A stretch of DNA of 64,000 nucleotides from Pseudomonas sp. WN033 (lineage in GTDB: Bacteria > Pseudomonadota > Gammaproteobacteria > Pseudomonadales > Pseudomonadaceae), in the NCBI GenBank assembly GCA_002287035.1, contig NSKG01000002.1:186001-250000 (forward strand), written 5' to 3'. The translations under genes and the position numbers were made by a program. Under the pieces are notes generated by a model. It saw nothing but the letters and a program-made list of their open reading frames with translations. It was not told where the DNA came from and did not search any database. This document shows, in pieces, positions 1 to 64,000 of this stretch; within the stretch, counting starts at the first letter, position 1, and every line of letters starts with the position of its first letter.

Positions 1-202
1 GCGTCTTGTTCGGCGCCATGATGATCGCCGGGCGCTGCATGTGCTGAATCACGTTGGCCACGGTAAAAGTTTTGCCCGAGCCGGTCACTCCGAGCAACGT
101 CTGGTGCGACAAGCCCGCCTCCAGGCCTTCGACCAATTGCGCGATGGCCACCGGCTGGTCACCGGCCGGCTTGAAACGGGTCTGCAACTTGAACTCATTC
201 AT
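1..202 (-). CDS. uvrB: UvrABC system protein B, N-terminal part (partial)
   Basis: This is the start of the UvrB damage-recognition helicase of nucleotide excision repair; UvrB takes DNA lesions from UvrA and recruits UvrC. Only the first 67 codons lie in the window, and the gene runs off the left edge. The protein begins [20 protein letters not shown] and contains the Walker A motif GVTGSGKT near residues 39-46, followed by the [18 protein letters not shown] stretch typical of UvrB. The start ATG is at 202-200. The gene is divergent from the aminotransferase gene, as I recall for P. aeruginosa. Confidence 0.95.
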
Positions 203-326
203 GGCGCTCACTCATCAGGGCTGCGGCAACAACCGACTATCTTAGCACCCGACGATGTGACGATCAGGCTGGTTTGGGCATCGGATGTTTCAGCATGCTG
301 GTCTCGCACTTAACAGGCTCTGCGTC

Positions 327-332
327 TATAAT
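327..332 (+). promoter_or_regulatory. Candidate -10 box for the aminotransferase gene
   Basis: A perfect TATAAT lies about 63 bases before the chosen start codon of the downstream aminotransferase gene. I could not find a convincing -35 hexamer at the expected distance, so this is a plausible sigma-70 -10 element and no more. Confidence 0.4.
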
Positions 333-394
333 GAGCGGCCGCGTACGGCATGACCCGACACCATTCACCCATCTGTCTCGAGTTAGCCCCTATC

Positions 395-1600
395 ATGAGT
401 GTTTTCTCCCCTGTTGAAATGGCTCCCCGCGATCCCATCCTTGGCCTGAACGAGGCGTACAACGCCGACACCAGAGCCAACAAGGTCAACCTGGGGGTTG
501 GTGTCTATTACGACGAAAACGGCAAGGTTCCACTGCTGCGCGCCGTCGAAGCCGCCGAGCAGGCCCGGGTCGCCGAACACGCCCCGCGCGCTTACCTGCC
601 GATTGAAGGCCTGGCCGCCTATGATCAAGCTGTGCAGAAACTGCTGTTCGGTCAGGACTCGCCGCTGCTGACCGCCAACCGCCTGATCACTGCTCAGTCT
701 CTGGGTGGTACCGGAGCCCTGAAACTTGGCGCCGACTTCCTTTATCGCCAGACCGGCAAGCGCCTGGTCGCGATCAGCAATCCGAGCTGGGAAAACCACC
801 GCGCACTGTTCGAAGCTGCCGGCTACGAAGTAGTCGAGTACCCCTATTACGATCCAGCCACCAACGGTCTGGATCTGGACGGCATGCTCAAGAGCATCGA
901 AGCCCTGCCCGAAGGCAGTGTGGTTCTGCTGCACGCCTGCTGCCACAACCCGACCGGCGTTGACCTTTCACTGGCTGACTGGGCCAAGGTCATCGACGTA
1001 GTTCAGCGCCGCAACCACGTCCCCTTCCTCGACATCGCCTATCAGGGCTTTGGCGAGAACCTGCAGGACGATGCGATGGCCGTGCGCCTGTTCGCCGAAT
1101 CAGGCCTGGCGTTCCTGGTAGCCAGCTCGTTCTCCAAATCGTTCTCGCTTTACGGCGAGCGGGTTGGGGCTTTGACTCTTGTTACCGCCAACAGTGAGGA
1201 AACAGCACCGGTACTGTCGCAGCTCAAGCGAGTGATTCGTACCAACTACTCCAACCCGCCAACCCACGGCGCCCAGGTAGTGGCCAAAGTGCTGACCAAT
1301 CCCGAGCTGTATAGTCTGTGGGAGCAGGAACTGGCTGAAATGCGTGTGCGCATCAAGGCCATGCGCCAGGCTCTGGTGGAAAAGCTCCAGGCCGCCGGAG
1401 TCACCCAGGACATGAGCTTCATCCAGCGCCAGCGCGGCATGTTCTCATATTCAGGCCTGACCAAGACCCAGGTTGAACGCCTGACCAGCGAGTTTGGCAT
1501 CTACGCGGTTGGTAGCGGCCGAATCTGCGTCGCTGCACTCAACCAGAGCAATATCGAACACGTGGCCAGCGCTGTGGCTGCCGTGCTGCGGGAAGCATGA
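395..1600 (+). CDS. Aromatic amino acid / aspartate aminotransferase (class I PLP)
   Basis: This is a PLP-dependent transaminase of the AspC/TyrB type, expected to exchange amino groups between aspartate, tyrosine or phenylalanine and 2-oxoglutarate in the cytoplasm. The protein has 401 residues, the normal size for subgroup I-alpha enzymes. It has the family N-terminus DPILGLNEAYNADTRANKVN, the CCHNPTGVD segment, and the PLP-lysine region SSFSKSFSLYGERVGAL. An upstream in-frame ATG at 350 would add 15 residues unlike the family, so the ATG at 395 is preferred. The gene lies next to divergent uvrB. Substrate preference (aspartate versus aromatic) cannot be read from sequence alone. Confidence 0.9.
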   Translation: MSVFSPVEMAPRDPILGLNEAYNADTRANKVNLGVGVYYDENGKVPLLRAVEAAEQARVAEHAPRAYLPIEGLAAYDQAVQKLLFGQDSPLLTANRLITAQSLGGTGALKLGADFLYRQTGKRLVAISNPSWENHRALFEAAGYEVVEYPYYDPATNGLDLDGMLKSIEALPEGSVVLLHACCHNPTGVDLSLADWAKVIDVVQRRNHVPFLDIAYQGFGENLQDDAMAVRLFAESGLAFLVASSFSKSFSLYGERVGALTLVTANSEETAPVLSQLKRVIRTNYSNPPTHGAQVVAKVLTNPELYSLWEQELAEMRVRIKAMRQALVEKLQAAGVTQDMSFIQRQRGMFSYSGLTKTQVERLTSEFGIYAVGSGRICVAALNQSNIEHVASAVAAVLREA

Positions 1601-1637
1601 GAAGCTGCGTACTGACTGACAAAAATCACTCAAGGCC

Positions 1638-1665
1638 TTGACCTTCCTGATTTTTTTGGTAAAGT
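1638..1665 (+). promoter_or_regulatory. Promoter of tRNA-Asn
   Basis: TTGACC (1638-1643) and TAAAGT (1660-1665) are separated by 16 bases and end 13 bases before the tRNA 5' end. This is the usual arrangement for a monocistronic tRNA with a short leader. Confidence 0.6.
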
Positions 1666-1678
1666 GCGCAGCGTCCGA

Positions 1679-1754
1679 TCCGCGATAGCTCAGTCGGTAG
1701 AGCAAATGACTGTTAATCATTGGGTCCCTGGTTCGAGTCCAGGTCGCGGAGCCA
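1679..1754 (+). tRNA. tRNA-Asn (anticodon GTT)
   Basis: A 76-base cloverleaf with the CCA tail encoded. The acceptor stem TCCGCGA (1679-1685) pairs with TCGCGGA (1744-1750), followed by discriminator G and CCA. The anticodon stem AATGA/TCATT encloses loop CTGTTAA with anticodon GTT at 1712-1714. The T-arm contains GGTTCGAGTCC. A strong hairpin terminator follows directly. Confidence 0.98.
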
Positions 1755-1758
1755 AACA

Positions 1759-1790
1759 AAAAAGGCCGGTGCATTGCACCGGCCTTTTTC
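1759..1790. terminator. Bidirectional rho-independent terminator
   Basis: A GC-rich perfect palindrome (AAGGCCGGTGCA and its complement) is flanked by A-tract and T-tract. It ends the tRNA-Asn transcript on the plus strand and the TonB receptor transcript on the minus strand. Confidence 0.9.
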
Positions 1791-1798
1791 TTTGCCCC

Positions 1799-4309
1799 TC
1801 AGAACCGATAGCTCAGGCTGAATTTTGCATTTCGACCTTGCGAATAGGCGTTGTCGCCTGACAGCGCGGGACGATAGAAACGATTTAGCACATTATCGAC
1901 AGTCAAGTTGGCAGCAACATTCCTGAATGATCCGCGCGATGGAGTCCACTCTGCAAACAGGCGGTGCACGTCATAGCTGCTGTTACCATAGTGGTTCCAA
2001 TAGATTTCTCCGCTGCCGTCATACAAATCGCTCGGCAACCGGTCTGTCTTGCGTACAAACTCACCCTGCCAGCCGACTCTTGCTTCCAGTGCCGGGAACT
2101 TCATACCCAGCATTGCGACCCATTTCACGGGCTGTATATCTCTGGCCCAGACGTTTGGTCCCCAAGGGTTGGTATATGCTCCACGGTGCCTCCCTTCCAT
2201 CCATGAATAGGACAGGCTGGCAAAAACCCTGCGGCTATCATAGAAGCTTTCCAGCTCAGCCCCTTTGATGGTTACCCCAGGCAAGTTCCGATAATTGGGC
2301 AAAGGCAGCAGGTCAGCACATTGATCGGCAATCGAACCGCCGTTCTCAGCCTGGGCCTGACAGGCGATAGAGCGAAACTTGAAAATTTCATCCTTGATCT
2401 TGTTGTGAAACAGCGTCACCCGCACCTGGGCATTATCACCCCGAACGATCAGGTCAGGCAGGCTGACCACTGATCCTGCCCGGAAGCCGCGAATCCGCTC
2501 TGCATCCAAATCACGACTGGAGCCCCCGAAGGTAGTGCTATTCTGGACTTCGTACTGTTCATCCAATACCGGTGCACGCCAGGTTCTGGCATAGTCAGCA
2601 AACAACCCCACGTTATCCGTTGCCCGCCAGAAAATGGCCAGGCGCGGTGACCAGCCAGAATAGCTCTGAGAGCGATAGTCGTGATTTCTGTCCGGGTTGT
2701 TGTAAAGCGGCGCCAGGTTGCGCCTGCCTTGGTTGAGAACATGATCAAAGCGCAGTGACGGCGTGATTGTCAGCCGGCCGAAAGTAATCGCATCCTGCAT
2801 ATAGGCACTGCGAACATCCTGCTCACCAGCTGGCATGAACTGCGGTTGATACCAGCCATAGTTGTAGGATGGATTGTTCTCGAAGGTCGGTAAAAACATC
2901 AATACATCGCGCTCATGCTCGCGCCACTGCATGCCAGCGGTCAGTTCATGACCAAGCATGCCAGTGCTGAACACGCTGGTATTGCGCACCTCGAAAAACT
3001 TGTCGCTGTACTCGGTCTTGATGTACTTGCCGCCAGTCGAAGAACTGAAGCTGGCATCATCATCACGCTCATCCGTTTGGGTAGTACGTGATAGTGAGTA
3101 GGTCAGCTGCAGGTCGAGCCAGGCGTTATCAACCGGCTGGTAGCGATATTTGCCTGCCCAGGTGGTGTCGACCAGCTCGCGGTCCGACAGTAACCGACTC
3201 ATCGCCTCCTCAAGACCACCGTAACGGTCAATCGACCATTTGCTGGGTACCAGGAAAGTTACCGCACTAAACGATGACCGCAGTTCGCTCTTGGTTCGAC
3301 TATAAGTCAGCCCAAGCTGATGCTCTGGCGTTGGATTGAAATTACCTTTGACCAACACCGAGCCCTGATTCTGGGCCGTAAAAGGATAGCGTTTGGGATA
3401 CAGATAGCCTTCATCCATATCGATATGACCGGCCAGCTTGATGTCATTGCTGTCGCGATCACTCAGATAGAACAGCCCATCCAGCACCCCGTCATCGGTA
3501 CGACCAAATACAGCTCCGCTGTAGGTACGCTGCTGGTCGTTGCTTTGATAGCCATATTTAAACAAAGCGCCCGTATTGCGGCCGGGCTGCAGTAGATCGC
3601 CGGCATCTCGGGTTTCCATATGCACGGTCCCGCCAAAAGCACCGTTGCCACTAAAAACCGAATGCGGCCCCTTTTCTACCTCGATACTCTTGATCAGTTC
3701 TGGCTCAAGAAAAATGGTGCCTTGCTGGTAGCGTTCAAATCCGCTTTTAACCGCACCATCGAGAGTAAAGGGAACATCCTCGGCATCACCCAACCCCCAG
3801 ATATTCAGGGTCTGGCCACCCGGCTTGACCGAGCCACCCATGCTTACACCTGGCAACGTCTGCAACAAGGCAGGAATATTGTTAGCTTGCTGACGGTCAA
3901 TATCGGACCGAACCAGCGTGGATTTGCCTACGCTGCTCGCATCCACACGACCACCCTCGCCGACCACAGTCACCGATTGAAGCCTGATGCTGTTACTCGC
4001 GCCCTGGCGTGCGCGAATGACATACCCACCATCAACCTGTACCAACTCCAGACCTGAACCCTGCAACAATATCTGCAGGGCTTCCGCTAGATCGTACACT
4101 CCGGCCAGTGGCGGCGCATGGAACTGGCGGGCCAACGATTCATCAAATAGCAGCTGTACTGCCCCCTGGCGGGCCAGCTCTGTCAATGACGTATCGAGAG
4201 ATTGTGCCGGCATATCTAGCGACACGGATGCGGCTTGCAGGCCACCGCTGGCCAGCATGCCAAGCAAAACCAGACCACGTAGATGGAAACGGGTATTAAG
4301 GGTACTCAT
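1799..4309 (-). CDS. TonB-dependent receptor with STN signalling domain (FecA/HasR-like, probable heme or iron-chelate receptor)
   Basis: An outer-membrane transporter driven by TonB. The 836-residue protein starts at ATG 4309 behind AGGAG; a 20-residue upstream extension is rejected. It has a signal peptide ending near LQAASVSL, then an STN (secretin/TonB short N-terminal) domain at about residues 28-100 that would contact a FecR-type anti-sigma factor. A plug domain (SVTVVGEGG..., LPGVSMGGS, VEKGPHSVFSGNGAFGG) and a beta barrel ending in aromatic FSLSYRF follow. The barrel motif YARTWRAP resembles the FRAP box of heme receptors, so heme or hemophore uptake is an inference; no hemophore gene is adjacent. 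It is the last gene of the sigma/anti-sigma cassette upstream on the same strand. Confidence 0.9.
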   Translation of the reverse strand: MSTLNTRFHLRGLVLLGMLASGGLQAASVSLDMPAQSLDTSLTELARQGAVQLLFDESLARQFHAPPLAGVYDLAEALQILLQGSGLELVQVDGGYVIRARQGASNSIRLQSVTVVGEGGRVDASSVGKSTLVRSDIDRQQANNIPALLQTLPGVSMGGSVKPGGQTLNIWGLGDAEDVPFTLDGAVKSGFERYQQGTIFLEPELIKSIEVEKGPHSVFSGNGAFGGTVHMETRDAGDLLQPGRNTGALFKYGYQSNDQQRTYSGAVFGRTDDGVLDGLFYLSDRDSNDIKLAGHIDMDEGYLYPKRYPFTAQNQGSVLVKGNFNPTPEHQLGLTYSRTKSELRSSFSAVTFLVPSKWSIDRYGGLEEAMSRLLSDRELVDTTWAGKYRYQPVDNAWLDLQLTYSLSRTTQTDERDDDASFSSSTGGKYIKTEYSDKFFEVRNTSVFSTGMLGHELTAGMQWREHERDVLMFLPTFENNPSYNYGWYQPQFMPAGEQDVRSAYMQDAITFGRLTITPSLRFDHVLNQGRRNLAPLYNNPDRNHDYRSQSYSGWSPRLAIFWRATDNVGLFADYARTWRAPVLDEQYEVQNSTTFGGSSRDLDAERIRGFRAGSVVSLPDLIVRGDNAQVRVTLFHNKIKDEIFKFRSIACQAQAENGGSIADQCADLLPLPNYRNLPGVTIKGAELESFYDSRRVFASLSYSWMEGRHRGAYTNPWGPNVWARDIQPVKWVAMLGMKFPALEARVGWQGEFVRKTDRLPSDLYDGSGEIYWNHYGNSSYDVHRLFAEWTPSRGSFRNVAANLTVDNVLNRFYRPALSGDNAYSQGRNAKFSLSYRF

Positions 4310-4379
4310 CGCATTCTCCTGATGCATGCTCCTATTGGTCACACCCAGGAAAACGCGGCAGCAGAGCAAACCCTCACAC

Positions 4380-4402
4380 GAAAATGAGAAAAATTTTCAT
4401 TT
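4380..4402 (-). promoter_or_regulatory. Candidate ECF-sigma promoter or Fur-like site before the TonB receptor
   Basis: Read on the minus strand, this A/T-rich imperfect palindrome contains GAAAAT and CTCATTTT, resembling both the GAAAAT -35 element of FecI-type promoters and degenerate Fur boxes. It lies about 70 bases upstream of the receptor start and just after the anti-sigma stop codon, the right place for autoregulation by the cognate sigma factor. Confidence 0.4.
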
Positions 4403-4420
4403 AGGCCGTTAAGCTGACCC

Positions 4421-5404
4421 TCATCGCAAACTTTCCAACACAAAGCCACCATCCTCGGCAACGACTACCTGTACCGGCAGCAGCAGCGGTAAAGCATGCA
4501 GGAACTGGTCAGGGCGGTATATGTTCAAGCTGCCTGATACTTTCAACTCTCCCAACGCTGGCGAAGCCAGCCTGACGGGACCGCCTAAATAGCGGCTCAG
4601 ATCATGCGCCAAGTCATCCAGTGACTGCTCCTGAAACACCTGCCACCCCGAACGCCAGCTACCAATATCGTTGAGTTCAACCTGTGTTTTCACGAGCTGC
4701 CCCGTGCGGTAATCCATGTACCCAAGGTCGCCATGTTGAAGCACAATCGGTTGCACTCCTGCGACCCCGGGATCATAAAGCACCGCTCCCTGCTCTACTG
4801 AAACGGCTACGCCATGCTCGGCATGCCTTACATTGAAGCGAGTTCCAACAACCTTGATTGCCCCAGGCCCTACCTTGACCACAAAGGGTCGATCGGGGTC
4901 TGCCGCCACAGAGAAAAACGCCTCTCCGGCCTCTAGTAAAGCTTCCCGATAGTCCCGGGCATAGTGCACCTCAAGGCTAGTCCCCATATTAAGGACGGCC
5001 GATGACCCATCTCTCAGTTGAACAGTCTGCAGCTCTCCGGCCCTGGCGCTGGCAACCAATTCATACACGGCTGAAGCATTCCAGAGATGACCGAACACAA
5101 GCCCTAGAGCCAGCACCAATGAAGCTGCACAAGCCATCGCAATACGTTTGGCAGAAGCGGATCTTGCCTTGAACTCCTTAAGTGTTTCTACAGGTCCGAC
5201 ATCATCCAGAACCGGTCGCGGGATATTCATGCAGTCATCCCAAAGCAATTGCATGTCGGCATAGGCCTGAGCATGCAATGGGTCCTGCGCCAGCCATAAC
5301 TCAAAAGCCTGCTCATCAGCTGCGCTGAAGCTTTCCCCTTGCCTGCGACTGAACCAGTGAGCAGCCTGCTCATCAACAACTCTGCGCGACTTATCAGTCA
5401 GCAT
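4421..5404 (-). CDS. FecR-family anti-sigma factor / transmembrane sensor
   Basis: The inner-membrane regulator that holds the ECF sigma factor until the STN domain of the loaded receptor signals across the periplasm. The protein has 327 residues. The cytoplasmic N-terminus (QAAHWFSRRQGESFSAADEQ, then FELWLAQDPLHAQAYADM) is the conserved DUF4880 segment. One membrane helix follows at about 92-115 (MACAASLVLALGLVFGHL), then a periplasmic FecR domain and a C-terminal STN-like part. ATG 5404 has GGAGGT eight bases upstream and overlaps the end of the sigma gene by 11 bases, indicating translational coupling. Confidence 0.92.
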   Translation of the reverse strand: MLTDKSRRVVDEQAAHWFSRRQGESFSAADEQAFELWLAQDPLHAQAYADMQLLWDDCMNIPRPVLDDVGPVETLKEFKARSASAKRIAMACAASLVLALGLVFGHLWNASAVYELVASARAGELQTVQLRDGSSAVLNMGTSLEVHYARDYREALLEAGEAFFSVAADPDRPFVVKVGPGAIKVVGTRFNVRHAEHGVAVSVEQGAVLYDPGVAGVQPIVLQHGDLGYMDYRTGQLVKTQVELNDIGSWRSGWQVFQEQSLDDLAHDLSRYLGGPVRLASPALGELKVSGSLNIYRPDQFLHALPLLLPVQVVVAEDGGFVLESLR

Positions 5405-5942
5405 CGTGACCTCCAGCTTTTTGCCGTGAACGCAATGCTGCAAAGCGCTTGCAGTGCAACATGGCACCAGCAATATGCTTTTCCACCATACTCAGGGAGA
5501 TCCCCATCCGTTGCGCGACGGCCGCTTGAGTCAAACCGTCGAATTTGTGCAAAACAAAAGCCTGCTTGCGCTTAGGTGGCAAGGCGGCCAAAGCCTCAGC
5601 CAACCAGCTCAAACGCTGCTGTTGCTCGATCATCGCCAATGGTCCTTCAGTCTGCAATGCTTCATCAGCCTCGGAGTCATACTCGTCCAATCGCACCAGC
5701 CCGGTGCCTGTACGCACCTGCTGGCGTCGCCAATGGTCATACATGAGATTACGGGCGATGCGAAACAGCAATGGGCGCGAATACCCACTATCAGGCGTAG
5801 TACCAAGCCAGCGTATAAGGGCCTCTTGCGACAAGTCCTCAACATCTGCCGCATTCGCCAGACGCCGCGACAGAAACAACTTCAATTCAGAACGTAAGCC
5901 GTAGTACTCGGCAAAACTCATTGAAGGTGGTAATTCAGACAT
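5394..5942 (-). CDS. FecI-family ECF RNA polymerase sigma factor
   Basis: A 182-residue extracytoplasmic-function sigma factor predicted to transcribe the downstream receptor gene. Region 2 contains DVEDLSQEALIRWL and RIARNLMYDHWRRQQ. Region 4 contains LAALPPKRKQAFVLHKFDGL followed by the helix-turn-helix GISLSMVEKHIAGAM, typical of iron-starvation sigma factors. The start at ATG 5942 gives MSELPPSMSFAEYYG; an in-frame start 11 codons upstream is less likely. A Fur box about 80 bases upstream indicates derepression under low iron. Confidence 0.93.
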   Translation of the reverse strand: MSELPPSMSFAEYYGLRSELKLFLSRRLANAADVEDLSQEALIRWLGTTPDSGYSRPLLFRIARNLMYDHWRRQQVRTGTGLVRLDEYDSEADEALQTEGPLAMIEQQQRLSWLAEALAALPPKRKQAFVLHKFDGLTQAAVAQRMGISLSMVEKHIAGAMLHCKRFAALRSRQKAGGHDAD

Positions 5943-6022
5943 GGCATGACCCCATGCATGCCGAGGTAATAACAAGCATCAACGCTCTCCACCGATGAAC
6001 AACCAGACGCACCACTACAACA

Positions 6023-6041
6023 GGTAACAATAATCATTATC
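6023..6041. promoter_or_regulatory. Fur box upstream of the ECF sigma gene
   Basis: Read on the minus strand, this 19-mer begins GATAATGAT, a perfect first half of the classical Fur consensus. The second half (ATTGTTACC) matches six of nine positions. It lies between the sigma-factor start and open sequence upstream, so iron-loaded Fur would repress the whole sigma/anti-sigma/receptor cassette. Confidence 0.8.
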
Positions 6042-6166
6042 GTTAACTTGAGAGCTAAATGCCACTAATAACGCCTGTCGGTGGATTGGGAAGGTGGAGC
6101 AGTCTCTGCTAGCCAGACTCCTTGGGGAAGCGTCAGATCAGAGGCTAATTGAAGAGTGATGCGCAC

Positions 6167-6200
6167 AAAAAAGCCGGCGCAATAAATGCGCCGGCTTTTT
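6167..6200. terminator. Rho-independent terminator after azoreductase
   Basis: The stem AGCCGGCGC/GCGCCGGCT with a seven-base loop is flanked by A-tract and T-tract. It lies 11 bases past the azoreductase stop on the minus strand and is symmetrical. Confidence 0.88.
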
Positions 6201-6211
6201 CTTTACTCCAG

Positions 6212-6811
6212 TCAGGCTACCTGAGCAATCGACTCTTCCGCTTCGGCCCGGCCCTTGGCCGCCTCGCCCTCGCCCATCGCCTGACCTTCGACGTGAACGA
6301 ACTCGACGTCATCAATGCCGATAAAGCCCAGCGCGGTTTTCAGGTAGGGAGCCTGATGATCCAGCGGGCTGCCCTGATAGCGGCCACCACGGGCGGTTAC
6401 TACGTAGACCTTGCGATCACCGGCCAGACCTACCGGGCCATTTTCGGTGTACTTGAAGGTCCGCCCAGCCTGCAGTACATGATCCAGCCAGGCTTTCAGG
6501 GTGGAGGTGATGCCGAAGTTATACATCGCCGAACCGATCACCACGATATCGCTGGTCAACAACTCATCAACCAGCCCAGCAGCGCGGGCTGCGGCAGCAC
6601 GCTCAGCTTCGTTTTGCTGCTCTGCCGGCTTCATCCAGCCGCCCAGCAGGGTTTCATCCAGGTGTGGCAAGGGCTCTGCCCCAAGGTCACGTACGACCAC
6701 CTTGGCATCAGCATGGCTGGCACGCAGGCGCTCAACGAGACGTTCGGTGTATTCACGCGACAGGGAGCCGTCACGGCGGGCACTGGTATGCAAAACAAGA
6801 ATCTGGGTCAT
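6212..6811 (-). CDS. azoR: FMN-dependent NADH-azoreductase
   Basis: A flavodoxin-fold NAD(P)H:quinone/azo oxidoreductase (AcpD/AzoR family) acting in the cytoplasm on quinones and azo compounds, probably as protection against electrophilic quinones. The 199-residue protein starts MTQILVLHTSARRDGSLSRE (the FMN phosphate-binding loop), has the PMYNFGITSTLKAWLDHV-type segment (here SAMYNFGITSTLKAWLDHV) and the TARGGRY motif near residue 140. ATG 6811 has GGAG upstream; 18 codons of upstream open frame are excluded. It is transcribed alone, ending at a strong hairpin. Confidence 0.93.
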   Translation of the reverse strand: MTQILVLHTSARRDGSLSREYTERLVERLRASHADAKVVVRDLGAEPLPHLDETLLGGWMKPAEQQNEAERAAAARAAGLVDELLTSDIVVIGSAMYNFGITSTLKAWLDHVLQAGRTFKYTENGPVGLAGDRKVYVVTARGGRYQGSPLDHQAPYLKTALGFIGIDDVEFVHVEGQAMGEGEAAKGRAEAEESIAQVA

Positions 6812-6920
6812 GGCTTGGCAACTCCATCTGTGTTGGGTTTCGATGGAGGCCATACTATGAACCAATCAACAGATATAAAAGCGCAAAAATATGCTTAAAA
6901 ATATCAACCTGATCGATATA

Positions 6921-7235
6921 TCATGCAGCCTTGCAGTCAACCGTCACACGTACCCGGTTGATTTGCCGGAAAAAGGCCTGGGTCAACACCGTCTTTTCGC
7001 CAGCCTTGATACGAACACGGCTCGCGGACGGTCGTTCGGGGCCATTAACAAAGGTTGCCTCGCACAACGCTGCATGTTGCCCCTGGTTAACCAGGGTTAC
7101 CGTGGCGATGTTGCTCATATAGCCACTGGTGGCGGCAATCGAAACCCCCTGGCTCTTGAGTTCGACTTCCACCGGGAAGGCCAAGGCCGTCAAGGGCAAA
7201 CACAGCATCAGGCAGGTACACAGATAACCACGCAT
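6921..7235 (-). CDS. Small exported protein of unknown function
   Basis: A 104-residue protein with a clear Sec signal peptide (MRGYLCTCLMLCLPLTALAF, cleavage near ALA-FP). The mature part is about 85 residues, predicted mainly beta (VEVELKSQGVSIAATSGY, NIATVTLVNQG) with two cysteines (CEATF and VDCKAA) that could form a disulfide in the periplasm. The start ATG is preceded by an excellent GAGGGGGTGA site. It is divergent from the LysR gene, with 64 bases between starts, so the regulator may control it. I do not recognise the family; conserved small exported proteins of this kind are known in pseudomonads. Confidence 0.75.
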   Translation of the reverse strand: MRGYLCTCLMLCLPLTALAFPVEVELKSQGVSIAATSGYMSNIATVTLVNQGQHAALCEATFVNGPERPSASRVRIKAGEKTVLTQAFFRQINRVRVTVDCKAA

Positions 7236-7299
7236 AGGTCACCCCCTCTCTCACGGATGGGTCTGGCGTTTCTTCCACAATAAGTCAGTGGAGCAGGCA

Positions 7300-8190
7300 A
7301 TGAAAGCACCTCGCGTTACTCTCGATCAATGGCGAACCCTTCAGGCCGTGGTAGACCATGGTGGCTTTGCCCAAGCCGCCGAAGCGCTGCACCGCTCTCA
7401 GTCCTCGGTCAGTTATACCGTAGCCAGGATGCAGGAGCAGCTCGGTGTCCCGCTGCTTGAAATCGAAGGCCGCAAGGCAGTGCTGACCGAAGCCGGCGCG
7501 GTATTACTACGCCGTTCCCGCACTTTGGTAAAACAGGCCAGCCAGTTGGAAATGTTGGCCCACAACATGGACCAGGGGTGGGAACCGGAAGTGCGACTGG
7601 TGGTCGATGCGGCCTACCCTACCGAACGTCTGGCCCGCGCGTTGCAGGCGTTCATCCCGCTGAGTCAGGGTTGCCGTGTGCAATTGCGTGAAGAAGTACT
7701 GTCTGGCGTCGAGGATTGTTTGCAGGACGGCTCGGCGGATCTTGCCGTCTCCGGCCTGGCCATCACCGGCTACATGGCACAACAGCTCAACACGGTCGAG
7801 TTCGTTGCTGTAGCCAATCCAGGCCACCCACTGCATCAACTGCAGCGCCAACTGAACCACCATGATCTGGAAAGCCATATGCAGGTGGTCATTCGTGATT
7901 CCGGCCGCCGTCAACCCCGCGATAGCGGCTGGCTCGGGGCCGAACAGCGCTGGACCGTTGCCAGCTTAGCCACCGCCGCCCGCCTGGTAGCCAGTGGTTT
8001 GGGGTTCGCCTGGCTACCAGGACACGAGATCCGCGATCACATCGCCAACGGACAACTCAAGCCCCTGCCGCTGGAACAGGGCGGCCAGCGCTCGCATTAT
8101 CTTTACTTGTATGCAAACAAGGACAAACCCTTGGGACCTGCCAGCCAGATCCTGGCCAATCTGATCATCGAACACTCAATGCATGACTGA
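7300..8190 (+). CDS. LysR-family transcriptional regulator
   Basis: A 296-residue DNA-binding regulator. The N-terminal winged helix-turn-helix (about residues 4-62) has the typical pattern LDQWRTLQAVVDHGGFAQAA then ALHRSQSSVSYTVARMQEQL. The rest is a two-lobed periplasmic-binding-protein-like effector domain from about residue 90. ATG 7300 has GGAG eight bases upstream; an in-frame GTG at 7288 overlaps that site and is rejected. Its target is probably the divergent small exported-protein gene or the nearby azoreductase; the effector is unknown. Confidence 0.92.
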   Translation: MKAPRVTLDQWRTLQAVVDHGGFAQAAEALHRSQSSVSYTVARMQEQLGVPLLEIEGRKAVLTEAGAVLLRRSRTLVKQASQLEMLAHNMDQGWEPEVRLVVDAAYPTERLARALQAFIPLSQGCRVQLREEVLSGVEDCLQDGSADLAVSGLAITGYMAQQLNTVEFVAVANPGHPLHQLQRQLNHHDLESHMQVVIRDSGRRQPRDSGWLGAEQRWTVASLATAARLVASGLGFAWLPGHEIRDHIANGQLKPLPLEQGGQRSHYLYLYANKDKPLGPASQILANLIIEHSMHD

Positions 8191-8244
8191 TGTCATAAAG
8201 CATGGCTAGAATGAGCGCTTTAGTCGCGGCGAAAGGACTGCATA

Positions 8245-9060
8245 ATGCCCGAGATGATCATCAATGGTTGTCGCCTGCACTATACCGATCAGGGCCAGGG
8301 GCCCGCAGTACTGCTGATACACGGCCTGGGCTCCAGCAGTCGAGATTGGGAATATCAGTTACCAGCCCTGCTGCCACACTTTCGAGTACTGACCCTGGAC
8401 ATGCGTGGCCACGGGCAAAGTGACAAACCACGACGAGGCTACTCGATCAAGGCCTTCGCCGAAGACTGTCTGAGCTTCATTGAGCAACTGGAGCTGAATA
8501 AACCACACCTGGTCGGCATTTCGATGGGTGGCATGATTGCCTTTCAACTGGCCACCGACCACCCGGAAGTCCCCGGCAGCCTGACCATCGTCAACAGTGC
8601 CCCGGAAGTCATTCCGAGGCGCCCCACCGAGTTCGCAGCGGCCGCCAAGCGCCTGTTTTTCGCCCACGTATTGCCCATTGGCACCGTCGCCCGCGGCCTG
8701 GCCCGGCTGTTGTTTCCCAAGGACGAACAGCAAGCCCTGCGTGAGAAGTTCGAGCAGCGCTGGCGGGAAAACGATCGGCGTGCCTACCTTGCCTCACTGC
8801 GCGCCATCGTCGGCTGGGGCGTGACCGAGCACCTGGACCGGATCGTCTGCCCGGTACTGGTAATCAGTGGCGACAAGGATTACACCCCGGTCGAACATAA
8901 GCGCAATTATGTCTGTCGGCTCGGCGATGCCCGGCTTGAGGTGATCAGCGACTCGCGGCATGCTACCCCGGTCGATCAACCCGAGTCGTTCAACCAGTTG
9001 CTACTGGATTTTCTGCTGCCACAAGCAGGCCATCACAGCATTCATCACAACAAAACCTGA
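8245..9060 (+). CDS. Alpha/beta-fold hydrolase
   Basis: A 271-residue cytoplasmic serine hydrolase. It shows the oxyanion segment LLIHGLGSSSRDW (about residues 23-35), the strand LDMRGHGQSDKP, the nucleophile elbow GISMGG with Ser93, a late acid in ISGDKDYTP and the catalytic histidine in DSRHATPVDQP. The lid region is mid-length. It begins 54 bases after the LysR stop and ends 12 bases before ppiA, so lysR-hydrolase-ppiA may be co-transcribed. Substrate is unknown; esterase or lactonase-like activity is the most that can be said. Confidence 0.88.
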   Translation: MPEMIINGCRLHYTDQGQGPAVLLIHGLGSSSRDWEYQLPALLPHFRVLTLDMRGHGQSDKPRRGYSIKAFAEDCLSFIEQLELNKPHLVGISMGGMIAFQLATDHPEVPGSLTIVNSAPEVIPRRPTEFAAAAKRLFFAHVLPIGTVARGLARLLFPKDEQQALREKFEQRWRENDRRAYLASLRAIVGWGVTEHLDRIVCPVLVISGDKDYTPVEHKRNYVCRLGDARLEVISDSRHATPVDQPESFNQLLLDFLLPQAGHHSIHHNKT

Positions 9061-9072
9061 CGGAGTTACACA

Positions 9073-9636
9073 ATGTTGAAACACCTGGCCGGGGCCTGTG
9101 CCCTCGCGTTTTTTGCCACTACTGCCCTGGCGGACAACCCGCGCGTCTTGCTGAATACCAGTCATGGTGATATTGAACTGGAGCTCAATGCCGAGGCCGC
9201 ACCAGTCACCGTTGAGAACTTTCTGCGCTATGCCGATGCTGGCCATTACGAAGGCCTGATCTTCCACCGGGTCATCCCCGGTTTCATGATCCAGGGCGGC
9301 GGCTTTACCCCGGACATGCGTCAACGCGAAGTCGGCACGCCGATCAAGAACGAAGCCGACAATGGCCTGCGCAATGATCGTTACACCATCGCCATGGCCC
9401 GCACCCAGGTGGTTGACAGCGCCACCAGTCAGTTCTTCATCAACCTGAGCAACAACGACTTCCTCAACCACGGCAGCCGCGACTTTGGCTACGCCGTGTT
9501 CGGCAAAGTCACCAGCGGCGAGCATGTGGTGGAAACCATCGGCAAGGTGCCGACCGGCAACCAGGGCATGCACCAGAACGTTCCGCGTAATCCAGTGACC
9601 ATTCTTAAGGTAACCCGGGTCGAAAGCGCCGAGTAG
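9073..9636 (+). CDS. ppiA: Periplasmic peptidyl-prolyl cis-trans isomerase A (cyclophilin)
   Basis: A cyclophilin that catalyses prolyl isomerisation during folding of exported proteins. The 187-residue protein has a signal peptide (cleavage after TTALA, residues 16-20) and the full cyclophilin core: EAAPVTVENFLRYAD, FHRVIPGFMIQGGG with the catalytic Arg, NGLRNDRYTIAMART, SQFFINLSNNDFLNH and YAVFGKVTSGEHVV. The start has GGAG seven bases upstream. It follows the hydrolase gene closely and is followed by an inverted-repeat element. Confidence 0.95.
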   Translation: MLKHLAGACALAFFATTALADNPRVLLNTSHGDIELELNAEAAPVTVENFLRYADAGHYEGLIFHRVIPGFMIQGGGFTPDMRQREVGTPIKNEADNGLRNDRYTIAMARTQVVDSATSQFFINLSNNDFLNHGSRDFGYAVFGKVTSGEHVVETIGKVPTGNQGMHQNVPRNPVTILKVTRVESAE

Positions 9637-9650
9637 TAGACCGCGAACCT

Positions 9651-9724
9651 GGATTGCCACGGGCCTTTGGCCCTCGCAATGACGAGGTATGGTCTTTGCG
9701 AGGGCCAAAGGCCCGTGGCAATCC
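9651..9724. repeat. GGATTGCC...GGCAATCC inverted-repeat element, copy 1
   Basis: A 74-base nearly perfect inverted repeat: GGATTGCCACGGGCC...CTCGCAA at the left pairs with TTGCGAG...GGCCCGTGGCAATCC at the right. The same half-sites recur at 13165-13277 and 13300-13412. It lies between convergent ppiA and the acyltransferase gene, so it could also act as a transcription barrier. It belongs to the broad class of intergenic repeats carrying GTCATTGCGAG-type ends. Confidence 0.85.
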
Positions 9725-9754
9725 AGGCGCAATCTCAGCACAACAACAATCCGG

Positions 9755-10873
9755 TCAATCTCGCCGATAGGGCAAAAACTCCCGAGCCTGTTGCTGATAG
9801 CGTTGCACGCCCACCTGCTCGCGCCGAAGAAAGTCCGCCACCGCCTCGTGCAACCCCGGCTGCAGGCGATGCCAAGACTGGGTCAGAACCGGCTCAAAAC
9901 CGCGAATCAGCTTGTGCTCACCCTGAGCACCAGCATCAAAGCGTGCTAATCCCTCAGCTATGCAGCGCTCCATTCCCTGATAGAAGCAGGTTTCGAAGTG
10001 CAGCCGGTCATACTCATCCAGGCAGCCCCAATAGCGCCCGTACAGCGTATCCTCGCCGACCAGAAACAACGCCCCGGCAACCTCGCGGCCCTGATGCAGA
10101 GCAAAGACCAGGCGCAGCGCCTGGGGCATGGCAGCCGACAGCTGCGTAAAGAACCGCTGATTCAGATAGGGGCTCTGACCTCGCTTGAGATAGGTCGCCG
10201 CATAGAACGGATAGAATAGCTCCCAGGCCTGCTGGTCAATCTCCTCAGCAGCCAACCAGCGAAAGCTGATACCTTGCTCGCTCACCGCCTGGCGCTCCTT
10301 GCGAAAGTTCTTGCGCTTGCGCGAGTTGCAGACGGCCAGGAAATCATCAAACTCGGCATAACCCTGATTGCGCCAGTGAAATTGACAGCCCAGCCGCTGC
10401 AGCCAACCCCGACTACGCAGCCAGACGTCCTCCTCACCGGAATTGAACAACAGGTGCAGGCTCGAGACCCGCTGCTGTTCAAGCTCGGCTTGCAGGTCAT
10501 CGAGAATCAGTGCCGCGCTGTCGATATCACGCGCCAGCAGGCGTGGCCCCTGAACCGGTGAGAACGGAATCGCCGCCAGGTACTTGGGATAGTAGCGCCG
10601 CCCTGCCCGTTCCCAGGCCTCGGCCCACTGCCAGTCGAACACATACTCGCCGTAGGAATGGCTCTTCTCGTACAGTGGTAGCAATGCTTGTAGCTGTCCC
10701 TGCCGCTCTACCACCCGATGTGCCGGCTGCCAGCCTGTGGCGGCAGTTGTCGCCCCACTGCGCTCCAGCGCGGCTAGAAAGGCATGCCGCAGGAATGGGT
10801 AACCAGCAGGGGCCAGTGCATCCCACTGGGCTTGGGGTAATTGATCGATGCTGTGCAGATTGAGAAGGTTCAT
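9755..10873 (-). CDS. GNAT-superfamily acyltransferase (DUF482/FemAB-like)
   Basis: A 372-residue protein of the COG3146/DUF482 family, related to GNAT/FemX-type peptidoglycan acyltransferases; biochemical role uncertain. It has N-terminal LPQAQWDALAPAGYPFLRHA, the segment YVFDWQWAEAWERAGRRYYP, then PKYLAAIPFSPVQGPRLL, and C-terminal KRKNFRKERQ, YLNQRFFTQL and GEDTLYGRYWGC, all characteristic of this family. It stands alone, convergent with ppiA. There is no clear Shine-Dalgarno sequence at the chosen ATG 10873. Confidence 0.82.
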   Translation of the reverse strand: MNLLNLHSIDQLPQAQWDALAPAGYPFLRHAFLAALERSGATTAATGWQPAHRVVERQGQLQALLPLYEKSHSYGEYVFDWQWAEAWERAGRRYYPKYLAAIPFSPVQGPRLLARDIDSAALILDDLQAELEQQRVSSLHLLFNSGEEDVWLRSRGWLQRLGCQFHWRNQGYAEFDDFLAVCNSRKRKNFRKERQAVSEQGISFRWLAAEEIDQQAWELFYPFYAATYLKRGQSPYLNQRFFTQLSAAMPQALRLVFALHQGREVAGALFLVGEDTLYGRYWGCLDEYDRLHFETCFYQGMERCIAEGLARFDAGAQGEHKLIRGFEPVLTQSWHRLQPGLHEAVADFLRREQVGVQRYQQQAREFLPYRRD

Positions 10874-10967
10874 GCGATGCCAGACTCAAAGACAACGCCT
10901 AGCATGCCGACTGATGCCCGCCCAGGCAAGACGGCCGCCCGAATCGACTCGGGCGACCTGACGCGGG

Positions 10968-11699
10968 TTATTGCTCAGCCCACTCCAAAAAGCTCTTGCG
11001 GCTTTCCGGGGTCAGCAGCAGCCAGAGTTGCTGTAACGTGGTCAGCGTCGCATCACTGTGCGGCAAGGCCGCTTGAGCGGGCTGTGCGACCGTGCTCCGG
11101 GGCGCGACCGCGGCAGACACCGGCATCATCACAGACGCGGCAGACTCAGCCGGAGCAGCATATCCCAGCGGTTCCACACTCTGATTGCGATCACGCGGCG
11201 CTGCATCCCCACTTGAGAAGAGCTGACCAATCACGCTGCTCGGTACAGAGCCCTCCTGGGCCTGAATCCGTTGCCCGGTACGCGGATTTTCGGCCCAGGC
11301 ATCAAAGCGTTTGCTCATTTCCCGGGCCTGATCCAGATTGGCTGGTTTTTGAAAGCCCAAACGCCAGGTTTCACCAGCCTGGCCATTAATGTTGAAGGTT
11401 GCTGCGCGAGAACGTACTACTTCATGGGTCATGCCGCCAATATCGAATACCCGGCGATAGTAGGCATCGATCTGATACTCACCTGGCAACAGGTGCACCT
11501 GCTGATCATCGCCGCGCACCAGATTATCCAGCGCTGCAACCTTCTGGCCGTTTATGCTCTGAATCTCCAGATCAGCCGGCACTTGCACCACCAGCACCTG
11601 ACTGGCGGATCGCTCTGGCCCTGAATAGAGCTTTACCGGCCCCTGCTGAGCACAACCGGCAAGCAAGCTGATCAGAACCACACAAAACAGATTACGCAT
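10968..11699 (-). CDS. Lipoprotein with DUF2057 (YccT-like) domain
   Basis: A 243-residue predicted lipoprotein: MRNLFCVVLISLLAGC gives a lipobox LLAGC with Cys16. The domain at about 30-130 (VPADLEIQSINGQKV, LLPGEYQIDAYYRRVFDIGG, THEVVRSRAATFNINGQAGE) matches the DUF2057/YccT pattern; its function is unknown. The C-terminal 90 residues are Ala/Pro/Ser-rich and of low complexity, ending in a helix (LQQLWLLLTPESRKSFLEWA). GAGGG lies seven bases before ATG 11699, which excludes a longer upstream reading. Confidence 0.8.
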   Translation of the reverse strand: MRNLFCVVLISLLAGCAQQGPVKLYSGPERSASQVLVVQVPADLEIQSINGQKVAALDNLVRGDDQQVHLLPGEYQIDAYYRRVFDIGGMTHEVVRSRAATFNINGQAGETWRLGFQKPANLDQAREMSKRFDAWAENPRTGQRIQAQEGSVPSSVIGQLFSSGDAAPRDRNQSVEPLGYAAPAESAASVMMPVSAAVAPRSTVAQPAQAALPHSDATLTTLQQLWLLLTPESRKSFLEWAEQ

Positions 11700-11810
11700 G
11701 GACATCCCTCGTTGCGAAAAGGCGCTATGGCCTGACTGGACAGATGTAGCCATCGCCATGTGACAGCCACAAGACAAGACTAAGGCAGCCTTATGACAGT
11801 TTCGTGATAG

Positions 11811-11843
11811 AAAAAGGCCAGGTTGTACAATGACAACCTGGCC
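11811..11843 (-). terminator. Terminator of the porin gene
   Basis: The 11-base perfect stem GGCCAGGTTGT/ACAACCTGGCC with a six-base loop is followed on the minus strand by TTTTT. It lies about 55 bases past the porin stop codon. Confidence 0.88.
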
Positions 11844-11897
11844 GTTGAAATTCGCCCAGCGATTCAAACCGAGCGAAGGAGCACTTTTAAGCTACGC

Positions 11898-12950
11898 TCA
11901 GAAGTCGTAACGCAGACCGGTGCTGAATGCCTTGGCGTTCTCGCCGTTGACACCAGCGCGAGTGGCGGTACGACCCTGACCCCAAGGAGTCAGGCCAACG
12001 TTGTCGTCGTTGGTAACCACGGCGTAGTTGGCGTAGACGCGCAGAGCGCTGTCCAGACGATGCTCGACGCCGATGGCGTACATGTTGCTCTTGGTGTCGT
12101 CCAGATCGGCGTCACGGGTCATCCACATGCCGCGAATGTAGGTCTTGGGAGCGACTTTGAAGTCAGCACCCAGGCCCCAGACATCGGCCGAGTTGCGGTC
12201 CTGAGTAACGCTGTCGCCAGCCTTGTAGTTAACGTCCTGATAGAAGCCGACCAGTTTGACCGCGTCAGTTACCTTGTAACCGGCAGCCAGACGCCAGGCA
12301 TTACGCTTGCCACGGGCGGCATCTTCGTTGTAACGCTCATAGGCCAGAGCTGCATCCAGCGGGCCTTCGGCATAGGTCAACGAGGTGCTGAAGGCGTTGT
12401 CCTTGTCCTTGTTGTTGGTGCCGTCATCGTTGCTAGTACCTTCGTGCACCGAGTAAGCGAAGTTGGCGGCCAGGCCGTTGAACTTCGGAGTCTGGTAATG
12501 CACGGTGTTGTCGGTACGCTCGTCGAAGCGGCCATCACCAACACGGGTCAGGTTGCGCATGTCACCGACCTGATCACCGAACAGGTTGGCCGGACCACGG
12601 GCGGCCTTGAACGGGGTATCGAAGCGACCCAGACGGATCATCCCCATATCACCACTCAGACCGACGAAAGTGTCACGAGTAGTGAAGGTGTCGTTGGTGC
12701 CGCTGTTGCTGATATTGACTTCCTGTTCAATCTGGAAGAACGCAGTCAACGAATCCAGTTCACGGCTGCCTTTAAAACCGATACGCGAGGAGTTGCTGGA
12801 GATGTTGGTTTCCGAGTAACGATCAACATCCAGATAATCTACAGACACATGGACCCGGCCATAGATGGAAACATCAGCCATGGCAGCGGCGGGGATGGCC
12901 GCAGCCAAGGTGGTCAAGGCGAATCCGGCAAAATGCTTACGCAGTGTCAT
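11898..12950 (-). CDS. Gram-negative general porin
   Basis: A 350-residue outer-membrane trimeric porin of the Porin_4 (beta-/gammaproteobacterial OmpC-like) type, forming a 16-strand diffusion channel. The signal peptide is MTLRKHFAGFALTTLAAAIP...AMA, the mature N-terminus is DVSIYGRVHVSVDYLDV, and the family segment SSRIGFKGSRELDSLTAFFQ follows. The chain ends in LRYDF with the terminal Phe needed for assembly. GAGGGAAG lies upstream of ATG 12950. It is monocistronic with its own terminator; substrate selectivity is not evident. Confidence 0.93.
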   Translation of the reverse strand: MTLRKHFAGFALTTLAAAIPAAAMADVSIYGRVHVSVDYLDVDRYSETNISSNSSRIGFKGSRELDSLTAFFQIEQEVNISNSGTNDTFTTRDTFVGLSGDMGMIRLGRFDTPFKAARGPANLFGDQVGDMRNLTRVGDGRFDERTDNTVHYQTPKFNGLAANFAYSVHEGTSNDDGTNNKDKDNAFSTSLTYAEGPLDAALAYERYNEDAARGKRNAWRLAAGYKVTDAVKLVGFYQDVNYKAGDSVTQDRNSADVWGLGADFKVAPKTYIRGMWMTRDADLDDTKSNMYAIGVEHRLDSALRVYANYAVVTNDDNVGLTPWGQGRTATRAGVNGENAKAFSTGLRYDF

Positions 12951-13164
12951 TGAGTCTTCCCTCAGTTATGTTTTGCGTTGACAGAAAAACAACACGTTGG
13001 CGCCAGCCCGACTGGCTGGCCCGGTGTTGGAGGGAATCTTCTCAGGGGGTTATTTCAGCTCAGTTGCATTGGAATGAAGATTTGATGACAACGGAACTTT
13101 TTGGAATAAGAGGTAAAACAAGGAGTTGGCGGACTCATGTCCCGCGCGGTTGCTGACAACGCAT

Positions 13165-13277
13165 GGATTGCCGCGTCAGCGGGTGGCCGCCCCCTGCTCC
13201 TCGCAATGACAGTGGCTGGGGCCATGGCGCGCTAATCGCACTTCGTCATTGCGAGGGCCGAAGGCCAGTGGCAATCC
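13165..13277. repeat. GGATTGCC...GGCAATCC inverted-repeat element, copy 2
   Basis: A 113-base unit bounded by GGATTGCC and GGCAATCC, with internal GCAATGAC and GTCATTGC half-sites around a central spacer (GTGGCTGGGGCCATGG). It is the first of two tandem copies with a period of about 135 bases. Confidence 0.85.
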
Positions 13278-13299
13278 AAGAGGGGTTGAGGTCACGCAT

Positions 13300-13412
13300 G
13301 GATTGCCGCGTCGGCGGATGGCCGCCCACTGCTCCTCGCAATGACGGTGGCTGGGGCCATGGTGCGTTAGTCGCACCTTGTCATTGCGAGGGCCGAAGGC
13401 CCGTGGCAATCC
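13300..13412. repeat. GGATTGCC...GGCAATCC inverted-repeat element, copy 3
   Basis: The second tandem copy, nearly identical to copy 2 over its 113 bases, including the central GTGGCTGGGGCCATGG spacer. It differs at scattered positions (for example GTCAGCGGG versus GTCGGCGGA), so the duplication is not brand new. Confidence 0.85.
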
Positions 13413-13448
13413 AAGCGGATTGCCGGCCAGGAGCCAGGGGTTAGGTGA

Positions 13449-14570
13449 TTAACGCTTGCGTACGATCACGCTGCCGATCGAGTAACCGGCACCGAACGAG
13501 CAGATCACCCCATGACTGCCACTTGGCAGATCATCCTGATGTTTGTGGAAGGCAATGATCGAGCCAGCCGAACTGGTATTGGCGTACTCATCAAGCACCA
13601 CTGGCGCTTCCTGAGCATCCGGATCGCGGCCCAGCAGCTTGCGAGCAATCAGCATGTTCATGTTGAGGTTGGCCTGGTGCAGCCAGAAGCGCTTGACGTC
13701 GGTCACCGGCAGGTTGTGCTCCTGCAAGTGATTGCCGATCAGCTCAGCCACCATCGGGCAGACATCCTTGAACACCTTGCGGCCCTGCTGCACGAACAGT
13801 TTGTCCGGCGCGCCTACGCCGCTTTCATCGCAGCGATTGAGAAAACCGAAGTTGTTGCGGATATTGTTGGAGAACTTGGTCAACAGCTTGGTGCCCAGAA
13901 TATCGAACTGGCGCAAAGACACGGCCTGGTCGGCACTCTCAACGATCACCGCGGTGCAGGCGTCACCAAAGATAAAGTGGCTGTCACGGTCACGGAAGTT
14001 CATGTGGCCGGTGCAAATTTCCGGGTTGACCATCAGTACCGCGCGGGCCTGGCCAAGCTGGACGCTGTTGGCCGCGGCCTGGATGCCGAAGGTTGCCGAG
14101 GAACAGGCCACGTTCATGTCAAACCCGAAGCCTTCGATCCCCAGCGCCTCCTGCACTTCAACGGCAATTGCCGGATAGGCACGTTGCAGGTTGGAGCAGG
14201 CAACGATCACGCCGTCGATATCGGCAGCGGTACGGCCAGCATTCTCCAACGCCTGAGTGGCTGCCTTGACGGCCATTTCGCAGAGCACCGACCATTCGTC
14301 ATTGCTGCGCTCAGGGATGCTCGGCACCATGCGGTTAATATCCAGAATGCCGTCCTTGTTGACCACAAAGCGGCTCTTGATACCCGAGGCCTTCTCGATG
14401 AAGTCGGTACTGGAGGACGCCAGGGCTTCCAGCTCACCCCTAGCGATGGCATCGGCATTGTCGCGGTTGAATTGCTCAACATAGGCATTGAAGCTTTCAA
14501 CCAGTTCTTCATTGCTGATGCTGTTGGGGGGCGTATACAAACCCGTTCCGCTGATCACGACTTTCTGCAC
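13449..14570 (-). CDS. Beta-ketoacyl-ACP synthase III homologue (FabH-like)
   Basis: A thiolase-fold condensing enzyme that would join an acyl-CoA to malonyl-ACP. The protein has 373 residues, longer than housekeeping FabH (about 320). The triad is complete: Cys156 in [10 protein letters not shown], His298 in FWLHQANLN and Asn331 in [10 protein letters not shown]. The start is taken as GTG 14570 ([15 protein letters not shown]), which has AGAGGA six bases upstream; a GTG seven codons earlier lacks a site. It resembles P. aeruginosa PA3286, reported to feed octanoyl-CoA from beta-oxidation into fatty acid synthesis. It is co-directional with the hydrolase gene 32 bases upstream. Confidence 0.88.
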
Positions 14571-14602
14571 GGTCGGTCCTCTATCGTTCACTCAATACGT
14601 TA

Positions 14603-15532
14603 TCAATATCCCGGCGCACGCTGGCCAAGCCAGTCCAGCACCAGGGGAAAATGTTCCCGGGTCGCCTGCGGATGCGTCAGCAGGTCGTTGTGACCATAAT
14701 TACGAGAGCAGCCAAGGCCCTTCTTGAGCAGCACTACTTGCGCATCATGCTCACCCAACTCACGGGCAAAGGCTTTTACGTCATCCACATGCCCCAGGTA
14801 ATGATCGTTTTTGCCAGCCAGATACAACCCGGGAGGCCAGGCCAGCGTTTTCACTGCCAAAGCATAGTCGAAACCGTCCTCCAGATCACGCCATTGACCA
14901 CCATTCATCCAGGCGAGATTGGCGCGTAGCATGGCGCGCGACTCATCTGCCGAGCCAATACCCAGTGCCCGCGCAGGAATCAGCCCGTTGAACAGGCCGA
15001 TCAACGGCGCTATCCGGCACCAGAGCAGATCGATCATCAGGCGCTTGCGCCAATTGCGCTGGTGAACCACCCGCTTGCTGGCAAAATGCACCTGTCCGGC
15101 CAAGTGCTGCAGCCACTGAGGCTGACGAGCCAAGGCACTGGCCAGCCAAACCCCACCCCAGGAGTGGCTGACGGCGAACCAGGGCTGGTTCGGGTGGCGC
15201 TGCGCGATCAGTTCGAACAGCGCCGGCAGGTCCTCGGTGATCAGTTGATGCTGAGTGACCTGCAAACCACTGCTCAGAGGTGGTTCGCTTTCGCCGCGCC
15301 CGCGCAGGTCAGCCACATAAACCTCATAACCGGCATCGGCCAACCAAGGCCCCAACCCTTGCCCTGCACGCGACCAGAAAATCCGCCCATCTTCGACCAG
15401 GCCATGGACCATCAAGATCGCCGGCCCGCCCCGACCAGGAAAATGCCGCACATGTAGGCGGACCTGATCATCGACGCTGACCTGCAGAGCGTTACCCGGG
15501 GTTTCGAGCACAATGGTGTTCCTTGATGGCAT
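14603..15532 (-). CDS. Alpha/beta hydrolase beside the FabH-like gene
   Basis: A 309-residue serine hydrolase. The features are ILMVHGLVEDGRIFWS (oxyanion region, about residues 39-54), VADLRGRGESEPP, the nucleophile elbow VSHSWGG with Ser about 126, the acid region LAGKNDHYLGH and histidine in NYGHNDLL. It has no signal peptide and is probably cytoplasmic. It is the first gene of a two-gene unit with the FabH-like synthase, suggesting a thioesterase or lipase role in handling acyl chains; the substrate is an inference only. Confidence 0.85.
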   Translation of the reverse strand: MPSRNTIVLETPGNALQVSVDDQVRLHVRHFPGRGGPAILMVHGLVEDGRIFWSRAGQGLGPWLADAGYEVYVADLRGRGESEPPLSSGLQVTQHQLITEDLPALFELIAQRHPNQPWFAVSHSWGGVWLASALARQPQWLQHLAGQVHFASKRVVHQRNWRKRLMIDLLWCRIAPLIGLFNGLIPARALGIGSADESRAMLRANLAWMNGGQWRDLEDGFDYALAVKTLAWPPGLYLAGKNDHYLGHVDDVKAFARELGEHDAQVVLLKKGLGCSRNYGHNDLLTHPQATREHFPLVLDWLGQRAPGY

Positions 15533-15564
15533 TAGGGAATCACAGTGTAAACATCAATTCCCTA

Positions 15565-18500
15565 TCAGGCTGTGATCTCCTGCCAAAGTTTCATCAATCG
15601 TTTCTCGGAAACCGGCATCCGGGTGCCCAACTGCTGGGCGAACAATGACACCCGATATTCCTCCACCAGCCAACGCCACTGATCCAGGCGCGGATCGGCC
15701 CGACCTTCCTGACGCAGCCGCTCGCTGCGATCACGATACAACTGCCCCAGGCGTTGCAGCTCCTCGGTCCAGACCCGGTCGCGCTGCACCTGGCTGCCAA
15801 GCTTATCCAGGCGCTGTTCGATAGCGCCAAGGTAGCGCAGATACTGATCCAGCCACTCGGCTGGCACTGCTCGCACAAAGCCCTTGAACACAAGCCCCGC
15901 CAGTTGCTCGCGGATATCATTGAGCGCCAGCGCCCAGCTCAGGTCGATCCGCCCCTTGAGACGCTTCTGCACCGCATGCCAGGCCTTGAGAATGGCCAGT
16001 ACCTGGCCACCTAGCTTCTCGGCCACCGCCATCCATTCACCACGACCAGCCTCAATACAAGTCTCCAGCGCTTGCGGATCGCGTGGCAGAGGCCCGCTGG
16101 CAAGAAACGCGCGGTCAACGGCGGCCAGCAGCAGATCCTCGGTCAACTGTTGCTGGGTGCCAAAGTCACGGTAGTAGATGGCTGCCTCTTTGGCAGAGCT
16201 CAGCTTCTGACGCAGGTAGCGGGCCTGCTCGTTGAGCCGCTCGAGAATCAGCCGTTGTACCCCCAGCCTATGGGCCTGCTCGGCCTGGGCCTGGGTATCG
16301 TAGAGCTGTTCGGCAACTTTTACGCCTTGCTCAGCCGACCCGCCCTGCTCGCTCCAGGCCGGCCAGAAGGTCACTGCGATACCAGCCTGCTGGCGCGTTA
16401 CCTGTTCCGGCAAAGCTGTCTGCCCGGCGGGCCGCTCGGGCTCGCGCTGAGGCTCGGGTAGTGGCGCACTGCGCTGCGGCAAGCCCGCCAGCTCACTGCA
16501 CAACAACCCAAGATCACGCCCTTGGGCAATCACCTTGCCAGCCGCATCCAGCACTTCGATACGCATACGCAGGTGGGTTTCCAGCTCAGCAGAGTCCCAG
16601 GCATCGTCAGGAATTCGCGCACCGGTCATGCGCGTCAGCTCACGACCCAGCACCTGAGTCAAATTACCCTGAGCGAACGGCATGCGCTCCAGCGCGGCGC
16701 GAACGAAATCCGGCACCGGCACGAAGTTCTTGCGCAGCGCCTTGGGCAACCCCCGTACCAACGCCACACACTTGTCGAACAGTAACCCCGGCACCAGCCA
16801 CTCCATGCGCTCGGCCGGCAACTGGCGCAGCAATGCCGCCGGCACCCTGAGCGTTACGCCGTCAGCCTCATGATTAGGCTCGAAGTGATAACTGAGCGGC
16901 AGCGCGACCTGCTCCCAGCGCCAGACATCCGGATACTGCTCTGCGGTCACCTCGCCCGCTTCGCGCTGAAGCAGTTCGTCACGAGTCATATGCAGCAGCT
17001 TGGGCTCGCTTTGGCTGGTCTTTTTCAGCCACCGCTCGAAACTGGCAAGCTGACAGATATTGGCCGGAATCCGCGCATCGAAATAACGGAACAGGGTCTG
17101 GTCATCGACCAGAATATCGCGCTTGCGCGCCTTGGCCTCCAGCTCATCGAGCTGAGCCAGCAACTGGCGGTTAGCCTGATTGAATGCCGCCCGGCCATGC
17201 CATTCACCATCGACCAATGCCCGGCGAATGAAGATCTCGCGCGAGACGACCGGATCGATCGGACCAAAATGCACCTTACGCCTGGGCACGATGATCAAAC
17301 CGTAGAGGCTGACCTGCTCATAGGCCACCACCTGACCGCGCTTTTTCTCCCAATGTGGCTCGCTGTGACTGGTCTTGACCAGATGCCCTGCCAGCGGCTC
17401 GACCCACTGCGGATCGATCTTGGCCGCCAGCCGGCCGTACAGTCGACGGGTTTCAGTCAATTCAGCAACCATGACCCAGGCCGGGCGTTTCTTGGCCAGG
17501 GCCGAGGATGGATGCAGCAGGAAGCGCCGCTGACGGGCGCCCTGATAGTCGCCCTCTTCGGTCTTGTTGCCGATCTGGCTGAGCAGCCCGGCCAGCAGCG
17601 CCTGATGCACGGCGTCATAGCTGGCCGGCACAGGGTTGAGGTTGAGTCCCAGGTCACGGCAGGTCAGCAGCAACTGGCGGTGCGTTTCACGCCATTCACG
17701 CAACCGCAGGTAATTGAGGAAGTTGCGCCGGCACCAACTGCGTAACTGACTCTGACTGAGTGCCTGACGTTGCTCTTCAAAACCCCGCCAGAGGTTGATG
17801 AAGGCAACGAAGTCCGAACTGTCGTCCTTCCACTGCGCATGGGCCTGATCAGCGGCCTGTTGACGTTCAACCGGGCGCTCTCGCGGATCCTGTACCGCCA
17901 GCGCGCTGGCGATGATCAGCGCTTCGTCGAGGCTGTTCAGACGGCTGGCTTCGATCAGCATGCGGCCAATACGCGGGTCGACCGGTAGCCGCGCCAACTG
18001 CCGGCCGACTTCGCTGATCTGGCCCGACTTATCGACTGCGCCCAACTCCTGCAGCAGAGTGAAGCCGTCACTGATCGCGCGGCCATCTGGCGGCTCAATA
18101 AACGGGAAGTCCTCAATTCGCCCCAGACGCAGATGCAGCATCTGCAAAATGACCGCCGCCAGATTGGTGCGCAGGATCTCGGGGTCGGTAAAGGCCGGCC
18201 GGGCATTGAAATCGTCTTCGCCATACAGCCGCACGCAAATGCCCGGCGCTACCCGTCCGCAGCGCCCTTTGCGCTGGTTGGCACTGGCCTGTGATATTGC
18301 TTCGACCGGCAGCCGCTGAACCTTGGAACGCGGGCTGTAGCGGCTGATGCGCGCCTCGCCAGGGTCGATTACATAAACAATGCCCGGCACCGTGAGCGAG
18401 GTTTCCGCCACGTTGGTAGCCAGCACCACCCGGCGCCCGGCATGTGGGGCAAAGATTTTCTGCTGTTCGCTGACTGACAGCCGCGCATAGAGCGGCAGAA

Positions 18501-19467
18501 TTTCGGTATGTCTGAGGTTGGCCTTGCGCAGAAACTCGGCGGTATCGCGAATCTCGCGCTCGCCGGGCAAAAAGATCAGGGCATCGCCCGGTCCTTTGCC
18601 CTGGCTACGCTCCTGCTGCTCCAGTTCACGCAGCGCGGCGAGGATGCCCTGATCGATCGACAGGTCTTCCTCAACCGGATTGCCCTCCTCGTCCATCTCG
18701 GCAGCCAGCGGCCGGTACCAGACATCCACAGGATAGGTGCGCCCGGACACCTCGATGATCGGCGCGCCATCAAAGTGCTGGGAGAAGCGCTCCAGATCGA
18801 TGGTCGCCGAGGTGATGATCAGCTTGAGATCGGGCCGCTTGGCCAGGATAGTCTTGAGGTAGCCGAGCAGAAAATCGATGTTCAGGCTACGCTCATGAGC
18901 CTCATCGATGATCAGGGTGTCATAGCGCTCCAGAAAACGGTCATGCTGGGTTTCAGCCAGCAGGATGCCGTCGGTCATCAGCTTGACCAGGGTGTTCTCA
19001 TTACTCTGATCGGTAAAGCGCACCTGGTAACCAACCAGCTCACCCAGACCGCTGCCCAGCTCTTCGGCCACCCTGCTGGCAACACTGCGCGCGGCCAGCC
19101 GGCGCGGCTGGGTATGCCCGATCAACCCGTAGGCACCACGCCCCAGCTCCAGGCAGATCTTCGGCAACTGGGTGGTCTTGCCCGAGCCGGTTTCGCCGGC
19201 GATCACCACCACCTGATGGGCAGCAATCGCCTGCTTGATCTCCTCACGCTTGGCGGCAATCGGCAGGTTATCGTCGTAGCGGATCGACGGCACGCTGGCA
19301 CGGCGCTGTGCTACCTGGGCACAGGAGCGCTGAAAGCGCTCCAACCATTGGCTCAGCTTATGCTCATCCGGTTGCTTGCCGAGGTTATGCAATTGCCGGC
19401 GCAAACGATGGCGGTCAGCCGCCATGGCCTGATCAAGATTGTTGGCGAGTTGGTGCAGGTTGGTCAT
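15565..19467 (-). CDS. hrpA: ATP-dependent RNA helicase HrpA
   Basis: A DEAH-box RNA helicase of 1300 residues, the full length for HrpA, which acts in mRNA processing and, in E. coli, in rescue of stalled ribosomes. Walker A is GETGSGKT at 91-98 and the DEAH box is at 188-191 (IIDEAHERS). The motifs SATIDLERFS, ETSLTVPGI and QRKGRCGRVAPG (motif VI) follow, then the helicase-associated region and the long HrpA-specific C-terminal domain (DUF3418). It is transcribed as a single gene between the fadD1 terminator and the hydrolase gene, with the start at ATG 19467. Confidence 0.97.
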   Translation of the reverse strand: MTNLHQLANNLDQAMAADRHRLRRQLHNLGKQPDEHKLSQWLERFQRSCAQVAQRRASVPSIRYDDNLPIAAKREEIKQAIAAHQVVVIAGETGSGKTTQLPKICLELGRGAYGLIGHTQPRRLAARSVASRVAEELGSGLGELVGYQVRFTDQSNENTLVKLMTDGILLAETQHDRFLERYDTLIIDEAHERSLNIDFLLGYLKTILAKRPDLKLIITSATIDLERFSQHFDGAPIIEVSGRTYPVDVWYRPLAAEMDEEGNPVEEDLSIDQGILAALRELEQQERSQGKGPGDALIFLPGEREIRDTAEFLRKANLRHTEILPLYARLSVSEQQKIFAPHAGRRVVLATNVAETSLTVPGIVYVIDPGEARISRYSPRSKVQRLPVEAISQASANQRKGRCGRVAPGICVRLYGEDDFNARPAFTDPEILRTNLAAVILQMLHLRLGRIEDFPFIEPPDGRAISDGFTLLQELGAVDKSGQISEVGRQLARLPVDPRIGRMLIEASRLNSLDEALIIASALAVQDPRERPVERQQAADQAHAQWKDDSSDFVAFINLWRGFEEQRQALSQSQLRSWCRRNFLNYLRLREWRETHRQLLLTCRDLGLNLNPVPASYDAVHQALLAGLLSQIGNKTEEGDYQGARQRRFLLHPSSALAKKRPAWVMVAELTETRRLYGRLAAKIDPQWVEPLAGHLVKTSHSEPHWEKKRGQVVAYEQVSLYGLIIVPRRKVHFGPIDPVVSREIFIRRALVDGEWHGRAAFNQANRQLLAQLDELEAKARKRDILVDDQTLFRYFDARIPANICQLASFERWLKKTSQSEPKLLHMTRDELLQREAGEVTAEQYPDVWRWEQVALPLSYHFEPNHEADGVTLRVPAALLRQLPAERMEWLVPGLLFDKCVALVRGLPKALRKNFVPVPDFVRAALERMPFAQGNLTQVLGRELTRMTGARIPDDAWDSAELETHLRMRIEVLDAAGKVIAQGRDLGLLCSELAGLPQRSAPLPEPQREPERPAGQTALPEQVTRQQAGIAVTFWPAWSEQGGSAEQGVKVAEQLYDTQAQAEQAHRLGVQRLILERLNEQARYLRQKLSSAKEAAIYYRDFGTQQQLTEDLLLAAVDRAFLASGPLPRDPQALETCIEAGRGEWMAVAEKLGGQVLAILKAWHAVQKRLKGRIDLSWALALNDIREQLAGLVFKGFVRAVPAEWLDQYLRYLGAIEQRLDKLGSQVQRDRVWTEELQRLGQLYRDRSERLRQEGRADPRLDQWRWLVEEYRVSLFAQQLGTRMPVSEKRLMKLWQEITA

Positions 19468-19489
19468 GAACGGCCTGTCAGAAATGAAA

Positions 19490-19517
19490 CACCCCGCCCG
19501 GTTACCCGGGCGGGGTG
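19490..19517 (-). terminator. Terminator after fadD1
   Basis: The very GC-rich 12-base perfect stem CACCCCGCCCGG/CCGGGCGGGGTG has a four-base loop and is followed on the minus strand by TTTCATTTC. It separates fadD1 from the downstream hrpA gene. Confidence 0.75.
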
Positions 19518-19545
19518 CATTGTCGCAAAGAACGCGGCTCAGGTG

Positions 19546-21234
19546 TTACTTGGCGCCGAGTTTCTTCAGCTCTTCGTCACGCAGTTCACGGCGCAGGATC
19601 TTGCCAACGTTGGTGGTCGGCAGGGCATCGCGGAACTCGACGAACTTGGGCACTTTGTAGCCGGTCAGGTTGTTGCGCATGTGGTCCTTGACCTGCTCTT
19701 CGCTGAGTTGCGCACCGGGCGCCTTGACCAGGAACACCTTGATCGCTTCACCGGACTTCTCATCCGGCACCCCGATCGCAGCGCACTGCACCACACCAGG
19801 AATCGCAGCCATTACGTCTTCCAGTTCGTTGGGATAGACGTTGAAGCCAGAGACCAGAATCATGTCTTTCTTGCGATCGACAATGCGCAGGAAACCGTCT
19901 TCCTGGATGATGGCGATGTCGCCGGTTTTCAGCCAGCCTTCAGCATCGAGAATCTCGGCAGTGGCTTCCGGGCGCTGCCAGTAGCCTTTCATCACCTGCG
20001 GGCCCTTGACGCACAGCTCGCCACGCTCACCGATCGGCAGCTCGTTGCCATCGTCGTCGATGATCTTGCACAGAGTCGAGGGTACCGGGATACCGATGGT
20101 GCCGATCTGTACCGCATCGATCGGGTTTACCGTGGCTACCGGGCTGGTTTCGGTCATGCCGTAACCTTCGCAGATCTTGCAGCCGGTAACCTGCTCCCAG
20201 CGCTCGGCAGTTGCCAATTGCAGGGCCATGCCGCCAGACAGAGTAACCTTGAACTTGCTGAAGTCGAGCTTGCGGAATTCCTCGCTGTTGCACAGGGCAA
20301 CAAACAGGGTATTGAGGCCGACAAAACCGCTGAACTTGAACTTGGACAGTTCCTTGACGAAGGCCGGAATATCGCGCGGATTAGTGATCAGCACGTTGTG
20401 GTTACCGCTGATCATCATCGCCATGCAATGGAAGGTGAAGGCGTAGATGTGATACAGCGGCAGCGGGCAAATCACGACCTCTTCGCCATCAACCATGTTG
20501 GCACCCATCAGCGCCTTGGACTGCAGCATGTTGGCGACCAGATTGCGGTGGGTCAGCATCGCGCCCTTGGCTACGCCGGTGGTGCCGCCGGTGTATTGCA
20601 GTACAGCGATGTCATCACCTGCAGGCGAGGCTTCCTGAAAGCTTTGGCCTTTGCCCTTGGCCATGGCGTCATTGAAGCGGACCATGCCGGGAATGTTATA
20701 GGCCGGCACCATTTTCTTCACATGCTTGACCACGGTATTGACCAGCAGGCGCTTGAGCGGCGGCAGCATGTCACCGACTTCGGTAACGATGACCTGCTTG
20801 ACTCCGGTCTTGGGTACCACTTCTTCGGCCAGATGGGCCATGTTGGCCAGGCAGACCAGTGCCTTGGCGCCGGAGTCGTTGAACTGATGTTCCATTTCGC
20901 GGGCGGTGTACAGCGGGTTGGTGTTGACCACCACATAACCGGCACGCATGGCCCCGAAGACGACGATCGGGTACTGGAGAACGTTGGGCATCTGTACCGC
21001 AATGCGATCACCCGGCTGCAGGCCAGTATGTTTTTGCAGGTAAGCAGCGAATTGCCCGGACAGGGCGTACATTTCACCGTAGGTGATGGTCTTGCCCAGA
21101 TTGCTGAAGGCCGGCTTGTCGGCGAACTTTTGGCAGGACTCCTTGAGAACGGCAAGGATATTGGGGTACTGATCCGGATTGATCTCGGTGGGAATGCCCG
21201 CCGGATACTTGTCCTTCCAGAAATTTTCAAGCAT
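19546..21234 (-). CDS. fadD1: Long-chain fatty-acid-CoA ligase FadD1
   Basis: Acyl-CoA synthetase that activates free fatty acids with ATP and CoA at the inner membrane for beta-oxidation. The 562-residue protein has the P-loop-like signature YTGGTTGVAKGAM near residue 213, the GYGMTETSP motif, the fatty-acyl signature around GWLKTGDIAIIQEDGFLRIV and the C-terminal lysine region TTNVGKILRREL. ATG 21234 has AGGAG upstream. It is preceded on the same strand by a close paralogue (fadD2) 263 bases upstream, the arrangement known from P. aeruginosa, where FadD1 favours long chains. Confidence 0.95.
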   Translation of the reverse strand: MLENFWKDKYPAGIPTEINPDQYPNILAVLKESCQKFADKPAFSNLGKTITYGEMYALSGQFAAYLQKHTGLQPGDRIAVQMPNVLQYPIVVFGAMRAGYVVVNTNPLYTAREMEHQFNDSGAKALVCLANMAHLAEEVVPKTGVKQVIVTEVGDMLPPLKRLLVNTVVKHVKKMVPAYNIPGMVRFNDAMAKGKGQSFQEASPAGDDIAVLQYTGGTTGVAKGAMLTHRNLVANMLQSKALMGANMVDGEEVVICPLPLYHIYAFTFHCMAMMISGNHNVLITNPRDIPAFVKELSKFKFSGFVGLNTLFVALCNSEEFRKLDFSKFKVTLSGGMALQLATAERWEQVTGCKICEGYGMTETSPVATVNPIDAVQIGTIGIPVPSTLCKIIDDDGNELPIGERGELCVKGPQVMKGYWQRPEATAEILDAEGWLKTGDIAIIQEDGFLRIVDRKKDMILVSGFNVYPNELEDVMAAIPGVVQCAAIGVPDEKSGEAIKVFLVKAPGAQLSEEQVKDHMRNNLTGYKVPKFVEFRDALPTTNVGKILRRELRDEELKKLGAK

Positions 21235-21497
21235 AGATGCCCGCTCCTGAACAGGTTCGGCTCAAGGCCGATATTGCCTTTATATTAGGTTCTTCTAGAA
21301 ATTTTGGCTTTTCGCCGCATGTTCGTGAACGAATCTTGCTATTCGGTCGAAAAGTGGCCGAAGACTAGCAGTTTTTCTCAAACCAAACCAGTCTTGCCAG
21401 AGTTACAGAGGGTAAGTGCTGGCCTGGAGCGTCGGACGCCGCTCAACATGCACGGCGCCCTTCCAGGTCATATTCTCAGACGATCATGAACAGACTC

Positions 21498-23183
21498 TTA
21501 GAGATCCCGCAGCTCACGGCGCAGGATCTTGCCCACCGGAGTCATCGGCAGCGACTCACGAATTTCATAATGCTTGGGCACCTTGTAACCGGTGAAATTC
21601 TCACGACAGTAGGCCTTGAGCTCATCAATGGTCAACTCACCGGAACTCGGCACCACGAACAGCTTGACCGCCTCCCCGGACTTCTCATCCGGCACTCCGA
21701 TGGCTGCTGCGTTGGCAACCTTGGGATGGGCAGCGACAACGTCTTCAATCTCGTTCGGATAAACGTTGAAGCCGGAAACGATGATCAGGTCCTTCTTGCG
21801 ATCCACGATGCTGACGAAGCCATCTTCATCGATGATTGCTACGTCGCCGGTCTTCAGCCAGCCTTCGGCATCCAGCACCTCTGCGGTGGCTTCCGGACGC
21901 TGCCAGTAGCCCTTCATCACCTGCGGCCCCTTGACGCACAGCTCTCCACGCTCACCGATCGGCAGTTCGTTGCCGTCATCATCGATCACCTTCAGCCCGG
22001 TACCCGGCGCAGGCAGACCAACCGAGCCCAGACGGGCCAGACCATCGCCTGGGCTGGAACAGACCACCGGCGACGTTTCGGTCAGGCCATAACCTTCGCC
22101 GATCAGGCAGCCGGTTTTGCTCTGCCAGCGTTCAGCAGTAGCCTTGACCAAGGCGGTACCGCCGGAGCTGGTCGACTTGAGCTTGGAGAAGTCGATGTCG
22201 GCAAACTCTGGATGTTCCATCAACGCTACGAACAGGGTGTTCAGACCAACAATGGAAGAGAACTGCCACTTTTTCAGTTCCTTGACGAAACCGGGGATGT
22301 CACGCGGATTGGTGATCAGGATATTGTGATGCCCAGCCAGCATCATGCACATGCAGTTCACGGTGAAGGCGAAGATGTGGTACAGCGGCAGCGGTGCTAT
22401 CACCACCTCGCCGTCGTCGCTCATGATCTTCTTGCCGTCCTTGTCGACCTGCTGCATGTTGGCGTAGACCTGCAGCATGTTGGCCACCAGGTTGCCGTGG
22501 GTCAGCATCGCGCCTTTGGCTACGCCGGTGGTGCCGCCGGTGTACTGCAGGACTGCAACGTCGTCCAGAGCTTTGCTGACCGGTTTGGGCGACTGGCCGG
22601 CGGACTTCTTCAGGGAGTCCTTGATCGAGACAGCCTGCGGCAACTGGTACTCCGGGACCATTTTCTTGACTTTCTTGACCACGGTATTGACCAGCCAGCC
22701 CTTGAAGGTCGGCAGCATATCGCCCATACGCGCTTCAAACAGGTACTTGATCTCGGTATCGGGCAGCACTTCCTGAACCAAGTGGCCGAACAGGTTCATG
22801 TAAACCAGCGCCTTGACCCCGGCATCCTTGAACTGGTGGCGCATTTCCCGCGCGGTATACAACGGGTTGGTGTTAACCACGACCAGACCGGCGCGCATGG
22901 CACCGAATACCACTACGGGGAACTGGAGGACGTTGGGCATCTGCACAGCGATCCGGTCGCCGGGCTTGAGGTCGGTATGGTTTTGCAGATAGCTGGCGAA
23001 GGCGGCGGAGTAACGTTCCAGGTCGCCGTAGGTGATGGTAACGCCCATGTTGGTGAACGCGGGGCGTTCGGCATATTTGCGACAGGACTGTTCGAAGACG
23101 TCGATGATCGAACTGTACTGCCCCAAGTCGATATCATTGGGTACCCCGGCCGGGCGTTTGTCGTTCCAGAACGCTGCTTCCAT
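21498..23183 (-). CDS. fadD2: Long-chain fatty-acid-CoA ligase FadD2
   Basis: A second acyl-CoA synthetase of 561 residues, highly similar to FadD1 throughout (for example LGQYSSIIDVFEQSCRKYAE at the N-terminus, YTGGTTGVAKGAM near 213, GYGLTETSP, GWLKTGDVAIIDEDGF and PVGKILRREL). The start is MEAAFWNDKRPAGVP at ATG 23183 with GAGGA upstream; open frame extends about 98 codons further but lacks family similarity and is excluded. In P. aeruginosa the paralogue is reported to favour shorter chains. It is divergent from the lipase-phaJ pair. Confidence 0.95.
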   Translation of the reverse strand: MEAAFWNDKRPAGVPNDIDLGQYSSIIDVFEQSCRKYAERPAFTNMGVTITYGDLERYSAAFASYLQNHTDLKPGDRIAVQMPNVLQFPVVVFGAMRAGLVVVNTNPLYTAREMRHQFKDAGVKALVYMNLFGHLVQEVLPDTEIKYLFEARMGDMLPTFKGWLVNTVVKKVKKMVPEYQLPQAVSIKDSLKKSAGQSPKPVSKALDDVAVLQYTGGTTGVAKGAMLTHGNLVANMLQVYANMQQVDKDGKKIMSDDGEVVIAPLPLYHIFAFTVNCMCMMLAGHHNILITNPRDIPGFVKELKKWQFSSIVGLNTLFVALMEHPEFADIDFSKLKSTSSGGTALVKATAERWQSKTGCLIGEGYGLTETSPVVCSSPGDGLARLGSVGLPAPGTGLKVIDDDGNELPIGERGELCVKGPQVMKGYWQRPEATAEVLDAEGWLKTGDVAIIDEDGFVSIVDRKKDLIIVSGFNVYPNEIEDVVAAHPKVANAAAIGVPDEKSGEAVKLFVVPSSGELTIDELKAYCRENFTGYKVPKHYEIRESLPMTPVGKILRRELRDL

Positions 23184-23306
23184 TATTGTTGTCCTCTTCC
23201 CCGTATTGATGCGGTAGTGTGTATTTATAGTGCTTCTCGCTCGCGGGCCTGCCCCCGAGACGAAGCTCGTTATCGGTTGCAACGGGAAAATTACCAGCAA
23301 CCGAGT

Positions 23307-23331
23307 GAAATACAAAACCCTGTTCTGTTTC
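23307..23331. promoter_or_regulatory. Imperfect palindrome between fadD2 and lipase: possible fatty-acid regulator operator
   Basis: A 25-base region running from GAAATACAAAAC to GTTCTGTTTC is self-complementary at about two thirds of positions and sits midway between two divergent fatty-acid genes. The GAAA...GTTTC outline recalls PsrA-type sites (GAAAC...GTTTC), but spacing is not standard. Function is inference. Confidence 0.3.
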
Positions 23332-23389
23332 ATTTGGTATATGAATACTGCCGCTGCACTCCAACCCAATCGTCTCGAAAGGACACAGC

Positions 23390-24349
23390 ATGCACTACCA
23401 GCCCGACTGGCTTGAACGCCCGGACGCAGCCCGGCTGCGAGTTCACCGCTGGCACCCGGACAGCCCACCTCGGGCAACGCTGCTCATCAGCCATGGTATG
23501 GCCGAACATGCTCAGCGCTATCAGCGCCTGGCCGCAAGCTGCACTGAGGAGGGCTATCAGGTGGTTGCACTCGATCAGCGAGGGCATGGCGCCAGCGCAG
23601 CCTGCGGTCAACTGGGACACTTTGCCGATCAGCACGGCTGGCGAGCGGTGATCGATGATCTTGGGGCGCTGCTCAAGCAGGTTCGCCGCGAGCAACCAAC
23701 ACTGCCAATATGCCTGCTGGGTCACAGCATGGGGTCGTATATCAGCCAGGGCCTACTACTGCAGCAGCCAGCAGCTGCCGATGCACTGATCCTCAGCGGC
23801 AGCAACGCTCACCCACCCTGGCTCAGTCGCCTGGCGCGCTTTGGCGCCAGTATTGAAGGCCAATTACGCGGCTGGCAGCAGCCGGCCCTGACGGTTGAAC
23901 GCCTGAGTTTTGGTCAGTTCAACCGTCAGTTCCACCCAAACCGAACCCGTGCCGACTGGCTTAGCCGGGATCCGCTTGAAGTCGATCAGTACCTCAACGA
24001 TCCACTCTGTGGCTTTGCCTGTAGCGCCCGGCTTTGGCACGATCTGTTCGGCGGCCTGCTGGAAATTGCCGACCCGATAGCCTTACAAAGGCTGCCAGCC
24101 AGCCTGCCGGTTTTGATCATTGGCGGCGATGCCGACCCGGTCAGCGCTGGAGATGGTCTGAAGAAACTGTGTCGGCGCTTGCAGCACGCCGGGCTTGAAC
24201 GAGTAGAATTACGCCTTTATCCGGGCGCTCGTCATGAGCTGTTCAACGAGACCAACCGAGCCCAGGCCACCCAGGACCTGCTCGACTGGCTCGTGCAGGC
24301 TCTGCCCGCCGCCACCCAGCATCAGGAGAATCAGAATGTCCAAGCTTGA
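23390..24349 (+). CDS. Alpha/beta hydrolase, monoacylglycerol lipase / lysophospholipase type
   Basis: A 319-residue serine hydrolase of the Hydrolase_4 (S33 aminopeptidase-like) family, which releases fatty acids from monoglycerides or lysophospholipids. Motifs are LLISHGMAEHAQRYQRLA (about residues 30-47), ALDQRGHGAS, nucleophile elbow LLGHSMGSYI, acid in IGGDADPVS and histidine in GARHELFNE. AAGGA precedes the ATG. It overlaps the downstream MaoC gene by 14 bases and is divergent from fadD2, matching P. aeruginosa PA3301-PA3302. Fatty acids released here would be substrates for FadD1/2. Confidence 0.9.
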   Translation: MHYQPDWLERPDAARLRVHRWHPDSPPRATLLISHGMAEHAQRYQRLAASCTEEGYQVVALDQRGHGASAACGQLGHFADQHGWRAVIDDLGALLKQVRREQPTLPICLLGHSMGSYISQGLLLQQPAAADALILSGSNAHPPWLSRLARFGASIEGQLRGWQQPALTVERLSFGQFNRQFHPNRTRADWLSRDPLEVDQYLNDPLCGFACSARLWHDLFGGLLEIADPIALQRLPASLPVLIIGGDADPVSAGDGLKKLCRRLQHAGLERVELRLYPGARHELFNETNRAQATQDLLDWLVQALPAATQHQENQNVQA

Positions 24350-24806
24350 AAACCGCACCTACGACGAACTCACTGTTGGCGACAAGGCCCACGTTAGCCA
24401 CAGTGTCAGCGAGCGCGACCTGACGCTGTTCGCCGCAGTCTCCGGTGACGTCAACCCGGTGCACCTGGACGAGGCCTTTGCCGCCGCCACCCCGTTCAAA
24501 GGCCGCATCGCTCACGGCATGTTCTCTGGCGCCCTGATCTCCGCTGCCATCGCCTGCGAGCTGCCTGGCCCTGGTAGCATCTATATTGGCCAGGAGCTCA
24601 GCTTCATGCGCCCTGTACGTCTGGGCGACAGCCTGCGTGTTGAGCTGGAAATTCTGGAAAAACTGCCAAAGAACCGAGTCAAGATCGCCACCCGGGTCTT
24701 CAATCAGGACGATAAGCAGGTGGTCGATGGCGTAGCCACAGTGATGGCACCAACAGAGAAGGTCAGCATCGAGAAGCCAGGGCTGCCGACAGTTCAGGTA
24801 GGTTAA
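24336..24806 (+). CDS. phaJ: (R)-specific enoyl-CoA hydratase, MaoC/PhaJ type
   Basis: A hot-dog-fold hydratase of 156 residues that converts trans-2-enoyl-CoA to (R)-3-hydroxyacyl-CoA, linking beta-oxidation to polyhydroxyalkanoate or rhamnolipid precursors. The MaoC signature SGDVNPVHLDEAFAAATPF with catalytic Asp and His (about residues 37-42) and RIAHGMFSGALISA are intact. ATG 24336 has AGGAG six bases upstream and lies inside the end of the lipase gene, so the two are coupled. It most resembles PhaJ3 of P. aeruginosa by context; chain-length preference is not visible. Confidence 0.88.
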   Translation: MSKLENRTYDELTVGDKAHVSHSVSERDLTLFAAVSGDVNPVHLDEAFAAATPFKGRIAHGMFSGALISAAIACELPGPGSIYIGQELSFMRPVRLGDSLRVELEILEKLPKNRVKIATRVFNQDDKQVVDGVATVMAPTEKVSIEKPGLPTVQVG

Positions 24807-24891
24807 GCTGGCAGGAGCGCTCTGCGAGCGCGAATGGGCCCTGCAGTCTTCGCTAGCTCACGTCGCGACCGCAGACCGCTCCCACAAGCTC
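24807..24891. repeat. Paired REP (REPIN-like) element
   Basis: Two inverted Pseudomonas-type REP units: AGCTGGCAGGAGCG...GCGCGAATG on the left and its inverted counterpart ending CCGCTCCCACAAGCT on the right. Each has an internal GC-rich stem-loop. The pair directly follows the phaJ-like stop codon and lies between convergent genes, the standard location. Such units are mobilised in trans by RAYT transposases; none is encoded here. Confidence 0.8.
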
Positions 24892-24910
24892 TGAGCAATT
24901 AGCGCTAACG

Positions 24911-26089
24911 CTATTTGCTCAGATAACGCATCCCCTCTTCCAACCCTTCCAGAGTCAGCGGGTACATGCGGTCTTCGATCAGATCACGAATGATCCGGGT
25001 CGAGGTGGTGTAATCCCAGGCATCCTTGGGGTACGGGTTGATCCAGATGAGCTTCTTGTACTTCTCCATGAAGCGCTGAATCCACACATGCCCGGCCTCT
25101 TCGTTCCAGTGCTCGACACTGCCACCGGGCTGGGTGATTTCGTAGGGCGCCATGGCGGCATCACCGACGAACACCACCTTGTAGTCCGGACCATATTTGT
25201 GCAACAGATCGATGGTCGGGGTGCGTTCGCTGGTACGGCGCAGGTTGTTCTTCCACACCGATTCATAGATGCAGTTATGGAAGTAGAAGTACTCCAGGTG
25301 CTTGAACTCGGTACGACAGGCCGAGAACAGCTCCTCGCAGACCTTGATATGCGCATCCATCGAACCGCCGATATCGAACAGCAGCAGCAGCTTGACCGCG
25401 TTGCGTCGCTCGGGGCGCATCTGGATATTCAGCAGGCCACCGTCACGCGCGGTGTGATCAATGGTACCGTCGATATCGAACTCTTCAGCCGCACCGGTTC
25501 GGGCAAACTTGCGCAGCCGGCGCAGGGCCACCTTGATATTGCGCGTGCCGAGTTCGACCTGGTCATCAAGGTTCTTATACTCGCGCTGATCCCAGACCTT
25601 GACCGCCTTGCCCTGACGCTTGCCAGCATTGCCGACACGGATGCCTTCGGGGTTGAAGCCACCGGAGCCGAACGGGCTGGTGCCGCCGGTACCGATCCAC
25701 TTGTTGCCCCCCTCGTGGCGCTCCTTCTGTTCTTCAAGGCGTTTCTTGAACTCCTCGATCAGCTTGTCCAGGCCGCCCAGGCTCTGGATCTGGGCCTTTT
25801 CCTCATCGGTCAGCAGGCGCTCGAATTCCTTGCGCAGCCAATCTTCGGGAATCAGCGCCTCAAGCAACTGATCGAGATTTTCCAGCCCCTTGAAGTAGGC
25901 ACTGAAGGCGCGGTCAAACTTGTCGAAATGGCGCTCATCCTTGACCATTACCGTGCGCGACAGGTAGTAGAACTCTTCCATGTCGGCAAACACCACATGG
26001 TGCTTGAGCGCATTGATCAGATCGAGCAGCTCACGGACCGAGACCGGTACCTTGGCTGCACGCATTTCATTGAACAGGCCCAATAACAT
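24911..26089 (-). CDS. VWA-domain protein (CoxE-like, DUF58-linked family)
   Basis: A 392-residue cytoplasmic protein with an N-terminal helical region (FNEMRAAKVPVSVRELLDL; FADMEEFYYLSRTVMVKDE) and a C-terminal von Willebrand A domain from about residue 230. The metal site reads FDIGGSMDAH, a DxGxS variant of the usual DxSxS MIDAS motif. The Gly-rich linker GGNKWIGTGGTSPFGSGG is characteristic of this family. It lies 11 bases after the MoxR gene and is co-transcribed with it, so the pair probably forms a MoxR-VWA chaperone system. The client is unknown. Confidence 0.88.
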   Translation of the reverse strand: MLLGLFNEMRAAKVPVSVRELLDLINALKHHVVFADMEEFYYLSRTVMVKDERHFDKFDRAFSAYFKGLENLDQLLEALIPEDWLRKEFERLLTDEEKAQIQSLGGLDKLIEEFKKRLEEQKERHEGGNKWIGTGGTSPFGSGGFNPEGIRVGNAGKRQGKAVKVWDQREYKNLDDQVELGTRNIKVALRRLRKFARTGAAEEFDIDGTIDHTARDGGLLNIQMRPERRNAVKLLLLFDIGGSMDAHIKVCEELFSACRTEFKHLEYFYFHNCIYESVWKNNLRRTSERTPTIDLLHKYGPDYKVVFVGDAAMAPYEITQPGGSVEHWNEEAGHVWIQRFMEKYKKLIWINPYPKDAWDYTTSTRIIRDLIEDRMYPLTLEGLEEGMRYLSK

Positions 26090-26100
26090 CGGGCACCCCC

Positions 26101-26946
26101 TTAGCGATTCTGCCGACGGGTCATGAACGCCAGACGCTCAAGCAGCTGTACGTCCTGTTCGTTCTTCACCAGCGCGCCGTACAGCGGCGGAATGGCCTTG
26201 GTCGGATCACGATCACGCAGCACCTCAGCGCCGATCTGATCAGCCATCAGCAGCTTCAGCCAGTCGACCAGCTCCGAGGTTGAAGGCTTCTTCTTCAGGC
26301 CCGGCACCTTGCGCACGTCGAAGAAGATATCCATCGCCTCGGCGACCAGCTCCTTCTTGATCTCCGGGAAGTGCACATCAACGATCTTCTGCATGGTGTC
26401 GCGATCAGGGAAAGCGATGTAATGGAAGAAGCAGCGGCGCAGGAAAGCATCCGGCAGCTCCTTCTCGTTGTTCGAGGTAATGATGATGATCGGGCGCTGC
26501 TTGGCCTTGATGGTCTCGTTGGTTTCGTAAACGAAGAACTCCATCTTGTCGAGTTCCTGCAACAGGTCGTTGGGGAACTCGATGTCGGCCTTGTCGATCT
26601 CATCAATCAGCAGGATGGCGCGCTGGTCAGACTCGAAGGCCTCCCACAGCTTGCCCTTTTTGATGTAGTTGCGGATGTCGTGAACCTTGTCTTCACCCAA
26701 CTGCGAGTCACGCAGGCGGCTGACTGCGTCGTACTCGTACAGCCCCTGATGGGCCTTGGTGGTCGACTTGATGTGCCAGGTGATCAGCTTGGCGCCCAGC
26801 GACTCGGCCAACTGTTCGGCCAGCATGGTCTTGCCGGTACCCGGTTCACCTTTGACCAGCAGCGGACGCTGCAGGGTGATGGCGGCATTGACCGCCAGTT
26901 TCAAATCGTCTGTGGCGACGTAGGAAGCGGTACCTTCGAATTTCAT
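26101..26946 (-). CDS. MoxR-family AAA+ ATPase
   Basis: A 281-residue AAA+ chaperone-like ATPase. Walker A is GEPGTGKT at 33-40, Walker B is ILLIDEID at 111-118, sensor 1 is IIITSNNEKELPDAF and the arginine finger region is FLRRCFFHYIAFPDRD. ATG 26946 has GAGGA upstream; 16 upstream codons are excluded. It is the first gene of the MoxR-VWA operon. MoxR proteins typically insert metals or cofactors or mature protein complexes together with VWA partners; the specific target here is not evident. Confidence 0.92.
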   Translation of the reverse strand: MKFEGTASYVATDDLKLAVNAAITLQRPLLVKGEPGTGKTMLAEQLAESLGAKLITWHIKSTTKAHQGLYEYDAVSRLRDSQLGEDKVHDIRNYIKKGKLWEAFESDQRAILLIDEIDKADIEFPNDLLQELDKMEFFVYETNETIKAKQRPIIIITSNNEKELPDAFLRRCFFHYIAFPDRDTMQKIVDVHFPEIKKELVAEAMDIFFDVRKVPGLKKKPSTSELVDWLKLLMADQIGAEVLRDRDPTKAIPPLYGALVKNEQDVQLLERLAFMTRRQNR

Positions 26947-27093
26947 GCAGGCTGTCCTCAATAAAACCGGTTTGCGGTTGCCTTGGGCTGGCAACTTTCA
27001 AGTAAGCCGTTGACTATATCGCGTGCATAGGCGCAGTGTGAACCGGGGTGTAGTATTCAGTCACTGAATGATCATCAGGACAAGGAATCATCC

Positions 27094-28068
27094 ATGAGCA
27101 AGATTTACGCAGACAACTCCCAGGCCATCGGCAACACACCGCTGGTGCGCATCAACCGCCTGGCCCCCAAGGGCGTGACCATTTTGGCCAAAATCGAAGG
27201 CCGCAACCCCGCCTACTCGGTCAAATGCCGCATTGGTGCCAGCATGATCTGGGACGCTGAATCCAGCGGCCGGCTCAAGCCCGGCATGACGCTGGTCGAG
27301 CCAACCTCGGGCAACACCGGAATCGGCCTGGCTTTTGTTGCTGCGGCACGCGGCTACAAGCTGATCCTGACCATGCCGGCATCGATGAGTCTGGAGCGGC
27401 GCAAGGTGCTCAAGGCCCTGGGCGCCGAACTGGTCCTGACCGAGCCGGCCAAAGGCATGAAGGGCGCCATCGAGAAAGCCCATGAAATCGCCACCAGCAA
27501 CCCCGAGCAGTATCTGCTGCTGCAACAGTTCGACAACCCGGCCAACCCGGCGATTCATGAAAAGACCACCGGCCCGGAGATCTGGCGCGATACCGATGGC
27601 GATATCGATGTACTGGTCGCAGGTGTGGGTACCGGCGGCACCATTACCGGAGTATCGCGCTATATAAAGCAGCAGTGCGGCAAACCGATCCTTTCCGTGG
27701 CGGTAGAGCCGATCAGCTCACCGGTGATCAGCCAGACCCTGGCCGGCGAAGAAGTCAAACCCAGCCCGCACAAGATACAGGGTATCGGTGCCGGCTTTGT
27801 GCCAAAGAACCTCGACATCAGCCTGGTCGATCGCGTCGAGCAGGTCAGCGATGATGAGGCCAAGGCCATGGCCATGCGTTTGATGCGCGAAGAAGGCATT
27901 CTCAGCGGCATTTCCTGCGGCGCCGCCATGGCCGCCGCGGTACGCCTGGCCGAGAAGCCCGAGTTTCAGGGCAAGACCCTGGTAGTGATCCTGCCGGATT
28001 CCGGCGAGCGCTATCTGTCCAGCATGTTGTTCACTGACCTGTTCACCGAGCAGGAAATGGTGCAGTAA
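27094..28068 (+). CDS. cysK: Cysteine synthase A (O-acetylserine sulfhydrylase)
   Basis: PLP enzyme making cysteine from O-acetylserine and sulfide in the cytoplasm. The 324-residue length equals CysK rather than the shorter CysM. PLP-binding Lys44 sits in [11 protein letters not shown], the substrate loop is PTSGNTG at 70-76, the phosphate loop is [10 protein letters not shown] and the SGISCGAA serine region is near 270. The N-terminus [20 protein letters not shown] matches CysK closely. AAGGA precedes the start. It is divergent from the MoxR-VWA operon and followed by aceK. Confidence 0.96.
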
Positions 28069-28176
28069 GCCTCCCCTGTGGGCCGCAACAGCGGCCCGCG
28101 ACCTTCGAACACTTCCACCAGCGCCCACGACTGGCTTATTCTGCCGGCAGACATTCTGCACAAGGCCCAGCCAATC

Positions 28177-29892
28177 ATGCCCTACAGCCCAGAAACCCTG
28201 GCTCAGACCATTCTCGACAGTTTCGACGATTACCGCCGTCAGTTTCGCGACATCACCGAAGGCGCCCGGACCCGGTTTGAACAGGCTCGCTGGAACGACA
28301 TCCAGGACGCCTCAACTCAACGGATCAACCTGTACGAAGAGTGCGTTCACAATACTGCCGACACCCTGCGGGCTAATGCCGAGGTCAGCGGCATCATGGA
28401 TGCCGGGCGCTGGCCGGCGATCCGCCAGGCCTACATTCCGCTGATCGACCAACGCTTTGATGACGAGCTGGCTGAGACCTGGTTCAACTCGATTTTTTGC
28501 GCGTTGCATCACCATGACCAGATCAGCGACCGGACCATGTTCGTCCACAGTTCCCGCCCGCTGACCAGGCCACCGTCACGCATCGCCTTGACCCGCGGGT
28601 TCATTTCCGATGGATCACTGGATGCCCTGGTCCGGCAGATACAGGATGAATACGCCTTTGATGCACCATGGGCCAACCCGGATGCGGATCGCCACATGAT
28701 TGTCGAGAAGCTGCGCCAGGGGCTGCCTGACTGGGCCCAGCAGGATCGCGGTCTGACACTGGAGCTGGTGCAGTCAGTATTCTACCGCAACAAGGGCGCA
28801 TATCTGGTCGGTCGGGTCCTGAGCCAGGGCGAACAATGGCCATTCGTACTGCCGCTGGTACACCGCGAGCATGAAGGTATTGCCGTCGACACCCTGATCA
28901 CCGACGAATCCGAGGTGTCGATTATTTTCTCCTTCACGCGCTCCTACTTCATGGTCGATGCACCGGTGCCGAGCGAGATGGTCGCCTTCCTCAAGCGCCT
29001 GCTGCCGGGCAAACACATCGCTGAACTTTATACCGCCATTGGCTTCTACAAGCAGGGAAAGTCCGAGTTCTACCGCGCCCTGATCGATCATCTGGCCAAC
29101 AGCGACGACCGTTTCATCATGGCCCCGGGTGTGCGCGGCATGGTCATGAGCGTATTCACCCTGCCCGGCTTCAACACCGTATTCAAGATCATCAAGGATC
29201 GCTTTGCGCCATCGAAAAATATCGATCGCGCTACCGTCATCGACAAATACCGCCTGGTGAAACGCCACGACAGGGTCGGGCGAATGGCCGACACCCAGGA
29301 GTTCGCTGATTTCCGCTTCCCTCGCGAGCGCTTCGACCCAGAATGCCTGGCCGAACTGCTGGAAGTGGCGGCCAGCACGGTGGTCGAGGAAGGTGACACC
29401 ATTCTGATCCGCCACTGCTGGACCGAACGGCGCATGACTCCGCTGAACATCTATCTGGAACACGCCAGTGAAAGCCAGACCCGCGAAGCCCTGTTCGATT
29501 ATGGCCAGTCGATCAAGGAGCTGGCAGCCGCCAACATCTTTCCCGGCGACATGCTGCTGAAAAACTTCGGTGTCACTCGCCATGGTCGAGTGGTGTTCTA
29601 CGACTACGACGAGATCAGCTACCTGACCGAAGTAAACTTCAGACATATTCCCGAGCCCATGTACCCTGAGCAGGAGCTGTCATCGGAGCCTTGGTATTCG
29701 GTAGGCCCCAACGACGTGTTCCCCGAAGAGTTTCCAGTCTTTCTGTTCGCCGATATTGGCCACCGCAGGCTGTTTGCCTCGATGCATGGCGACCTGTTCG
29801 ACGCCGATTATTGGAAAGGTCTGCAAGCCCGGATCCAGGCCGGTCAGGTACTGGATGTCTATCCGTATCGACGCCAGCGGATGGAGGCCTGA
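28177..29892 (+). CDS. aceK: Isocitrate dehydrogenase kinase/phosphatase
   Basis: Bifunctional enzyme that phosphorylates and dephosphorylates isocitrate dehydrogenase to steer carbon between the TCA cycle and glyoxylate bypass. The 571-residue protein matches AceK length. It has the N-terminal regulatory region ([20 protein letters not shown]) and the kinase domain with nucleotide loop [18 protein letters not shown] near 314-331, plus [20 protein letters not shown] and [15 protein letters not shown] of the catalytic loop. The start [11 protein letters not shown] at 28177 has only a distant AAGG. It lies after cysK; in E. coli aceK is in the ace operon, so this placement is the pseudomonad one. 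Confidence 0.96.
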
Positions 29893-29945
29893 TGGGACCT
29901 GGTAAAAAAATTTGTCGGGAAACGTGCGCTTTTACGAATCTGTCG

Positions 29946-30161
29946 TATACTCAAGTTCGTTTATTCGCGCATTAACGCTTGATGGGTTCTACTTGACTTG
30001 TTTGGCGATAAGGCGCAGAGTGAGCGCGTAGGTTTTCAAGAGATAGAGTTGTAGGCTGCAAGCGCACTTTTCAGTACGTATGTTCGTCATCTCGTAATCT
30101 TTGATTCCCACGCTAACTGAGCATTTGCTCTAGTTTTTCAATTTGATAGGAATTATCTGAA
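29946..30161 (+). promoter_or_regulatory. Candidate -10 box and long 5' leader of the cold-shock gene
   Basis: TATACT at 29946-29951 is the best -10 element in the 269-base gap before the csp start and would give an untranslated leader of about 200 bases, as is typical of cspA-type genes whose leaders act as RNA thermosensors. No strong -35 is visible at 17 bases. A second possible -35, TTGACT, lies at 29993. Confidence 0.45.
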
Positions 30162-30368
30162 ATGGCAACTGGTACTGTTAAGTGGTTCAACGACACCAAA
30201 GGCTTTGGCTTCATTACTCCGGATGGCGGCGGTGACGATCTGTTCGCCCACTTCTCTGAAATCAAAGTACAAGGTTTCAAGTCCCTGGCCGAGAACCAGA
30301 AGGTGTCTTTCGACATCACTACTGGTCCGAAGGGCAAGCAAGCTGCAAACATTCAGATCATCGGCTAA
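30162..30368 (+). CDS. Cold-shock protein, CspA family
   Basis: A 68-residue single-domain OB-fold RNA chaperone that melts RNA secondary structure. RNP1 is KGFGFI (13-18) and RNP2 is DLFAHF (26-31); the N-terminus [20 protein letters not shown] is typical. AGGA precedes the ATG by about ten bases, in an A/T-rich context. A strong terminator follows 16 bases later, so the gene is monocistronic. Whether it is cold-induced or constitutive cannot be told, but the long leader favours post-transcriptional control. Confidence 0.95.
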
Positions 30369-30384
30369 TTGCTGAGATTTGAAT

Positions 30385-30413
30385 AAAAAAACCCGGCTCC
30401 GGCCGGGTTTTTT
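30385..30413. terminator. Rho-independent terminator of csp
   Basis: AAAAAAACCCGGC then a short loop then GCCGGGTTTTTT. It is symmetrical and directly downstream of the cold-shock gene. Confidence 0.92.
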
Positions 30414-30567
30414 GTGCCCGTCTTTCAGACCATGCACACGCATCAAAAAACACTCGCCCTGAACTCTCTGACAGCGTACCCTATGGGCCATTGAATCCAG
30501 GGCCTGCACGACGCACCATGCCTACCTGCCGGGCCCGTTACCACGTAGTTTCCAAGGGGTTCGTACA

Positions 30568-31149
30568 GTGGATAGCACCGAATCGAAAAAAGCCGCCGAC
30601 ACACTCAGACTGACCATCTTCCGCGCTGCCGAGGCCATCGTCAGTGAACAAGGCGCCTCGCAACTCAACTTCACCACCCTGAGCGAACGCACCAAGATCG
30701 ACGAAGCCAGCCTTCAGTCGATGTTTTCCGACCGTGAAGCTCTGCTGACCGCCATGATCGAGCATCGCCTGGAGCGCTTCCGGGTCCGCTGGCGTGCCTA
30801 TGAAAGCGTCCTGCCGGACGATCCCATGACCGAACTCAAGGCTTTGCTGCTCAGCAACCTGAGCGAATCAACCGAAGAGAAGAACCTGGACTCAGCCATC
30901 CTGGCCGCCGCTGCCAGCAACCCGGCGCTGCTGCAGACAACCTCTGACGACGTTCGCGGGCTGTTCGACATCCTCGACAAGTCACCTCTGGGCCTGGCTC
31001 AGGCCAGCATTCTGTTCTTTTCGGTACGTGGTTACCGGCTGTTCGAGCAAATCGGCATCTGCCCAATGACCGACGTCCAGCGTACCGACTTCCAGGAACA
31101 GATCATGAAGCTTGCCCGTACCCTGTACGAGCAGAAGAACGAAGAGTAA
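30568..31149 (+). CDS. TetR-family transcriptional regulator
   Basis: A 193-residue TetR-type repressor. The N-terminal helix-turn-helix (about residues 15-60) reads RLTIFRAAEAIVSEQGASQL, then TTLSERTKIDEASLQSMFSD and REALLTAMIEHRLERF. The C-terminal half is helical and would bind the effector. The start is GTG 30568 with AAGGGG eight bases upstream. It is isolated, ending one base before the convergent membrane-protein gene, so its regulon cannot be guessed from context. The recognition helix is divergent from the canonical pattern. Confidence 0.85.
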   Translation: MDSTESKKAADTLRLTIFRAAEAIVSEQGASQLNFTTLSERTKIDEASLQSMFSDREALLTAMIEHRLERFRVRWRAYESVLPDDPMTELKALLLSNLSESTEEKNLDSAILAAAASNPALLQTTSDDVRGLFDILDKSPLGLAQASILFFSVRGYRLFEQIGICPMTDVQRTDFQEQIMKLARTLYEQKNEE

Positions 31150-31150
31150 T

Positions 31151-31522
31151 TCAGTCGCTGGCCGGAGCCGCATCAACGCTCCGGCCACGCCAGTGCCGCC
31201 AGGCCAGCCGCAAGCACGCCAGACCAACCCAGGCCAGCAACGCCAGGGTCATTACCAGCGCCAACTCGCCGAGCACCCGCGCCTGGTTGTCGCCAGTATT
31301 GAGGAAGGTATCCAGTCCCCAGATGATCACCGCCGGCGCCAACCACGGCTCGCTGACATTGACCTGCGCCGGGGTAAACAGCAGAACTGCCATGATCACC
31401 CACAGCGGCTCACGAACAAACCACCAGGCCCAACGGGTCATTACCCACCATACCAGCCAACTACAGGCCGCCGCACCCAGGTAGGCGATCCAGATCAACT
31501 GATATTCAGACTCATTGAACAT
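31151..31522 (-). CDS. Small integral membrane protein, function unknown
   Basis: A 123-residue hydrophobic protein with about three to four predicted membrane helices (around residues 8-30, 37-50, 60-70 and 86-108) and a basic C-terminal tail (RLAWRHWRGRS). It is rich in Trp, including WLVWWVMTRWAWWF. It is convergent with the TetR gene (one base apart) and divergent from oligopeptidase B. I do not recognise the family. The consistent open frame with a sensible topology supports a real gene, but the ribosome-binding site is weak. Confidence 0.6.
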   Translation of the reverse strand: MFNESEYQLIWIAYLGAAACSWLVWWVMTRWAWWFVREPLWVIMAVLLFTPAQVNVSEPWLAPAVIIWGLDTFLNTGDNQARVLGELALVMTLALLAWVGLACLRLAWRHWRGRSVDAAPASD

Positions 31523-31589
31523 CGATAGGTATCCGCTTGCAGAAATGAGGTGCCTATAATAGCGGTTTTACCCTTGGAGTCCCAGACAG

Positions 31590-33596
31590 ATGCCACCCCG
31601 CGCCCAGCGCCTCGCCGGCGAAGACCCCTACGCCTGGCTCGAACAGCGCGATGCTCCCGAGGTTCGCGCCTACCTCGAGGAAGAAAACCGCCATACTGAA
31701 CAGTGGCTCAGCAGCCACCAGGACTGCCGTGAGCAGCTGTTCGAGGAAATCCGCGGTCGCATCCGTGAAACCGACCTGTCCCTGCCCAGCATCTGGGGTC
31801 CCTGGCTGTATTACCAGCGCACTCAGGCCGGAGCCGAATATCCCCGCTACTTCCGATGCCCCAAACCGGCAGGCGACAGCCTGCAAATCGATGAAGTCCA
31901 GGAAAGCCTCCTGCTCGACCTGAACCAACTGGCAGGCGATGGATTTCTCCAGCTAGGCGACTTTGCCATCAGCCCCGACCACCAATGGCTGGCCTATAGT
32001 CTCGACCGTCAGGGCGACGAAATTTATCAGCTCTATCTCAAACATCTGCCCAGCGGGCAGGTCAGCGAACTGCCGCTGGAACGAGCGGATGGCAGCCTGA
32101 CTTGGGCGGCCGATAGTCAAACCCTGTTCGCCGTCAGCCTGGATGCCGCCTCTCGCCCCGCCACCCTGTGGCGCCTGAACCATAAAGCCGCACCAGTACA
32201 GGTCTATCACGAAGCCGATGAACGCTTTCTGCTGCATTGCTACCGCAGCAGCTCCGAACAATGGCTGCTGCTGGCCAGCAACAGCAAAAACACCAGTGAA
32301 GTAAGACTGCTTGATGCTGATCAGCCTGACGGCCACTGGCAGGTGATCGCCCCACGTCGCAGCGGCCATGAGTACCATGTCGACCATGGCCCGGATGGTT
32401 TGCTGATTCGCAGCAACCAACCCGGCGACAACTTCGCCCTATATCAGGCCGATCCATCTACTCCGGACCCAGAGCACTGGCAACTGCGAGTCACCATGGA
32501 CAGCCAGCGCACCCTGGAAGATTTTCACGTCCAGTTGCATGGCCTGGTACTGAGCTACCGCGACCAGGGCCTGACCCGGCTGCAGGTCGTACCCAGCCAC
32601 GGCCAGCCCTACCAGGTTGACATGCCCGACGCGGTCTATAGCCTGCATGTCCAGGGCGGCGAGGAATATCCCAGCGAGCGTATCCGGCTGCGCTATGAAT
32701 CACTCAACCGCCCGGCCGAGATCCGGGCGCTGAATCTGGCCAGCAGTGAACAGCAGGTGCTGCGCAGAACCCCGGTGGAAGGCCCATTCGATCCAGCCGA
32801 CTATCGTGTCGAACGGCGCTGGGCTACAAGCCCTGATGGCCAGCGCGTCCCCATCAGTCTGGTCGGACGGCATGCCAGCTTTAACGCCCCTGCCCCGCTC
32901 TACCTGTATGGCTACGGTGCCTATGGCGCAAGCATGGACCCGTGGTTCTCCCACGCGCGCCTGTCACTACTGGAACGCGGCTGGCTGTTCGCGATTGCCC
33001 ATGTGCGTGGCGGTGCCGACATGGGCGAGCACTGGTATCTGGATGGCAAGCTTGAGCACAAGGAAAACACCTTCAGGGATTTCATCGCCTGCGCTGAACA
33101 ACTGCTCAGCGATGGCCTGAGCACACCTGCTCAACTGGTGATTGCCGGTGGCAGCGCCGGCGGCCTGCTGATTGGTAACGTGATCAACCAGCGTCCCGAG
33201 CTTTTCGCCGCCGCCGTCGCCGATGTGCCCTTCGTGGATGTCTGGAACACCATGAACAACCCCGACCTGCCATTGACCATCGGCGAGTACGAGGAATGGG
33301 GCGACCCGTCCGAGCCCGAGGTGGCGGCCCGCATCCGTGGCTACGCACCCTATGAACAGGTACGCGCCCAGGCCTACCCGGCCCTCTGGGTCACCGCTGG
33401 CTATCATGACGTGCGCGTGCAGTACTGGGAAGCCGCCAAGTGGGCAGCCAAACTGCGGCATATGAAAACCGACGACAATCCACTGCTGCTACGCACTCAG
33501 ATGGATGCCGGCCATGGCGGTGCCAGCGGGCGCTACCAGGCGATCCGGGAAATCACCGAGGAGTACAGTTTCCTGCTTAGTCAGGTTCCCGTTTGA
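31590..33596 (+). CDS. ptrB: Oligopeptidase B (prolyl oligopeptidase family S9A)
   Basis: A cytoplasmic serine peptidase that cleaves small peptides after Arg or Lys. The 668-residue protein has the N-terminal DPYAWLEQRDAPEVRAYLEE segment, a seven-bladed propeller to about residue 400, and the catalytic domain with Ser522 in GGSAGG, Asp607 in GYHDVRVQYWE and His642 in DAGHGGASGRY. GGWLFAIAHVRGG-type sequence (RGWLFAIAHVRGGADMGEHW) is also conserved. The ATG is preceded by TTGGAG. It is transcribed alone and converges on the RND pump gene. Trypsin-like specificity is inferred from the family. Confidence 0.92.
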   Translation: MPPRAQRLAGEDPYAWLEQRDAPEVRAYLEEENRHTEQWLSSHQDCREQLFEEIRGRIRETDLSLPSIWGPWLYYQRTQAGAEYPRYFRCPKPAGDSLQIDEVQESLLLDLNQLAGDGFLQLGDFAISPDHQWLAYSLDRQGDEIYQLYLKHLPSGQVSELPLERADGSLTWAADSQTLFAVSLDAASRPATLWRLNHKAAPVQVYHEADERFLLHCYRSSSEQWLLLASNSKNTSEVRLLDADQPDGHWQVIAPRRSGHEYHVDHGPDGLLIRSNQPGDNFALYQADPSTPDPEHWQLRVTMDSQRTLEDFHVQLHGLVLSYRDQGLTRLQVVPSHGQPYQVDMPDAVYSLHVQGGEEYPSERIRLRYESLNRPAEIRALNLASSEQQVLRRTPVEGPFDPADYRVERRWATSPDGQRVPISLVGRHASFNAPAPLYLYGYGAYGASMDPWFSHARLSLLERGWLFAIAHVRGGADMGEHWYLDGKLEHKENTFRDFIACAEQLLSDGLSTPAQLVIAGGSAGGLLIGNVINQRPELFAAAVADVPFVDVWNTMNNPDLPLTIGEYEEWGDPSEPEVAARIRGYAPYEQVRAQAYPALWVTAGYHDVRVQYWEAAKWAAKLRHMKTDDNPLLLRTQMDAGHGGASGRYQAIREITEEYSFLLSQVPV

Positions 33597-33603
33597 ACCA
33601 CAG

Positions 33604-33624
33604 GCGGCCCGTCAAACGGGCCGC
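33604..33624. terminator. GC-rich hairpin between convergent ptrB and RND genes
   Basis: GCGGCCCG and CGGGCCGC form an eight-base stem with a five-base loop. It overlaps the stop codon of the RND gene and begins eight bases after the ptrB stop. No T-tract follows, so it may be a barrier or weak terminator. Confidence 0.45.
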
Positions 33625-36600
33625 TGTTCCGCTTCAACCTTAGGTTCACGCCGGAACCCACGCTGCTCCAGCACCATGTAGAACACCGGCACGAAAATCA
33701 GCGCCAGGGTGCTGGCCGCCAACATACCGCCCACCACCACGGTACCAATTTCCTGGCGGCTCACTGCTCCTGCGCCAGTACTGAAGGCCAACGGCAGGCT
33801 ACCGATGATGAAGGTCAGAGCGGTCATCATGATCGCCCGGAAGCGCTGCTGGGCAGCGGTCAACGCCGCATCGAACGGGGTCATGCCTTGTTTACGGTTC
33901 TGCGCTGCAAATTCGACGATCAAGATAGCGTTCTTGGCCGCCAGGCCAATCAGTACCAGCAGTCCAACCTGGAAATAGATGTCATTGGGGAAACCTCGCA
34001 GCATCGAGGCAACGATGGCGCCGAATACCCCGAATGGGATCGCCGTAGCCACAGCCAGGGGCAAGCTCCAGCGCTCATACTGGGCTGCCAGGATCAGGAA
34101 CACCATAACAATGCCAAGCCCAAAGGCGATCGCCCCGGAGGATGCGGCTTCCAGCAACTGATAGGCCTCACCGGTCCAGCCAAGCAAGCCCTGCTCGCTC
34201 AGCGCCTCATTGCCAAGCTCCTGCATCGCGGCAAGCGCTGAGGCAGTGTTGTAGCCGGGCGCAGGATCAGCCGTGAGTTTGGCTGCCGGATATAGATTAA
34301 AGCGGCTGACGCTGTCGATACCCTGGGTACGCTCGAGATTGACCACGCTATTGAGTGGTACCAGCTCTCCGCTGCCCGAACGCACAAACACCTTGCGCAG
34401 GTCGTCCGGGTGACTGCGAAACTCGCCTTCGGACTGCAGATTTACCTGCCAGTTGCGGCCCTGCAGAGTGAAGTCGTTGACGTACAGGGCGCCAAAGGTA
34501 CTGCGCATGGTGGTGAAAATGTCGTTGATCGAGACATCCATGGCCTTGGCCTTGTCCCAATCGACCACCGCATTGTAACGCGGTACGCCAACATCTACGG
34601 CAATCCGGACATTGGCCAGCTCCGGGCGCTGCCGGGCCGCAGCCAGCAAGCGGTCAGCTTCTGCCTTGAGCCGGACCGGATCGCTATCGCCACGCAGTTG
34701 CAGATAACCTTCAACACCGCCGGTCAGCGACAGGCCGTTGATCGGTGGCGGTACAAAGGCAAACACGTTAGCCTCCTGGATCGCCATACCAAGGCCCGTG
34801 ATACGCCGGGCAATGCCCTGAGCACTCTGCTCCGGGCGGGTTCGTTCCGACCAGTCATTGAGTGACACAAAGGCCACGCCCATATTGGTTCGCAAGCCAC
34901 GATTGAGGATGTCGAACCCGGCGAAAGCGGTCATGCCACGAACCTCATCCATGGCTATCACCTTGCGGCTCAATTCATCACGCACGACTTCAGTACGAGC
35001 CAGGGCTGAGACCGGAGGCAACTGGTAAACGGTCAGCAGTGAGCCCTGATCTTCCTGAGGAACCAGACCGCTCCCCATGCGTCCCAGCAGAAAGAGCGTG
35101 GTGCCGATCAGCACGATGAACAGCAGCAGGCTGATCAGTACATGCCGTAGCATCCAGCCGACCACCCCGGTAAAGCTGTTGGTCAGCCAGTCAAATCCGT
35201 TATTGAACCAGGCAAAGGCCGGTGACGGCTCGGTTTCAGCCCGGTCGAGCAGCAGCGCACACATGGCCGGCGTCAAGGTCAGCGCCACTATCCCGGAAAT
35301 GGCCACCGATACTGCAATGGTCACCGCAAACTGACGATACAACTCACCACTCAGGCCACCCAGGAAGGCCACTGGTGCGAATACCGCCACCAGCACCAGG
35401 GTCGAGCCCAGTACCGCGCCAGCCACCTGCTTCATGGTCTTGCTGGCGGCCTGATAACTGGAAAGCCCCTCCTCCTTGATCAGCCGCTCGGCGTTCTCCA
35501 TCACGATGATGGCGTTGTCCACCACCACACCGATAGCCAGAATCAGACCGAACAGGGTCAGCAGATTGATCGAAAACCCCAACACCGCCATACCGGCAAA
35601 GGTGCCGACCAGCGATACCGGGATCGCTACCAGTGGAATCAGCGTGGCCTTCATGTGTTGCAGGAAGAGAAAGGTCACCAGCACCACCAGCGCCAACGCC
35701 TGGATCAGCGTAATGATCACCTCACGAATCGAGACTTCAATGAACAGCGTGGTGTCATAGGGGATGTCGTAGACCAGATCACCCGGAAAACGCTGGGACA
35801 TGTCGGCCATGGCCGCATGCACAGCGCTGGCGGTATCCAGGGCATTGGCTCCAGGCTGCAGGTAGATGCCGATCGGTACCGCAGCCTTGGCGTTGTAGTT
35901 GGCAGTAAAGTCGTAGCTCTGGGCACCCAGTTCCGCCCGGGCAACGTCACCCAGACGCAATGTCCGCCCTTCGGCATCGCTGCGCAGAATAATCCGCTCG
36001 AAATCTTCCGGGGTCACCATCCGCCCCGGAGTGCTGACGCTGTAGGTAAACGCCTGACCTGGTGGGGACGGCTCGGCGCCGATGCGCCCGGCCGCGAACT
36101 GGGCATTCTGTTCGCGCAGGGCGGCGGCCACGTCACTGGGAGTCAGGTTGTATTCGGCCAGCTTGTCGGGGCGCAGCCAGATCCGCATCGAGTAGTCCTG
36201 GGCACCAAACAGCGCAGCATTGCCGACCCCCGGCAGCCGCACCAGCTCATCGATCACATTGAGCAAGGCAAAGTTGCCGATATCCAGGGTGTCGATCTGG
36301 TCGTTCTCCGACGACAGCGTAATTACCTGCAGAATCGAGGTCGAACGGGCCTGAACCTGCACCCCAAGATCCCGCACCTCCTGCGGCAGTCTGGCGGTGG
36401 CACGCTGCACCCGGTTGTTGACGTCAATGGTCGCCTGATCTGGGTCCGTGCCGATGCGGAAATAAATCGTCAGCTGCATGGCTCCGGAGTCGCCGCTGAA
36501 GGACTCCATATAGAGCATGTCATCGACCCCGTTGATAGCCTGCTCCAACGGAGCTGCCACAGTATCGGCAATTACCTGGGCACTGGCGCCAGGGTAGTTG

Positions 36601-36740
36601 GCCTGTACCACCACCTGTGGCGGTACCACGTTGGGGTACTGCTCAACCGGCAACTGGGTTAGGGAAGAAACACCGGCAATCAGGATCAATACCGACAGAA
36701 CCGTGGAAAAGATCGGCCGATCAATGAAGAATTGCAGCAT
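33612..36740 (-). CDS. RND multidrug efflux transporter, inner-membrane permease (HAE1 family)
   Basis: A 1042-residue proton-driven efflux pump of the AcrB/MexB superfamily. It begins MLQFFIDRPIFSTVLSVLIL and has 12 predicted membrane helices with two large periplasmic loops. In helix 4 the relay motif reads VVVDNAIIVMEN: Asp408 is present but the neighbouring second acidic residue (Asp408 in AcrB) is Asn409 here. The helix 10 lysine (Lys936 in GLAAKNAIL) is kept. Its ATG overlaps the adaptor stop codon (TGATG), so the two are coupled. No outer-membrane channel gene follows, so it must borrow one. Substrates are unknown. Confidence 0.93.
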   Translation of the reverse strand: MLQFFIDRPIFSTVLSVLILIAGVSSLTQLPVEQYPNVVPPQVVVQANYPGASAQVIADTVAAPLEQAINGVDDMLYMESFSGDSGAMQLTIYFRIGTDPDQATIDVNNRVQRATARLPQEVRDLGVQVQARSTSILQVITLSSENDQIDTLDIGNFALLNVIDELVRLPGVGNAALFGAQDYSMRIWLRPDKLAEYNLTPSDVAAALREQNAQFAAGRIGAEPSPPGQAFTYSVSTPGRMVTPEDFERIILRSDAEGRTLRLGDVARAELGAQSYDFTANYNAKAAVPIGIYLQPGANALDTASAVHAAMADMSQRFPGDLVYDIPYDTTLFIEVSIREVIITLIQALALVVLVTFLFLQHMKATLIPLVAIPVSLVGTFAGMAVLGFSINLLTLFGLILAIGVVVDNAIIVMENAERLIKEEGLSSYQAASKTMKQVAGAVLGSTLVLVAVFAPVAFLGGLSGELYRQFAVTIAVSVAISGIVALTLTPAMCALLLDRAETEPSPAFAWFNNGFDWLTNSFTGVVGWMLRHVLISLLLFIVLIGTTLFLLGRMGSGLVPQEDQGSLLTVYQLPPVSALARTEVVRDELSRKVIAMDEVRGMTAFAGFDILNRGLRTNMGVAFVSLNDWSERTRPEQSAQGIARRITGLGMAIQEANVFAFVPPPINGLSLTGGVEGYLQLRGDSDPVRLKAEADRLLAAARQRPELANVRIAVDVGVPRYNAVVDWDKAKAMDVSINDIFTTMRSTFGALYVNDFTLQGRNWQVNLQSEGEFRSHPDDLRKVFVRSGSGELVPLNSVVNLERTQGIDSVSRFNLYPAAKLTADPAPGYNTASALAAMQELGNEALSEQGLLGWTGEAYQLLEAASSGAIAFGLGIVMVFLILAAQYERWSLPLAVATAIPFGVFGAIVASMLRGFPNDIYFQVGLLVLIGLAAKNAILIVEFAAQNRKQGMTPFDAALTAAQQRFRAIMMTALTFIIGSLPLAFSTGAGAVSRQEIGTVVVGGMLAASTLALIFVPVFYMVLEQRGFRREPKVEAEQRPV

Positions 36741-37870
36741 CAGCCCTCTCCCTGGCCAGCCAACCGCACCTGCATACCCGGTTGCAGGCCAACATGGCCG
36801 TTGACAACCACCCGCTCGCCGGCTTCAAGACCGGCACTGATGATCTGCCGGTCACCGATCACCGGCCCCAATCGTACAGCCCGACGCTCGACCTTCAGCT
36901 CCTGATCGACGACAAACACCGACGGCCCCTCGGGGCTGGCCCCCAGAGCATCGGCAGGAATCAGGATTTCATCACTGAATGTACTGAGCACTACCCGGAC
37001 CCGGACGAATTGACCTGGGATCAGCTGCAGTTGGGGGTTGTCGAAGACCGCCCGCAAGGTAATGGTCCCGGTTGCCGGGTCAATCCGGCTTGAAGTGAAA
37101 TCCACTCGCCCGCTCAGGCTGTAGTCAGAGCCGTCGGGTAACTCCAGCGCAACCTGCTGCCCGCGGCCATTGCCATCCAGGCCGGCGGCCCGCTGGATGG
37201 CCAGATCTCGCTCCGGTAACGCAAAAATCACATGCACCGGATCCTGTTGCACCAGCGTGGTCATCAGGCTGCCCAGCTCAATCAGGCTGCCCTCGGGCTG
37301 CACCTCCAGGCTGGTTGCCCCGGACACCGGAGCTCGTACTTCGGTATAGGACAGATTCAGTTCCGCCTCATCGAGCCGGGCTTCGGCCTGGGCCATACCT
37401 GCTTCAGCGAAATCCAGTTGGGAGCGAGCCCGATCGCGCTCACTGGTGCTGATCACCCCGCGCCCAAACAACTGCTCAGCCCGCGCCCAGTCACGCTGGG
37501 CCTGCAAGAGTTCGGCCCGTGCATTGGCCTGGGCGGCCTGAGCCTGTTTGACCTGTAACTGCATCGGAGCCGGGTCGATACGAAACAGCAGATCCCCCTG
37601 TTCGACCCGTTCCCCCTCCTGATAGGCCCGCTCAAGCAGAATACCGGATACCCGGGCACGCACTTCAACTTCACGCGCACCACGCACCCTGGCGGGATAC
37701 TCCTGAACCAGCTCGGCGCTATCCGGGCTGACGGCCTTCACGGTCACCACTGGCGCCGGACGTGACATGCTGGCGTTATTGCCTTCACCGGATGAACAGC
37801 CCTGCACCAGCACACCCAGAATAGCCAGCCCGACAGCAGCCAGTAAATGGGGCAAAGTTCGTGTTGTCAT
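36740..37870 (-). CDS. RND efflux periplasmic adaptor (membrane fusion) lipoprotein
   Basis: The partner that bridges the RND permease and an outer-membrane channel. The 376-residue protein starts at ATG 37870 with lipoprotein signal MTTRTLPHLLAAVGLAILGV and lipobox VQGC. The order is beta-barrel and lipoyl half (VRARVSGILLERAYQEGERV), a coiled-coil hairpin (AQANARAELLQAQRDWARAE; RDRARSQLDFAEAGMAQAEA), second lipoyl half (VRAPVSGATSLEVQPEGSLI) and a membrane-proximal domain. A 17-codon upstream extension is rejected. It is the first gene of the adaptor-permease unit; no regulator is adjacent. Confidence 0.93.
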   Translation of the reverse strand: MTTRTLPHLLAAVGLAILGVLVQGCSSGEGNNASMSRPAPVVTVKAVSPDSAELVQEYPARVRGAREVEVRARVSGILLERAYQEGERVEQGDLLFRIDPAPMQLQVKQAQAAQANARAELLQAQRDWARAEQLFGRGVISTSERDRARSQLDFAEAGMAQAEARLDEAELNLSYTEVRAPVSGATSLEVQPEGSLIELGSLMTTLVQQDPVHVIFALPERDLAIQRAAGLDGNGRGQQVALELPDGSDYSLSGRVDFTSSRIDPATGTITLRAVFDNPQLQLIPGQFVRVRVVLSTFSDEILIPADALGASPEGPSVFVVDQELKVERRAVRLGPVIGDRQIISAGLEAGERVVVNGHVGLQPGMQVRLAGQGEG

Positions 37871-38026
37871 ACGGGGATTCCATGTCCTTGTTATAAATGG
37901 CCAAGCAGGCCGGACAGCCAAGGGCCGCAGCGAAATACCTCTGATTAGAAGTCAGGAACGGCAACAGCCTCAAGCGATACAACAAATACAGACTGTTGCA
38001 CTGAGAGAACAGTTGGTTTCAGGCAG

Positions 38027-38060
38027 AAAAAACCCGCGCCCTGTACCGAGCGCGGGTTTC
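38027..38060 (-). terminator. Terminator of putP
   Basis: The stem AACCCGCGC/GCGCGGGTT encloses a ten-base loop and is followed on the minus strand by TTTTTTC. It lies about 13 bases past the putP stop. Confidence 0.88.
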
Positions 38061-38072
38061 GGGGACAACCGC

Positions 38073-39548
38073 TTAGAAGCGGCTGGAGACGTCGTCGAAG
38101 GTCGCCTCGATAGTCTTGGACGGTGCCGGAGTCAGCAGGGTAACCACCACGATGGCGATGGTCGCCAGGATGAAGCCCGGAATGATTTCATACAGCCCAA
38201 TAGTGTCGATCTGTTTGTAAATCACTACGGTCAGACCACCAACAATGATGCCGGCCAGAGCGCCGTTGCGGTTCATGCGCTTCCAGAACAGCGACAGGAT
38301 AATGGCCGGGCCGAAGGCCGCACCGAAACCAGCCCAGGCGTAGGACACCAGGCCCAACACGGTGCTTTCCGGGTTGAAGGCGAAGATCAAGGCCAACAAG
38401 GCAATGCCCACTACCGCAAAACGGCCCACCCAGACCAGCTCAGTCTGGGTCGCGTCACGACGGAACAACGCCTTGTAGAAGTCTTCAGCCAGGGCCGAGG
38501 ACGACACCAGCAATTGCGAGTCAGCGGTCGACATGATCGCCGCCAGTACTGCGGCCAGCAGGATACCGGCTACCAGCGGATGCATCAGCGCCTGCACCAG
38601 AGCAAGGAACACCGTTTCCGCATCACCGAGGCCAGCGTCGCCAAAGTAGCCAATCCCAATCCAGCCGATGAACAGAGCGGCCAACAGGCACACGGCGGTC
38701 CAGAGGACTGCGATACGGCGGGCGGTCGGCAGCGCTGCATCGCTCTGTACAGCCTTGAAGCGAGCCAGAACGTGCGGCTGGCCAAAGTAGCCCAGCCCCC
38801 AACCCAGCAGCGAGATGATCGCCACAAAGCCCAGTGCGTTACCGTCAACATCTGTGAAGAAGGTCAGCAGATTGGGATTCTTGGCTTCCATCGCCGCATG
38901 CGCGACTTCCCAGCCACCCATGGTGTTGAGCGCCATGATCGGCACAATCACCAGCGCGGCGGCCATCAGCAGGCCTTGAATCACGTCGGTCCAGGAGACC
39001 GCCAGGAAGCCGCCGAAGAAGGTGTAGGAAATGATCGCCAGGGTGCCGACGATAACCGCGATCTCGTAGCCGAAACCGAACGTGCTTTCGAACAGCTTGC
39101 CCGCTGCCACCAGACCAGAGCTGGTATAGAACAGGAAGAAAAGTAGAATGAACACCGCTGCGATCACCCGCAGCAGGCGGGTGTTATCTTCAAAGCGGAA
39201 TTCGAAGTATGCCGGCAAGGTCAGCGAATCATTGACCGCATGCGAATACACCCGCAGTCGCCGGGCCACGATCAGCCAGTTCAGCCAGGTACCGGCCAAC
39301 AGGCCAATGGCGATCCAGCTCGCCTCGTAACCGGCAGCCAGCGCGTAACCAGGCAAGCCCAGCAACAGCCAGCCACTCATATCCGATGCGCCAGCCGACA
39401 GCGCCGCAGTGCCCGGCCCCAGAGAGCGACCGCCCAGGATATAGTCGGACAGGTTGGTAGTTCGTTTGTAGGCGATGTAGCCGAGGGCCAACATCACCCC
39501 GATATACACCACGAAGGTTGCACTCACAATGCCAGTGTTACCAGTCAT
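38073..39548 (-). CDS. putP: Sodium/proline symporter
   Basis: A 491-residue inner-membrane sodium-coupled proline importer of the SSS family, with 13 predicted helices. Motifs include the N-terminal sodium-site region LGGRSLGPGTAALSAGASDM, SGWLLLGLPGYALAAG, and FTYGGFLAVSWTDVIQG-type sequence (FFGGFLAVSWTDVIQG). It follows putA on the same strand with 108 bases between them, so uptake and breakdown of proline are genetically linked. It ends at a clear terminator. Confidence 0.96.
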   Translation of the reverse strand: MTGNTGIVSATFVVYIGVMLALGYIAYKRTTNLSDYILGGRSLGPGTAALSAGASDMSGWLLLGLPGYALAAGYEASWIAIGLLAGTWLNWLIVARRLRVYSHAVNDSLTLPAYFEFRFEDNTRLLRVIAAVFILLFFLFYTSSGLVAAGKLFESTFGFGYEIAVIVGTLAIISYTFFGGFLAVSWTDVIQGLLMAAALVIVPIMALNTMGGWEVAHAAMEAKNPNLLTFFTDVDGNALGFVAIISLLGWGLGYFGQPHVLARFKAVQSDAALPTARRIAVLWTAVCLLAALFIGWIGIGYFGDAGLGDAETVFLALVQALMHPLVAGILLAAVLAAIMSTADSQLLVSSSALAEDFYKALFRRDATQTELVWVGRFAVVGIALLALIFAFNPESTVLGLVSYAWAGFGAAFGPAIILSLFWKRMNRNGALAGIIVGGLTVVIYKQIDTIGLYEIIPGFILATIAIVVVTLLTPAPSKTIEATFDDVSSRF

Positions 39549-39626
39549 GTTGTTTTTCTCTCTTAGTTGATCGAACAGTCCCTGTCCTGTTGATTATTAA
39601 TGGGAAGAGTCCCCTGCTCCAAATAC

Positions 39627-39650
39627 AACCGGCGCCCAAGGGCGCCGGTT
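39627..39650 (-). terminator. Hairpin after putA
   Basis: An 11-base perfect stem AACCGGCGCCC/GGGCGCCGGTT with a two-base loop lies directly after the putA stop on the minus strand. The T-tract is weak (GTATTTGG), so some read-through into putP is possible. Confidence 0.6.
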
Positions 39651-39656
39651 AACAAC

Positions 39657-42600
39657 TCAAGGTTCGCCATCACCCAGCGACAGCAGGCTGGCGTTGCCGC
39701 CTACCGCAGTGGTGTTGATGGTCCGCGTACGCTCAGTCACAAAACGCAGCAGATAGTGCGGGCCACCCGCCTTTGGACCCGTCCCGGACAGGCCCTGGCC
39801 ACCGAAGGGCTGTACCCCGACCACCGCGCCGATCTGGTTACGGTTGATGTAGACATTGCCAATCCGCACCCGGCTATCGATATGCTGGGCGGTTTCCTCG
39901 TTGCGGCTATGGATCCCGAGGGTCAGACCGAAACCGGTAGCATTGATATCATCAATGACCTGGTCAAGCGTATCGTTGCGCCAGGTGATCACATGCAGGA
40001 TCGGACCAAAATTCTCGCGATTCAGCTCGCCGATCCGGTTCAGACGGAAGGCTACCGGTGCCACGAAGTGGCCATCCAGCCCGTCGGGCATTGGCGTCTG
40101 CGCAATAAGGCGACCTTCGGCCTTGAGTTTTTCAACATGCCAGAGCAATCCTTCACGGGCTTCGGCGTCGATTACCGGCCCAAGATCGGTATCGCGGTTG
40201 GCCGGATCGCCGATATGCAGCTCAGCCATCGCCCCTTTCAGCAGTTCGATCACCCGTTCGGCGATATCTTCCTGGACATACAACACCCGTAGGGCTGAGC
40301 AGCGTTGACCGGCGCTGGTAAAGGCCGAGTGAACCACATCCTTGACCACCTGCTCAGGCAATGCCGTCGAGTCAACCAGCATGGCGTTCTGGCCGCCGGT
40401 CTCGGCAACCATGGGCGCAATCGCACCATCGCGGGCAGCCAGAGCACGGTTAATGATGTGCGCGGTCTGGGTCGAGCCGGTGAAGGCCACGCCAGCAATA
40501 CGCGGATCAGCCGTAATCACGCTACCCACCTGGGCACCATCGCCCGGCAACAGCGCCAGCACCTGCGGCGGCAGACCGGCTTCGAGCATCAGTTCGATAC
40601 AGCGTACCGCCACCAGGCTGGTCTGCTCGGCCGGTTTGGCCACTACGGTATTGCCACACACCAGCGCAGCCGCAACCTGACCCAGGAAAATCGCCAGCGG
40701 GAAGTTCCACGGGCTGATGCAGGCAAATACCCCACGGCCCTGCAAATACAGCTCGTTGCTTTCACCGGTCGGCCCCGGCAGCGTGATGGTAGCGAAGCGC
40801 GCGCGAGCCTGCAGCGCGTAATAGCGGCAGAAGTCCACTGCCTCGCGTACTTCGTCGATACCGTCCTGCAGACTCTTGCCCGCTTCACGGGTACACAGCG
40901 CCATCAGCTCGGCCATGTTTTGCTCAAGCAGATCGGCAGTGCGCTCAAGCACCGTGGCACGCTGGTCCACCGGTGTTGCGTTCCAGGCCGGGAAAGCGGC
41001 GGCCAACTGATCGATCGCTCCACGGGTCTGCTCGGCAGTGGCCCAGACAACCTCGCCGACCAGATGCGACAACTGATAAGGGCACTGTACCGGTCGGGCC
41101 TCACCGCTCAGGCGCTGGCCATTGACAATCGGTGCACCGCTCCAACGCTGGGCGAGGAACTTGTCGAGGTCTTCTTTGAGAGGGAGCCACTGGGTCATTA
41201 CATTCATATTGATACCACGTGAGTTGCGACGGTCCGCCCCATAGATCATCGGCGGCAAGGGAATACGCGGGTTGGCCAGGCTCGCATGCCTGCGCAGGGC
41301 CACAGCCGGATGCTCGATCAGTGAATCCACCGGGACCCTGGGATCAACCAGCTTGTGCACAAACGAGGAGTTGGCACCGTTCTCCAGCAGCCGGCGTACC
41401 AGATAGGGCAACAGATCCTTGTGCGCGCCTACCGGGGCATAGATCCGTACAGTGCAGCCATGCTGCTCGATAAGAGTGTCGTACAGGGCATCGCCCATGC
41501 CATGCAGGCGCTGGAATTCATAGTCACGCTGGCCAGCCATGGCCAGGATGCAGGTGACTGTATGAGCATTGTGACTGGCGAATTGCGGATAGATCAGCCC
41601 GTCGGTCAACGGGCTAAGCAGGTAGCGAGCACAAGCCAGGTAGGACACATCGGTGGCTTCCTTGCGGGTAAAGACCGGGTAACCGCCAAGCCCGCCCTGC
41701 TGGCACAGCTTGATTTCGGAGTCCCAGTAGGCGCCCTTGACCAAGCGCACCGGAATCCGGTCACCCTGCTGTCTGGCCAGCAGAGTCAACCAGCACAGCA
41801 CCGGCAACGCCCGCTTGGAATAGGCCTGCACCACCAAACCGAAGTTACCCCACCCCTTGACGTCCGGGTGGTTGTAGAGCTTGGCGAACAGCTTCAGCGA
41901 AAGCTCCAGGCGATCAGCCTCTTCGGCATCGATGGTGATCCCGACATCGCCCTTGCGCGCCTGACGCACCAGCTCCAGTACAGTTTCGCTCAGCTCTGCC
42001 AGCACTTGGGCTTCACGTGCCGGTTCGTAGTGCGGGTGCAAGGCCGACAGCTTGATCGAGATGGTTGGCTTGGGGCCCTTGCCCTGATAGTTGTCAGCCA
42101 CCAGCGCGCCGATGGCGTCACTGTAGTCCTTGAAATACTTGGCGGCATCGGCACGGGTCAGAGCCGCTTCACCAAGCATGTCGAACGAATAGGTATAACC
42201 GGCATCGCGCTGCGGCTTGCCGTTCTTCAAGGCTTCCTTGATGGTACGCCCGAGCACGAACTGGCGACCCATGATTTTCATTGCCTGCATCATCGCCGCG
42301 CGAATCACCGGCTCACCGCTACGCTTGATCAACCGCCCGAGGATAGTTCCCGGGGTACCGTCTTCGCGCTTATCCAGATTGACCACCTTGCCGGTCATCA
42401 CCAGGCCCCAGGCAGCGGCGTTGACCAGCGTGTGTTCGCTCTGGCCGACGTGTTTATCCCACTGCGCGGCATTGAGCTTGTCGCGAATCAGAGCATCGGC
42501 GGTTTCGCTGTCCGGCACCCGCAACAGGGCTTCGGCCAGGCACATCAACATGATCCCTTCCTGGGTGTCGAGGCTGTACTGCTGTAACAGCGCATCAATG

Positions 42601-42812
42601 CTATCGACGGCGTTGTCACGCTTGCGGACGCTTTCGATCAGACCCCGGGCACGCTGCGACAGGGCAGCATGATCCTCTGGCTCAGCCAGGGTCAGCAACT
42701 CTTTGAGGTACTCGCCCTCGTCGACTGCATAATTGTCACTGAGGACCTTGAGGAATTCATCAGGTTGGCTGGTCAGGAAGGCACCTTCCAGCACGGCACT
42801 GGCTTTGAACAT
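39657..42812 (-). CDS. putA: Bifunctional proline dehydrogenase / delta-1-pyrroline-5-carboxylate dehydrogenase
   Basis: A 1051-residue enzyme oxidising proline to glutamate. The FAD-dependent proline dehydrogenase barrel occupies about residues 180-480 (KGAYWDSEIKLCQQGG; YEFQRLHGMGDALYD). The NAD-dependent aldehyde dehydrogenase follows from about 560, with FTGSTQTAHIINRAL and catalytic Cys838 in SAGQRCSALRV. The start MFKASAVLEGAF at 42812 has GGAG eight bases upstream. It lacks the N-terminal ribbon-helix-helix repressor domain of E. coli PutA (about 1320 residues), consistent with control by the AraC-type PruR encoded upstream. Confidence 0.96.
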   Translation of the reverse strand: MFKASAVLEGAFLTSQPDEFLKVLSDNYAVDEGEYLKELLTLAEPEDHAALSQRARGLIESVRKRDNAVDSIDALLQQYSLDTQEGIMLMCLAEALLRVPDSETADALIRDKLNAAQWDKHVGQSEHTLVNAAAWGLVMTGKVVNLDKREDGTPGTILGRLIKRSGEPVIRAAMMQAMKIMGRQFVLGRTIKEALKNGKPQRDAGYTYSFDMLGEAALTRADAAKYFKDYSDAIGALVADNYQGKGPKPTISIKLSALHPHYEPAREAQVLAELSETVLELVRQARKGDVGITIDAEEADRLELSLKLFAKLYNHPDVKGWGNFGLVVQAYSKRALPVLCWLTLLARQQGDRIPVRLVKGAYWDSEIKLCQQGGLGGYPVFTRKEATDVSYLACARYLLSPLTDGLIYPQFASHNAHTVTCILAMAGQRDYEFQRLHGMGDALYDTLIEQHGCTVRIYAPVGAHKDLLPYLVRRLLENGANSSFVHKLVDPRVPVDSLIEHPAVALRRHASLANPRIPLPPMIYGADRRNSRGINMNVMTQWLPLKEDLDKFLAQRWSGAPIVNGQRLSGEARPVQCPYQLSHLVGEVVWATAEQTRGAIDQLAAAFPAWNATPVDQRATVLERTADLLEQNMAELMALCTREAGKSLQDGIDEVREAVDFCRYYALQARARFATITLPGPTGESNELYLQGRGVFACISPWNFPLAIFLGQVAAALVCGNTVVAKPAEQTSLVAVRCIELMLEAGLPPQVLALLPGDGAQVGSVITADPRIAGVAFTGSTQTAHIINRALAARDGAIAPMVAETGGQNAMLVDSTALPEQVVKDVVHSAFTSAGQRCSALRVLYVQEDIAERVIELLKGAMAELHIGDPANRDTDLGPVIDAEAREGLLWHVEKLKAEGRLIAQTPMPDGLDGHFVAPVAFRLNRIGELNRENFGPILHVITWRNDTLDQVIDDINATGFGLTLGIHSRNEETAQHIDSRVRIGNVYINRNQIGAVVGVQPFGGQGLSGTGPKAGGPHYLLRFVTERTRTINTTAVGGNASLLSLGDGEP

Positions 42813-43035
42813 AGGACTCGCTCCACAGATTCCCAACCACATGCTGGCAGACATGGCTGGTGCACAGAACACGTCTTTCTACTAACCCTAGACCAAGGTC
42901 AGACGTTTGACGTAATACATTGTTTTGGGCCGACACCGTCAGGCGGGGGACAGGCCAGATGGGAATGTAGAAGCGAGGCGGGTGAAAATCTTGTCAAAAA
43001 CTGGGGGATTTTTGCAAAAAACTCTGAGATAGCAC

Positions 43036-43806
43036 TCAGAGTGGGCTCGACAGGCGCAATTTGCGTGGTGTCAACCCGGTATGCCGGCGAATCGCATGGG
43101 TCATGGCGCTCTGGCTGGAAAAGCCGCAACGACTGGCAATTTCGGCTACCGGTAGCGAGGACTCGCGCAACAACCTGCCCGCTTCATCCAGCCGCACATT
43201 GAGTACGAACTGATGCGGCGTCAGACCGCTGACCTGCTTGAACAGTGCGAAGAAATGGCTGCTGCTGACACAGGCACATGCCGCAAGCTCAGCAACACTG
43301 ACCGGTCGATCCAGGCGTTCACGGACATAACGTTCGATACGCTCCAGATCGATGACCGAGGCCGAGCGCAATGGAATAGGCGTAGAAAACAGCCGGTCAT
43401 GCAGGCTATGCAACAGGATGCCGCCCAGATGCCAGGCCATCGGCGAATCACTGGCATCCGGACCACCAAGCGCCTGGGCAGCGAAGTCCAGCAAACTCTG
43501 CATGCGCTGATCCAGACGCACGAAACGTGGCTTATCGAACAGCCGAGCCAACTGCTCTTCCTCTACGCCGCCAGGGCCTGGGCCCTCGGTCAGCAGGTCG
43601 AGAATCAGCATGTGGTTGTTGCCCCGGCCGGAAAACGCATGCATCTCATGCCCCGGTACCAGGCATGCGTGCAGCCGGTTAACCGCACCACCCTGCCCCA
43701 TGACCTCAAAATCGGCACAACCATCCAGCCCGACGATCAATTGATGTTGAGCATGGGCATGGGTAGCACTTTGCACCGGCAAGTCGAGAATGCGGGTCTT
43801 GATCAT
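43036..43806 (-). CDS. pruR: AraC-family activator of proline utilisation
   Basis: A 256-residue regulator with an N-terminal cupin-like sensing domain (AHAQHQLIVGLDGCADFEV; HACLVPGHEMHAFSG) and a C-terminal AraC helix-turn-helix pair (VAELAACACVSSSHFFALFK; VAEIASRCGFSSQSAMTHAI, then RHTGLTPRKLR). It sits immediately upstream of putA, on the same strand, and next to asrA, exactly as PruR does in P. aeruginosa, where it activates putA and putP in response to proline. The start MIKTRILDLPVQ at 43806. Confidence 0.88.
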   Translation of the reverse strand: MIKTRILDLPVQSATHAHAQHQLIVGLDGCADFEVMGQGGAVNRLHACLVPGHEMHAFSGRGNNHMLILDLLTEGPGPGGVEEEQLARLFDKPRFVRLDQRMQSLLDFAAQALGGPDASDSPMAWHLGGILLHSLHDRLFSTPIPLRSASVIDLERIERYVRERLDRPVSVAELAACACVSSSHFFALFKQVSGLTPHQFVLNVRLDEAGRLLRESSLPVAEIASRCGFSSQSAMTHAIRRHTGLTPRKLRLSSPL

Positions 43807-43865
43807 GATGGCTGTGAGTTGAAGTGAAATTCCATCTTAGTCCTAGAACCGCCCCGCCTCAACCA

Positions 43866-43896
43866 TTGAAATCCCTGACCGCTACCTCCACCTATT
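43866..43896 (+). promoter_or_regulatory. Possible heat-shock (sigma-32) promoter of asrA
   Basis: TTGAAA (43866-43871) and CCACCTATT (43888-43896) resemble the sigma-32 consensus halves, with 16 bases between, slightly long. The site is 33 bases before the asrA start. AsrA is known as a heat- and aminoglycoside-induced protease in P. aeruginosa, which makes the match plausible but unproven. Confidence 0.35.
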
Positions 43897-43928
43897 CGGT
43901 AAGGTTCATGTCACACAGGGTGTAATCA

Positions 43929-46337
43929 ATGAGCGACCAGGAAGACTTTCAGGCGGATGTAATCGAGCAGGATGAAACCACTGACGACCAGCCGGGGACT
44001 GGGCTGGTGTTGCCGGACCAGCGCTTGCCCGAGCGCCTGTACCTGATACCGATCAACAACCGCCCCTTCTTTCCCGCCCAGGTAATGCCGGTTGTTGTCA
44101 ATGAGGCGCCTTGGGCGGAAACCCTCGAACGGGTGGCCAACACTCCACACCAGAGTCTGTCGCTATTCTTTATAGACAGCCCCGGCACCGACCCGGAACA
44201 ATTCAGCCCTGAACAGCTGTCACTGACAGGCTGCGCGGTGAAGGTACATCACGCCAGCCGTGGCGACGGCAAGATGCAGTTCATCGCCCAAGGTCTGACC
44301 CGAGTGCGGATTACCCAATGGCTAAGCCGCAAGCCGCCCTATCTGGTAGAGGTCGAATACCCACAAGCCCCGGCGGACGAGCGCAACGAGGTGCGTGCCT
44401 ACGCGATGGCCCTGATCAATGCGATCAAGGAACTGCTGCCGCTCAACCCGCTATACAGCGAAGAGCTCAAGCACTATCTCAACCGCTTCAACCCCAACGA
44501 GCCCTCACCGCTGGCCGACTTCGCCGCCGCACTGACCACGGCCAAAGGGCCGGAGCTGCAGGACGTACTCGATACCGTACCCGTTCTGCGCCGTATGGAA
44601 AAGGTACTGGTGCTATTGAAGAAAGAAATCGACGTAGCCCGTTTGCAGGGCGAAATCAGCGCCGAGGTCAACCGCACCATCAGCGAACATCAACGCAAAT
44701 TCTTTCTCAAGGAACAGCTCAAGATCATTCAGAAAGAGCTGGGCTTGTCCAAAGACGACCGCACCGCCGATATCGAGCAGTTTCAGGAGCGCCTTCAGGG
44801 CAAAATCCTGCCCGAAGCCGCCAGCCGCCGAATTGAGGAAGAGCTGAACAAGCTTTCGGTCCTGGAAACCGGCTCGCCTGAATACGCGGTAACCCGCAAT
44901 TACCTGGACTGGGCCACCGCCATGCCCTGGGGCCTTGAGCACCAGGACCGCATCGATATAAAACAGGCCCGCAAGCTGCTGGACCGTGACCATGACGGCC
45001 TGGAGGATGTGAAACAGCGGATTCTGGAGTTTCTCGCCATCGGCAGCTTCAAGGGCTCTGTAAGCGGCTCAATCATCCTGCTGGTCGGTCCGCCCGGGGT
45101 CGGCAAGACCAGTATTGGCCGCTCGATCGCCGAAAGCCTGGGCCGTCCGTTCTATCGCTTCAGCGTCGGCGGCATGCGCGACGAGGCCGAGATCAAGGGG
45201 CATCGACGCACTTATATCGGAGCCATGCCCGGCAAGTTCGTCCAGGCGCTCAAGGAGGTCGAGGTGATGAACCCGGTGATCATGCTCGACGAGATCGACA
45301 AGCTTGGCGCCAGTCATCAGGGCGACCCGGCCTCAGCCCTGCTCGAAACCCTCGACCCAGAGCAGAACAGTCAGTTTCTCGATCACTATCTGGATCTGCG
45401 TCTGGACCTGTCTAAGGTGCTGTTCGTCTGCACTGCCAATACCCTGGACAGCATTCCCGGCCCGCTCCTCGACCGTATGGATGTGATCCGCCTGTCCGGC
45501 TACATCACTGAGGAAAAACTGGAGATCGCCAAACACCACTTGTGGCCAAAACAACTGACCAAAGCCGGGCTACGCAAGAGTCAGTTACGTATTACCGACA
45601 AGGCCCTGCGCCAGGTGATTGAAAGTTATGCCCGCGAGGCCGGGGTGCGCAACCTGGACAAACAGTTGGGCAAGTTGGTGCGTAAATCGGTCATGCGTCT
45701 ACTGGAACACCCGGATGACAAGCTCAGTATCAAACCCGACGATCTGGCGAACTTGCTCGGCACCCCGGCCTTTCGCAAGGAAAAGAAACTCAAGGGGGTT
45801 GGCATCATCACCGGGCTGGCCTGGACCGCCATGGGTGGAGCCACCCTGCCGGTCGAGGCTAACCGCATTCACACCCTGAACCGGGGATTCAAGCTGACCG
45901 GGCAACTGGGTGAGGTGATGAAGGAGTCAGCGGAAATTGCCTACAGTTACCTGTGCGCCAACCTCAAAAGCTACCAGGCCGACAAGAGTTTCTTTGACGA
46001 GGCCTTCGTGCATTTGCATGTGCCTGAAGGAGCAACACCCAAGGACGGCCCCAGCGCCGGCATCACCATTGCCAGCGCACTGCTGTCCCTGGCACGTAAT
46101 CAGTCGCCGCGCAGCGGCCTGGCAATGACCGGCGAGATCACCCTGACCGGACATGTGTTGCCGGTAGGCGGCATCCGCGAGAAAGTGATTGCTGCACGCC
46201 GCCAGTCAATCCATGAGCTGATACTGCCCGAGGCCAATCGCGGCGATTACGAGGAGCTACCTGAATACCTGCGAGACAACATGACGGTGCATTTTGCCGG
46301 CCATTTCAAGGACGTGGCCAAACGCCTGTTTGACTGA
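43929..46337 (+). CDS. asrA: Lon-type ATP-dependent protease AsrA
   Basis: A second, non-housekeeping Lon family protease of 802 residues. It has an N-terminal substrate-binding domain (LPERLYLIPINNRPFFPAQV, about 30-230), AAA+ ATPase with Walker A GPPGVGKT at 387-394 and GGMRDEAEIKGHRRTYIGAM, and a peptidase domain with the Ser709/Lys752 dyad (KDGPSAGITIA; GGIREKVIAARR). The family N-terminal extension before LPERLYL is acidic (DEETTDDQ-like). Its position beside pruR matches P. aeruginosa asrA, a stress-response protease. It is divergent from pruR and ends at a symmetrical terminator shared with the FimV-like gene. Confidence 0.92.
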   Translation: MSDQEDFQADVIEQDETTDDQPGTGLVLPDQRLPERLYLIPINNRPFFPAQVMPVVVNEAPWAETLERVANTPHQSLSLFFIDSPGTDPEQFSPEQLSLTGCAVKVHHASRGDGKMQFIAQGLTRVRITQWLSRKPPYLVEVEYPQAPADERNEVRAYAMALINAIKELLPLNPLYSEELKHYLNRFNPNEPSPLADFAAALTTAKGPELQDVLDTVPVLRRMEKVLVLLKKEIDVARLQGEISAEVNRTISEHQRKFFLKEQLKIIQKELGLSKDDRTADIEQFQERLQGKILPEAASRRIEEELNKLSVLETGSPEYAVTRNYLDWATAMPWGLEHQDRIDIKQARKLLDRDHDGLEDVKQRILEFLAIGSFKGSVSGSIILLVGPPGVGKTSIGRSIAESLGRPFYRFSVGGMRDEAEIKGHRRTYIGAMPGKFVQALKEVEVMNPVIMLDEIDKLGASHQGDPASALLETLDPEQNSQFLDHYLDLRLDLSKVLFVCTANTLDSIPGPLLDRMDVIRLSGYITEEKLEIAKHHLWPKQLTKAGLRKSQLRITDKALRQVIESYAREAGVRNLDKQLGKLVRKSVMRLLEHPDDKLSIKPDDLANLLGTPAFRKEKKLKGVGIITGLAWTAMGGATLPVEANRIHTLNRGFKLTGQLGEVMKESAEIAYSYLCANLKSYQADKSFFDEAFVHLHVPEGATPKDGPSAGITIASALLSLARNQSPRSGLAMTGEITLTGHVLPVGGIREKVIAARRQSIHELILPEANRGDYEELPEYLRDNMTVHFAGHFKDVAKRLFD

Positions 46338-46366
46338 GGCTGTCCAACCTAATCCAGCCTAACAAT

Positions 46367-46394
46367 AAAAAGGGGCACCCCTGAGTGCCCCTTT
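46367..46394. terminator. Bidirectional terminator between asrA and the FimV-like gene
   Basis: The ten-base stem AAAGGGGCAC/GTGCCCCTTT has a six-base loop and is flanked by A-rich and T-rich sequence. It serves both convergent genes. Confidence 0.85.
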
Positions 46395-46413
46395 CACTCT
46401 CCCACGCCGAGCC

Positions 46414-48330
46414 CTAGCGTCGTTCAGATTTGTGCGGCTCGTCGTGCTCCCACTCCTCCACATCAGGCAGATCATCCAGGCTGACATCGAAGTCGTCATC
46501 CACCGCTTTTGGTGGCTGCTTGCTACGCACAGGCTGCGGCCCCAGTGCGTCGAGCAGGTCCACGTCCAGATCCAGCTTGAAGTCTTCAAGGTTCAGGCGG
46601 ACATCATCCTGCGCCTCCTGCTCGGCTGCGCGCGGGGTTCTGGACGGCTGCTCCAACTCATCATCCATCAGCAGCGGATCCAGGTGATCGACCCGCTCGA
46701 CCATATCGGTCTCAACTTGGGCCAGCAGTGCAGGGAAGCGCATTTTCAACTGATCGATACGCTCCATGTCGGCTCCCAACGCCAGCGCTTCGCGCTCCTG
46801 TGCGGCAAAGGCCGGGCGGTCACACAATTCAGCCAGCACCCGCAGCAACCTGTAGCGCAGATCAAGACGCTCAGGTTGTGTGGCAATGGCCTTATCCAGC
46901 AATACGCGGGCCTCAGCAAACCGCCCATAGGTGATATACAGCTCCACCCCGGCCAACGGGTCGGTTGTCGATCTCGGCTGAGCCGGCGCGGCCTGGCGTA
47001 CCCGCACCGAGCCTGGCGCGACCTGCTCGCGCGGGCGGATAGGAGGCATGGGTATCGATTCCGACTCGGCCGAAGACTTCTTGCGCATACCGAACAGCAA
47101 GCCAAGCACAGCCAGTCCCAGCCCGACCAGGATTGGCCACCAGCTGAACCAGCGTTCCAGGCTGCTCGATGTCACCTGTGCACCCAGTCTATCGTCCATC
47201 AGCCCGGCTGCCGGCAAAACACCCAGCGCCCCCGGATTCGGATCATCCGATCCCTGTACCGAACTCTGAGCCCCAGGCTCCGCGCCCGCTACTGCAAGCA
47301 GCGCACCCGCCGCAGCCGACTCTTCAAATGCGGCCTGCTCCAATGCCCGCGCCTCGCGCAGCACTTCGAGCTCAGCCTGCAGACTGGCGATCTGGGAGTC
47401 ACGATTATCCAACTCGCTAAGCAGCACACTGAAGCGCGTCTCCAGCATGCTTAGGCGATCACGCAACTCCGCCGATTCATTGGCTGCAGGCTCCAACGCA
47501 TCGATTCGCAAACGATCAGCGCTCGCAACCGGCTCGGCAACCGTTGCGATCGACTCCGGCTGACTGTCCAGCGGACGCTGGGCCGGCGGCGCAGCTGAAA
47601 ATCCCAACTGCTCAGCGGTCGGCAACACCAACGCCTGCCCCTGGCGCAAACGGTTGATGTCTCCGTCAATAAAGGCCTGAGGATTCAAGGCGCGAATCGC
47701 CAGCATGGTTTGTCGCACACCAGCACGCTCATCAGGACGGTAGCGTTCGGCAATCGCCCACAGGGTATCACCCGCCACGGTCTGATATTGCGCAGCACCC
47801 GGCTGCGGTTGCAAATCGGGCAGTGCCAGCGCAGCTGGCGCCGGTTGCACTGGACGTGAGACTGGCGTCTGGACGCTTGATCGGGTCTGGGCCGCAGCAG
47901 CTACCGGTTGACTGATGCCCGGTCCCGGACTGTACAGCGGCGGATCAAGCAGCACGGTATATTCACGCAGCATGACCCCATTGGGCCGGCGCAACTCAAC
48001 CAGGAAGTTCAGATAAGGCTCGCGTACCGGCCAGTTGGATTCAACATCGATGAATAGACGATTGTTGCGCAGCACCGGGACGAAACGCAGGTCGGTGAGA
48101 AAATAAGGTCGCTGAATGCCTGCTTGATCGAAAGCCTGCTGGTCAGCCAGACGAACCCGAATATCCTCAGGTGTCACGCCACTACTGCCATGCAACTCAA
48201 TAGTGGCCTTGAGGGGTTCGTTGAGCGCCGACCCCAAAGCAATGTCACCCAGCCCCAGCGCATTGGAGATTCCGGCATACAAAGCCGCCACGGTGGCGAC
48301 TCCCAATACAACCCGGTGTTTGGCAGGCAT
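46414..48330 (-). CDS. FimV-like LysM protein (short, lacks the usual C-terminal domain)
   Basis: A 638-residue inner-membrane protein resembling FimV, the polar hub for type IV pili and motility. It starts with a signal or anchor segment and the conserved FimV N-terminus (GLGDIALGSALNEPLKATIE; VRLADQQAFDQAGIQRPYFL), has a LysM domain (YQTVAGDTLWAIAERYRP, about 183-240), a coiled coil (LRDRLSMLETRFSVLLSELD), one membrane helix (WWPILVGLGLAVLGLLFG) and a cytoplasmic TPR-like stretch (LYITYGRFAEARVLLDKAIA). The tail is acidic and ends EHDEPHKSERR. The DLARAY-type FimV C-terminal domain seen in full-length (about 900-residue) FimV is absent. It is probably a paralogue; a true shortening is also possible. 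Confidence 0.85.
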   Translation of the reverse strand: MPAKHRVVLGVATVAALYAGISNALGLGDIALGSALNEPLKATIELHGSSGVTPEDIRVRLADQQAFDQAGIQRPYFLTDLRFVPVLRNNRLFIDVESNWPVREPYLNFLVELRRPNGVMLREYTVLLDPPLYSPGPGISQPVAAAAQTRSSVQTPVSRPVQPAPAALALPDLQPQPGAAQYQTVAGDTLWAIAERYRPDERAGVRQTMLAIRALNPQAFIDGDINRLRQGQALVLPTAEQLGFSAAPPAQRPLDSQPESIATVAEPVASADRLRIDALEPAANESAELRDRLSMLETRFSVLLSELDNRDSQIASLQAELEVLREARALEQAAFEESAAAGALLAVAGAEPGAQSSVQGSDDPNPGALGVLPAAGLMDDRLGAQVTSSSLERWFSWWPILVGLGLAVLGLLFGMRKKSSAESESIPMPPIRPREQVAPGSVRVRQAAPAQPRSTTDPLAGVELYITYGRFAEARVLLDKAIATQPERLDLRYRLLRVLAELCDRPAFAAQEREALALGADMERIDQLKMRFPALLAQVETDMVERVDHLDPLLMDDELEQPSRTPRAAEQEAQDDVRLNLEDFKLDLDVDLLDALGPQPVRSKQPPKAVDDDFDVSLDDLPDVEEWEHDEPHKSERR

Positions 48331-48626
48331 ACCTTAATCCCTTGTTGTTCAATGACCCCAGCTTGGCGGAGTCTTATTCACGGAGCACCCAGGGCAATAC
48401 CATTATGCCACTACAAATCCCAAAAACGAACACACCATCGCCACGTTTTTGGCGAAACAGAGAAAAAACTCATTCGATCGACAAATGACAGTCACATACA
48501 AAGCCAAGCCTATAGTTATATAGCTAGACGCCAGTACCGAGACCGTCAAGCTGCGACCGGCAAATCCTCCCAAGCCTGGCGACTTGCGGTAGAATCGGCT
48601 CCCGGCCCGTCAACACTAAATGCCTC

Positions 48627-49370
48627 ATGAATGATGTAGACAAACTGTTCGCCCAACCACTGACCAAGGTTAGCGACTTCGTGTTCGATCACGACGTAGC
48701 TCGGGTATTTCCCGACATGATCAAACGTTCGGTCCCTGGCTATCCGACCATTGTCGAGACGATCGGCCTGATTGCCGGGCAGCATGCGGGGCCGCACACA
48801 CTGATTTACGACCTGGGCTGCTCGCTTGGCGCCGCCACTCAGTCCATGCGCCGGCATGTGCGCAGTCAAGGCTGCCGCATCATTGCAGTGGACAATGCCC
48901 CAGCCATGGTCGAGCGCTGCCGTGAATACCTCAGTGCCCAGTCGGCCATGACTGAAGAACTGACCCCGGCCGAAGTGATCGAGGCAGACATTCTCGAGCT
49001 GCCCCTGCAGCCCTGCTCGGTGGTAGTGCTGAACTTCACCCTGCAGTTCATCAATCCAGAGCTGCGCTTGCCCCTGCTCAGCCGCATTCGTCAGGCACTC
49101 AAACCGGGCGGCATATTGCTGTTGTCGGAAAAGTTGCGTTTCGATGACCCGGATCAGCAGCAACGCCTGGAAAACCTGCACTACGCCTTCAAACGGGCCA
49201 ACGGCTACAGTGAGCTGGAGATCGCCCAGAAGCGCAGCGCGATTGAAAACGTCATGCGCCCAGACACTCTGGATACTCACCTGCAACGCCTCCAGCAGGC
49301 CGGCTTCAGCCAGGCGCATAGCTGGTTTCAATGCCTCAATTTCTGCTCGATGATCGCCACTTGTGATTGA
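48627..49370 (+). CDS. cmoA: Carboxy-S-adenosyl-L-methionine synthase
   Basis: A class I methyltransferase-fold enzyme that makes carboxy-SAM from SAM and prephenate for wobble uridine modification in tRNA. The 247-residue protein has [20 protein letters not shown], the SAM-binding loop [35 protein letters not shown] and [15 protein letters not shown], all diagnostic. The ATG lacks a good Shine-Dalgarno sequence. It overlaps cmoB by eight bases, so the two are translationally coupled. Confidence 0.96.
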
Positions 49371-50334
49371 CTATCAACCGCTTTTCCACGCCCTGCGCAA
49401 CACCCCACTGGAACACTGGCTGGATAACCTGCCACAGGCCCTGAACCAGCGGCTGGACACAACCAATCATGGCGATCTGGCTCGCTGGCAGGCGGTTCTG
49501 GAACAGATTCCGTCACTGCCGCAAGCGTCCATTGAGTTGCAGCACGGAGTGCGCATCGGGCACCCGGAGGCCATCGACGAGTCGACCCAAGCAGCTCTGC
49601 GCCAGGCCTTGCAAGGTCTGCATCCATGGCGCAAGGGGCCGTTCGAGCTGTTCGGGGTTCATATCGATACCGAATGGCGTTCGGACTGGAAATGGCAGCG
49701 CGTCGCCCCGCACCTTGATCTGCGCGGCAAGCGAATTCTGGATGTTGGCTGTGGCAACGGCTATTACATGTGGCGGATGTGGCAGGCAGGCGCCCAACTG
49801 GTTGTCGGCGTTGACCCCAACCTGCTGTTTCTCAATCAATTTCTGGCAATCCGTCGATTCATGCCTGAGGCGCCGGTCTGGCAACTGCCCTTCACCCTTG
49901 AAGAGTTGCCGGAGCCGACCGATGGCTTCGACGCGGTGTTCTCCATGGGCGTGCTGTATCACCGACGCGCGCCTATCGACCACCTGTTACAGCTCAAGGC
50001 CTGCCTGCGCCCCGGCGGTGAACTGGTCATGGAAACACTGGTGGTTGAGGGCGACGCACAACAATGTCTGGTGCCCGAAGACCGCTATGCGCAAATGCGC
50101 AACGTCTGGTTCCTGCCTTCAGTCCCACTGCTTGAGCGATTCCTGCGCCGGGCAGGCTTTCAGGATGTGCGCTGCGTGGACCAGGCTCATACCAGCACCG
50201 AGGAACAACGCAGCACCGACTGGATGCGTTTTCAGTCACTGCCTGACTTTCTTGACCCGGAGAATCCGGCACTGACCCGCGAAGGCTATCCTGCACCCTT
50301 GCGGGCAGTGATACTGGCCCGCAAGCCCGGCTAA
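49363..50334 (+). CDS. cmoB: tRNA U34 carboxymethyltransferase
   Basis: Transfers the carboxymethyl group of carboxy-SAM to 5-hydroxyuridine at position 34 of tRNA, giving cmo5U. The 323-residue protein has [20 protein letters not shown], the SAM loop [49 protein letters not shown] and [10 protein letters not shown], all characteristic. The start is GTG 49363 inside the end of cmoA. It is followed by a mobile repeat element, not by a terminator. Confidence 0.97.
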
Positions 50335-50367
50335 GAGGGTATTTACAAATTACTGCGCTCGGCTTAG

Positions 50368-50538
50368 GGAAACACTGATTAAATCAGTTCGGTGTTGGCC
50401 CAATTGTCGCTGACCTGTTCTGGACACGCCGTGAACCCATCCATGGGGGCTTGGCGATGCCCATCCGGGGCATCGACAGTCCAGAACAGGTCAGCGCCAA
50501 CCGGGCTACTGGGCTGGTGTGCAATTAATCAGTATTCC
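50368..50538. mobile_element. MITE-like element, copy 1 (171 bases)
   Basis: The left arm starts GGAAACACTGATTAA and runs through CTGACCTGTTCTGGAC. The right arm starts GTCCAGAACAGGTCAGCG and ends ATTAATCAGTATTCC, so the arms are inverted over about 60 bases. Both arms match those of the element at 58542-58842. The core (about 50430-50477) carries two small hairpins (CCCATCCATGGGG and GATGCCC..GGGGCATC) and encodes nothing. It sits between convergent cmoB and the thioesterase gene. No clean flanking direct repeat is visible (TTAG versus CTTT). Confidence 0.72.
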
Positions 50539-50552
50539 CTTTTGGACTGCGC

Positions 50553-51347
50553 TCAGCCGAAAACCGCAACCGTTTGCCGGCTAATCGCGACCAACGCCCC
50601 ATCCTCGCGCCAGACCATCGCTCCGGCATGCCCGTAGCCATCCCGGGCATGCTCAATACTGGCTTTGTAGAGCAGCCAGTCGGTATTACCAAGGGCTGGC
50701 TGAGGCTGCACAAACTCGATGGTCCAGGTCAGCGAGCTGGCTGGAGCGCGCTCGGCGAGATGCGGCAGCACTGCCGGTGGCCAGACATCGACCAAGCCAA
50801 GAATATGCGCCTCGTGAACCTCTCCCTCATCCTGTCGAAAGCGCATCCAGCCGCCCATATCGCGCTTGCGGCTGCGACTGAACGGCAGATCGCCAAAACA
50901 CCAACGCAGATTGAAGTGTTTGAGAAAGACCGGACTCAGACCTTCGATATACGGCGTATCGACATACTGATCAGGTGCTTTGACCTCAGGAGGCGGCTCA
51001 GCCACGACATTAACCACCGACTCCCGCGCCGCGCCGAAGCTACCCTGAATGATGCACATCACCTGGCCATTCTGACGGGCCATGCCGAGCATCTGGCTGA
51101 CTGCCTTGCCCTCACGCAATACCTCTGCTTCAACCATCATCGTCTCGCCCGGCGCCACCGGCCCGACGAACGTGATCGCCAGCGAACGCACCGGACGCCC
51201 AGCCGGAACTTTCTCACGCATGCCCTGGTACACCAGCGCCGCCACCAGGCCGCCATAGCCGGCCCGGCCTTGAGCCCAGTCGGGCGGAATAGTCACCTGG
51301 TTGTCGGGCGAGCGGGACAGAGCGGCAAGCAATTCTGCAAAGGTCAT
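50553..51347 (-). CDS. Acyl-CoA thioesterase, TesB-like double hot-dog family
   Basis: A 264-residue thioesterase-superfamily protein likely to hydrolyse acyl-CoA. It has a tandem hot-dog layout: the first half contains TIPPDWAQGRAGYGGLVAAL and RSLAITFVGPVAPGETMMVE, and the second half contains SLTWTIEFVQPQPALGNTDW and GYGHAGAMVWREDGALVAIS. The start MTFAELLAAL at 51347 has AAGGA upstream; seven upstream codons are excluded. It is a single gene whose 3' end lies 14 bases from a mobile repeat. The natural substrate is unknown. Confidence 0.85.
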   Translation of the reverse strand: MTFAELLAALSRSPDNQVTIPPDWAQGRAGYGGLVAALVYQGMREKVPAGRPVRSLAITFVGPVAPGETMMVEAEVLREGKAVSQMLGMARQNGQVMCIIQGSFGAARESVVNVVAEPPPEVKAPDQYVDTPYIEGLSPVFLKHFNLRWCFGDLPFSRSRKRDMGGWMRFRQDEGEVHEAHILGLVDVWPPAVLPHLAERAPASSLTWTIEFVQPQPALGNTDWLLYKASIEHARDGYGHAGAMVWREDGALVAISRQTVAVFG

Positions 51348-51437
51348 CAATAGCTTCCTTGGGATCAATATCCTTGCATGTTAATGCCCGGCGCAGCGTA
51401 TTCGCATACTCATTGGTGCACTGAATGGCCCACTATC

Positions 51438-52118
51438 TCAGGACTGCCTGCGCAGCCCCGACAACCAGCCCAGTGCCAGCCAGGCCGCAGGTATCTCCGG
51501 CCAGTCGTGCTCGCCCAGGCCCGCCAGGTCATAACCCGGCACCCCGGCCCGGGCCAACAAGCGTTCATGCCACCAGCGCAGGCATGCCCCGCTACCCGGC
51601 TCAAGCTGCCTGGCCAGGGTCATGCGCAGGCGCATGGGCAACGACAACAGCAAGCGCTGCTCAACCGCGAGAAAGATTTGCCGTTCATTCTCCAGATAGG
51701 CCGCTTCAGCGGCAGCCGAGAGGTTCAGTTGCTGAGCCAAAATCAGTAATTGGCGGGCATACTCGCGGTGACTTTGCAGTGGGTCAAGGCGGCTGCGCCA
51801 ATCCAGTTGCAAACGCTCTACGGCCTCGGTCAGGGTATGCACCCCCGCGCTTGGTGCATCGAGCAACACCGCCAGCCAGCGGCGCTGCAGCAGTGACAGG
51901 CCTTGCAGCAACAGCAACAACTCGGCGCTGCTGGAACCCGGCTTTGGGCGCCAGTCGCCGACTTCAGAATCGGCGACCTGGAGCAGCCGTGCACAGCGTT
52001 CCGGCCATTCAGTCGGCCCCAACTGGCGACGCATGCTGTGCCATTGTTGCTCGAGCACCTCAACACCCTGCTGCAGCCAGCGCCCGGCCTGCTGCCGGGC
52101 CGTGCGTTTAGCCCCCAT
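51438..52118 (-). CDS. Hypothetical protein, third gene of the ycjX-ycjF operon
   Basis: A 226-residue, Leu/Arg/Gln-rich, predicted all-helical protein without signal peptide or membrane helix. Recognisable stretches include QGLSLLQRRWLAVLLDAPSA, WRSRLDPLQSHREYARQLLI and ENERQIFLAVEQRLLLSLPM. The start ATG 52118 lies inside the end of ycjF (11-base overlap) with GGAGGG upstream, so it is translationally coupled to ycjF. I do not recognise a family. Co-conservation with YcjX and YcjF would suggest a partner in the same membrane-stress or envelope complex. Confidence 0.7.
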   Translation of the reverse strand: MGAKRTARQQAGRWLQQGVEVLEQQWHSMRRQLGPTEWPERCARLLQVADSEVGDWRPKPGSSSAELLLLLQGLSLLQRRWLAVLLDAPSAGVHTLTEAVERLQLDWRSRLDPLQSHREYARQLLILAQQLNLSAAAEAAYLENERQIFLAVEQRLLLSLPMRLRMTLARQLEPGSGACLRWWHERLLARAGVPGYDLAGLGEHDWPEIPAAWLALGWLSGLRRQS

Positions 52119-53130
52119 CCTTCCCTCCGGTCAAACGCTCACGAATTGCCTGAATGATGCCCCGGTTGTCTTCAGCCAGCATGCCCTGATCATCCGCCGG
52201 CACTGCCCGGCACAAGTCCAGGGTGAAATGTCCCAGCCGTGAACTGTACAGGCCAACACCAATCCCCTGCCCGACCCGAGCCGCCAGTTTCTCCATCAAG
52301 CCAGACAGCAAGCTGTCGCTCAATGCTCCGATAGCCATCTCAGTACCGCCAGCCAAAGCAATATTGCGCAGCACATGACGGGCCAGTCGCCAGCGCCCGA
52401 GCTGCCCCATTGGAATGCCAAACAGCTGCGCCAGCTTCTGCATCATCCGGACATTGCGCCAGACCACCAGCATCAGATCGACCGCCACCCAGGGGCTGGT
52501 CGCCACCAGCATCCCGGTTCCAGTCGACTCGCGCCGGATCAGTTGCCGCGCCTGCAGGTCCAAAGCCTGATAGAACTCCTGGTTAAGCCGACGCCGAACC
52601 TCTTCAGGACTGTGCGACACGTCCAGCGTGGCACAACTGGCGCGCACGGCCTGTGCTAGCGGGGTGTCCCGGTATAGAGCCTGCAAACGCTCCAGCCAGT
52701 CGACCGACAAGCGGGCCCCAGGCTCACGCAAGGCCAACTGCATTTCTCGGCGTAATTGCTCCAGTTCGGAAAGGCGCAGGCGCTGACGCCGAATATCACG
52801 CCAGGCCAATGCCGCAGTGCCGGCCAGGGCCAGCCCCAACCCGCCAAGCAGCACACCGGCCAACGGCTGCCAGTTCCAGGCATCCAAGGTCCAGCGTCCC
52901 CACTCGAAGGCAGCCCCTCCCAGGACCAGCGCAAGAACCGAGCGCCCTAGCCGGCCTGGCCAAGGGCTGGTCGGTGGCGGGTTGAGTGTGTCCGGCAATG
53001 CCGGTTCGGCCTCAGGCAGCTGGCTGGCCAACTGTTCGGCCGGCACATCGCCAATGATCCGGGTGGCTGCGTCCGCCCCTTGCTGCTCGGTTTCCCAGCG
53101 CTCGAGAATACGGGTTTTGTCCTGACTCAT
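52108..53130 (-). CDS. ycjF: YcjF-family inner-membrane protein (DUF697)
   Basis: A 340-residue membrane protein of the TIGR01620/DUF697 family. The N-terminus is polar, two membrane helices lie near residues 60-105 (WPGRLGRSVLALVLGGAAFE; LAGVLLGGLGLALAGTAALA), and the C-terminal domain has LVATSPWVAVDLMLVVWRNV and LARHVLRNIALAGGTEM. Its ATG overlaps the ycjX stop (TGATG), giving tight coupling. The YcjX/YcjF pair is induced by heat or phage-type stress in enterics; the molecular function is unknown. Confidence 0.9.
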   Translation of the reverse strand: MSQDKTRILERWETEQQGADAATRIIGDVPAEQLASQLPEAEPALPDTLNPPPTSPWPGRLGRSVLALVLGGAAFEWGRWTLDAWNWQPLAGVLLGGLGLALAGTAALAWRDIRRQRLRLSELEQLRREMQLALREPGARLSVDWLERLQALYRDTPLAQAVRASCATLDVSHSPEEVRRRLNQEFYQALDLQARQLIRRESTGTGMLVATSPWVAVDLMLVVWRNVRMMQKLAQLFGIPMGQLGRWRLARHVLRNIALAGGTEMAIGALSDSLLSGLMEKLAARVGQGIGVGLYSSRLGHFTLDLCRAVPADDQGMLAEDNRGIIQAIRERLTGGKDGG

Positions 53131-54485
53131 CAGCCATCACCCTCCAGGGTCCAGTCAATCAGATCATCCATTCGGTAATGGGCAAAGGGCTCATTGCGGT
53201 GCAGCCCCGTTGGCGGGCGCAGGCGCAGCAGTTCAGGCCCTTGCACGTTCAGGTCCAGCGGCAGATGCTCGGGAATATGTCCTGGCTGATAACGCACTCC
53301 GCCGCTTTGGCCATCCAGCGCCGCGACCAGCGCATCGCCCTCCTGACGCGCGGCACGGATCGCCGCCAGCGGAAAGCCCTTGACCTCCACACCACCATGG
53401 CGAACTTCCGACAAGCTGTCAGTCAACAAGTCTTCCAGGCACTGCTGAACCGCTCGCTGCTGGCTCGGCGCGACCTGATCCACCTTGCTGGCGCAGACCG
53501 CCAGGCGCTCGATACGCGGCTTGAACCAACGCTCCAGCAGGCTGTTGCGACCATAGCGAAAACTGTCCAGCACCGCCTCCAGCGCCGCCTTGAGATCCAC
53601 CAGCGCGGCCTGTCCGGCATCCATAGGGGTAAGCATGTCGACCAGCAGGATCTGCCGATCCAGAGTACTGAAATGCTGGTCATAAAAGCCTTTGACCACA
53701 TAGTCGCGGTAGTAGTCGAACCGGGTACTGCACTGATGCCACCAACTGCCGGACTCGCCTTGGGTATGCTGATTGACCGCCGGCAACGGAACGAACTGCA
53801 GCATCTCTGCCGCCACCCCTTGGCCTGGCAGCAAAAATCGTCCCGGCTGGTTGCGCGACAACCCCGCATCAGCTCGGCAGCGGTGCAGGAACGCGGTCCA
53901 TTCTGTCGTAAGCTCGGCCAGCAGCCCGGCATCAACCGGGGCCAACGGATCAATCGCGGTCAGACGTTCGAGTAACGGCCCCGCCAATGATCGGCGAGGC
54001 TCCTGACTCAGCCAGCCCTGAAGCTGTTCACACCAGCGGCCATAGTCGAGTCCGAGCAATGGCAGATCCAGCAGCCACTCCCCCGGGTAGTCGATGATTT
54101 CGATATGCAAGGTCCGACTGCCCTGAAGTTTGCCCAGCAACCCGTGGGGGCGAAAACGCAGATCTATCACCACCCGTGACAGATCGCTGGTCGACTCCGG
54201 CCAGCGCGGCGGATCTGCTGCCAACGCAGCCAGTGCCGAAAGATAGGGAAACGGCTGCTCAACCCCGTCGCGCTGCCAGCGTACCGATTCCAGCCGGTCA
54301 AACGGCGGACGCCGGGCCAGCAGCCCACGCTGATGGTTTTCCAGCTGGTTGATAAAGCTGGTAATGAAGGTGGTTTTCCCGGCGCCACTCAGCCCAGTCA
54401 CGCCAATGCGAATTCGCTGACCGGTCAAGCGTTCGGCCTGATAACGCACCTGCTTGAGCCAGTTCACAGTTTTCGCTTTCACCAT
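53130..54485 (-). CDS. ycjX: YcjX-like P-loop ATPase/GTPase (DUF463)
   Basis: A 451-residue nucleotide-binding protein of the YcjX family, structurally related to dynamin-like or Ras-like GTPases. Walker A is GLSGAGKT at 31-38, following IRIGVT. Family segments include LRFRPHGLLGKLQGSRTLHI, DYPGEWLLDLPLLGLDYGRW, DRQILLVDMLTPMDAGQAAL and LAVCASKVDQVAPSQQ. The start ATG 54485 has AGGGAG seven bases upstream; an ATG eight codons earlier lacks one. It is the first gene of a three-gene operon with ycjF and a hypothetical. Confidence 0.92.
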   Translation of the reverse strand: MVKAKTVNWLKQVRYQAERLTGQRIRIGVTGLSGAGKTTFITSFINQLENHQRGLLARRPPFDRLESVRWQRDGVEQPFPYLSALAALAADPPRWPESTSDLSRVVIDLRFRPHGLLGKLQGSRTLHIEIIDYPGEWLLDLPLLGLDYGRWCEQLQGWLSQEPRRSLAGPLLERLTAIDPLAPVDAGLLAELTTEWTAFLHRCRADAGLSRNQPGRFLLPGQGVAAEMLQFVPLPAVNQHTQGESGSWWHQCSTRFDYYRDYVVKGFYDQHFSTLDRQILLVDMLTPMDAGQAALVDLKAALEAVLDSFRYGRNSLLERWFKPRIERLAVCASKVDQVAPSQQRAVQQCLEDLLTDSLSEVRHGGVEVKGFPLAAIRAARQEGDALVAALDGQSGGVRYQPGHIPEHLPLDLNVQGPELLRLRPPTGLHRNEPFAHYRMDDLIDWTLEGDG

Positions 54486-54566
54486 ACGGGCACTCCCTGA
54501 GGCATCCATGGTCTATTGGGGTCTACGATCAGTATCATACAGGCACAATCCCGGAGGACACCGCCA

Positions 54567-54968
54567 ATGGCTTACTCGGATACGCACAGCAAGGTGATTG
54601 GCTATCTGCTGTGGATCTTTGGTTTCATGGGGGCCCACCGGTTCTACTATGGCAAGCCATGGACCGGCACGCTCTGGTTTTTCACCTTGGGGCTACTGTT
54701 CATTGGCTGGATTGTCGACCTGTTCCTGATTCCGAAAATGGATCGGGAAGCCGATCACCGTTTTCGTAGCGGGCCGATCAACTTCAACCTGACCTGGGTT
54801 CTGTTGACCTTTCTCGGCATCTTCGGCGCCCACCGGCTGTACATGGGCAAATGGATCACCGCCATTCTGTATTTCTTCACTGGCGGCCTGCTGCTGCTCG
54901 GGGTGCTGTACGACTACTGGACACTAAACGAGCAGATATCCGAGAAAAATATGCAGCGCTCCTGGTAA
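54567..54968 (+). CDS. TM2 domain-containing membrane protein
   Basis: A 133-residue membrane protein with two TM2-type modules: each has a helix, the DXF-like turn with GAHRFYYGK or GAHRLYMGK, and a second helix (TGTLWFFTLGLLFIGWIVDL; TAILYFFTGGLLLLGVLYDY). The start MAYSDTHSKVIGYL at 54567 has GGAGGA upstream. It is divergent from ycjX and 69 bases before queD. TM2 proteins are widespread, but their function in bacteria is not established. Confidence 0.85.
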   Translation: MAYSDTHSKVIGYLLWIFGFMGAHRFYYGKPWTGTLWFFTLGLLFIGWIVDLFLIPKMDREADHRFRSGPINFNLTWVLLTFLGIFGAHRLYMGKWITAILYFFTGGLLLLGVLYDYWTLNEQISEKNMQRSW

Positions 54969-55037
54969 GCGCCGCGGTGTTGCCGCAGGCCCAGATCCAG
55001 TAAACTGGTGGCCTTTCAATCAGCAGGCATCGATGGC

Positions 55038-55394
55038 GTGGAAATCTTCAAGGAATTTACTTTCGAAGCGGCACACAAGCTGCCGCACGTTCCGACTGGG
55101 CATAAATGTGGCCGGCTGCACGGGCACTCGTTCCAGGTAGCCATTCACATCAGTGGCGAGGTTGACCCGCACACCGGCTGGATCCGCGACTTCGCCGAGC
55201 TCAAAGCGGTGTTCAAGCCCATCTATGACCTGCTCGACCACAACTACCTTAACGACATTCCCGGGCTGGAAAACCCAACCAGTGAAGTAATTGCCAAGTG
55301 GATCTGGCAACAGCTCAAGCCGCAGCTGCCGGAACTGTGCCAGATTACCATTCGCGAAACCTGCACCAGCGGATGCATCTATCGCGGTGAGTGA
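55038..55394 (+). CDS. queD: 6-carboxy-5,6,7,8-tetrahydropterin synthase
   Basis: An enzyme of queuosine (preQ0) biosynthesis, converting dihydroneopterin triphosphate to carboxytetrahydropterin. The 118-residue protein has zinc ligands in FEAAHKLP and HGHSF with the catalytic Cys in GHKCGRLHG, and the DFAELK and DHNYLNDI motifs. The start is GTG 55038 ([13 protein letters not shown]), matching the family; a GTG ten codons earlier (55008) gives a non-family extension. It is convergent with ycgL, with six bases between stops. Confidence 0.92.
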
Positions 55395-55400
55395 ACCCCG

Positions 55401-55694
55401 CTATAGCGGATCATTAAGGCGCAGCAACTCTTCGGGCAAATGCTCGATGTACTCCTCTTCAGCCGGCGGCATCTGCAGGTGGAACCCCTGCCCCTGCAGA
55501 TTGTCCAGCACGGTCTGAATCTCTTCCTGAGCAAGCTTGCGCTCAGGGCTCAACACCAGATCCAGACTGTGCTCGGGCTTGCCGAACACCTGCAGCAGCG
55601 CTTCTGGCACTTCACTCAGGCCCTTTTGACGCGGCACATACAGATACATGCCAGGCTTGCGCCGACTACGATAAATCGAACACAGAACTTTCAT
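55401..55694 (-). CDS. ycgL: YcgL domain-containing protein
   Basis: A 97-residue protein of the YcgL family ([20 protein letters not shown], then [20 protein letters not shown] and [20 protein letters not shown]). Its function is unknown, but it is regularly found next to rnd. Its start overlaps the RNase D stop codon by four bases (ATGA), so it is translated by coupling from rnd. Confidence 0.93.
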
Positions 55695-56839
55695 GCACTC
55701 TCCTGAGCCGTGGCGTTGGCCACGGCCAACAACTCATCACCCATCAGGCGTCGCCGCCACCCAGTCAACTCTGGCGGTAACTGGTAGGGTCCGTTGGGAT
55801 AACCGCTACGCACCAGGCTTTCCAGCACTTTTTTACGCAGCATCAATTCCGGGGCAATCCCTAACCGCTCGGCATGCGTCTGGCCGACCTTGCGCAAGGC
55901 CTTGAGCAATCGGTTGGCATCCGCCGGCAACGGCTCAGGCAAACGCTCGGGCCATTGATCCTCCGGCATCGCCTGACCTTGACGAATCAGAGCCAGCAAG
56001 GTCTGACCATCATGCCGGACGGTGCGCGGATGCATGTCTTCAATACGCGACAGTGCCTGGAGGTTGTCCGGCTGATACTGGGCCAGCGGATACATTGCCC
56101 GCTCGCGAAGCAGCCGATTGCGCGCCTGATCACGGCGCCTGGCCTCACGCTCACGCCAGCTTGCCAAGACCTTGAGAACCGCCAGTTGCGACGGCTTTAA
56201 GCGCCAGGCCTGTTTGGTCTGCTGGTAAGCCAGTTCGGGGTCGGTCTCGGCGGTGCTGGCTGCCACCTGCTCGGCTGTATCTTCCAGCAGCCAGTCGCGC
56301 AAGCCTGCTGCATCAATACGTGGTGCCAGAACCTGATAGAGCTCAGCCAGATGCACCGCATCACGGGCTGCATAATCAATTTGAGCCTCGCTCAGCGGGC
56401 GTTGCAGCCAGTCTGAACGGGTTTCATCCTTGGGCAAATCGATACCCAGCAGACTCAGTACCAGCCGCGAATAACCCATGGAGAAATCCATACCCAGGTA
56501 AGCCGCAGCCAGCTGGGTATCGAACAGCGGCGCTGGCGTGGCACCACACAGGTGCTGAAACACCTCCAGATCCTCGCTACACGAGTGCAGCACCTTGGTA
56601 ACCGCCGGGTCATGCAGCAGCTCTACCCAGGGGCTCCAGTCACTGATTTTCAACGGGTCAATCAGGTAAGCCTGACGTCCGTCGCCGACCTGCAACAACC
56701 CGGCTATGGGGTAAAAGGTCTCGGTACGAACAAACTCGGTATCCACTGCCACATAGGGCAGTTGTCGCCAGCGCTCGCACCAGGCAGCCAGCTCGGCGTC
56801 CTGGTCGATCATCAAGGGTTGAGCCAGAGGCGGTGTCAT
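55691..56839 (-). CDS. rnd: Ribonuclease D
   Basis: A 3'-5' exoribonuclease that trims tRNA and other small RNA precursors. The 382-residue protein has a DEDD exonuclease domain with [15 protein letters not shown] (motif I), [12 protein letters not shown] (motif II), [16 protein letters not shown] and [16 protein letters not shown] (motif III), followed by HRDC domains ([20 protein letters not shown]). The start [14 protein letters not shown] at 56839 has AAGGA six bases upstream; 32 upstream codons are excluded. It is the first gene of a two-gene unit with ycgL and is divergent from the chemoreceptor. Confidence 0.95.
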
Positions 56840-57036
56840 ATATCTGTTCCTTAAACCAGGGCAACAGTATAACCGATCGTCTGCCAGCCCGTGCGGCCGA
56901 TGCTCCGCAGCAAGAGAGTCACGAATAGCTGTCAAGATTGACCGGGATCAACCGATACAGTTCATGGATCAGCAATAATTGCCAAAACCCGGCCCTTGGC
57001 CACCATCAAGGTCGGGTAACACTGCTAGGAGCCTGC

Positions 57037-58482
57037 ATGGTCGTTCTCCAACACATCCCCCTCAAATACAAGTTTTGGGCGGTCAATGGCGTTACTTTTT
57101 TCAGCACCTTGCTACTGGTTCTGGTTGCCTTGTGGGTCGAGCAAGGGAGCCTGCACGCTGAGCGCCAACGCGTTGGCGAGCAACTGGTGCATCAAGCCGC
57201 GCAGGTCAGGCTGACAGAGTTTGAACCTATTGCCGCCGGCGGACGCTATGCCCGCCTGGAACAAGGCCTGGGCACCAGCCCGCGCTGGTTCCCGGTCGAG
57301 CAACTGGTAGCCACCGACCAGGACCGCCTGCTCGGGGTCTGGGCCCTGCGCCAGAACGAACAGGCCCTCCTTCTTGGAGTGAAACGCCAGGACTACCTTG
57401 AACTGCTGCTGGACCGTGCACCCTTTTACGCGCTGGTGGTCTTTGTCCTGATGGTCGGCGTACTGCTGGTATCACAATTGTTGATTCTGTTCATCACCCG
57501 CCACCTTCATGCATTGCGTGACGTTATGCAGAAGGTTCAGGAAAGCGGCGACCTGACCCTCAGGGCTCAGGCCAGCTCACGCGATGAGGTCGGTGCCATG
57601 GCGCGCGCCTTCAATGCTATGCAGGATGCCCAGCAACAGGTAGTTGGTGCTGTGCGTAAGGCAGCCGAGGAACTTGACCAGGGAGCCAGCCAATTGGCCG
57701 GGCTGATGGCGCGAGTCAATGACGGTATGATCAGCCAGCAGAGCGAAACCGACATGGTGGCAGCTGCCGTCAATGAAATGAGTGCGACGGTTCAGGACAT
57801 TGCAGCCAATGGCGCCACTACCCGCGACCAGTCCGGCCAAGCAGATGAACTGGCCCGCCAGGGACGTGATCAGGTGCTCAAGGTCAGCGAAACCATCACC
57901 GGCTTGGCTACCAGCATCGAGCGTTGTACTCAGCATATGCAACGACTGGAGGGTCACAGCAAGGAAATCAGTGGCGTGGTAAGAGTGATCCGCGACATTG
58001 CCGAGCAAACCAATCTTTTGGCGCTCAACGCCGCCATCGAAGCAGCCCGGGCCGGGGAATCCGGTCGCGGCTTCGCCGTGGTCGCTGACGAGGTCCGCGC
58101 CTTGGCCCAGAGAGTCCAGAATTCCACCGATGAAATCCAGCGCATGATCGAAGCCTTGCAGGGAGGTACCCGCGATGCCGTCGCGGACATGCAAGCCAGC
58201 GCCGAGCTGACCCATGAGTCGGTTGAGCAGGTTGAAGAGGCCGGTACCTCCCTGAGCCGCATCACCACGGCAGTCAGCCAGATCCGTGACGGGAACAGTG
58301 AGATTGCCTCAGCGGTAGAACAGCAAAGTGAGGTCGCCGAATCCATCACCCAAAGTGTGGTACAGATTCGCGATGTGACCGAGCGTACGGTCGAGCAAAC
58401 CCAGCAAAGCGCCGCCACCAGCCAGCAACTGGCTGCCCTGGCGCATCAATTGACCTCGGCCGTAAGCAAACTCAAAACCTGA
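57037..58482 (+). CDS. Methyl-accepting chemotaxis protein
   Basis: A 481-residue membrane chemoreceptor. Helix 1 is near residues 14-33 ([20 protein letters not shown]), followed by a short periplasmic sensor of about 95 residues, helix 2 near 128-150 ([20 protein letters not shown]), a HAMP linker, and a long cytoplasmic coiled coil. The CheA/CheW tip is [20 protein letters not shown] near 323-342, followed by [20 protein letters not shown] 57037 has AGGAG seven bases upstream; 33 upstream codons are rejected. The small sensor region suggests a non-PAS, non-dCache ligand domain; the ligand is unknown. Confidence 0.92.
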
Positions 58483-58502
58483 GCGGTGTGCGCTCTGAGC
58501 GA

Positions 58503-58530
58503 GTCACGGGCAGGTTCATTTGCCCGTGAC
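58503..58530. terminator. Hairpin after the chemoreceptor gene
   Basis: The ten-base perfect stem GTCACGGGCA/TGCCCGTGAC with an eight-base loop lies 20 bases after the chemoreceptor stop and just before the mobile element. There is no T-tract, so the efficiency is uncertain. Confidence 0.5.
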
Positions 58531-58541
58531 ATGCTCATTAC

Positions 58542-58842
58542 GGAAACACTGATTAAATCAGTTTCGGTGTTGGCCCAATTGTCGCTGACCTGTTCTGGAC
58601 ACGCTGTAAATCCCCTCCGGGTCCGGCCAACCGATCACAGATCGGTCGGCGTTTGGCTGCACACGAAGCATGCTTCGTAAACGCTTGCCTCACCCCTCTA
58701 CGCTCTTAGATGCCATCCGACCGCCAGGGATGGCGGAAGTGTCGAAAATGCAGGAGCAATTTTCGACACTGGCATCTAACGGTCCAGAACAGGTCAGCGA
58801 CAACCGGGCTACTGAGCTTGCGTGCAATTAATCAGTGTGTCC
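58542..58842. mobile_element. MITE-like element, copy 2 (301 bases) with TTAC target duplication
   Basis: The left arm begins GGAAACACTGATTAA. The right arm ends ATTAATCAGTGTGTCC, its inverted counterpart. A 22-base perfect inverted repeat lies inside the arms at 58579-58600 and 58782-58803. TTAC flanks both sides (58538-58541 and 58843-58846), consistent with a 4-base target duplication. The core is non-coding and unrelated to that of the copy at 50368-50538. It contains a 16-base palindrome ACGAAGCATGCTTCGT (58663-58678), CCGATCACAGATCGG and a nested hairpin module. The right TTAC overlaps the stop codon of the ComEA-like gene. Confidence 0.78.
58706..58779. repeat. Nested hairpin module inside MITE copy 2
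   Basis: Bounded by TTAGATGCCA (58706-58715) and its inverse TGGCATCTAA (58770-58779). Inside are a GCCATCC/GGATGGC hairpin (58712-58735) and an 11-base perfect stem GTGTCGAAAAT/ATTTTCGACAC (58739-58769). The 74 bases could form a cruciform with two arms. No such module exists in copy 1. Confidence 0.65.
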
Positions 58843-59121
58843 TTACTGCAGACTGATCCGCTCGCGATTACGCTCGACAGTGGCCTGGCCGATGCCCTTG
58901 ACCCCGGCCAGTGATTCGACCGATTCGAACGCGCCGTTCTCATCACGGTAGGCAACAATCGCCTGGGCCTTGGACTCCCCAACCCCCTGCAACACTTCGG
59001 CAATTTCCGCGGCACTGGCGTGGTTGATGTTGACGACCGGGCCAACCGACTGTTCGGCCAAAGCCGGCACAGCAACCCAGGTAGACATGACGAACATAAC
59101 TGCGGCAAAAAGTTTGCGCAT
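58843..59121 (-). CDS. ComEA-like helix-hairpin-helix protein
   Basis: A 92-residue exported DNA-binding protein. The signal peptide is MRKLFAAVMFVMSTWVAVPA (cleavage near ALA-EQ). The mature part holds the paired HhH motif: VVNINHASAAEIAEVLQGVG, then SKAQAIVAYRDENGAFESVE and LAGVKGIGQATVERNRERIS. ComEA-type proteins bind incoming DNA in the periplasm during natural transformation; related proteins also occur in non-competent species. ATG 59121 has GAGAGGA upstream. The stop codon TAA lies within the TTAC flank of a mobile element. Confidence 0.88.
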   Translation of the reverse strand: MRKLFAAVMFVMSTWVAVPALAEQSVGPVVNINHASAAEIAEVLQGVGESKAQAIVAYRDENGAFESVESLAGVKGIGQATVERNRERISLQ

Positions 59122-59210
59122 AAATTGATTCCTCTCCATGTGATTGAATGCCGTACAGCCGGGCGACTGCCTGCGATTTCCTTCGCACTCCCTGCGGCTT
59201 GCCAAGACTA

Positions 59211-59247
59211 AACAAAACGGCGCCCGGAGCAAGCTCGCGGACGCCGT
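59211..59247 (-). terminator. Terminator after metZ
   Basis: A GC-rich imperfect stem (ACGGCG..CCG..AGC pairing with GCT..CGG..CGCCGT) is followed on the minus strand by TTTTGTTT. It ends the folC-to-metZ operon before the ComEA-like gene. Confidence 0.7.
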
Positions 59248-59277
59248 CTTGTGAAACAATTGGCAAATATGTCTCAA

Positions 59278-60498
59278 TTAGCTATTTGCCACCGCCTCCA
59301 GGCCACGCTGCAGATCGGCACGCAGATCCTCAACATCCTCCAGCCCCACCGCAATACGGATCAGCCCTTCGCGGATTCCTGCTGCTTCACGAGCCTCCAC
59401 ACTCAGGCGCCCGTGTGTAGTAGTGGCCGGATGGGTGATAGTACTTTTGGCATCGCCCAGGTTGGCGGTGATCGACAGCAACCGGGTGGCATCGATAAAC
59501 CGCCAGGCCGCCTCACGACCACCCTTGAGTTCAAAACTCAGCACGGCGCCAAAGCCTGACTGCTGGCGCTTGGCCAATTCATGCTGCGGATGACTAGGCA
59601 GGCCGGCATAGTAGACCTTATCGATCCCAGGCTGGCACTCCAGCCACTCAGCCAGGCTCTGGGCGCTGGCACAATGGGCATTCATTCGCAGCTTCAAGGT
59701 TTCCAGCCCCTTGAGAAATACCCAGGCATTGAACGGACTCAAGGTTGGGCCGGCAGTACGCAGGAAGCCGACAACCTCCTGCATGTGCTCCCGGCGCCCG
59801 GCAACCACACCACCCAGACAGCGGCCCTGACCATCGATATACTTGGTTGCCGAGTGGATAACGACATCTGCCCCCAGGGCCAGCGGCTTCTGCAAGGCCG
59901 GAGTACAGAAGCAGTTATCGACGACCAACAAGGCCTCCTGCCCTTTGGCCACATCGGCCAGGGCGGCGATGTCTACCAGCTCGGCCAATGGGTTGGACGG
60001 CGACTCGACAAAGAACAAACGAGTGTTGGGCTTGCAGGCGGCCTGCCAGCCAGCAATATCGGCTAAAGTAACGTAGTCGACCTCGATACCGAAGCGCTTG
60101 AAATACTTCTCGAACAGGGTCACGGTGGCGCCAAATACGCTACGCGAGACCAGAATGTGGTCGCCCGCCGAACACAGACTCATCACCGTCGACAGAATTG
60201 CTGCCATACCGGAAGCGGTACCCACCGCTTGTTCAGCCCCTTCGAGCGCAGCAATACGCTCCTCGAAAGTACGTACCGTAGGGTTCATGTAACGTGAATA
60301 GACATTGCCCGGCGCTTCGCCAGCGAAGCAGGCGGCGGCATCCGCAGCACTGCGAAAGACATAGCTGGAGGTCAGAAACAGCGCCTCGCCATGTTCGGCC
60401 TCCGGACCTCGACGCTGACCGGCACGCACCGCCAGTGTATCGAAACCGGCATCGAGCAGATCGCTGTCGAGCCGCCCGGCATCCCATTCAATAGTCAT
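59278..60498 (-). CDS. metZ: O-succinylhomoserine sulfhydrylase
   Basis: A PLP enzyme making homocysteine directly from O-succinylhomoserine and sulfide, the pseudomonad route to methionine. The 406-residue protein has YSRYMNPTVRTFEERIAALE, the SGMAAILSTVMSLCSAGDHI segment, PLP-binding Lys219 in IHSATKYIDGQGR, and TLSPFNAWVFLKGLETLKLR of the Cys/Met metabolism family. It is the last gene of the folC-SPOR-cvpA-purF-metZ series, 77 bases after purF, with a hairpin in the gap. Confidence 0.95.
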   Translation of the reverse strand: MTIEWDAGRLDSDLLDAGFDTLAVRAGQRRGPEAEHGEALFLTSSYVFRSAADAAACFAGEAPGNVYSRYMNPTVRTFEERIAALEGAEQAVGTASGMAAILSTVMSLCSAGDHILVSRSVFGATVTLFEKYFKRFGIEVDYVTLADIAGWQAACKPNTRLFFVESPSNPLAELVDIAALADVAKGQEALLVVDNCFCTPALQKPLALGADVVIHSATKYIDGQGRCLGGVVAGRREHMQEVVGFLRTAGPTLSPFNAWVFLKGLETLKLRMNAHCASAQSLAEWLECQPGIDKVYYAGLPSHPQHELAKRQQSGFGAVLSFELKGGREAAWRFIDATRLLSITANLGDAKSTITHPATTTHGRLSVEAREAAGIREGLIRIAVGLEDVEDLRADLQRGLEAVANS

Positions 60499-60529
60499 TA
60501 CCTTCCCCTTGCCGCCAGGCGTCTCCCAA

Positions 60530-60553
60530 GGTCATTGCTACGCAGCAATGACC
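60530..60553 (-). other. Hairpin between purF and metZ
   Basis: The ten-base perfect stem GGTCATTGCT/AGCAATGACC with a four-base loop lies in the 77-base gap. It has no T-tract, so it is more likely an mRNA-stability or processing element than a terminator. Its GTCATTGC core matches the half-site of the GGATTGCC repeats. Confidence 0.45.
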
Positions 60554-60575
60554 GGTTTCCGAGATGCCCTATTGC

Positions 60576-62081
60576 TCAATTGTTGTGCAGGTCAATAATC
60601 GCGTTGCCGATTTCCGACGTGATCTTGGCCGCATCATTGCGCGCCTGCTCGATCTTGCCCAGATACGCCTCATTGACGTCGCCGGTGACGTACTCACCGT
60701 TGAACACCGAACAGTCGAAATCATGGATATTGGGGTTACCCTCACGCACCGCCTCGACCAGGTCATCAAGATCCTGATAGATCAGCCAGTCAGCACCGAT
60801 CAGCTCAGCCACTTCTTCGGTACTGCGATCATGAGCGATCAGCTCGTGGGCGCTGGGCATGTCGATGCCGTAGACATTAGGGTAACGGACCGCCGGAGCC
60901 GCCGAGCAGAAATAGACCTTATTGGCACCCGCTTCACGGGCCATCTGAATGATCTGCTTGCAGGTGGTACCACGCACGATGGAGTCATCGACCAGCAGAA
61001 CATTCTTGCCACGAAATTCCAGTTCGATCGCATTGAGCTTCTGGCGCACCGACTTCTTGCGCGCCGCCTGGCCAGGCATGATGAAGGTCCGGCCGATATA
61101 GCGGTTTTTGACAAAACCTTCACGGAACTTAACGCCCAAGTGGTTGGCCAGCTCGACTGCCGAGGTCCGACTGGTATCAGGAATCGGAATTACCACGTCA
61201 ATCCCGTGGTCCGGGCGCTCATGGGCAATTTTCTCGGCCAGCTTTTCCCCCATGCGCAGGCGTGCCTTGTAGACCAGAATCCCGTCGATCATGGAGTCCG
61301 GACGCGCCAGGTAGACATGCTCAAAGATACACGGCGAATACACCGGGTTGTCGGCACACTGACGAGTGAAGATTTCGCCCTTGTCAGTGATATAAACCGC
61401 CTCGCCGGGTTCCAGATCACGAATCAGCTCAAACCCCAGAACATCCAGCGCCACGCTTTCCGAGGCGATCATGTACTCGATGCCGGTCTCGGTTTCCCGC
61501 TTGCCATAGACAATAGGCCGGATTGCCCAGGGATCGCGGAAACCAACGATGCCATAGCCGGTGATCATGGCAATTGCAGCATAGCCACCCCGGCAACGAT
61601 CGTGCACGCCTCGTACTGCATTGAAAATATCCTCTTCGCCCGGTTGCAGCTTGCCACTGCGGGCCAGTTCATGGGCGAAAACGTTGAGCAGCACTTCAGA
61701 GTCGGAGTTGGTATTGACGTGGCGCAGATCCGATTCGTAGATCTCACGCGACAACTGCTCGACATTGGTCAGGTTGCCGTTATGCGCCAGGGTGATGCCG
61801 TAAGGCGAGTTGACATAGAACGGCTGGGCTTCAGCCGAACTGGAGGAACCCGCTGTCGGGTAGCGCACATGACCCATACCCATGTTGCCCACCAGCCGCT
61901 GCATGTGACGCTGCTGGAAGACGTCTCGTACCAGACCGTTATCCTTGCGCAGGAACAGCCGGCCCCGATCACAGGTTACGATGCCGGCGGCGTCCTGGCC
62001 GCGATGCTGCAGGACGGTCAGGGCGTCGTAGAGCGCCTGATTGACGTTCGACTTGCCCACAATGCCAACAATGCCACACAT
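60576..62081 (-). CDS. purF: Amidophosphoribosyltransferase
   Basis: The first committed enzyme of purine synthesis, making phosphoribosylamine from PRPP and glutamine. The 501-residue protein has the Ntn glutaminase domain with Cys2 as nucleophile ([15 protein letters not shown], no propeptide) and a PRTase domain with the PRPP loop [18 protein letters not shown] and [21 protein letters not shown] region ([20 protein letters not shown]). It follows cvpA, the conserved order in gammaproteobacteria. Confidence 0.97.
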
Positions 62082-62138
62082 GCCTAAACACCCTTACGTT
62101 GAATGTGTAAAACAGCCGTATCCGGAAGGATACCCACA

Positions 62139-62621
62139 TCAGCTACCGAAAAAGCCGAGAATCGTGTTCTTGGACCAATCGGCAACCAGCAAAAAATGAG
62201 GAATCAGCTCGGACTGTGTCCACCAGATATCACCCTCGACAGGGGCCAGGCTTAGCAGGCCAATAACCACCACGACCAGTAACACACCTCGGGCCGCACC
62301 GAAAATCATACCGAGAAAGCGGTCAGTCCCGCTCAGCCCCGTCACCCTGACAAGTTGACCAATCAGATAATTGATCAACCCACCCAGAATCAGGGTCAAC
62401 ACGAACAGAATGGCACAGGCAACGATAACCCGTAGCGATGGCGTTTCTATGTAGCCTGTGAGCAGATCAGCCAAAGCGCCGCCAAACATCCAGGCGACCA
62501 GCCCGGCGATCACCCAGGTCAACAATGACAGCGCTTCCTTGACGAAACCACGCGCAAGGCTGATCAAGGCGGAGATAGCTATAACACCGATGATCAACCA
62601 GTCGACCCAGACGAATGTCAC
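62139..62621 (-). CDS. cvpA: CvpA family membrane protein
   Basis: A 160-residue inner-membrane protein with four predicted helices (VDWLIIGVIAISALISLARG; LSLLTWVIAGLVAWMFGGAL; VIVACAILFVLTLILGGLIN; GAARGVLLVVVVIGLLSLAP). CvpA was named for colicin V production and is linked to envelope integrity and purF expression. The gene is upstream of purF, 57 bases apart, in the usual order. Confidence 0.93.
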   Translation of the reverse strand: MTFVWVDWLIIGVIAISALISLARGFVKEALSLLTWVIAGLVAWMFGGALADLLTGYIETPSLRVIVACAILFVLTLILGGLINYLIGQLVRVTGLSGTDRFLGMIFGAARGVLLVVVVIGLLSLAPVEGDIWWTQSELIPHFLLVADWSKNTILGFFGS

Positions 62622-62663
62622 TACAGGCTACCCGATAACGAAAGAACGCTATTCTAACAGACT

Positions 62664-63260
62664 CTAACGCGCACGAGTATTCGCATCATAGGCAACCACC
62701 AACCCCTGGTTACCGTGCTTGCGGGCCAGCTCATCGCGCAAGCTATTGGCTGCAGCACGCTCGACTAACGGCCCGACATAAACCCGCGTGATGCTACGCC
62801 CGTCAACCTGGACCGTAAGGGTGTAGGCGTTATAGCCTTCGCTACGCAGGGTTTGACGGAAGCTTTCGGCGTTGGCGGCATTGGAGAAGCTGCCGAGCTG
62901 GATTACCCAGTCGCCAGTCACTGTGACCGGAGCAGCAGGTGCGGGAGCAGCAGGAGCTGACACCGGCGGCTCAGGTGCAGCAGTTACAGCAGGAGCTGGC
63001 TCGGGAGCCGGTGCGACAGGAGGGAGTTCGGTAGGCAGGTCAGCGCCCGGCTCGGGTATTTCGGCGACCTCCGCCGGCTCAGGCAACTCAATCGGCGCTG
63101 CCACCTCAATTGGACGAGAGTCCAGCACAGGAGGCTCTGGCACTTCAACCTCAACCCGAACCGTTTCATCTTGCCCGGACAACAGCATCGGCAGGAATAC
63201 CACCGCCGCAATGATCAATACCAGCGCCCCAATGATGCGCTGCTTCAGACCTTCATCCAT
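62664..63260 (-). CDS. SPOR domain protein (DedD-like)
   Basis: A 198-residue single-pass membrane protein that targets denuded peptidoglycan at the division site. It has a short cytoplasmic N-terminus and membrane helix (RIIGALVLIIAAVVFLPMLL), a Pro/Ala/Glu-rich periplasmic linker, and a C-terminal SPOR domain of about 75 residues (GDWVIQLGSFSNAANAESFR; VDGRSITRVYVGPLVERAAA). ATG 63260 has AGGAG upstream and overlaps the end of folC by eight bases, so it is coupled to it. It is analogous to E. coli DedD. Confidence 0.92.
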   Translation of the reverse strand: MDEGLKQRIIGALVLIIAAVVFLPMLLSGQDETVRVEVEVPEPPVLDSRPIEVAAPIELPEPAEVAEIPEPGADLPTELPPVAPAPEPAPAVTAAPEPPVSAPAAPAPAAPVTVTGDWVIQLGSFSNAANAESFRQTLRSEGYNAYTLTVQVDGRSITRVYVGPLVERAAANSLRDELARKHGNQGLVVAYDANTRAR

Positions 63261-64000
63261 CGATCGGCTCCTGTGTCTGTTCAGAAAGCCAGAGTATGGC
63301 CTCTGCGACACAGAAAAACGACCCAAAAATCACGATCTCACTGTCAACCGGGGTTTGTTCGAGCTGGGCAACGATAGCCTCAGCCACCGAGTTGCATGAC
63401 TTGGCCTCAGCCCCCTGCCTCGCCAGCACTTGCGCCAGGACAATGGCCGAGCAACTACGCGGGCTTGGCAAGGGCGCAGTCAACCACTGGGAAAACTCAC
63501 CAAGCAGCGGTTCGACAACCCCTTGCATGTCCTTGTCGGCCAACAGCCCGAATACCGCCACGCGCGATCGGGGTCGCCGACGCAGTTCGCGGGCCAGAAA
63601 ACTGGAAGCCTGGGGGTTGTGCCCGACATCAAGACACAGCTCTCGCCACTGTCCGCGCCACAGCACCCGGCGCCGATCCACTCGTCCGGGCACATGCGCT
63701 TTGCGCAGCGCCTGAGCCAGCAGCGGGTCGGGCAAATCCAGTCCAGCGGCCCAGAACGCCTGGAGCGCCCCGGCCAGGTTGTCTCGCGGCAGACTGACCG
63801 CCGGCAACTCGACCCGCCGCTGCCGCCCCTTTGCATCCACGCCCTGCATACACCAGGCACCCTGCTCCAGCGCTGACCAGTGATAATCCCGGTCAAGTAG
63901 CAGCAGGCGAGCATCCAGGCGTTGCACCTCAGCCATAAAGGTATCGGGCAGATCGGTTTCACCAGACACCACCGGCCGACCGGCACGTATGATCCCAGCC
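63253..64000 (-). CDS. folC: Bifunctional folylpolyglutamate / dihydrofolate synthase, C-terminal part (partial)
   Basis: Adds glutamate to dihydropteroate and to folates. Only the C-terminal 249 codons are in the window; the gene continues past the right edge. The visible part begins AGIIRAGRPVVSGETDLP, includes the catalytic-domain sequence LCLDVGHNPQASSFLARELR and VAVFGLLADKDMQGVVEPLL, and ends FGSFFCVAEAILWLSEQTQE. It is the upstream neighbour of the SPOR-cvpA-purF-metZ genes. Confidence 0.95.
   Translation of the reverse strand, partial: AGIIRAGRPVVSGETDLPDTFMAEVQRLDARLLLLDRDYHWSALEQGAWCMQGVDAKGRQRRVELPAVSLPRDNLAGALQAFWAAGLDLPDPLLAQALRKAHVPGRVDRRRVLWRGQWRELCLDVGHNPQASSFLARELRRRPRSRVAVFGLLADKDMQGVVEPLLGEFSQWLTAPLPSPRSCSAIVLAQVLARQGAEAKSCNSVAEAIVAQLEQTPVDSEIVIFGSFFCVAEAILWLSEQTQEPIDG

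Follow-up and report, generated by a model that had tools for sequence, protein, structure and literature searches.

Two elements in a 64,000-nucleotide stretch of a Pseudomonas sp. WN033 contig (the whole stretch analysed, here called the window) share nearly the same inverted arms and differ strongly in the length of what lies between them. They raise the question of whether such arms recruit unrelated structured modules or whether a single family is seen in two forms. A sequence-only reading had proposed the former, a cargo-swapping repeat family with unrelated hairpin cores. The two elements (Table 1) are copies of one miniature transposon-like family with the same conserved double-hairpin core.

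Table 1. Coordinates of the two elements and their parts in the window (position 1 is the first base of the window).
Feature	Position	Strand	Basis
Element 1, MITE copy, short form	50368..50538	+	whole-element matches across own genome
TTAG, YTAR-type target left of element 1; right side CTTT, no match	50364..50367		sequence
Left terminal repeat GGAAACACTGATTAA, element 1	50368..50382	+	
Inner arm left, element 1	50398..50425	+	
53-nt core, element 1; GGA-loop strand is minus	50426..50478	-	
Hairpin 1, element 1: CCCATGGATGGG on minus, with CATGGATG	50436..50447	-	
Hairpin 2, element 1: GGA in loop on minus	50455..50475	-	
Inner arm right, element 1, 89% complementary to left	50479..50506	+	
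Right terminal repeat, element 1 (2 mismatches)	50525..50539	-	
Element 2, 301-bp long form	58542..58842	+	
TTAC target duplication left of element 2	58538..58541	.	sequence
Left terminal repeat, element 2	58542..58556	+	
Inner arm left, element 2	58573..58600	+	
Long variant of hairpin 1, element 2 (limits approximate)	58608..58697	-	
Hairpin 2 left side, element 2: TAGATGCCATCC	58707..58718	-	
51-nt insert in hairpin 2 tip, element 2; GGA loops on plus strand	58719..58769	+	
Hairpin 2 right side, element 2: TGGCATCTAACGG	58770..58782	-	
Inner arm right, element 2, 93% complementary to left	58782..58809	+	
Right terminal repeat, element 2 (1 mismatch)	58828..58842	-	
TTAC target duplication right of element 2	58843..58846	.	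sequence

The general order of an element is terminal repeat, 28-nt arm, 53-nt two-hairpin core, arm and terminal repeat, with short spacers between them, and element 1 is the ordinary short form (171–172 bp). Much of the initial description holds. The left halves (58/59 bases) are a single inserted T apart, a few positions separate the right halves (60/61 bases), and both elements have 28-nt inner arms at the places stated. No ORF of at least 100 aa overlaps either element, and arms plus core give a strong RNA fold in each (z −9.2 for 50398–50506 and z −10.2 for 58573–58809). The cores do differ in length, at a computed 53 and 181 nt as against the about 48 and 180 given before, but they are not unrelated, as had been claimed: both start with ACGC[CT]GT[GA]AA, and each contains a hairpin 1 as well as a hairpin 2 with a stem of the GATGCC type. 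The extra length of element 2 sits in the hairpin tips. Its hairpin 1 exceeds the short form by about 77 nt, a variant shared with other copies, and its hairpin 2 has a 51-nt insert at the tip; an insert of the same type occupies the same tip in two other genomes (L356, L399), on different stems. The end GGAAACACTGATTAA has seven matches with up to three mismatches in the window against 0.6 expected, four of them being the ends of the two elements, and a count of seven was reached in 0/100 shuffles. Directly before element 2 (58496–58537), after an ORF read as a chemoreceptor gene, lies a terminator-like inverted repeat of 17 nt with a loop of 8 nt.

The window is part of contig C12 of its own genome, G000 (4.16 Mb, 23 contigs), in which whole-genome searches with each element gave 90 and 60 matches, many to the arms alone. 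From 41 fetched stretches, 30 short-form copies were picked by a core regular expression and aligned over 137 columns with few gaps. A covariance model built from these copies returns 86 rows in G000, equivalent to about 50 places, as a place often appears in a second row for the opposite strand. Hairpin 1 occurs mainly in CCC, TAC and long forms, and hairpin 2 on two main stems. The initial reading had set against cargo swapping a single ancestral core with simple deletions; the 30-copy alignment shows one ancestral core genome-wide, yet the cores vary by modules. Two wider sets, of 183 and 230 copies, were restricted to copies with paired arms, unpaired ones being dropped; loci of the 230 were found by model, pattern or DNA similarity.

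Judged by its ends, its 4-bp target duplications and one true empty site, the shell of the element is an IS5-type MITE. As in IS5-family MITEs, the 15-bp terminal repeats resemble those of ISs of the genus, the target duplication is a 4-bp YTAR and there is no ORF of 100 aa; unlike them, the element carries a conserved, covarying RNA-like core that is present far outside the MITE with other arms. Identical 4-base flanks were seen by eye in 8/46 rows (one copy twice), seven of them YTAR and one TTAC, that of element 2. At C5:44114 a 74-bp form lies between two CTAA in G000, and in G042, the sister species, CTAA occurs once, marking a true empty site. IS5-family transposases (NF033581, 313 and 334 bits) are encoded in ISs with similar ends in the same-genus genomes G040 and G046; PF05598 has no match in G000 or G042. 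Both ISs (L546 in G040 and L548 in G046; IS5_4 transposase) have one end that is 1–2 mismatches from the 15-mer, and CTAG stands on both sides of the one in G046.

Some copies appear to have lost the interior. At C17:77031, G042 has a full 173-bp element from which the hairpin is missing in G000, with the junction at a TGGC repeat, and in another 74-bp form the junction is apparently at CTGA. These arm-less 74-bp forms look like later deletions at differing 4-base direct repeats. As the arms differ greatly among copies, their formation anew by inverted duplication of the target flank at insertion was considered; it is not supported, given the narrow arm length (22–31 nt in 206/230 copies, the lower limit being partly set by the finder), the sharing of arms by related copies and the deletion-like appearance of the 74-bp forms. 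Insertion of the core into ready-made palindromes likewise finds no support in the empty sites, with one exception: G042:C1:1538600-1539600 (L271) contains a short palindrome of terminal repeats alone at the locus where G000 has a 175-bp element (C17:238866-239040).

The core has a wider distribution than the shell. The covariance model matches in 23/38 genomes, own included; it matches in 5/5 genomes of the genus, picked because earlier searches had shown copies, and in 4/4 picked for a pattern match. Under strict filters (E 1e-6), the core was found in 28/143 genomes drawn over the class, own included. A pattern of its left half occurs in at least 118 stretches of genome records, with Stenotrophomonas, Xanthomonas, Marinobacter, Microbulbifer, Halopseudomonas, Rheinheimera and Shewanella among the genera represented in the 80 listed. 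Genomes hold from tens to over a hundred dispersed copies. Carriage on plasmids or phages was rejected because a blastn search with one 65-base core gave no match there, a weak test with so short a query. In two places, model matches of alternating orientation recur every ~185 bp in a BIME-like manner (G020:C1:1786876-1787573 and G016:C12:37704-38561).

Within the core, GGA is present in 180/181 hairpin-1 loops of the 183-copy set on the minus strand, a figure that is partly biased since part of hairpin 1 was prescribed by the last search pattern. It is also present in 175/182 hairpin-2 loops over 73 different stems, where pattern bias is smaller. The sequence CANGGAYG, quoted as the RsmA motif in a passage of PMC11837529, occurs at least once on the GGA-loop strand of 228/230 cores (twice in 148, once only in 80, not at all in 2) and never on the other strand; letter-shuffled cores contain it in 33/4600 cases. 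Two-motif cores have a GGA–GGA spacing of 20 nt in 137/148. Excerpts of the literature describe the high-affinity Rsm site as an ANGGAX hexaloop on a stem (PMC4005645) and a CsrA dimer as bridging two sites 10–63 nt apart, best above 18 (PMC7652899). The high-affinity form C-ANGGAX-G is found in the hairpin loops by sequence only, and pairs of predicted sites lie at bridging distance, 82/230 cores having fewer than two motifs. Loops, motif and spacing together match the published motif and bridging data, and so the core is a predicted dual RsmA/CsrA site. The GGA loops of the tip insert of element 2 are on the opposite (plus) strand, which was counted against this prediction. The elements resemble the CsrB and RsmX/Y/Z sponge RNAs in having several hairpins with GGA in ANGGAX-type loops; they differ in being dispersed in many copies per genome, with no Gac box or terminator found. 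A Gac-box-like site lies upstream of 1/224 copies with enough flank, and a run of five T follows the 3′ arm in 1/224 (4 on the other strand), so the elements are not obvious sRNA genes; this too weighs against the prediction, as do the cores with fewer than two motifs.

Outside the own genome, most arms have little in common with the window's, yet they are usually paired. One Marinobacter genome, with eight loci fetched, yielded six printed copies with six different 28-nt arms, five fully paired and one with two mismatches. Arms of fewer than 12 paired nt were seen in 16/89 pattern matches (the search was ungapped, and some matches are cut by contig ends). Within the G000 set, 20/32 pairs change on both sides, in 92 such cells (0/500 shuffles), and pairing amounts to 91.9%, as against only 26–41% in slid structures. 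Between G000 and G042, the arms at C12:483762 differ by five compensated and no one-sided changes, and those at C17:241523 by three compensated and one one-sided, although at the latter locus the cores agree to only 68%, so that two different copies may be involved.

The remaining mismatches are strand-asymmetric. Among the 230 copies, all retained for paired arms, 315/6272 arm cells are mismatched: 173 G.U and 27 A.C, as read on the core minus strand, and 115 others. With one copy per arm cluster (100 clusters), G.U outnumbers A.C by 85 to 13 (p 4e-14); 54 clusters favour G.U, 7 favour A.C and 39 tie, and the G.U excess is present in all eight genome groups. As mutation in either arm would give G.U and A.C equally often, the asymmetry points to selection on one single strand. 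By gene context, the G.U:A.C ratios are 40:6 and 22:5 in the two tandem orientations and a weaker 37:14 in convergent ones. The asymmetry therefore does not track transcription of the neighbours, which was rejected as its only cause. With its fixed loops, free stems and strand-specific wobble, the core looks like an RNA under selection, yet here it resides in mobile DNA. The explanation tentatively preferred here, somewhat short of probable, is that of one family with IS5-type ends whose conserved core would act as a dual RsmA/CsrA site in RNA of the GGA strand (here minus).

A rival explanation holds that the folded GGA strand is a single-stranded DNA intermediate of a REP-like, non-autonomous element, which some enzyme would recognise through its hairpins, and that the GGA loops serve as protein contacts in transposition and have no part in regulation. 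It is unlikely; the gene context is one of the arguments for it. Contexts were taken from ORF calls made for this analysis, with 165/230 copies classed (37 far from genes, 21 at edges and 7 inside left out). With codon-scored ORFs, 64 copies have a convergent and 10 a divergent context (raw counts, uncorrected for intergenic background), and the copies are thus mainly downstream of genes, as REPs are. A cruder longest-ORF count, later replaced, had not found divergent contexts scarce (11 vs 15 convergent) and had placed 16 copies inside genes. The GGA strand shows no bias towards the strand of tandem genes (45 agree, 46 disagree), which tells against the RsmA/CsrA prediction, and the lack of such a link also favours the single-stranded DNA reading. 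Folded single-stranded DNA would tolerate G.T wobble as well, and IS200/IS605 elements operate by way of single-stranded DNA hairpins (PMC6006769). The placement downstream of genes, with some opposite pairs and alternating rows, resembles that given for REPs in portions of PMC3733652. Against this reading, the model has no match at any of 30 Y1-transposase loci of the genus (30 of 77 listed places, ~1.5 kb on each side), and mobilisation by RAYT/Y1 enzymes was rejected on that count. The places listed for G050 (38) and G042 (44) show no replication-strand bias either, with the origin assumed or scanned, and the arms are so unlike within one genome that maintenance in place is likelier than recent copying. 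If the core is nevertheless a single-stranded DNA substrate, a yet-unfound mobility system is implied.

The match between arms might also arise without selection, through intramolecular template switching (quasi-palindrome correction) in elements that are otherwise inert MITE debris. The scarcity of one-sided intermediates beside many double changes is in keeping with such a process, and the deletions of the interior, with 4-base direct repeats at their junctions, are suggestive of slippage at palindromes. Template switching should nonetheless leave G.T and A.C in equal numbers on either strand, contrary to the cluster counts above, and it fails to explain why the GGA of the hairpin-2 loop is kept over so many stems. 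It is quite improbable.

Comparison with the sister species shows what changes in place. Of the 63 elements and fragments listed for G000, 42 could be located in G042 by matching flanks on both sides, and 25 of the 42 show an identity of at least 80% in one orientation (C18:443674 was added for its shared ends). Elements 1 and 2 are at the same loci there and are identical over 182 and 311 compared bases, respectively. At 4/25 loci the element is inverted and its flanks are unchanged: C1:452811 (96% identity after turning), C20:34059 (89%), C18:151494 (a 74-bp form, 81%) and C18:443674 (70%, with a different core type as well); the less similar of these may represent independent insertions at the same site. 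Hairpin 1 is long in G042 and short in G000 at C12:545399, which is 95% identical elsewhere, and at C12:483762, an older copy (82%). At C18:443674, G042 has an inverted CCC/B core and G000 a TAC/A core. The different cores at these three loci and the recurring tip insert mark the hairpin tips as real points of change, and exchange of modules among variants of one core is likely. What survives of cargo swapping is module change of this kind, not the capture of arbitrary cargo by recruiting arms. That the arms take up unrelated structured modules is very unlikely: the different cores in G042 and the presence of the same tip-insert type in three genomes could be cited for it, yet the cores have their inner ends and GGA loops in common, as variants of a single core, and ordinary gene conversion between copies fits equally well.

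Under the preferred explanation of a dual RsmA/CsrA site in an IS5-type shell, an IS5 transposase would move the shell, and the core would be transcribed by read-through from the 3′ end of the neighbouring gene. Dimers of RsmA/CsrA could then bridge the two loops of the core, with the long outer stem keeping both hairpins apart from the mRNA. Many copies might jointly titrate RsmA/CsrA or mark 3′ ends, and inversion would set whether the GGA strand is transcribed. A bolder version, in which transposon-seeded dual RsmA/CsrA decoys flip in place between on and off states and act together as a phase-variable control, spread over the genome, of a global RNA regulator, is improbable. If the elements do bind RsmA/CsrA, each change in copy number and each inversion would retune a global regulator. 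The spread of the core outside the MITE is a point against the preferred explanation, which leaves it unaccounted for.

Among annotated RNAs, the closest likeness is to the Yersinia sRNA Ysr224 (Rfam RF02770), whose consensus GaCGCcGuaAAuaCauCCaUGUAgGCuCG..CaUCCcuGG has the same core in the same order when aligned to L148. The strand represented by the Ysr224 model is, however, the complement of the GGA-loop strand. A scan of five sources with Ysr224 gave matches in L148 and L331 only, scoring 26.6, 23.8 and 19.3 bits where the cut-off is 70, and none in L061 and L071, the window's own elements, or in L196; strand, low scores and the missing match in the window count against the RsmA/CsrA prediction. 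Long-hairpin miRNA families outscore Ysr224 on the stem alone. Part of a review places Ysr224 among the most prevalent annotated sRNAs (PMC9029176). If the core binds RsmA/CsrA, some sRNA annotations, Ysr224 among them, may need re-reading as repeat copies. No description of the family, or of dispersed CsrA-binding repeats, was found among the titles and abstract openings in listings of 5–15 papers each from openly accessible literature.

REPs offer a second comparison. Sections of PMC3733652 describe them as tagged palindromes downstream of genes with GT pairs in their stems, and report REP units or dimers inside longer palindromes in three species. The elements share with REP/BIME and with CGTC- or GTAG-tagged REPs the intergenic paired hairpins, the position downstream of genes and the opposite pairs. 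They differ in having no general GTAG tag, in their conserved loops on free stems and in the absence of the core beside the Y1 loci tested. No GTAG tag is common to the cores; one hairpin-2 subtype has CGTAGATGCC, in which TAG belongs to the stem, and the other subtypes are without it. In a comparison with CGTC REP dimers, which have CGTC tags, 8–9 bp stems and 4–5 nt loops, the elements show CGT with one variable base on the outer side of both hairpins, and their stem lengths vary.

Several observations lie beside the family itself. One Y1 transposase gene of the own genome (L417, G000:C18:39269-39511 with flanks) has several copies of a GGGAGTGTCGCGCGCC..GCGCGACAC-type repeat on both sides, perhaps its REP-like partner, and pieces of a repeat similar to this type adjoin some MITE copies. 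A viral contig (L612:4985-5075) contains a 91-bp element whose two terminal repeats are the same but whose interior differs, possibly a MITE of the same kind in a phage. At gathering level, Rfam finds only cspA and a tRNA in the whole window, the cspA thermoregulator RNA being located at 30038–30416 with 92.2 bits, above the Rfam cut-off.
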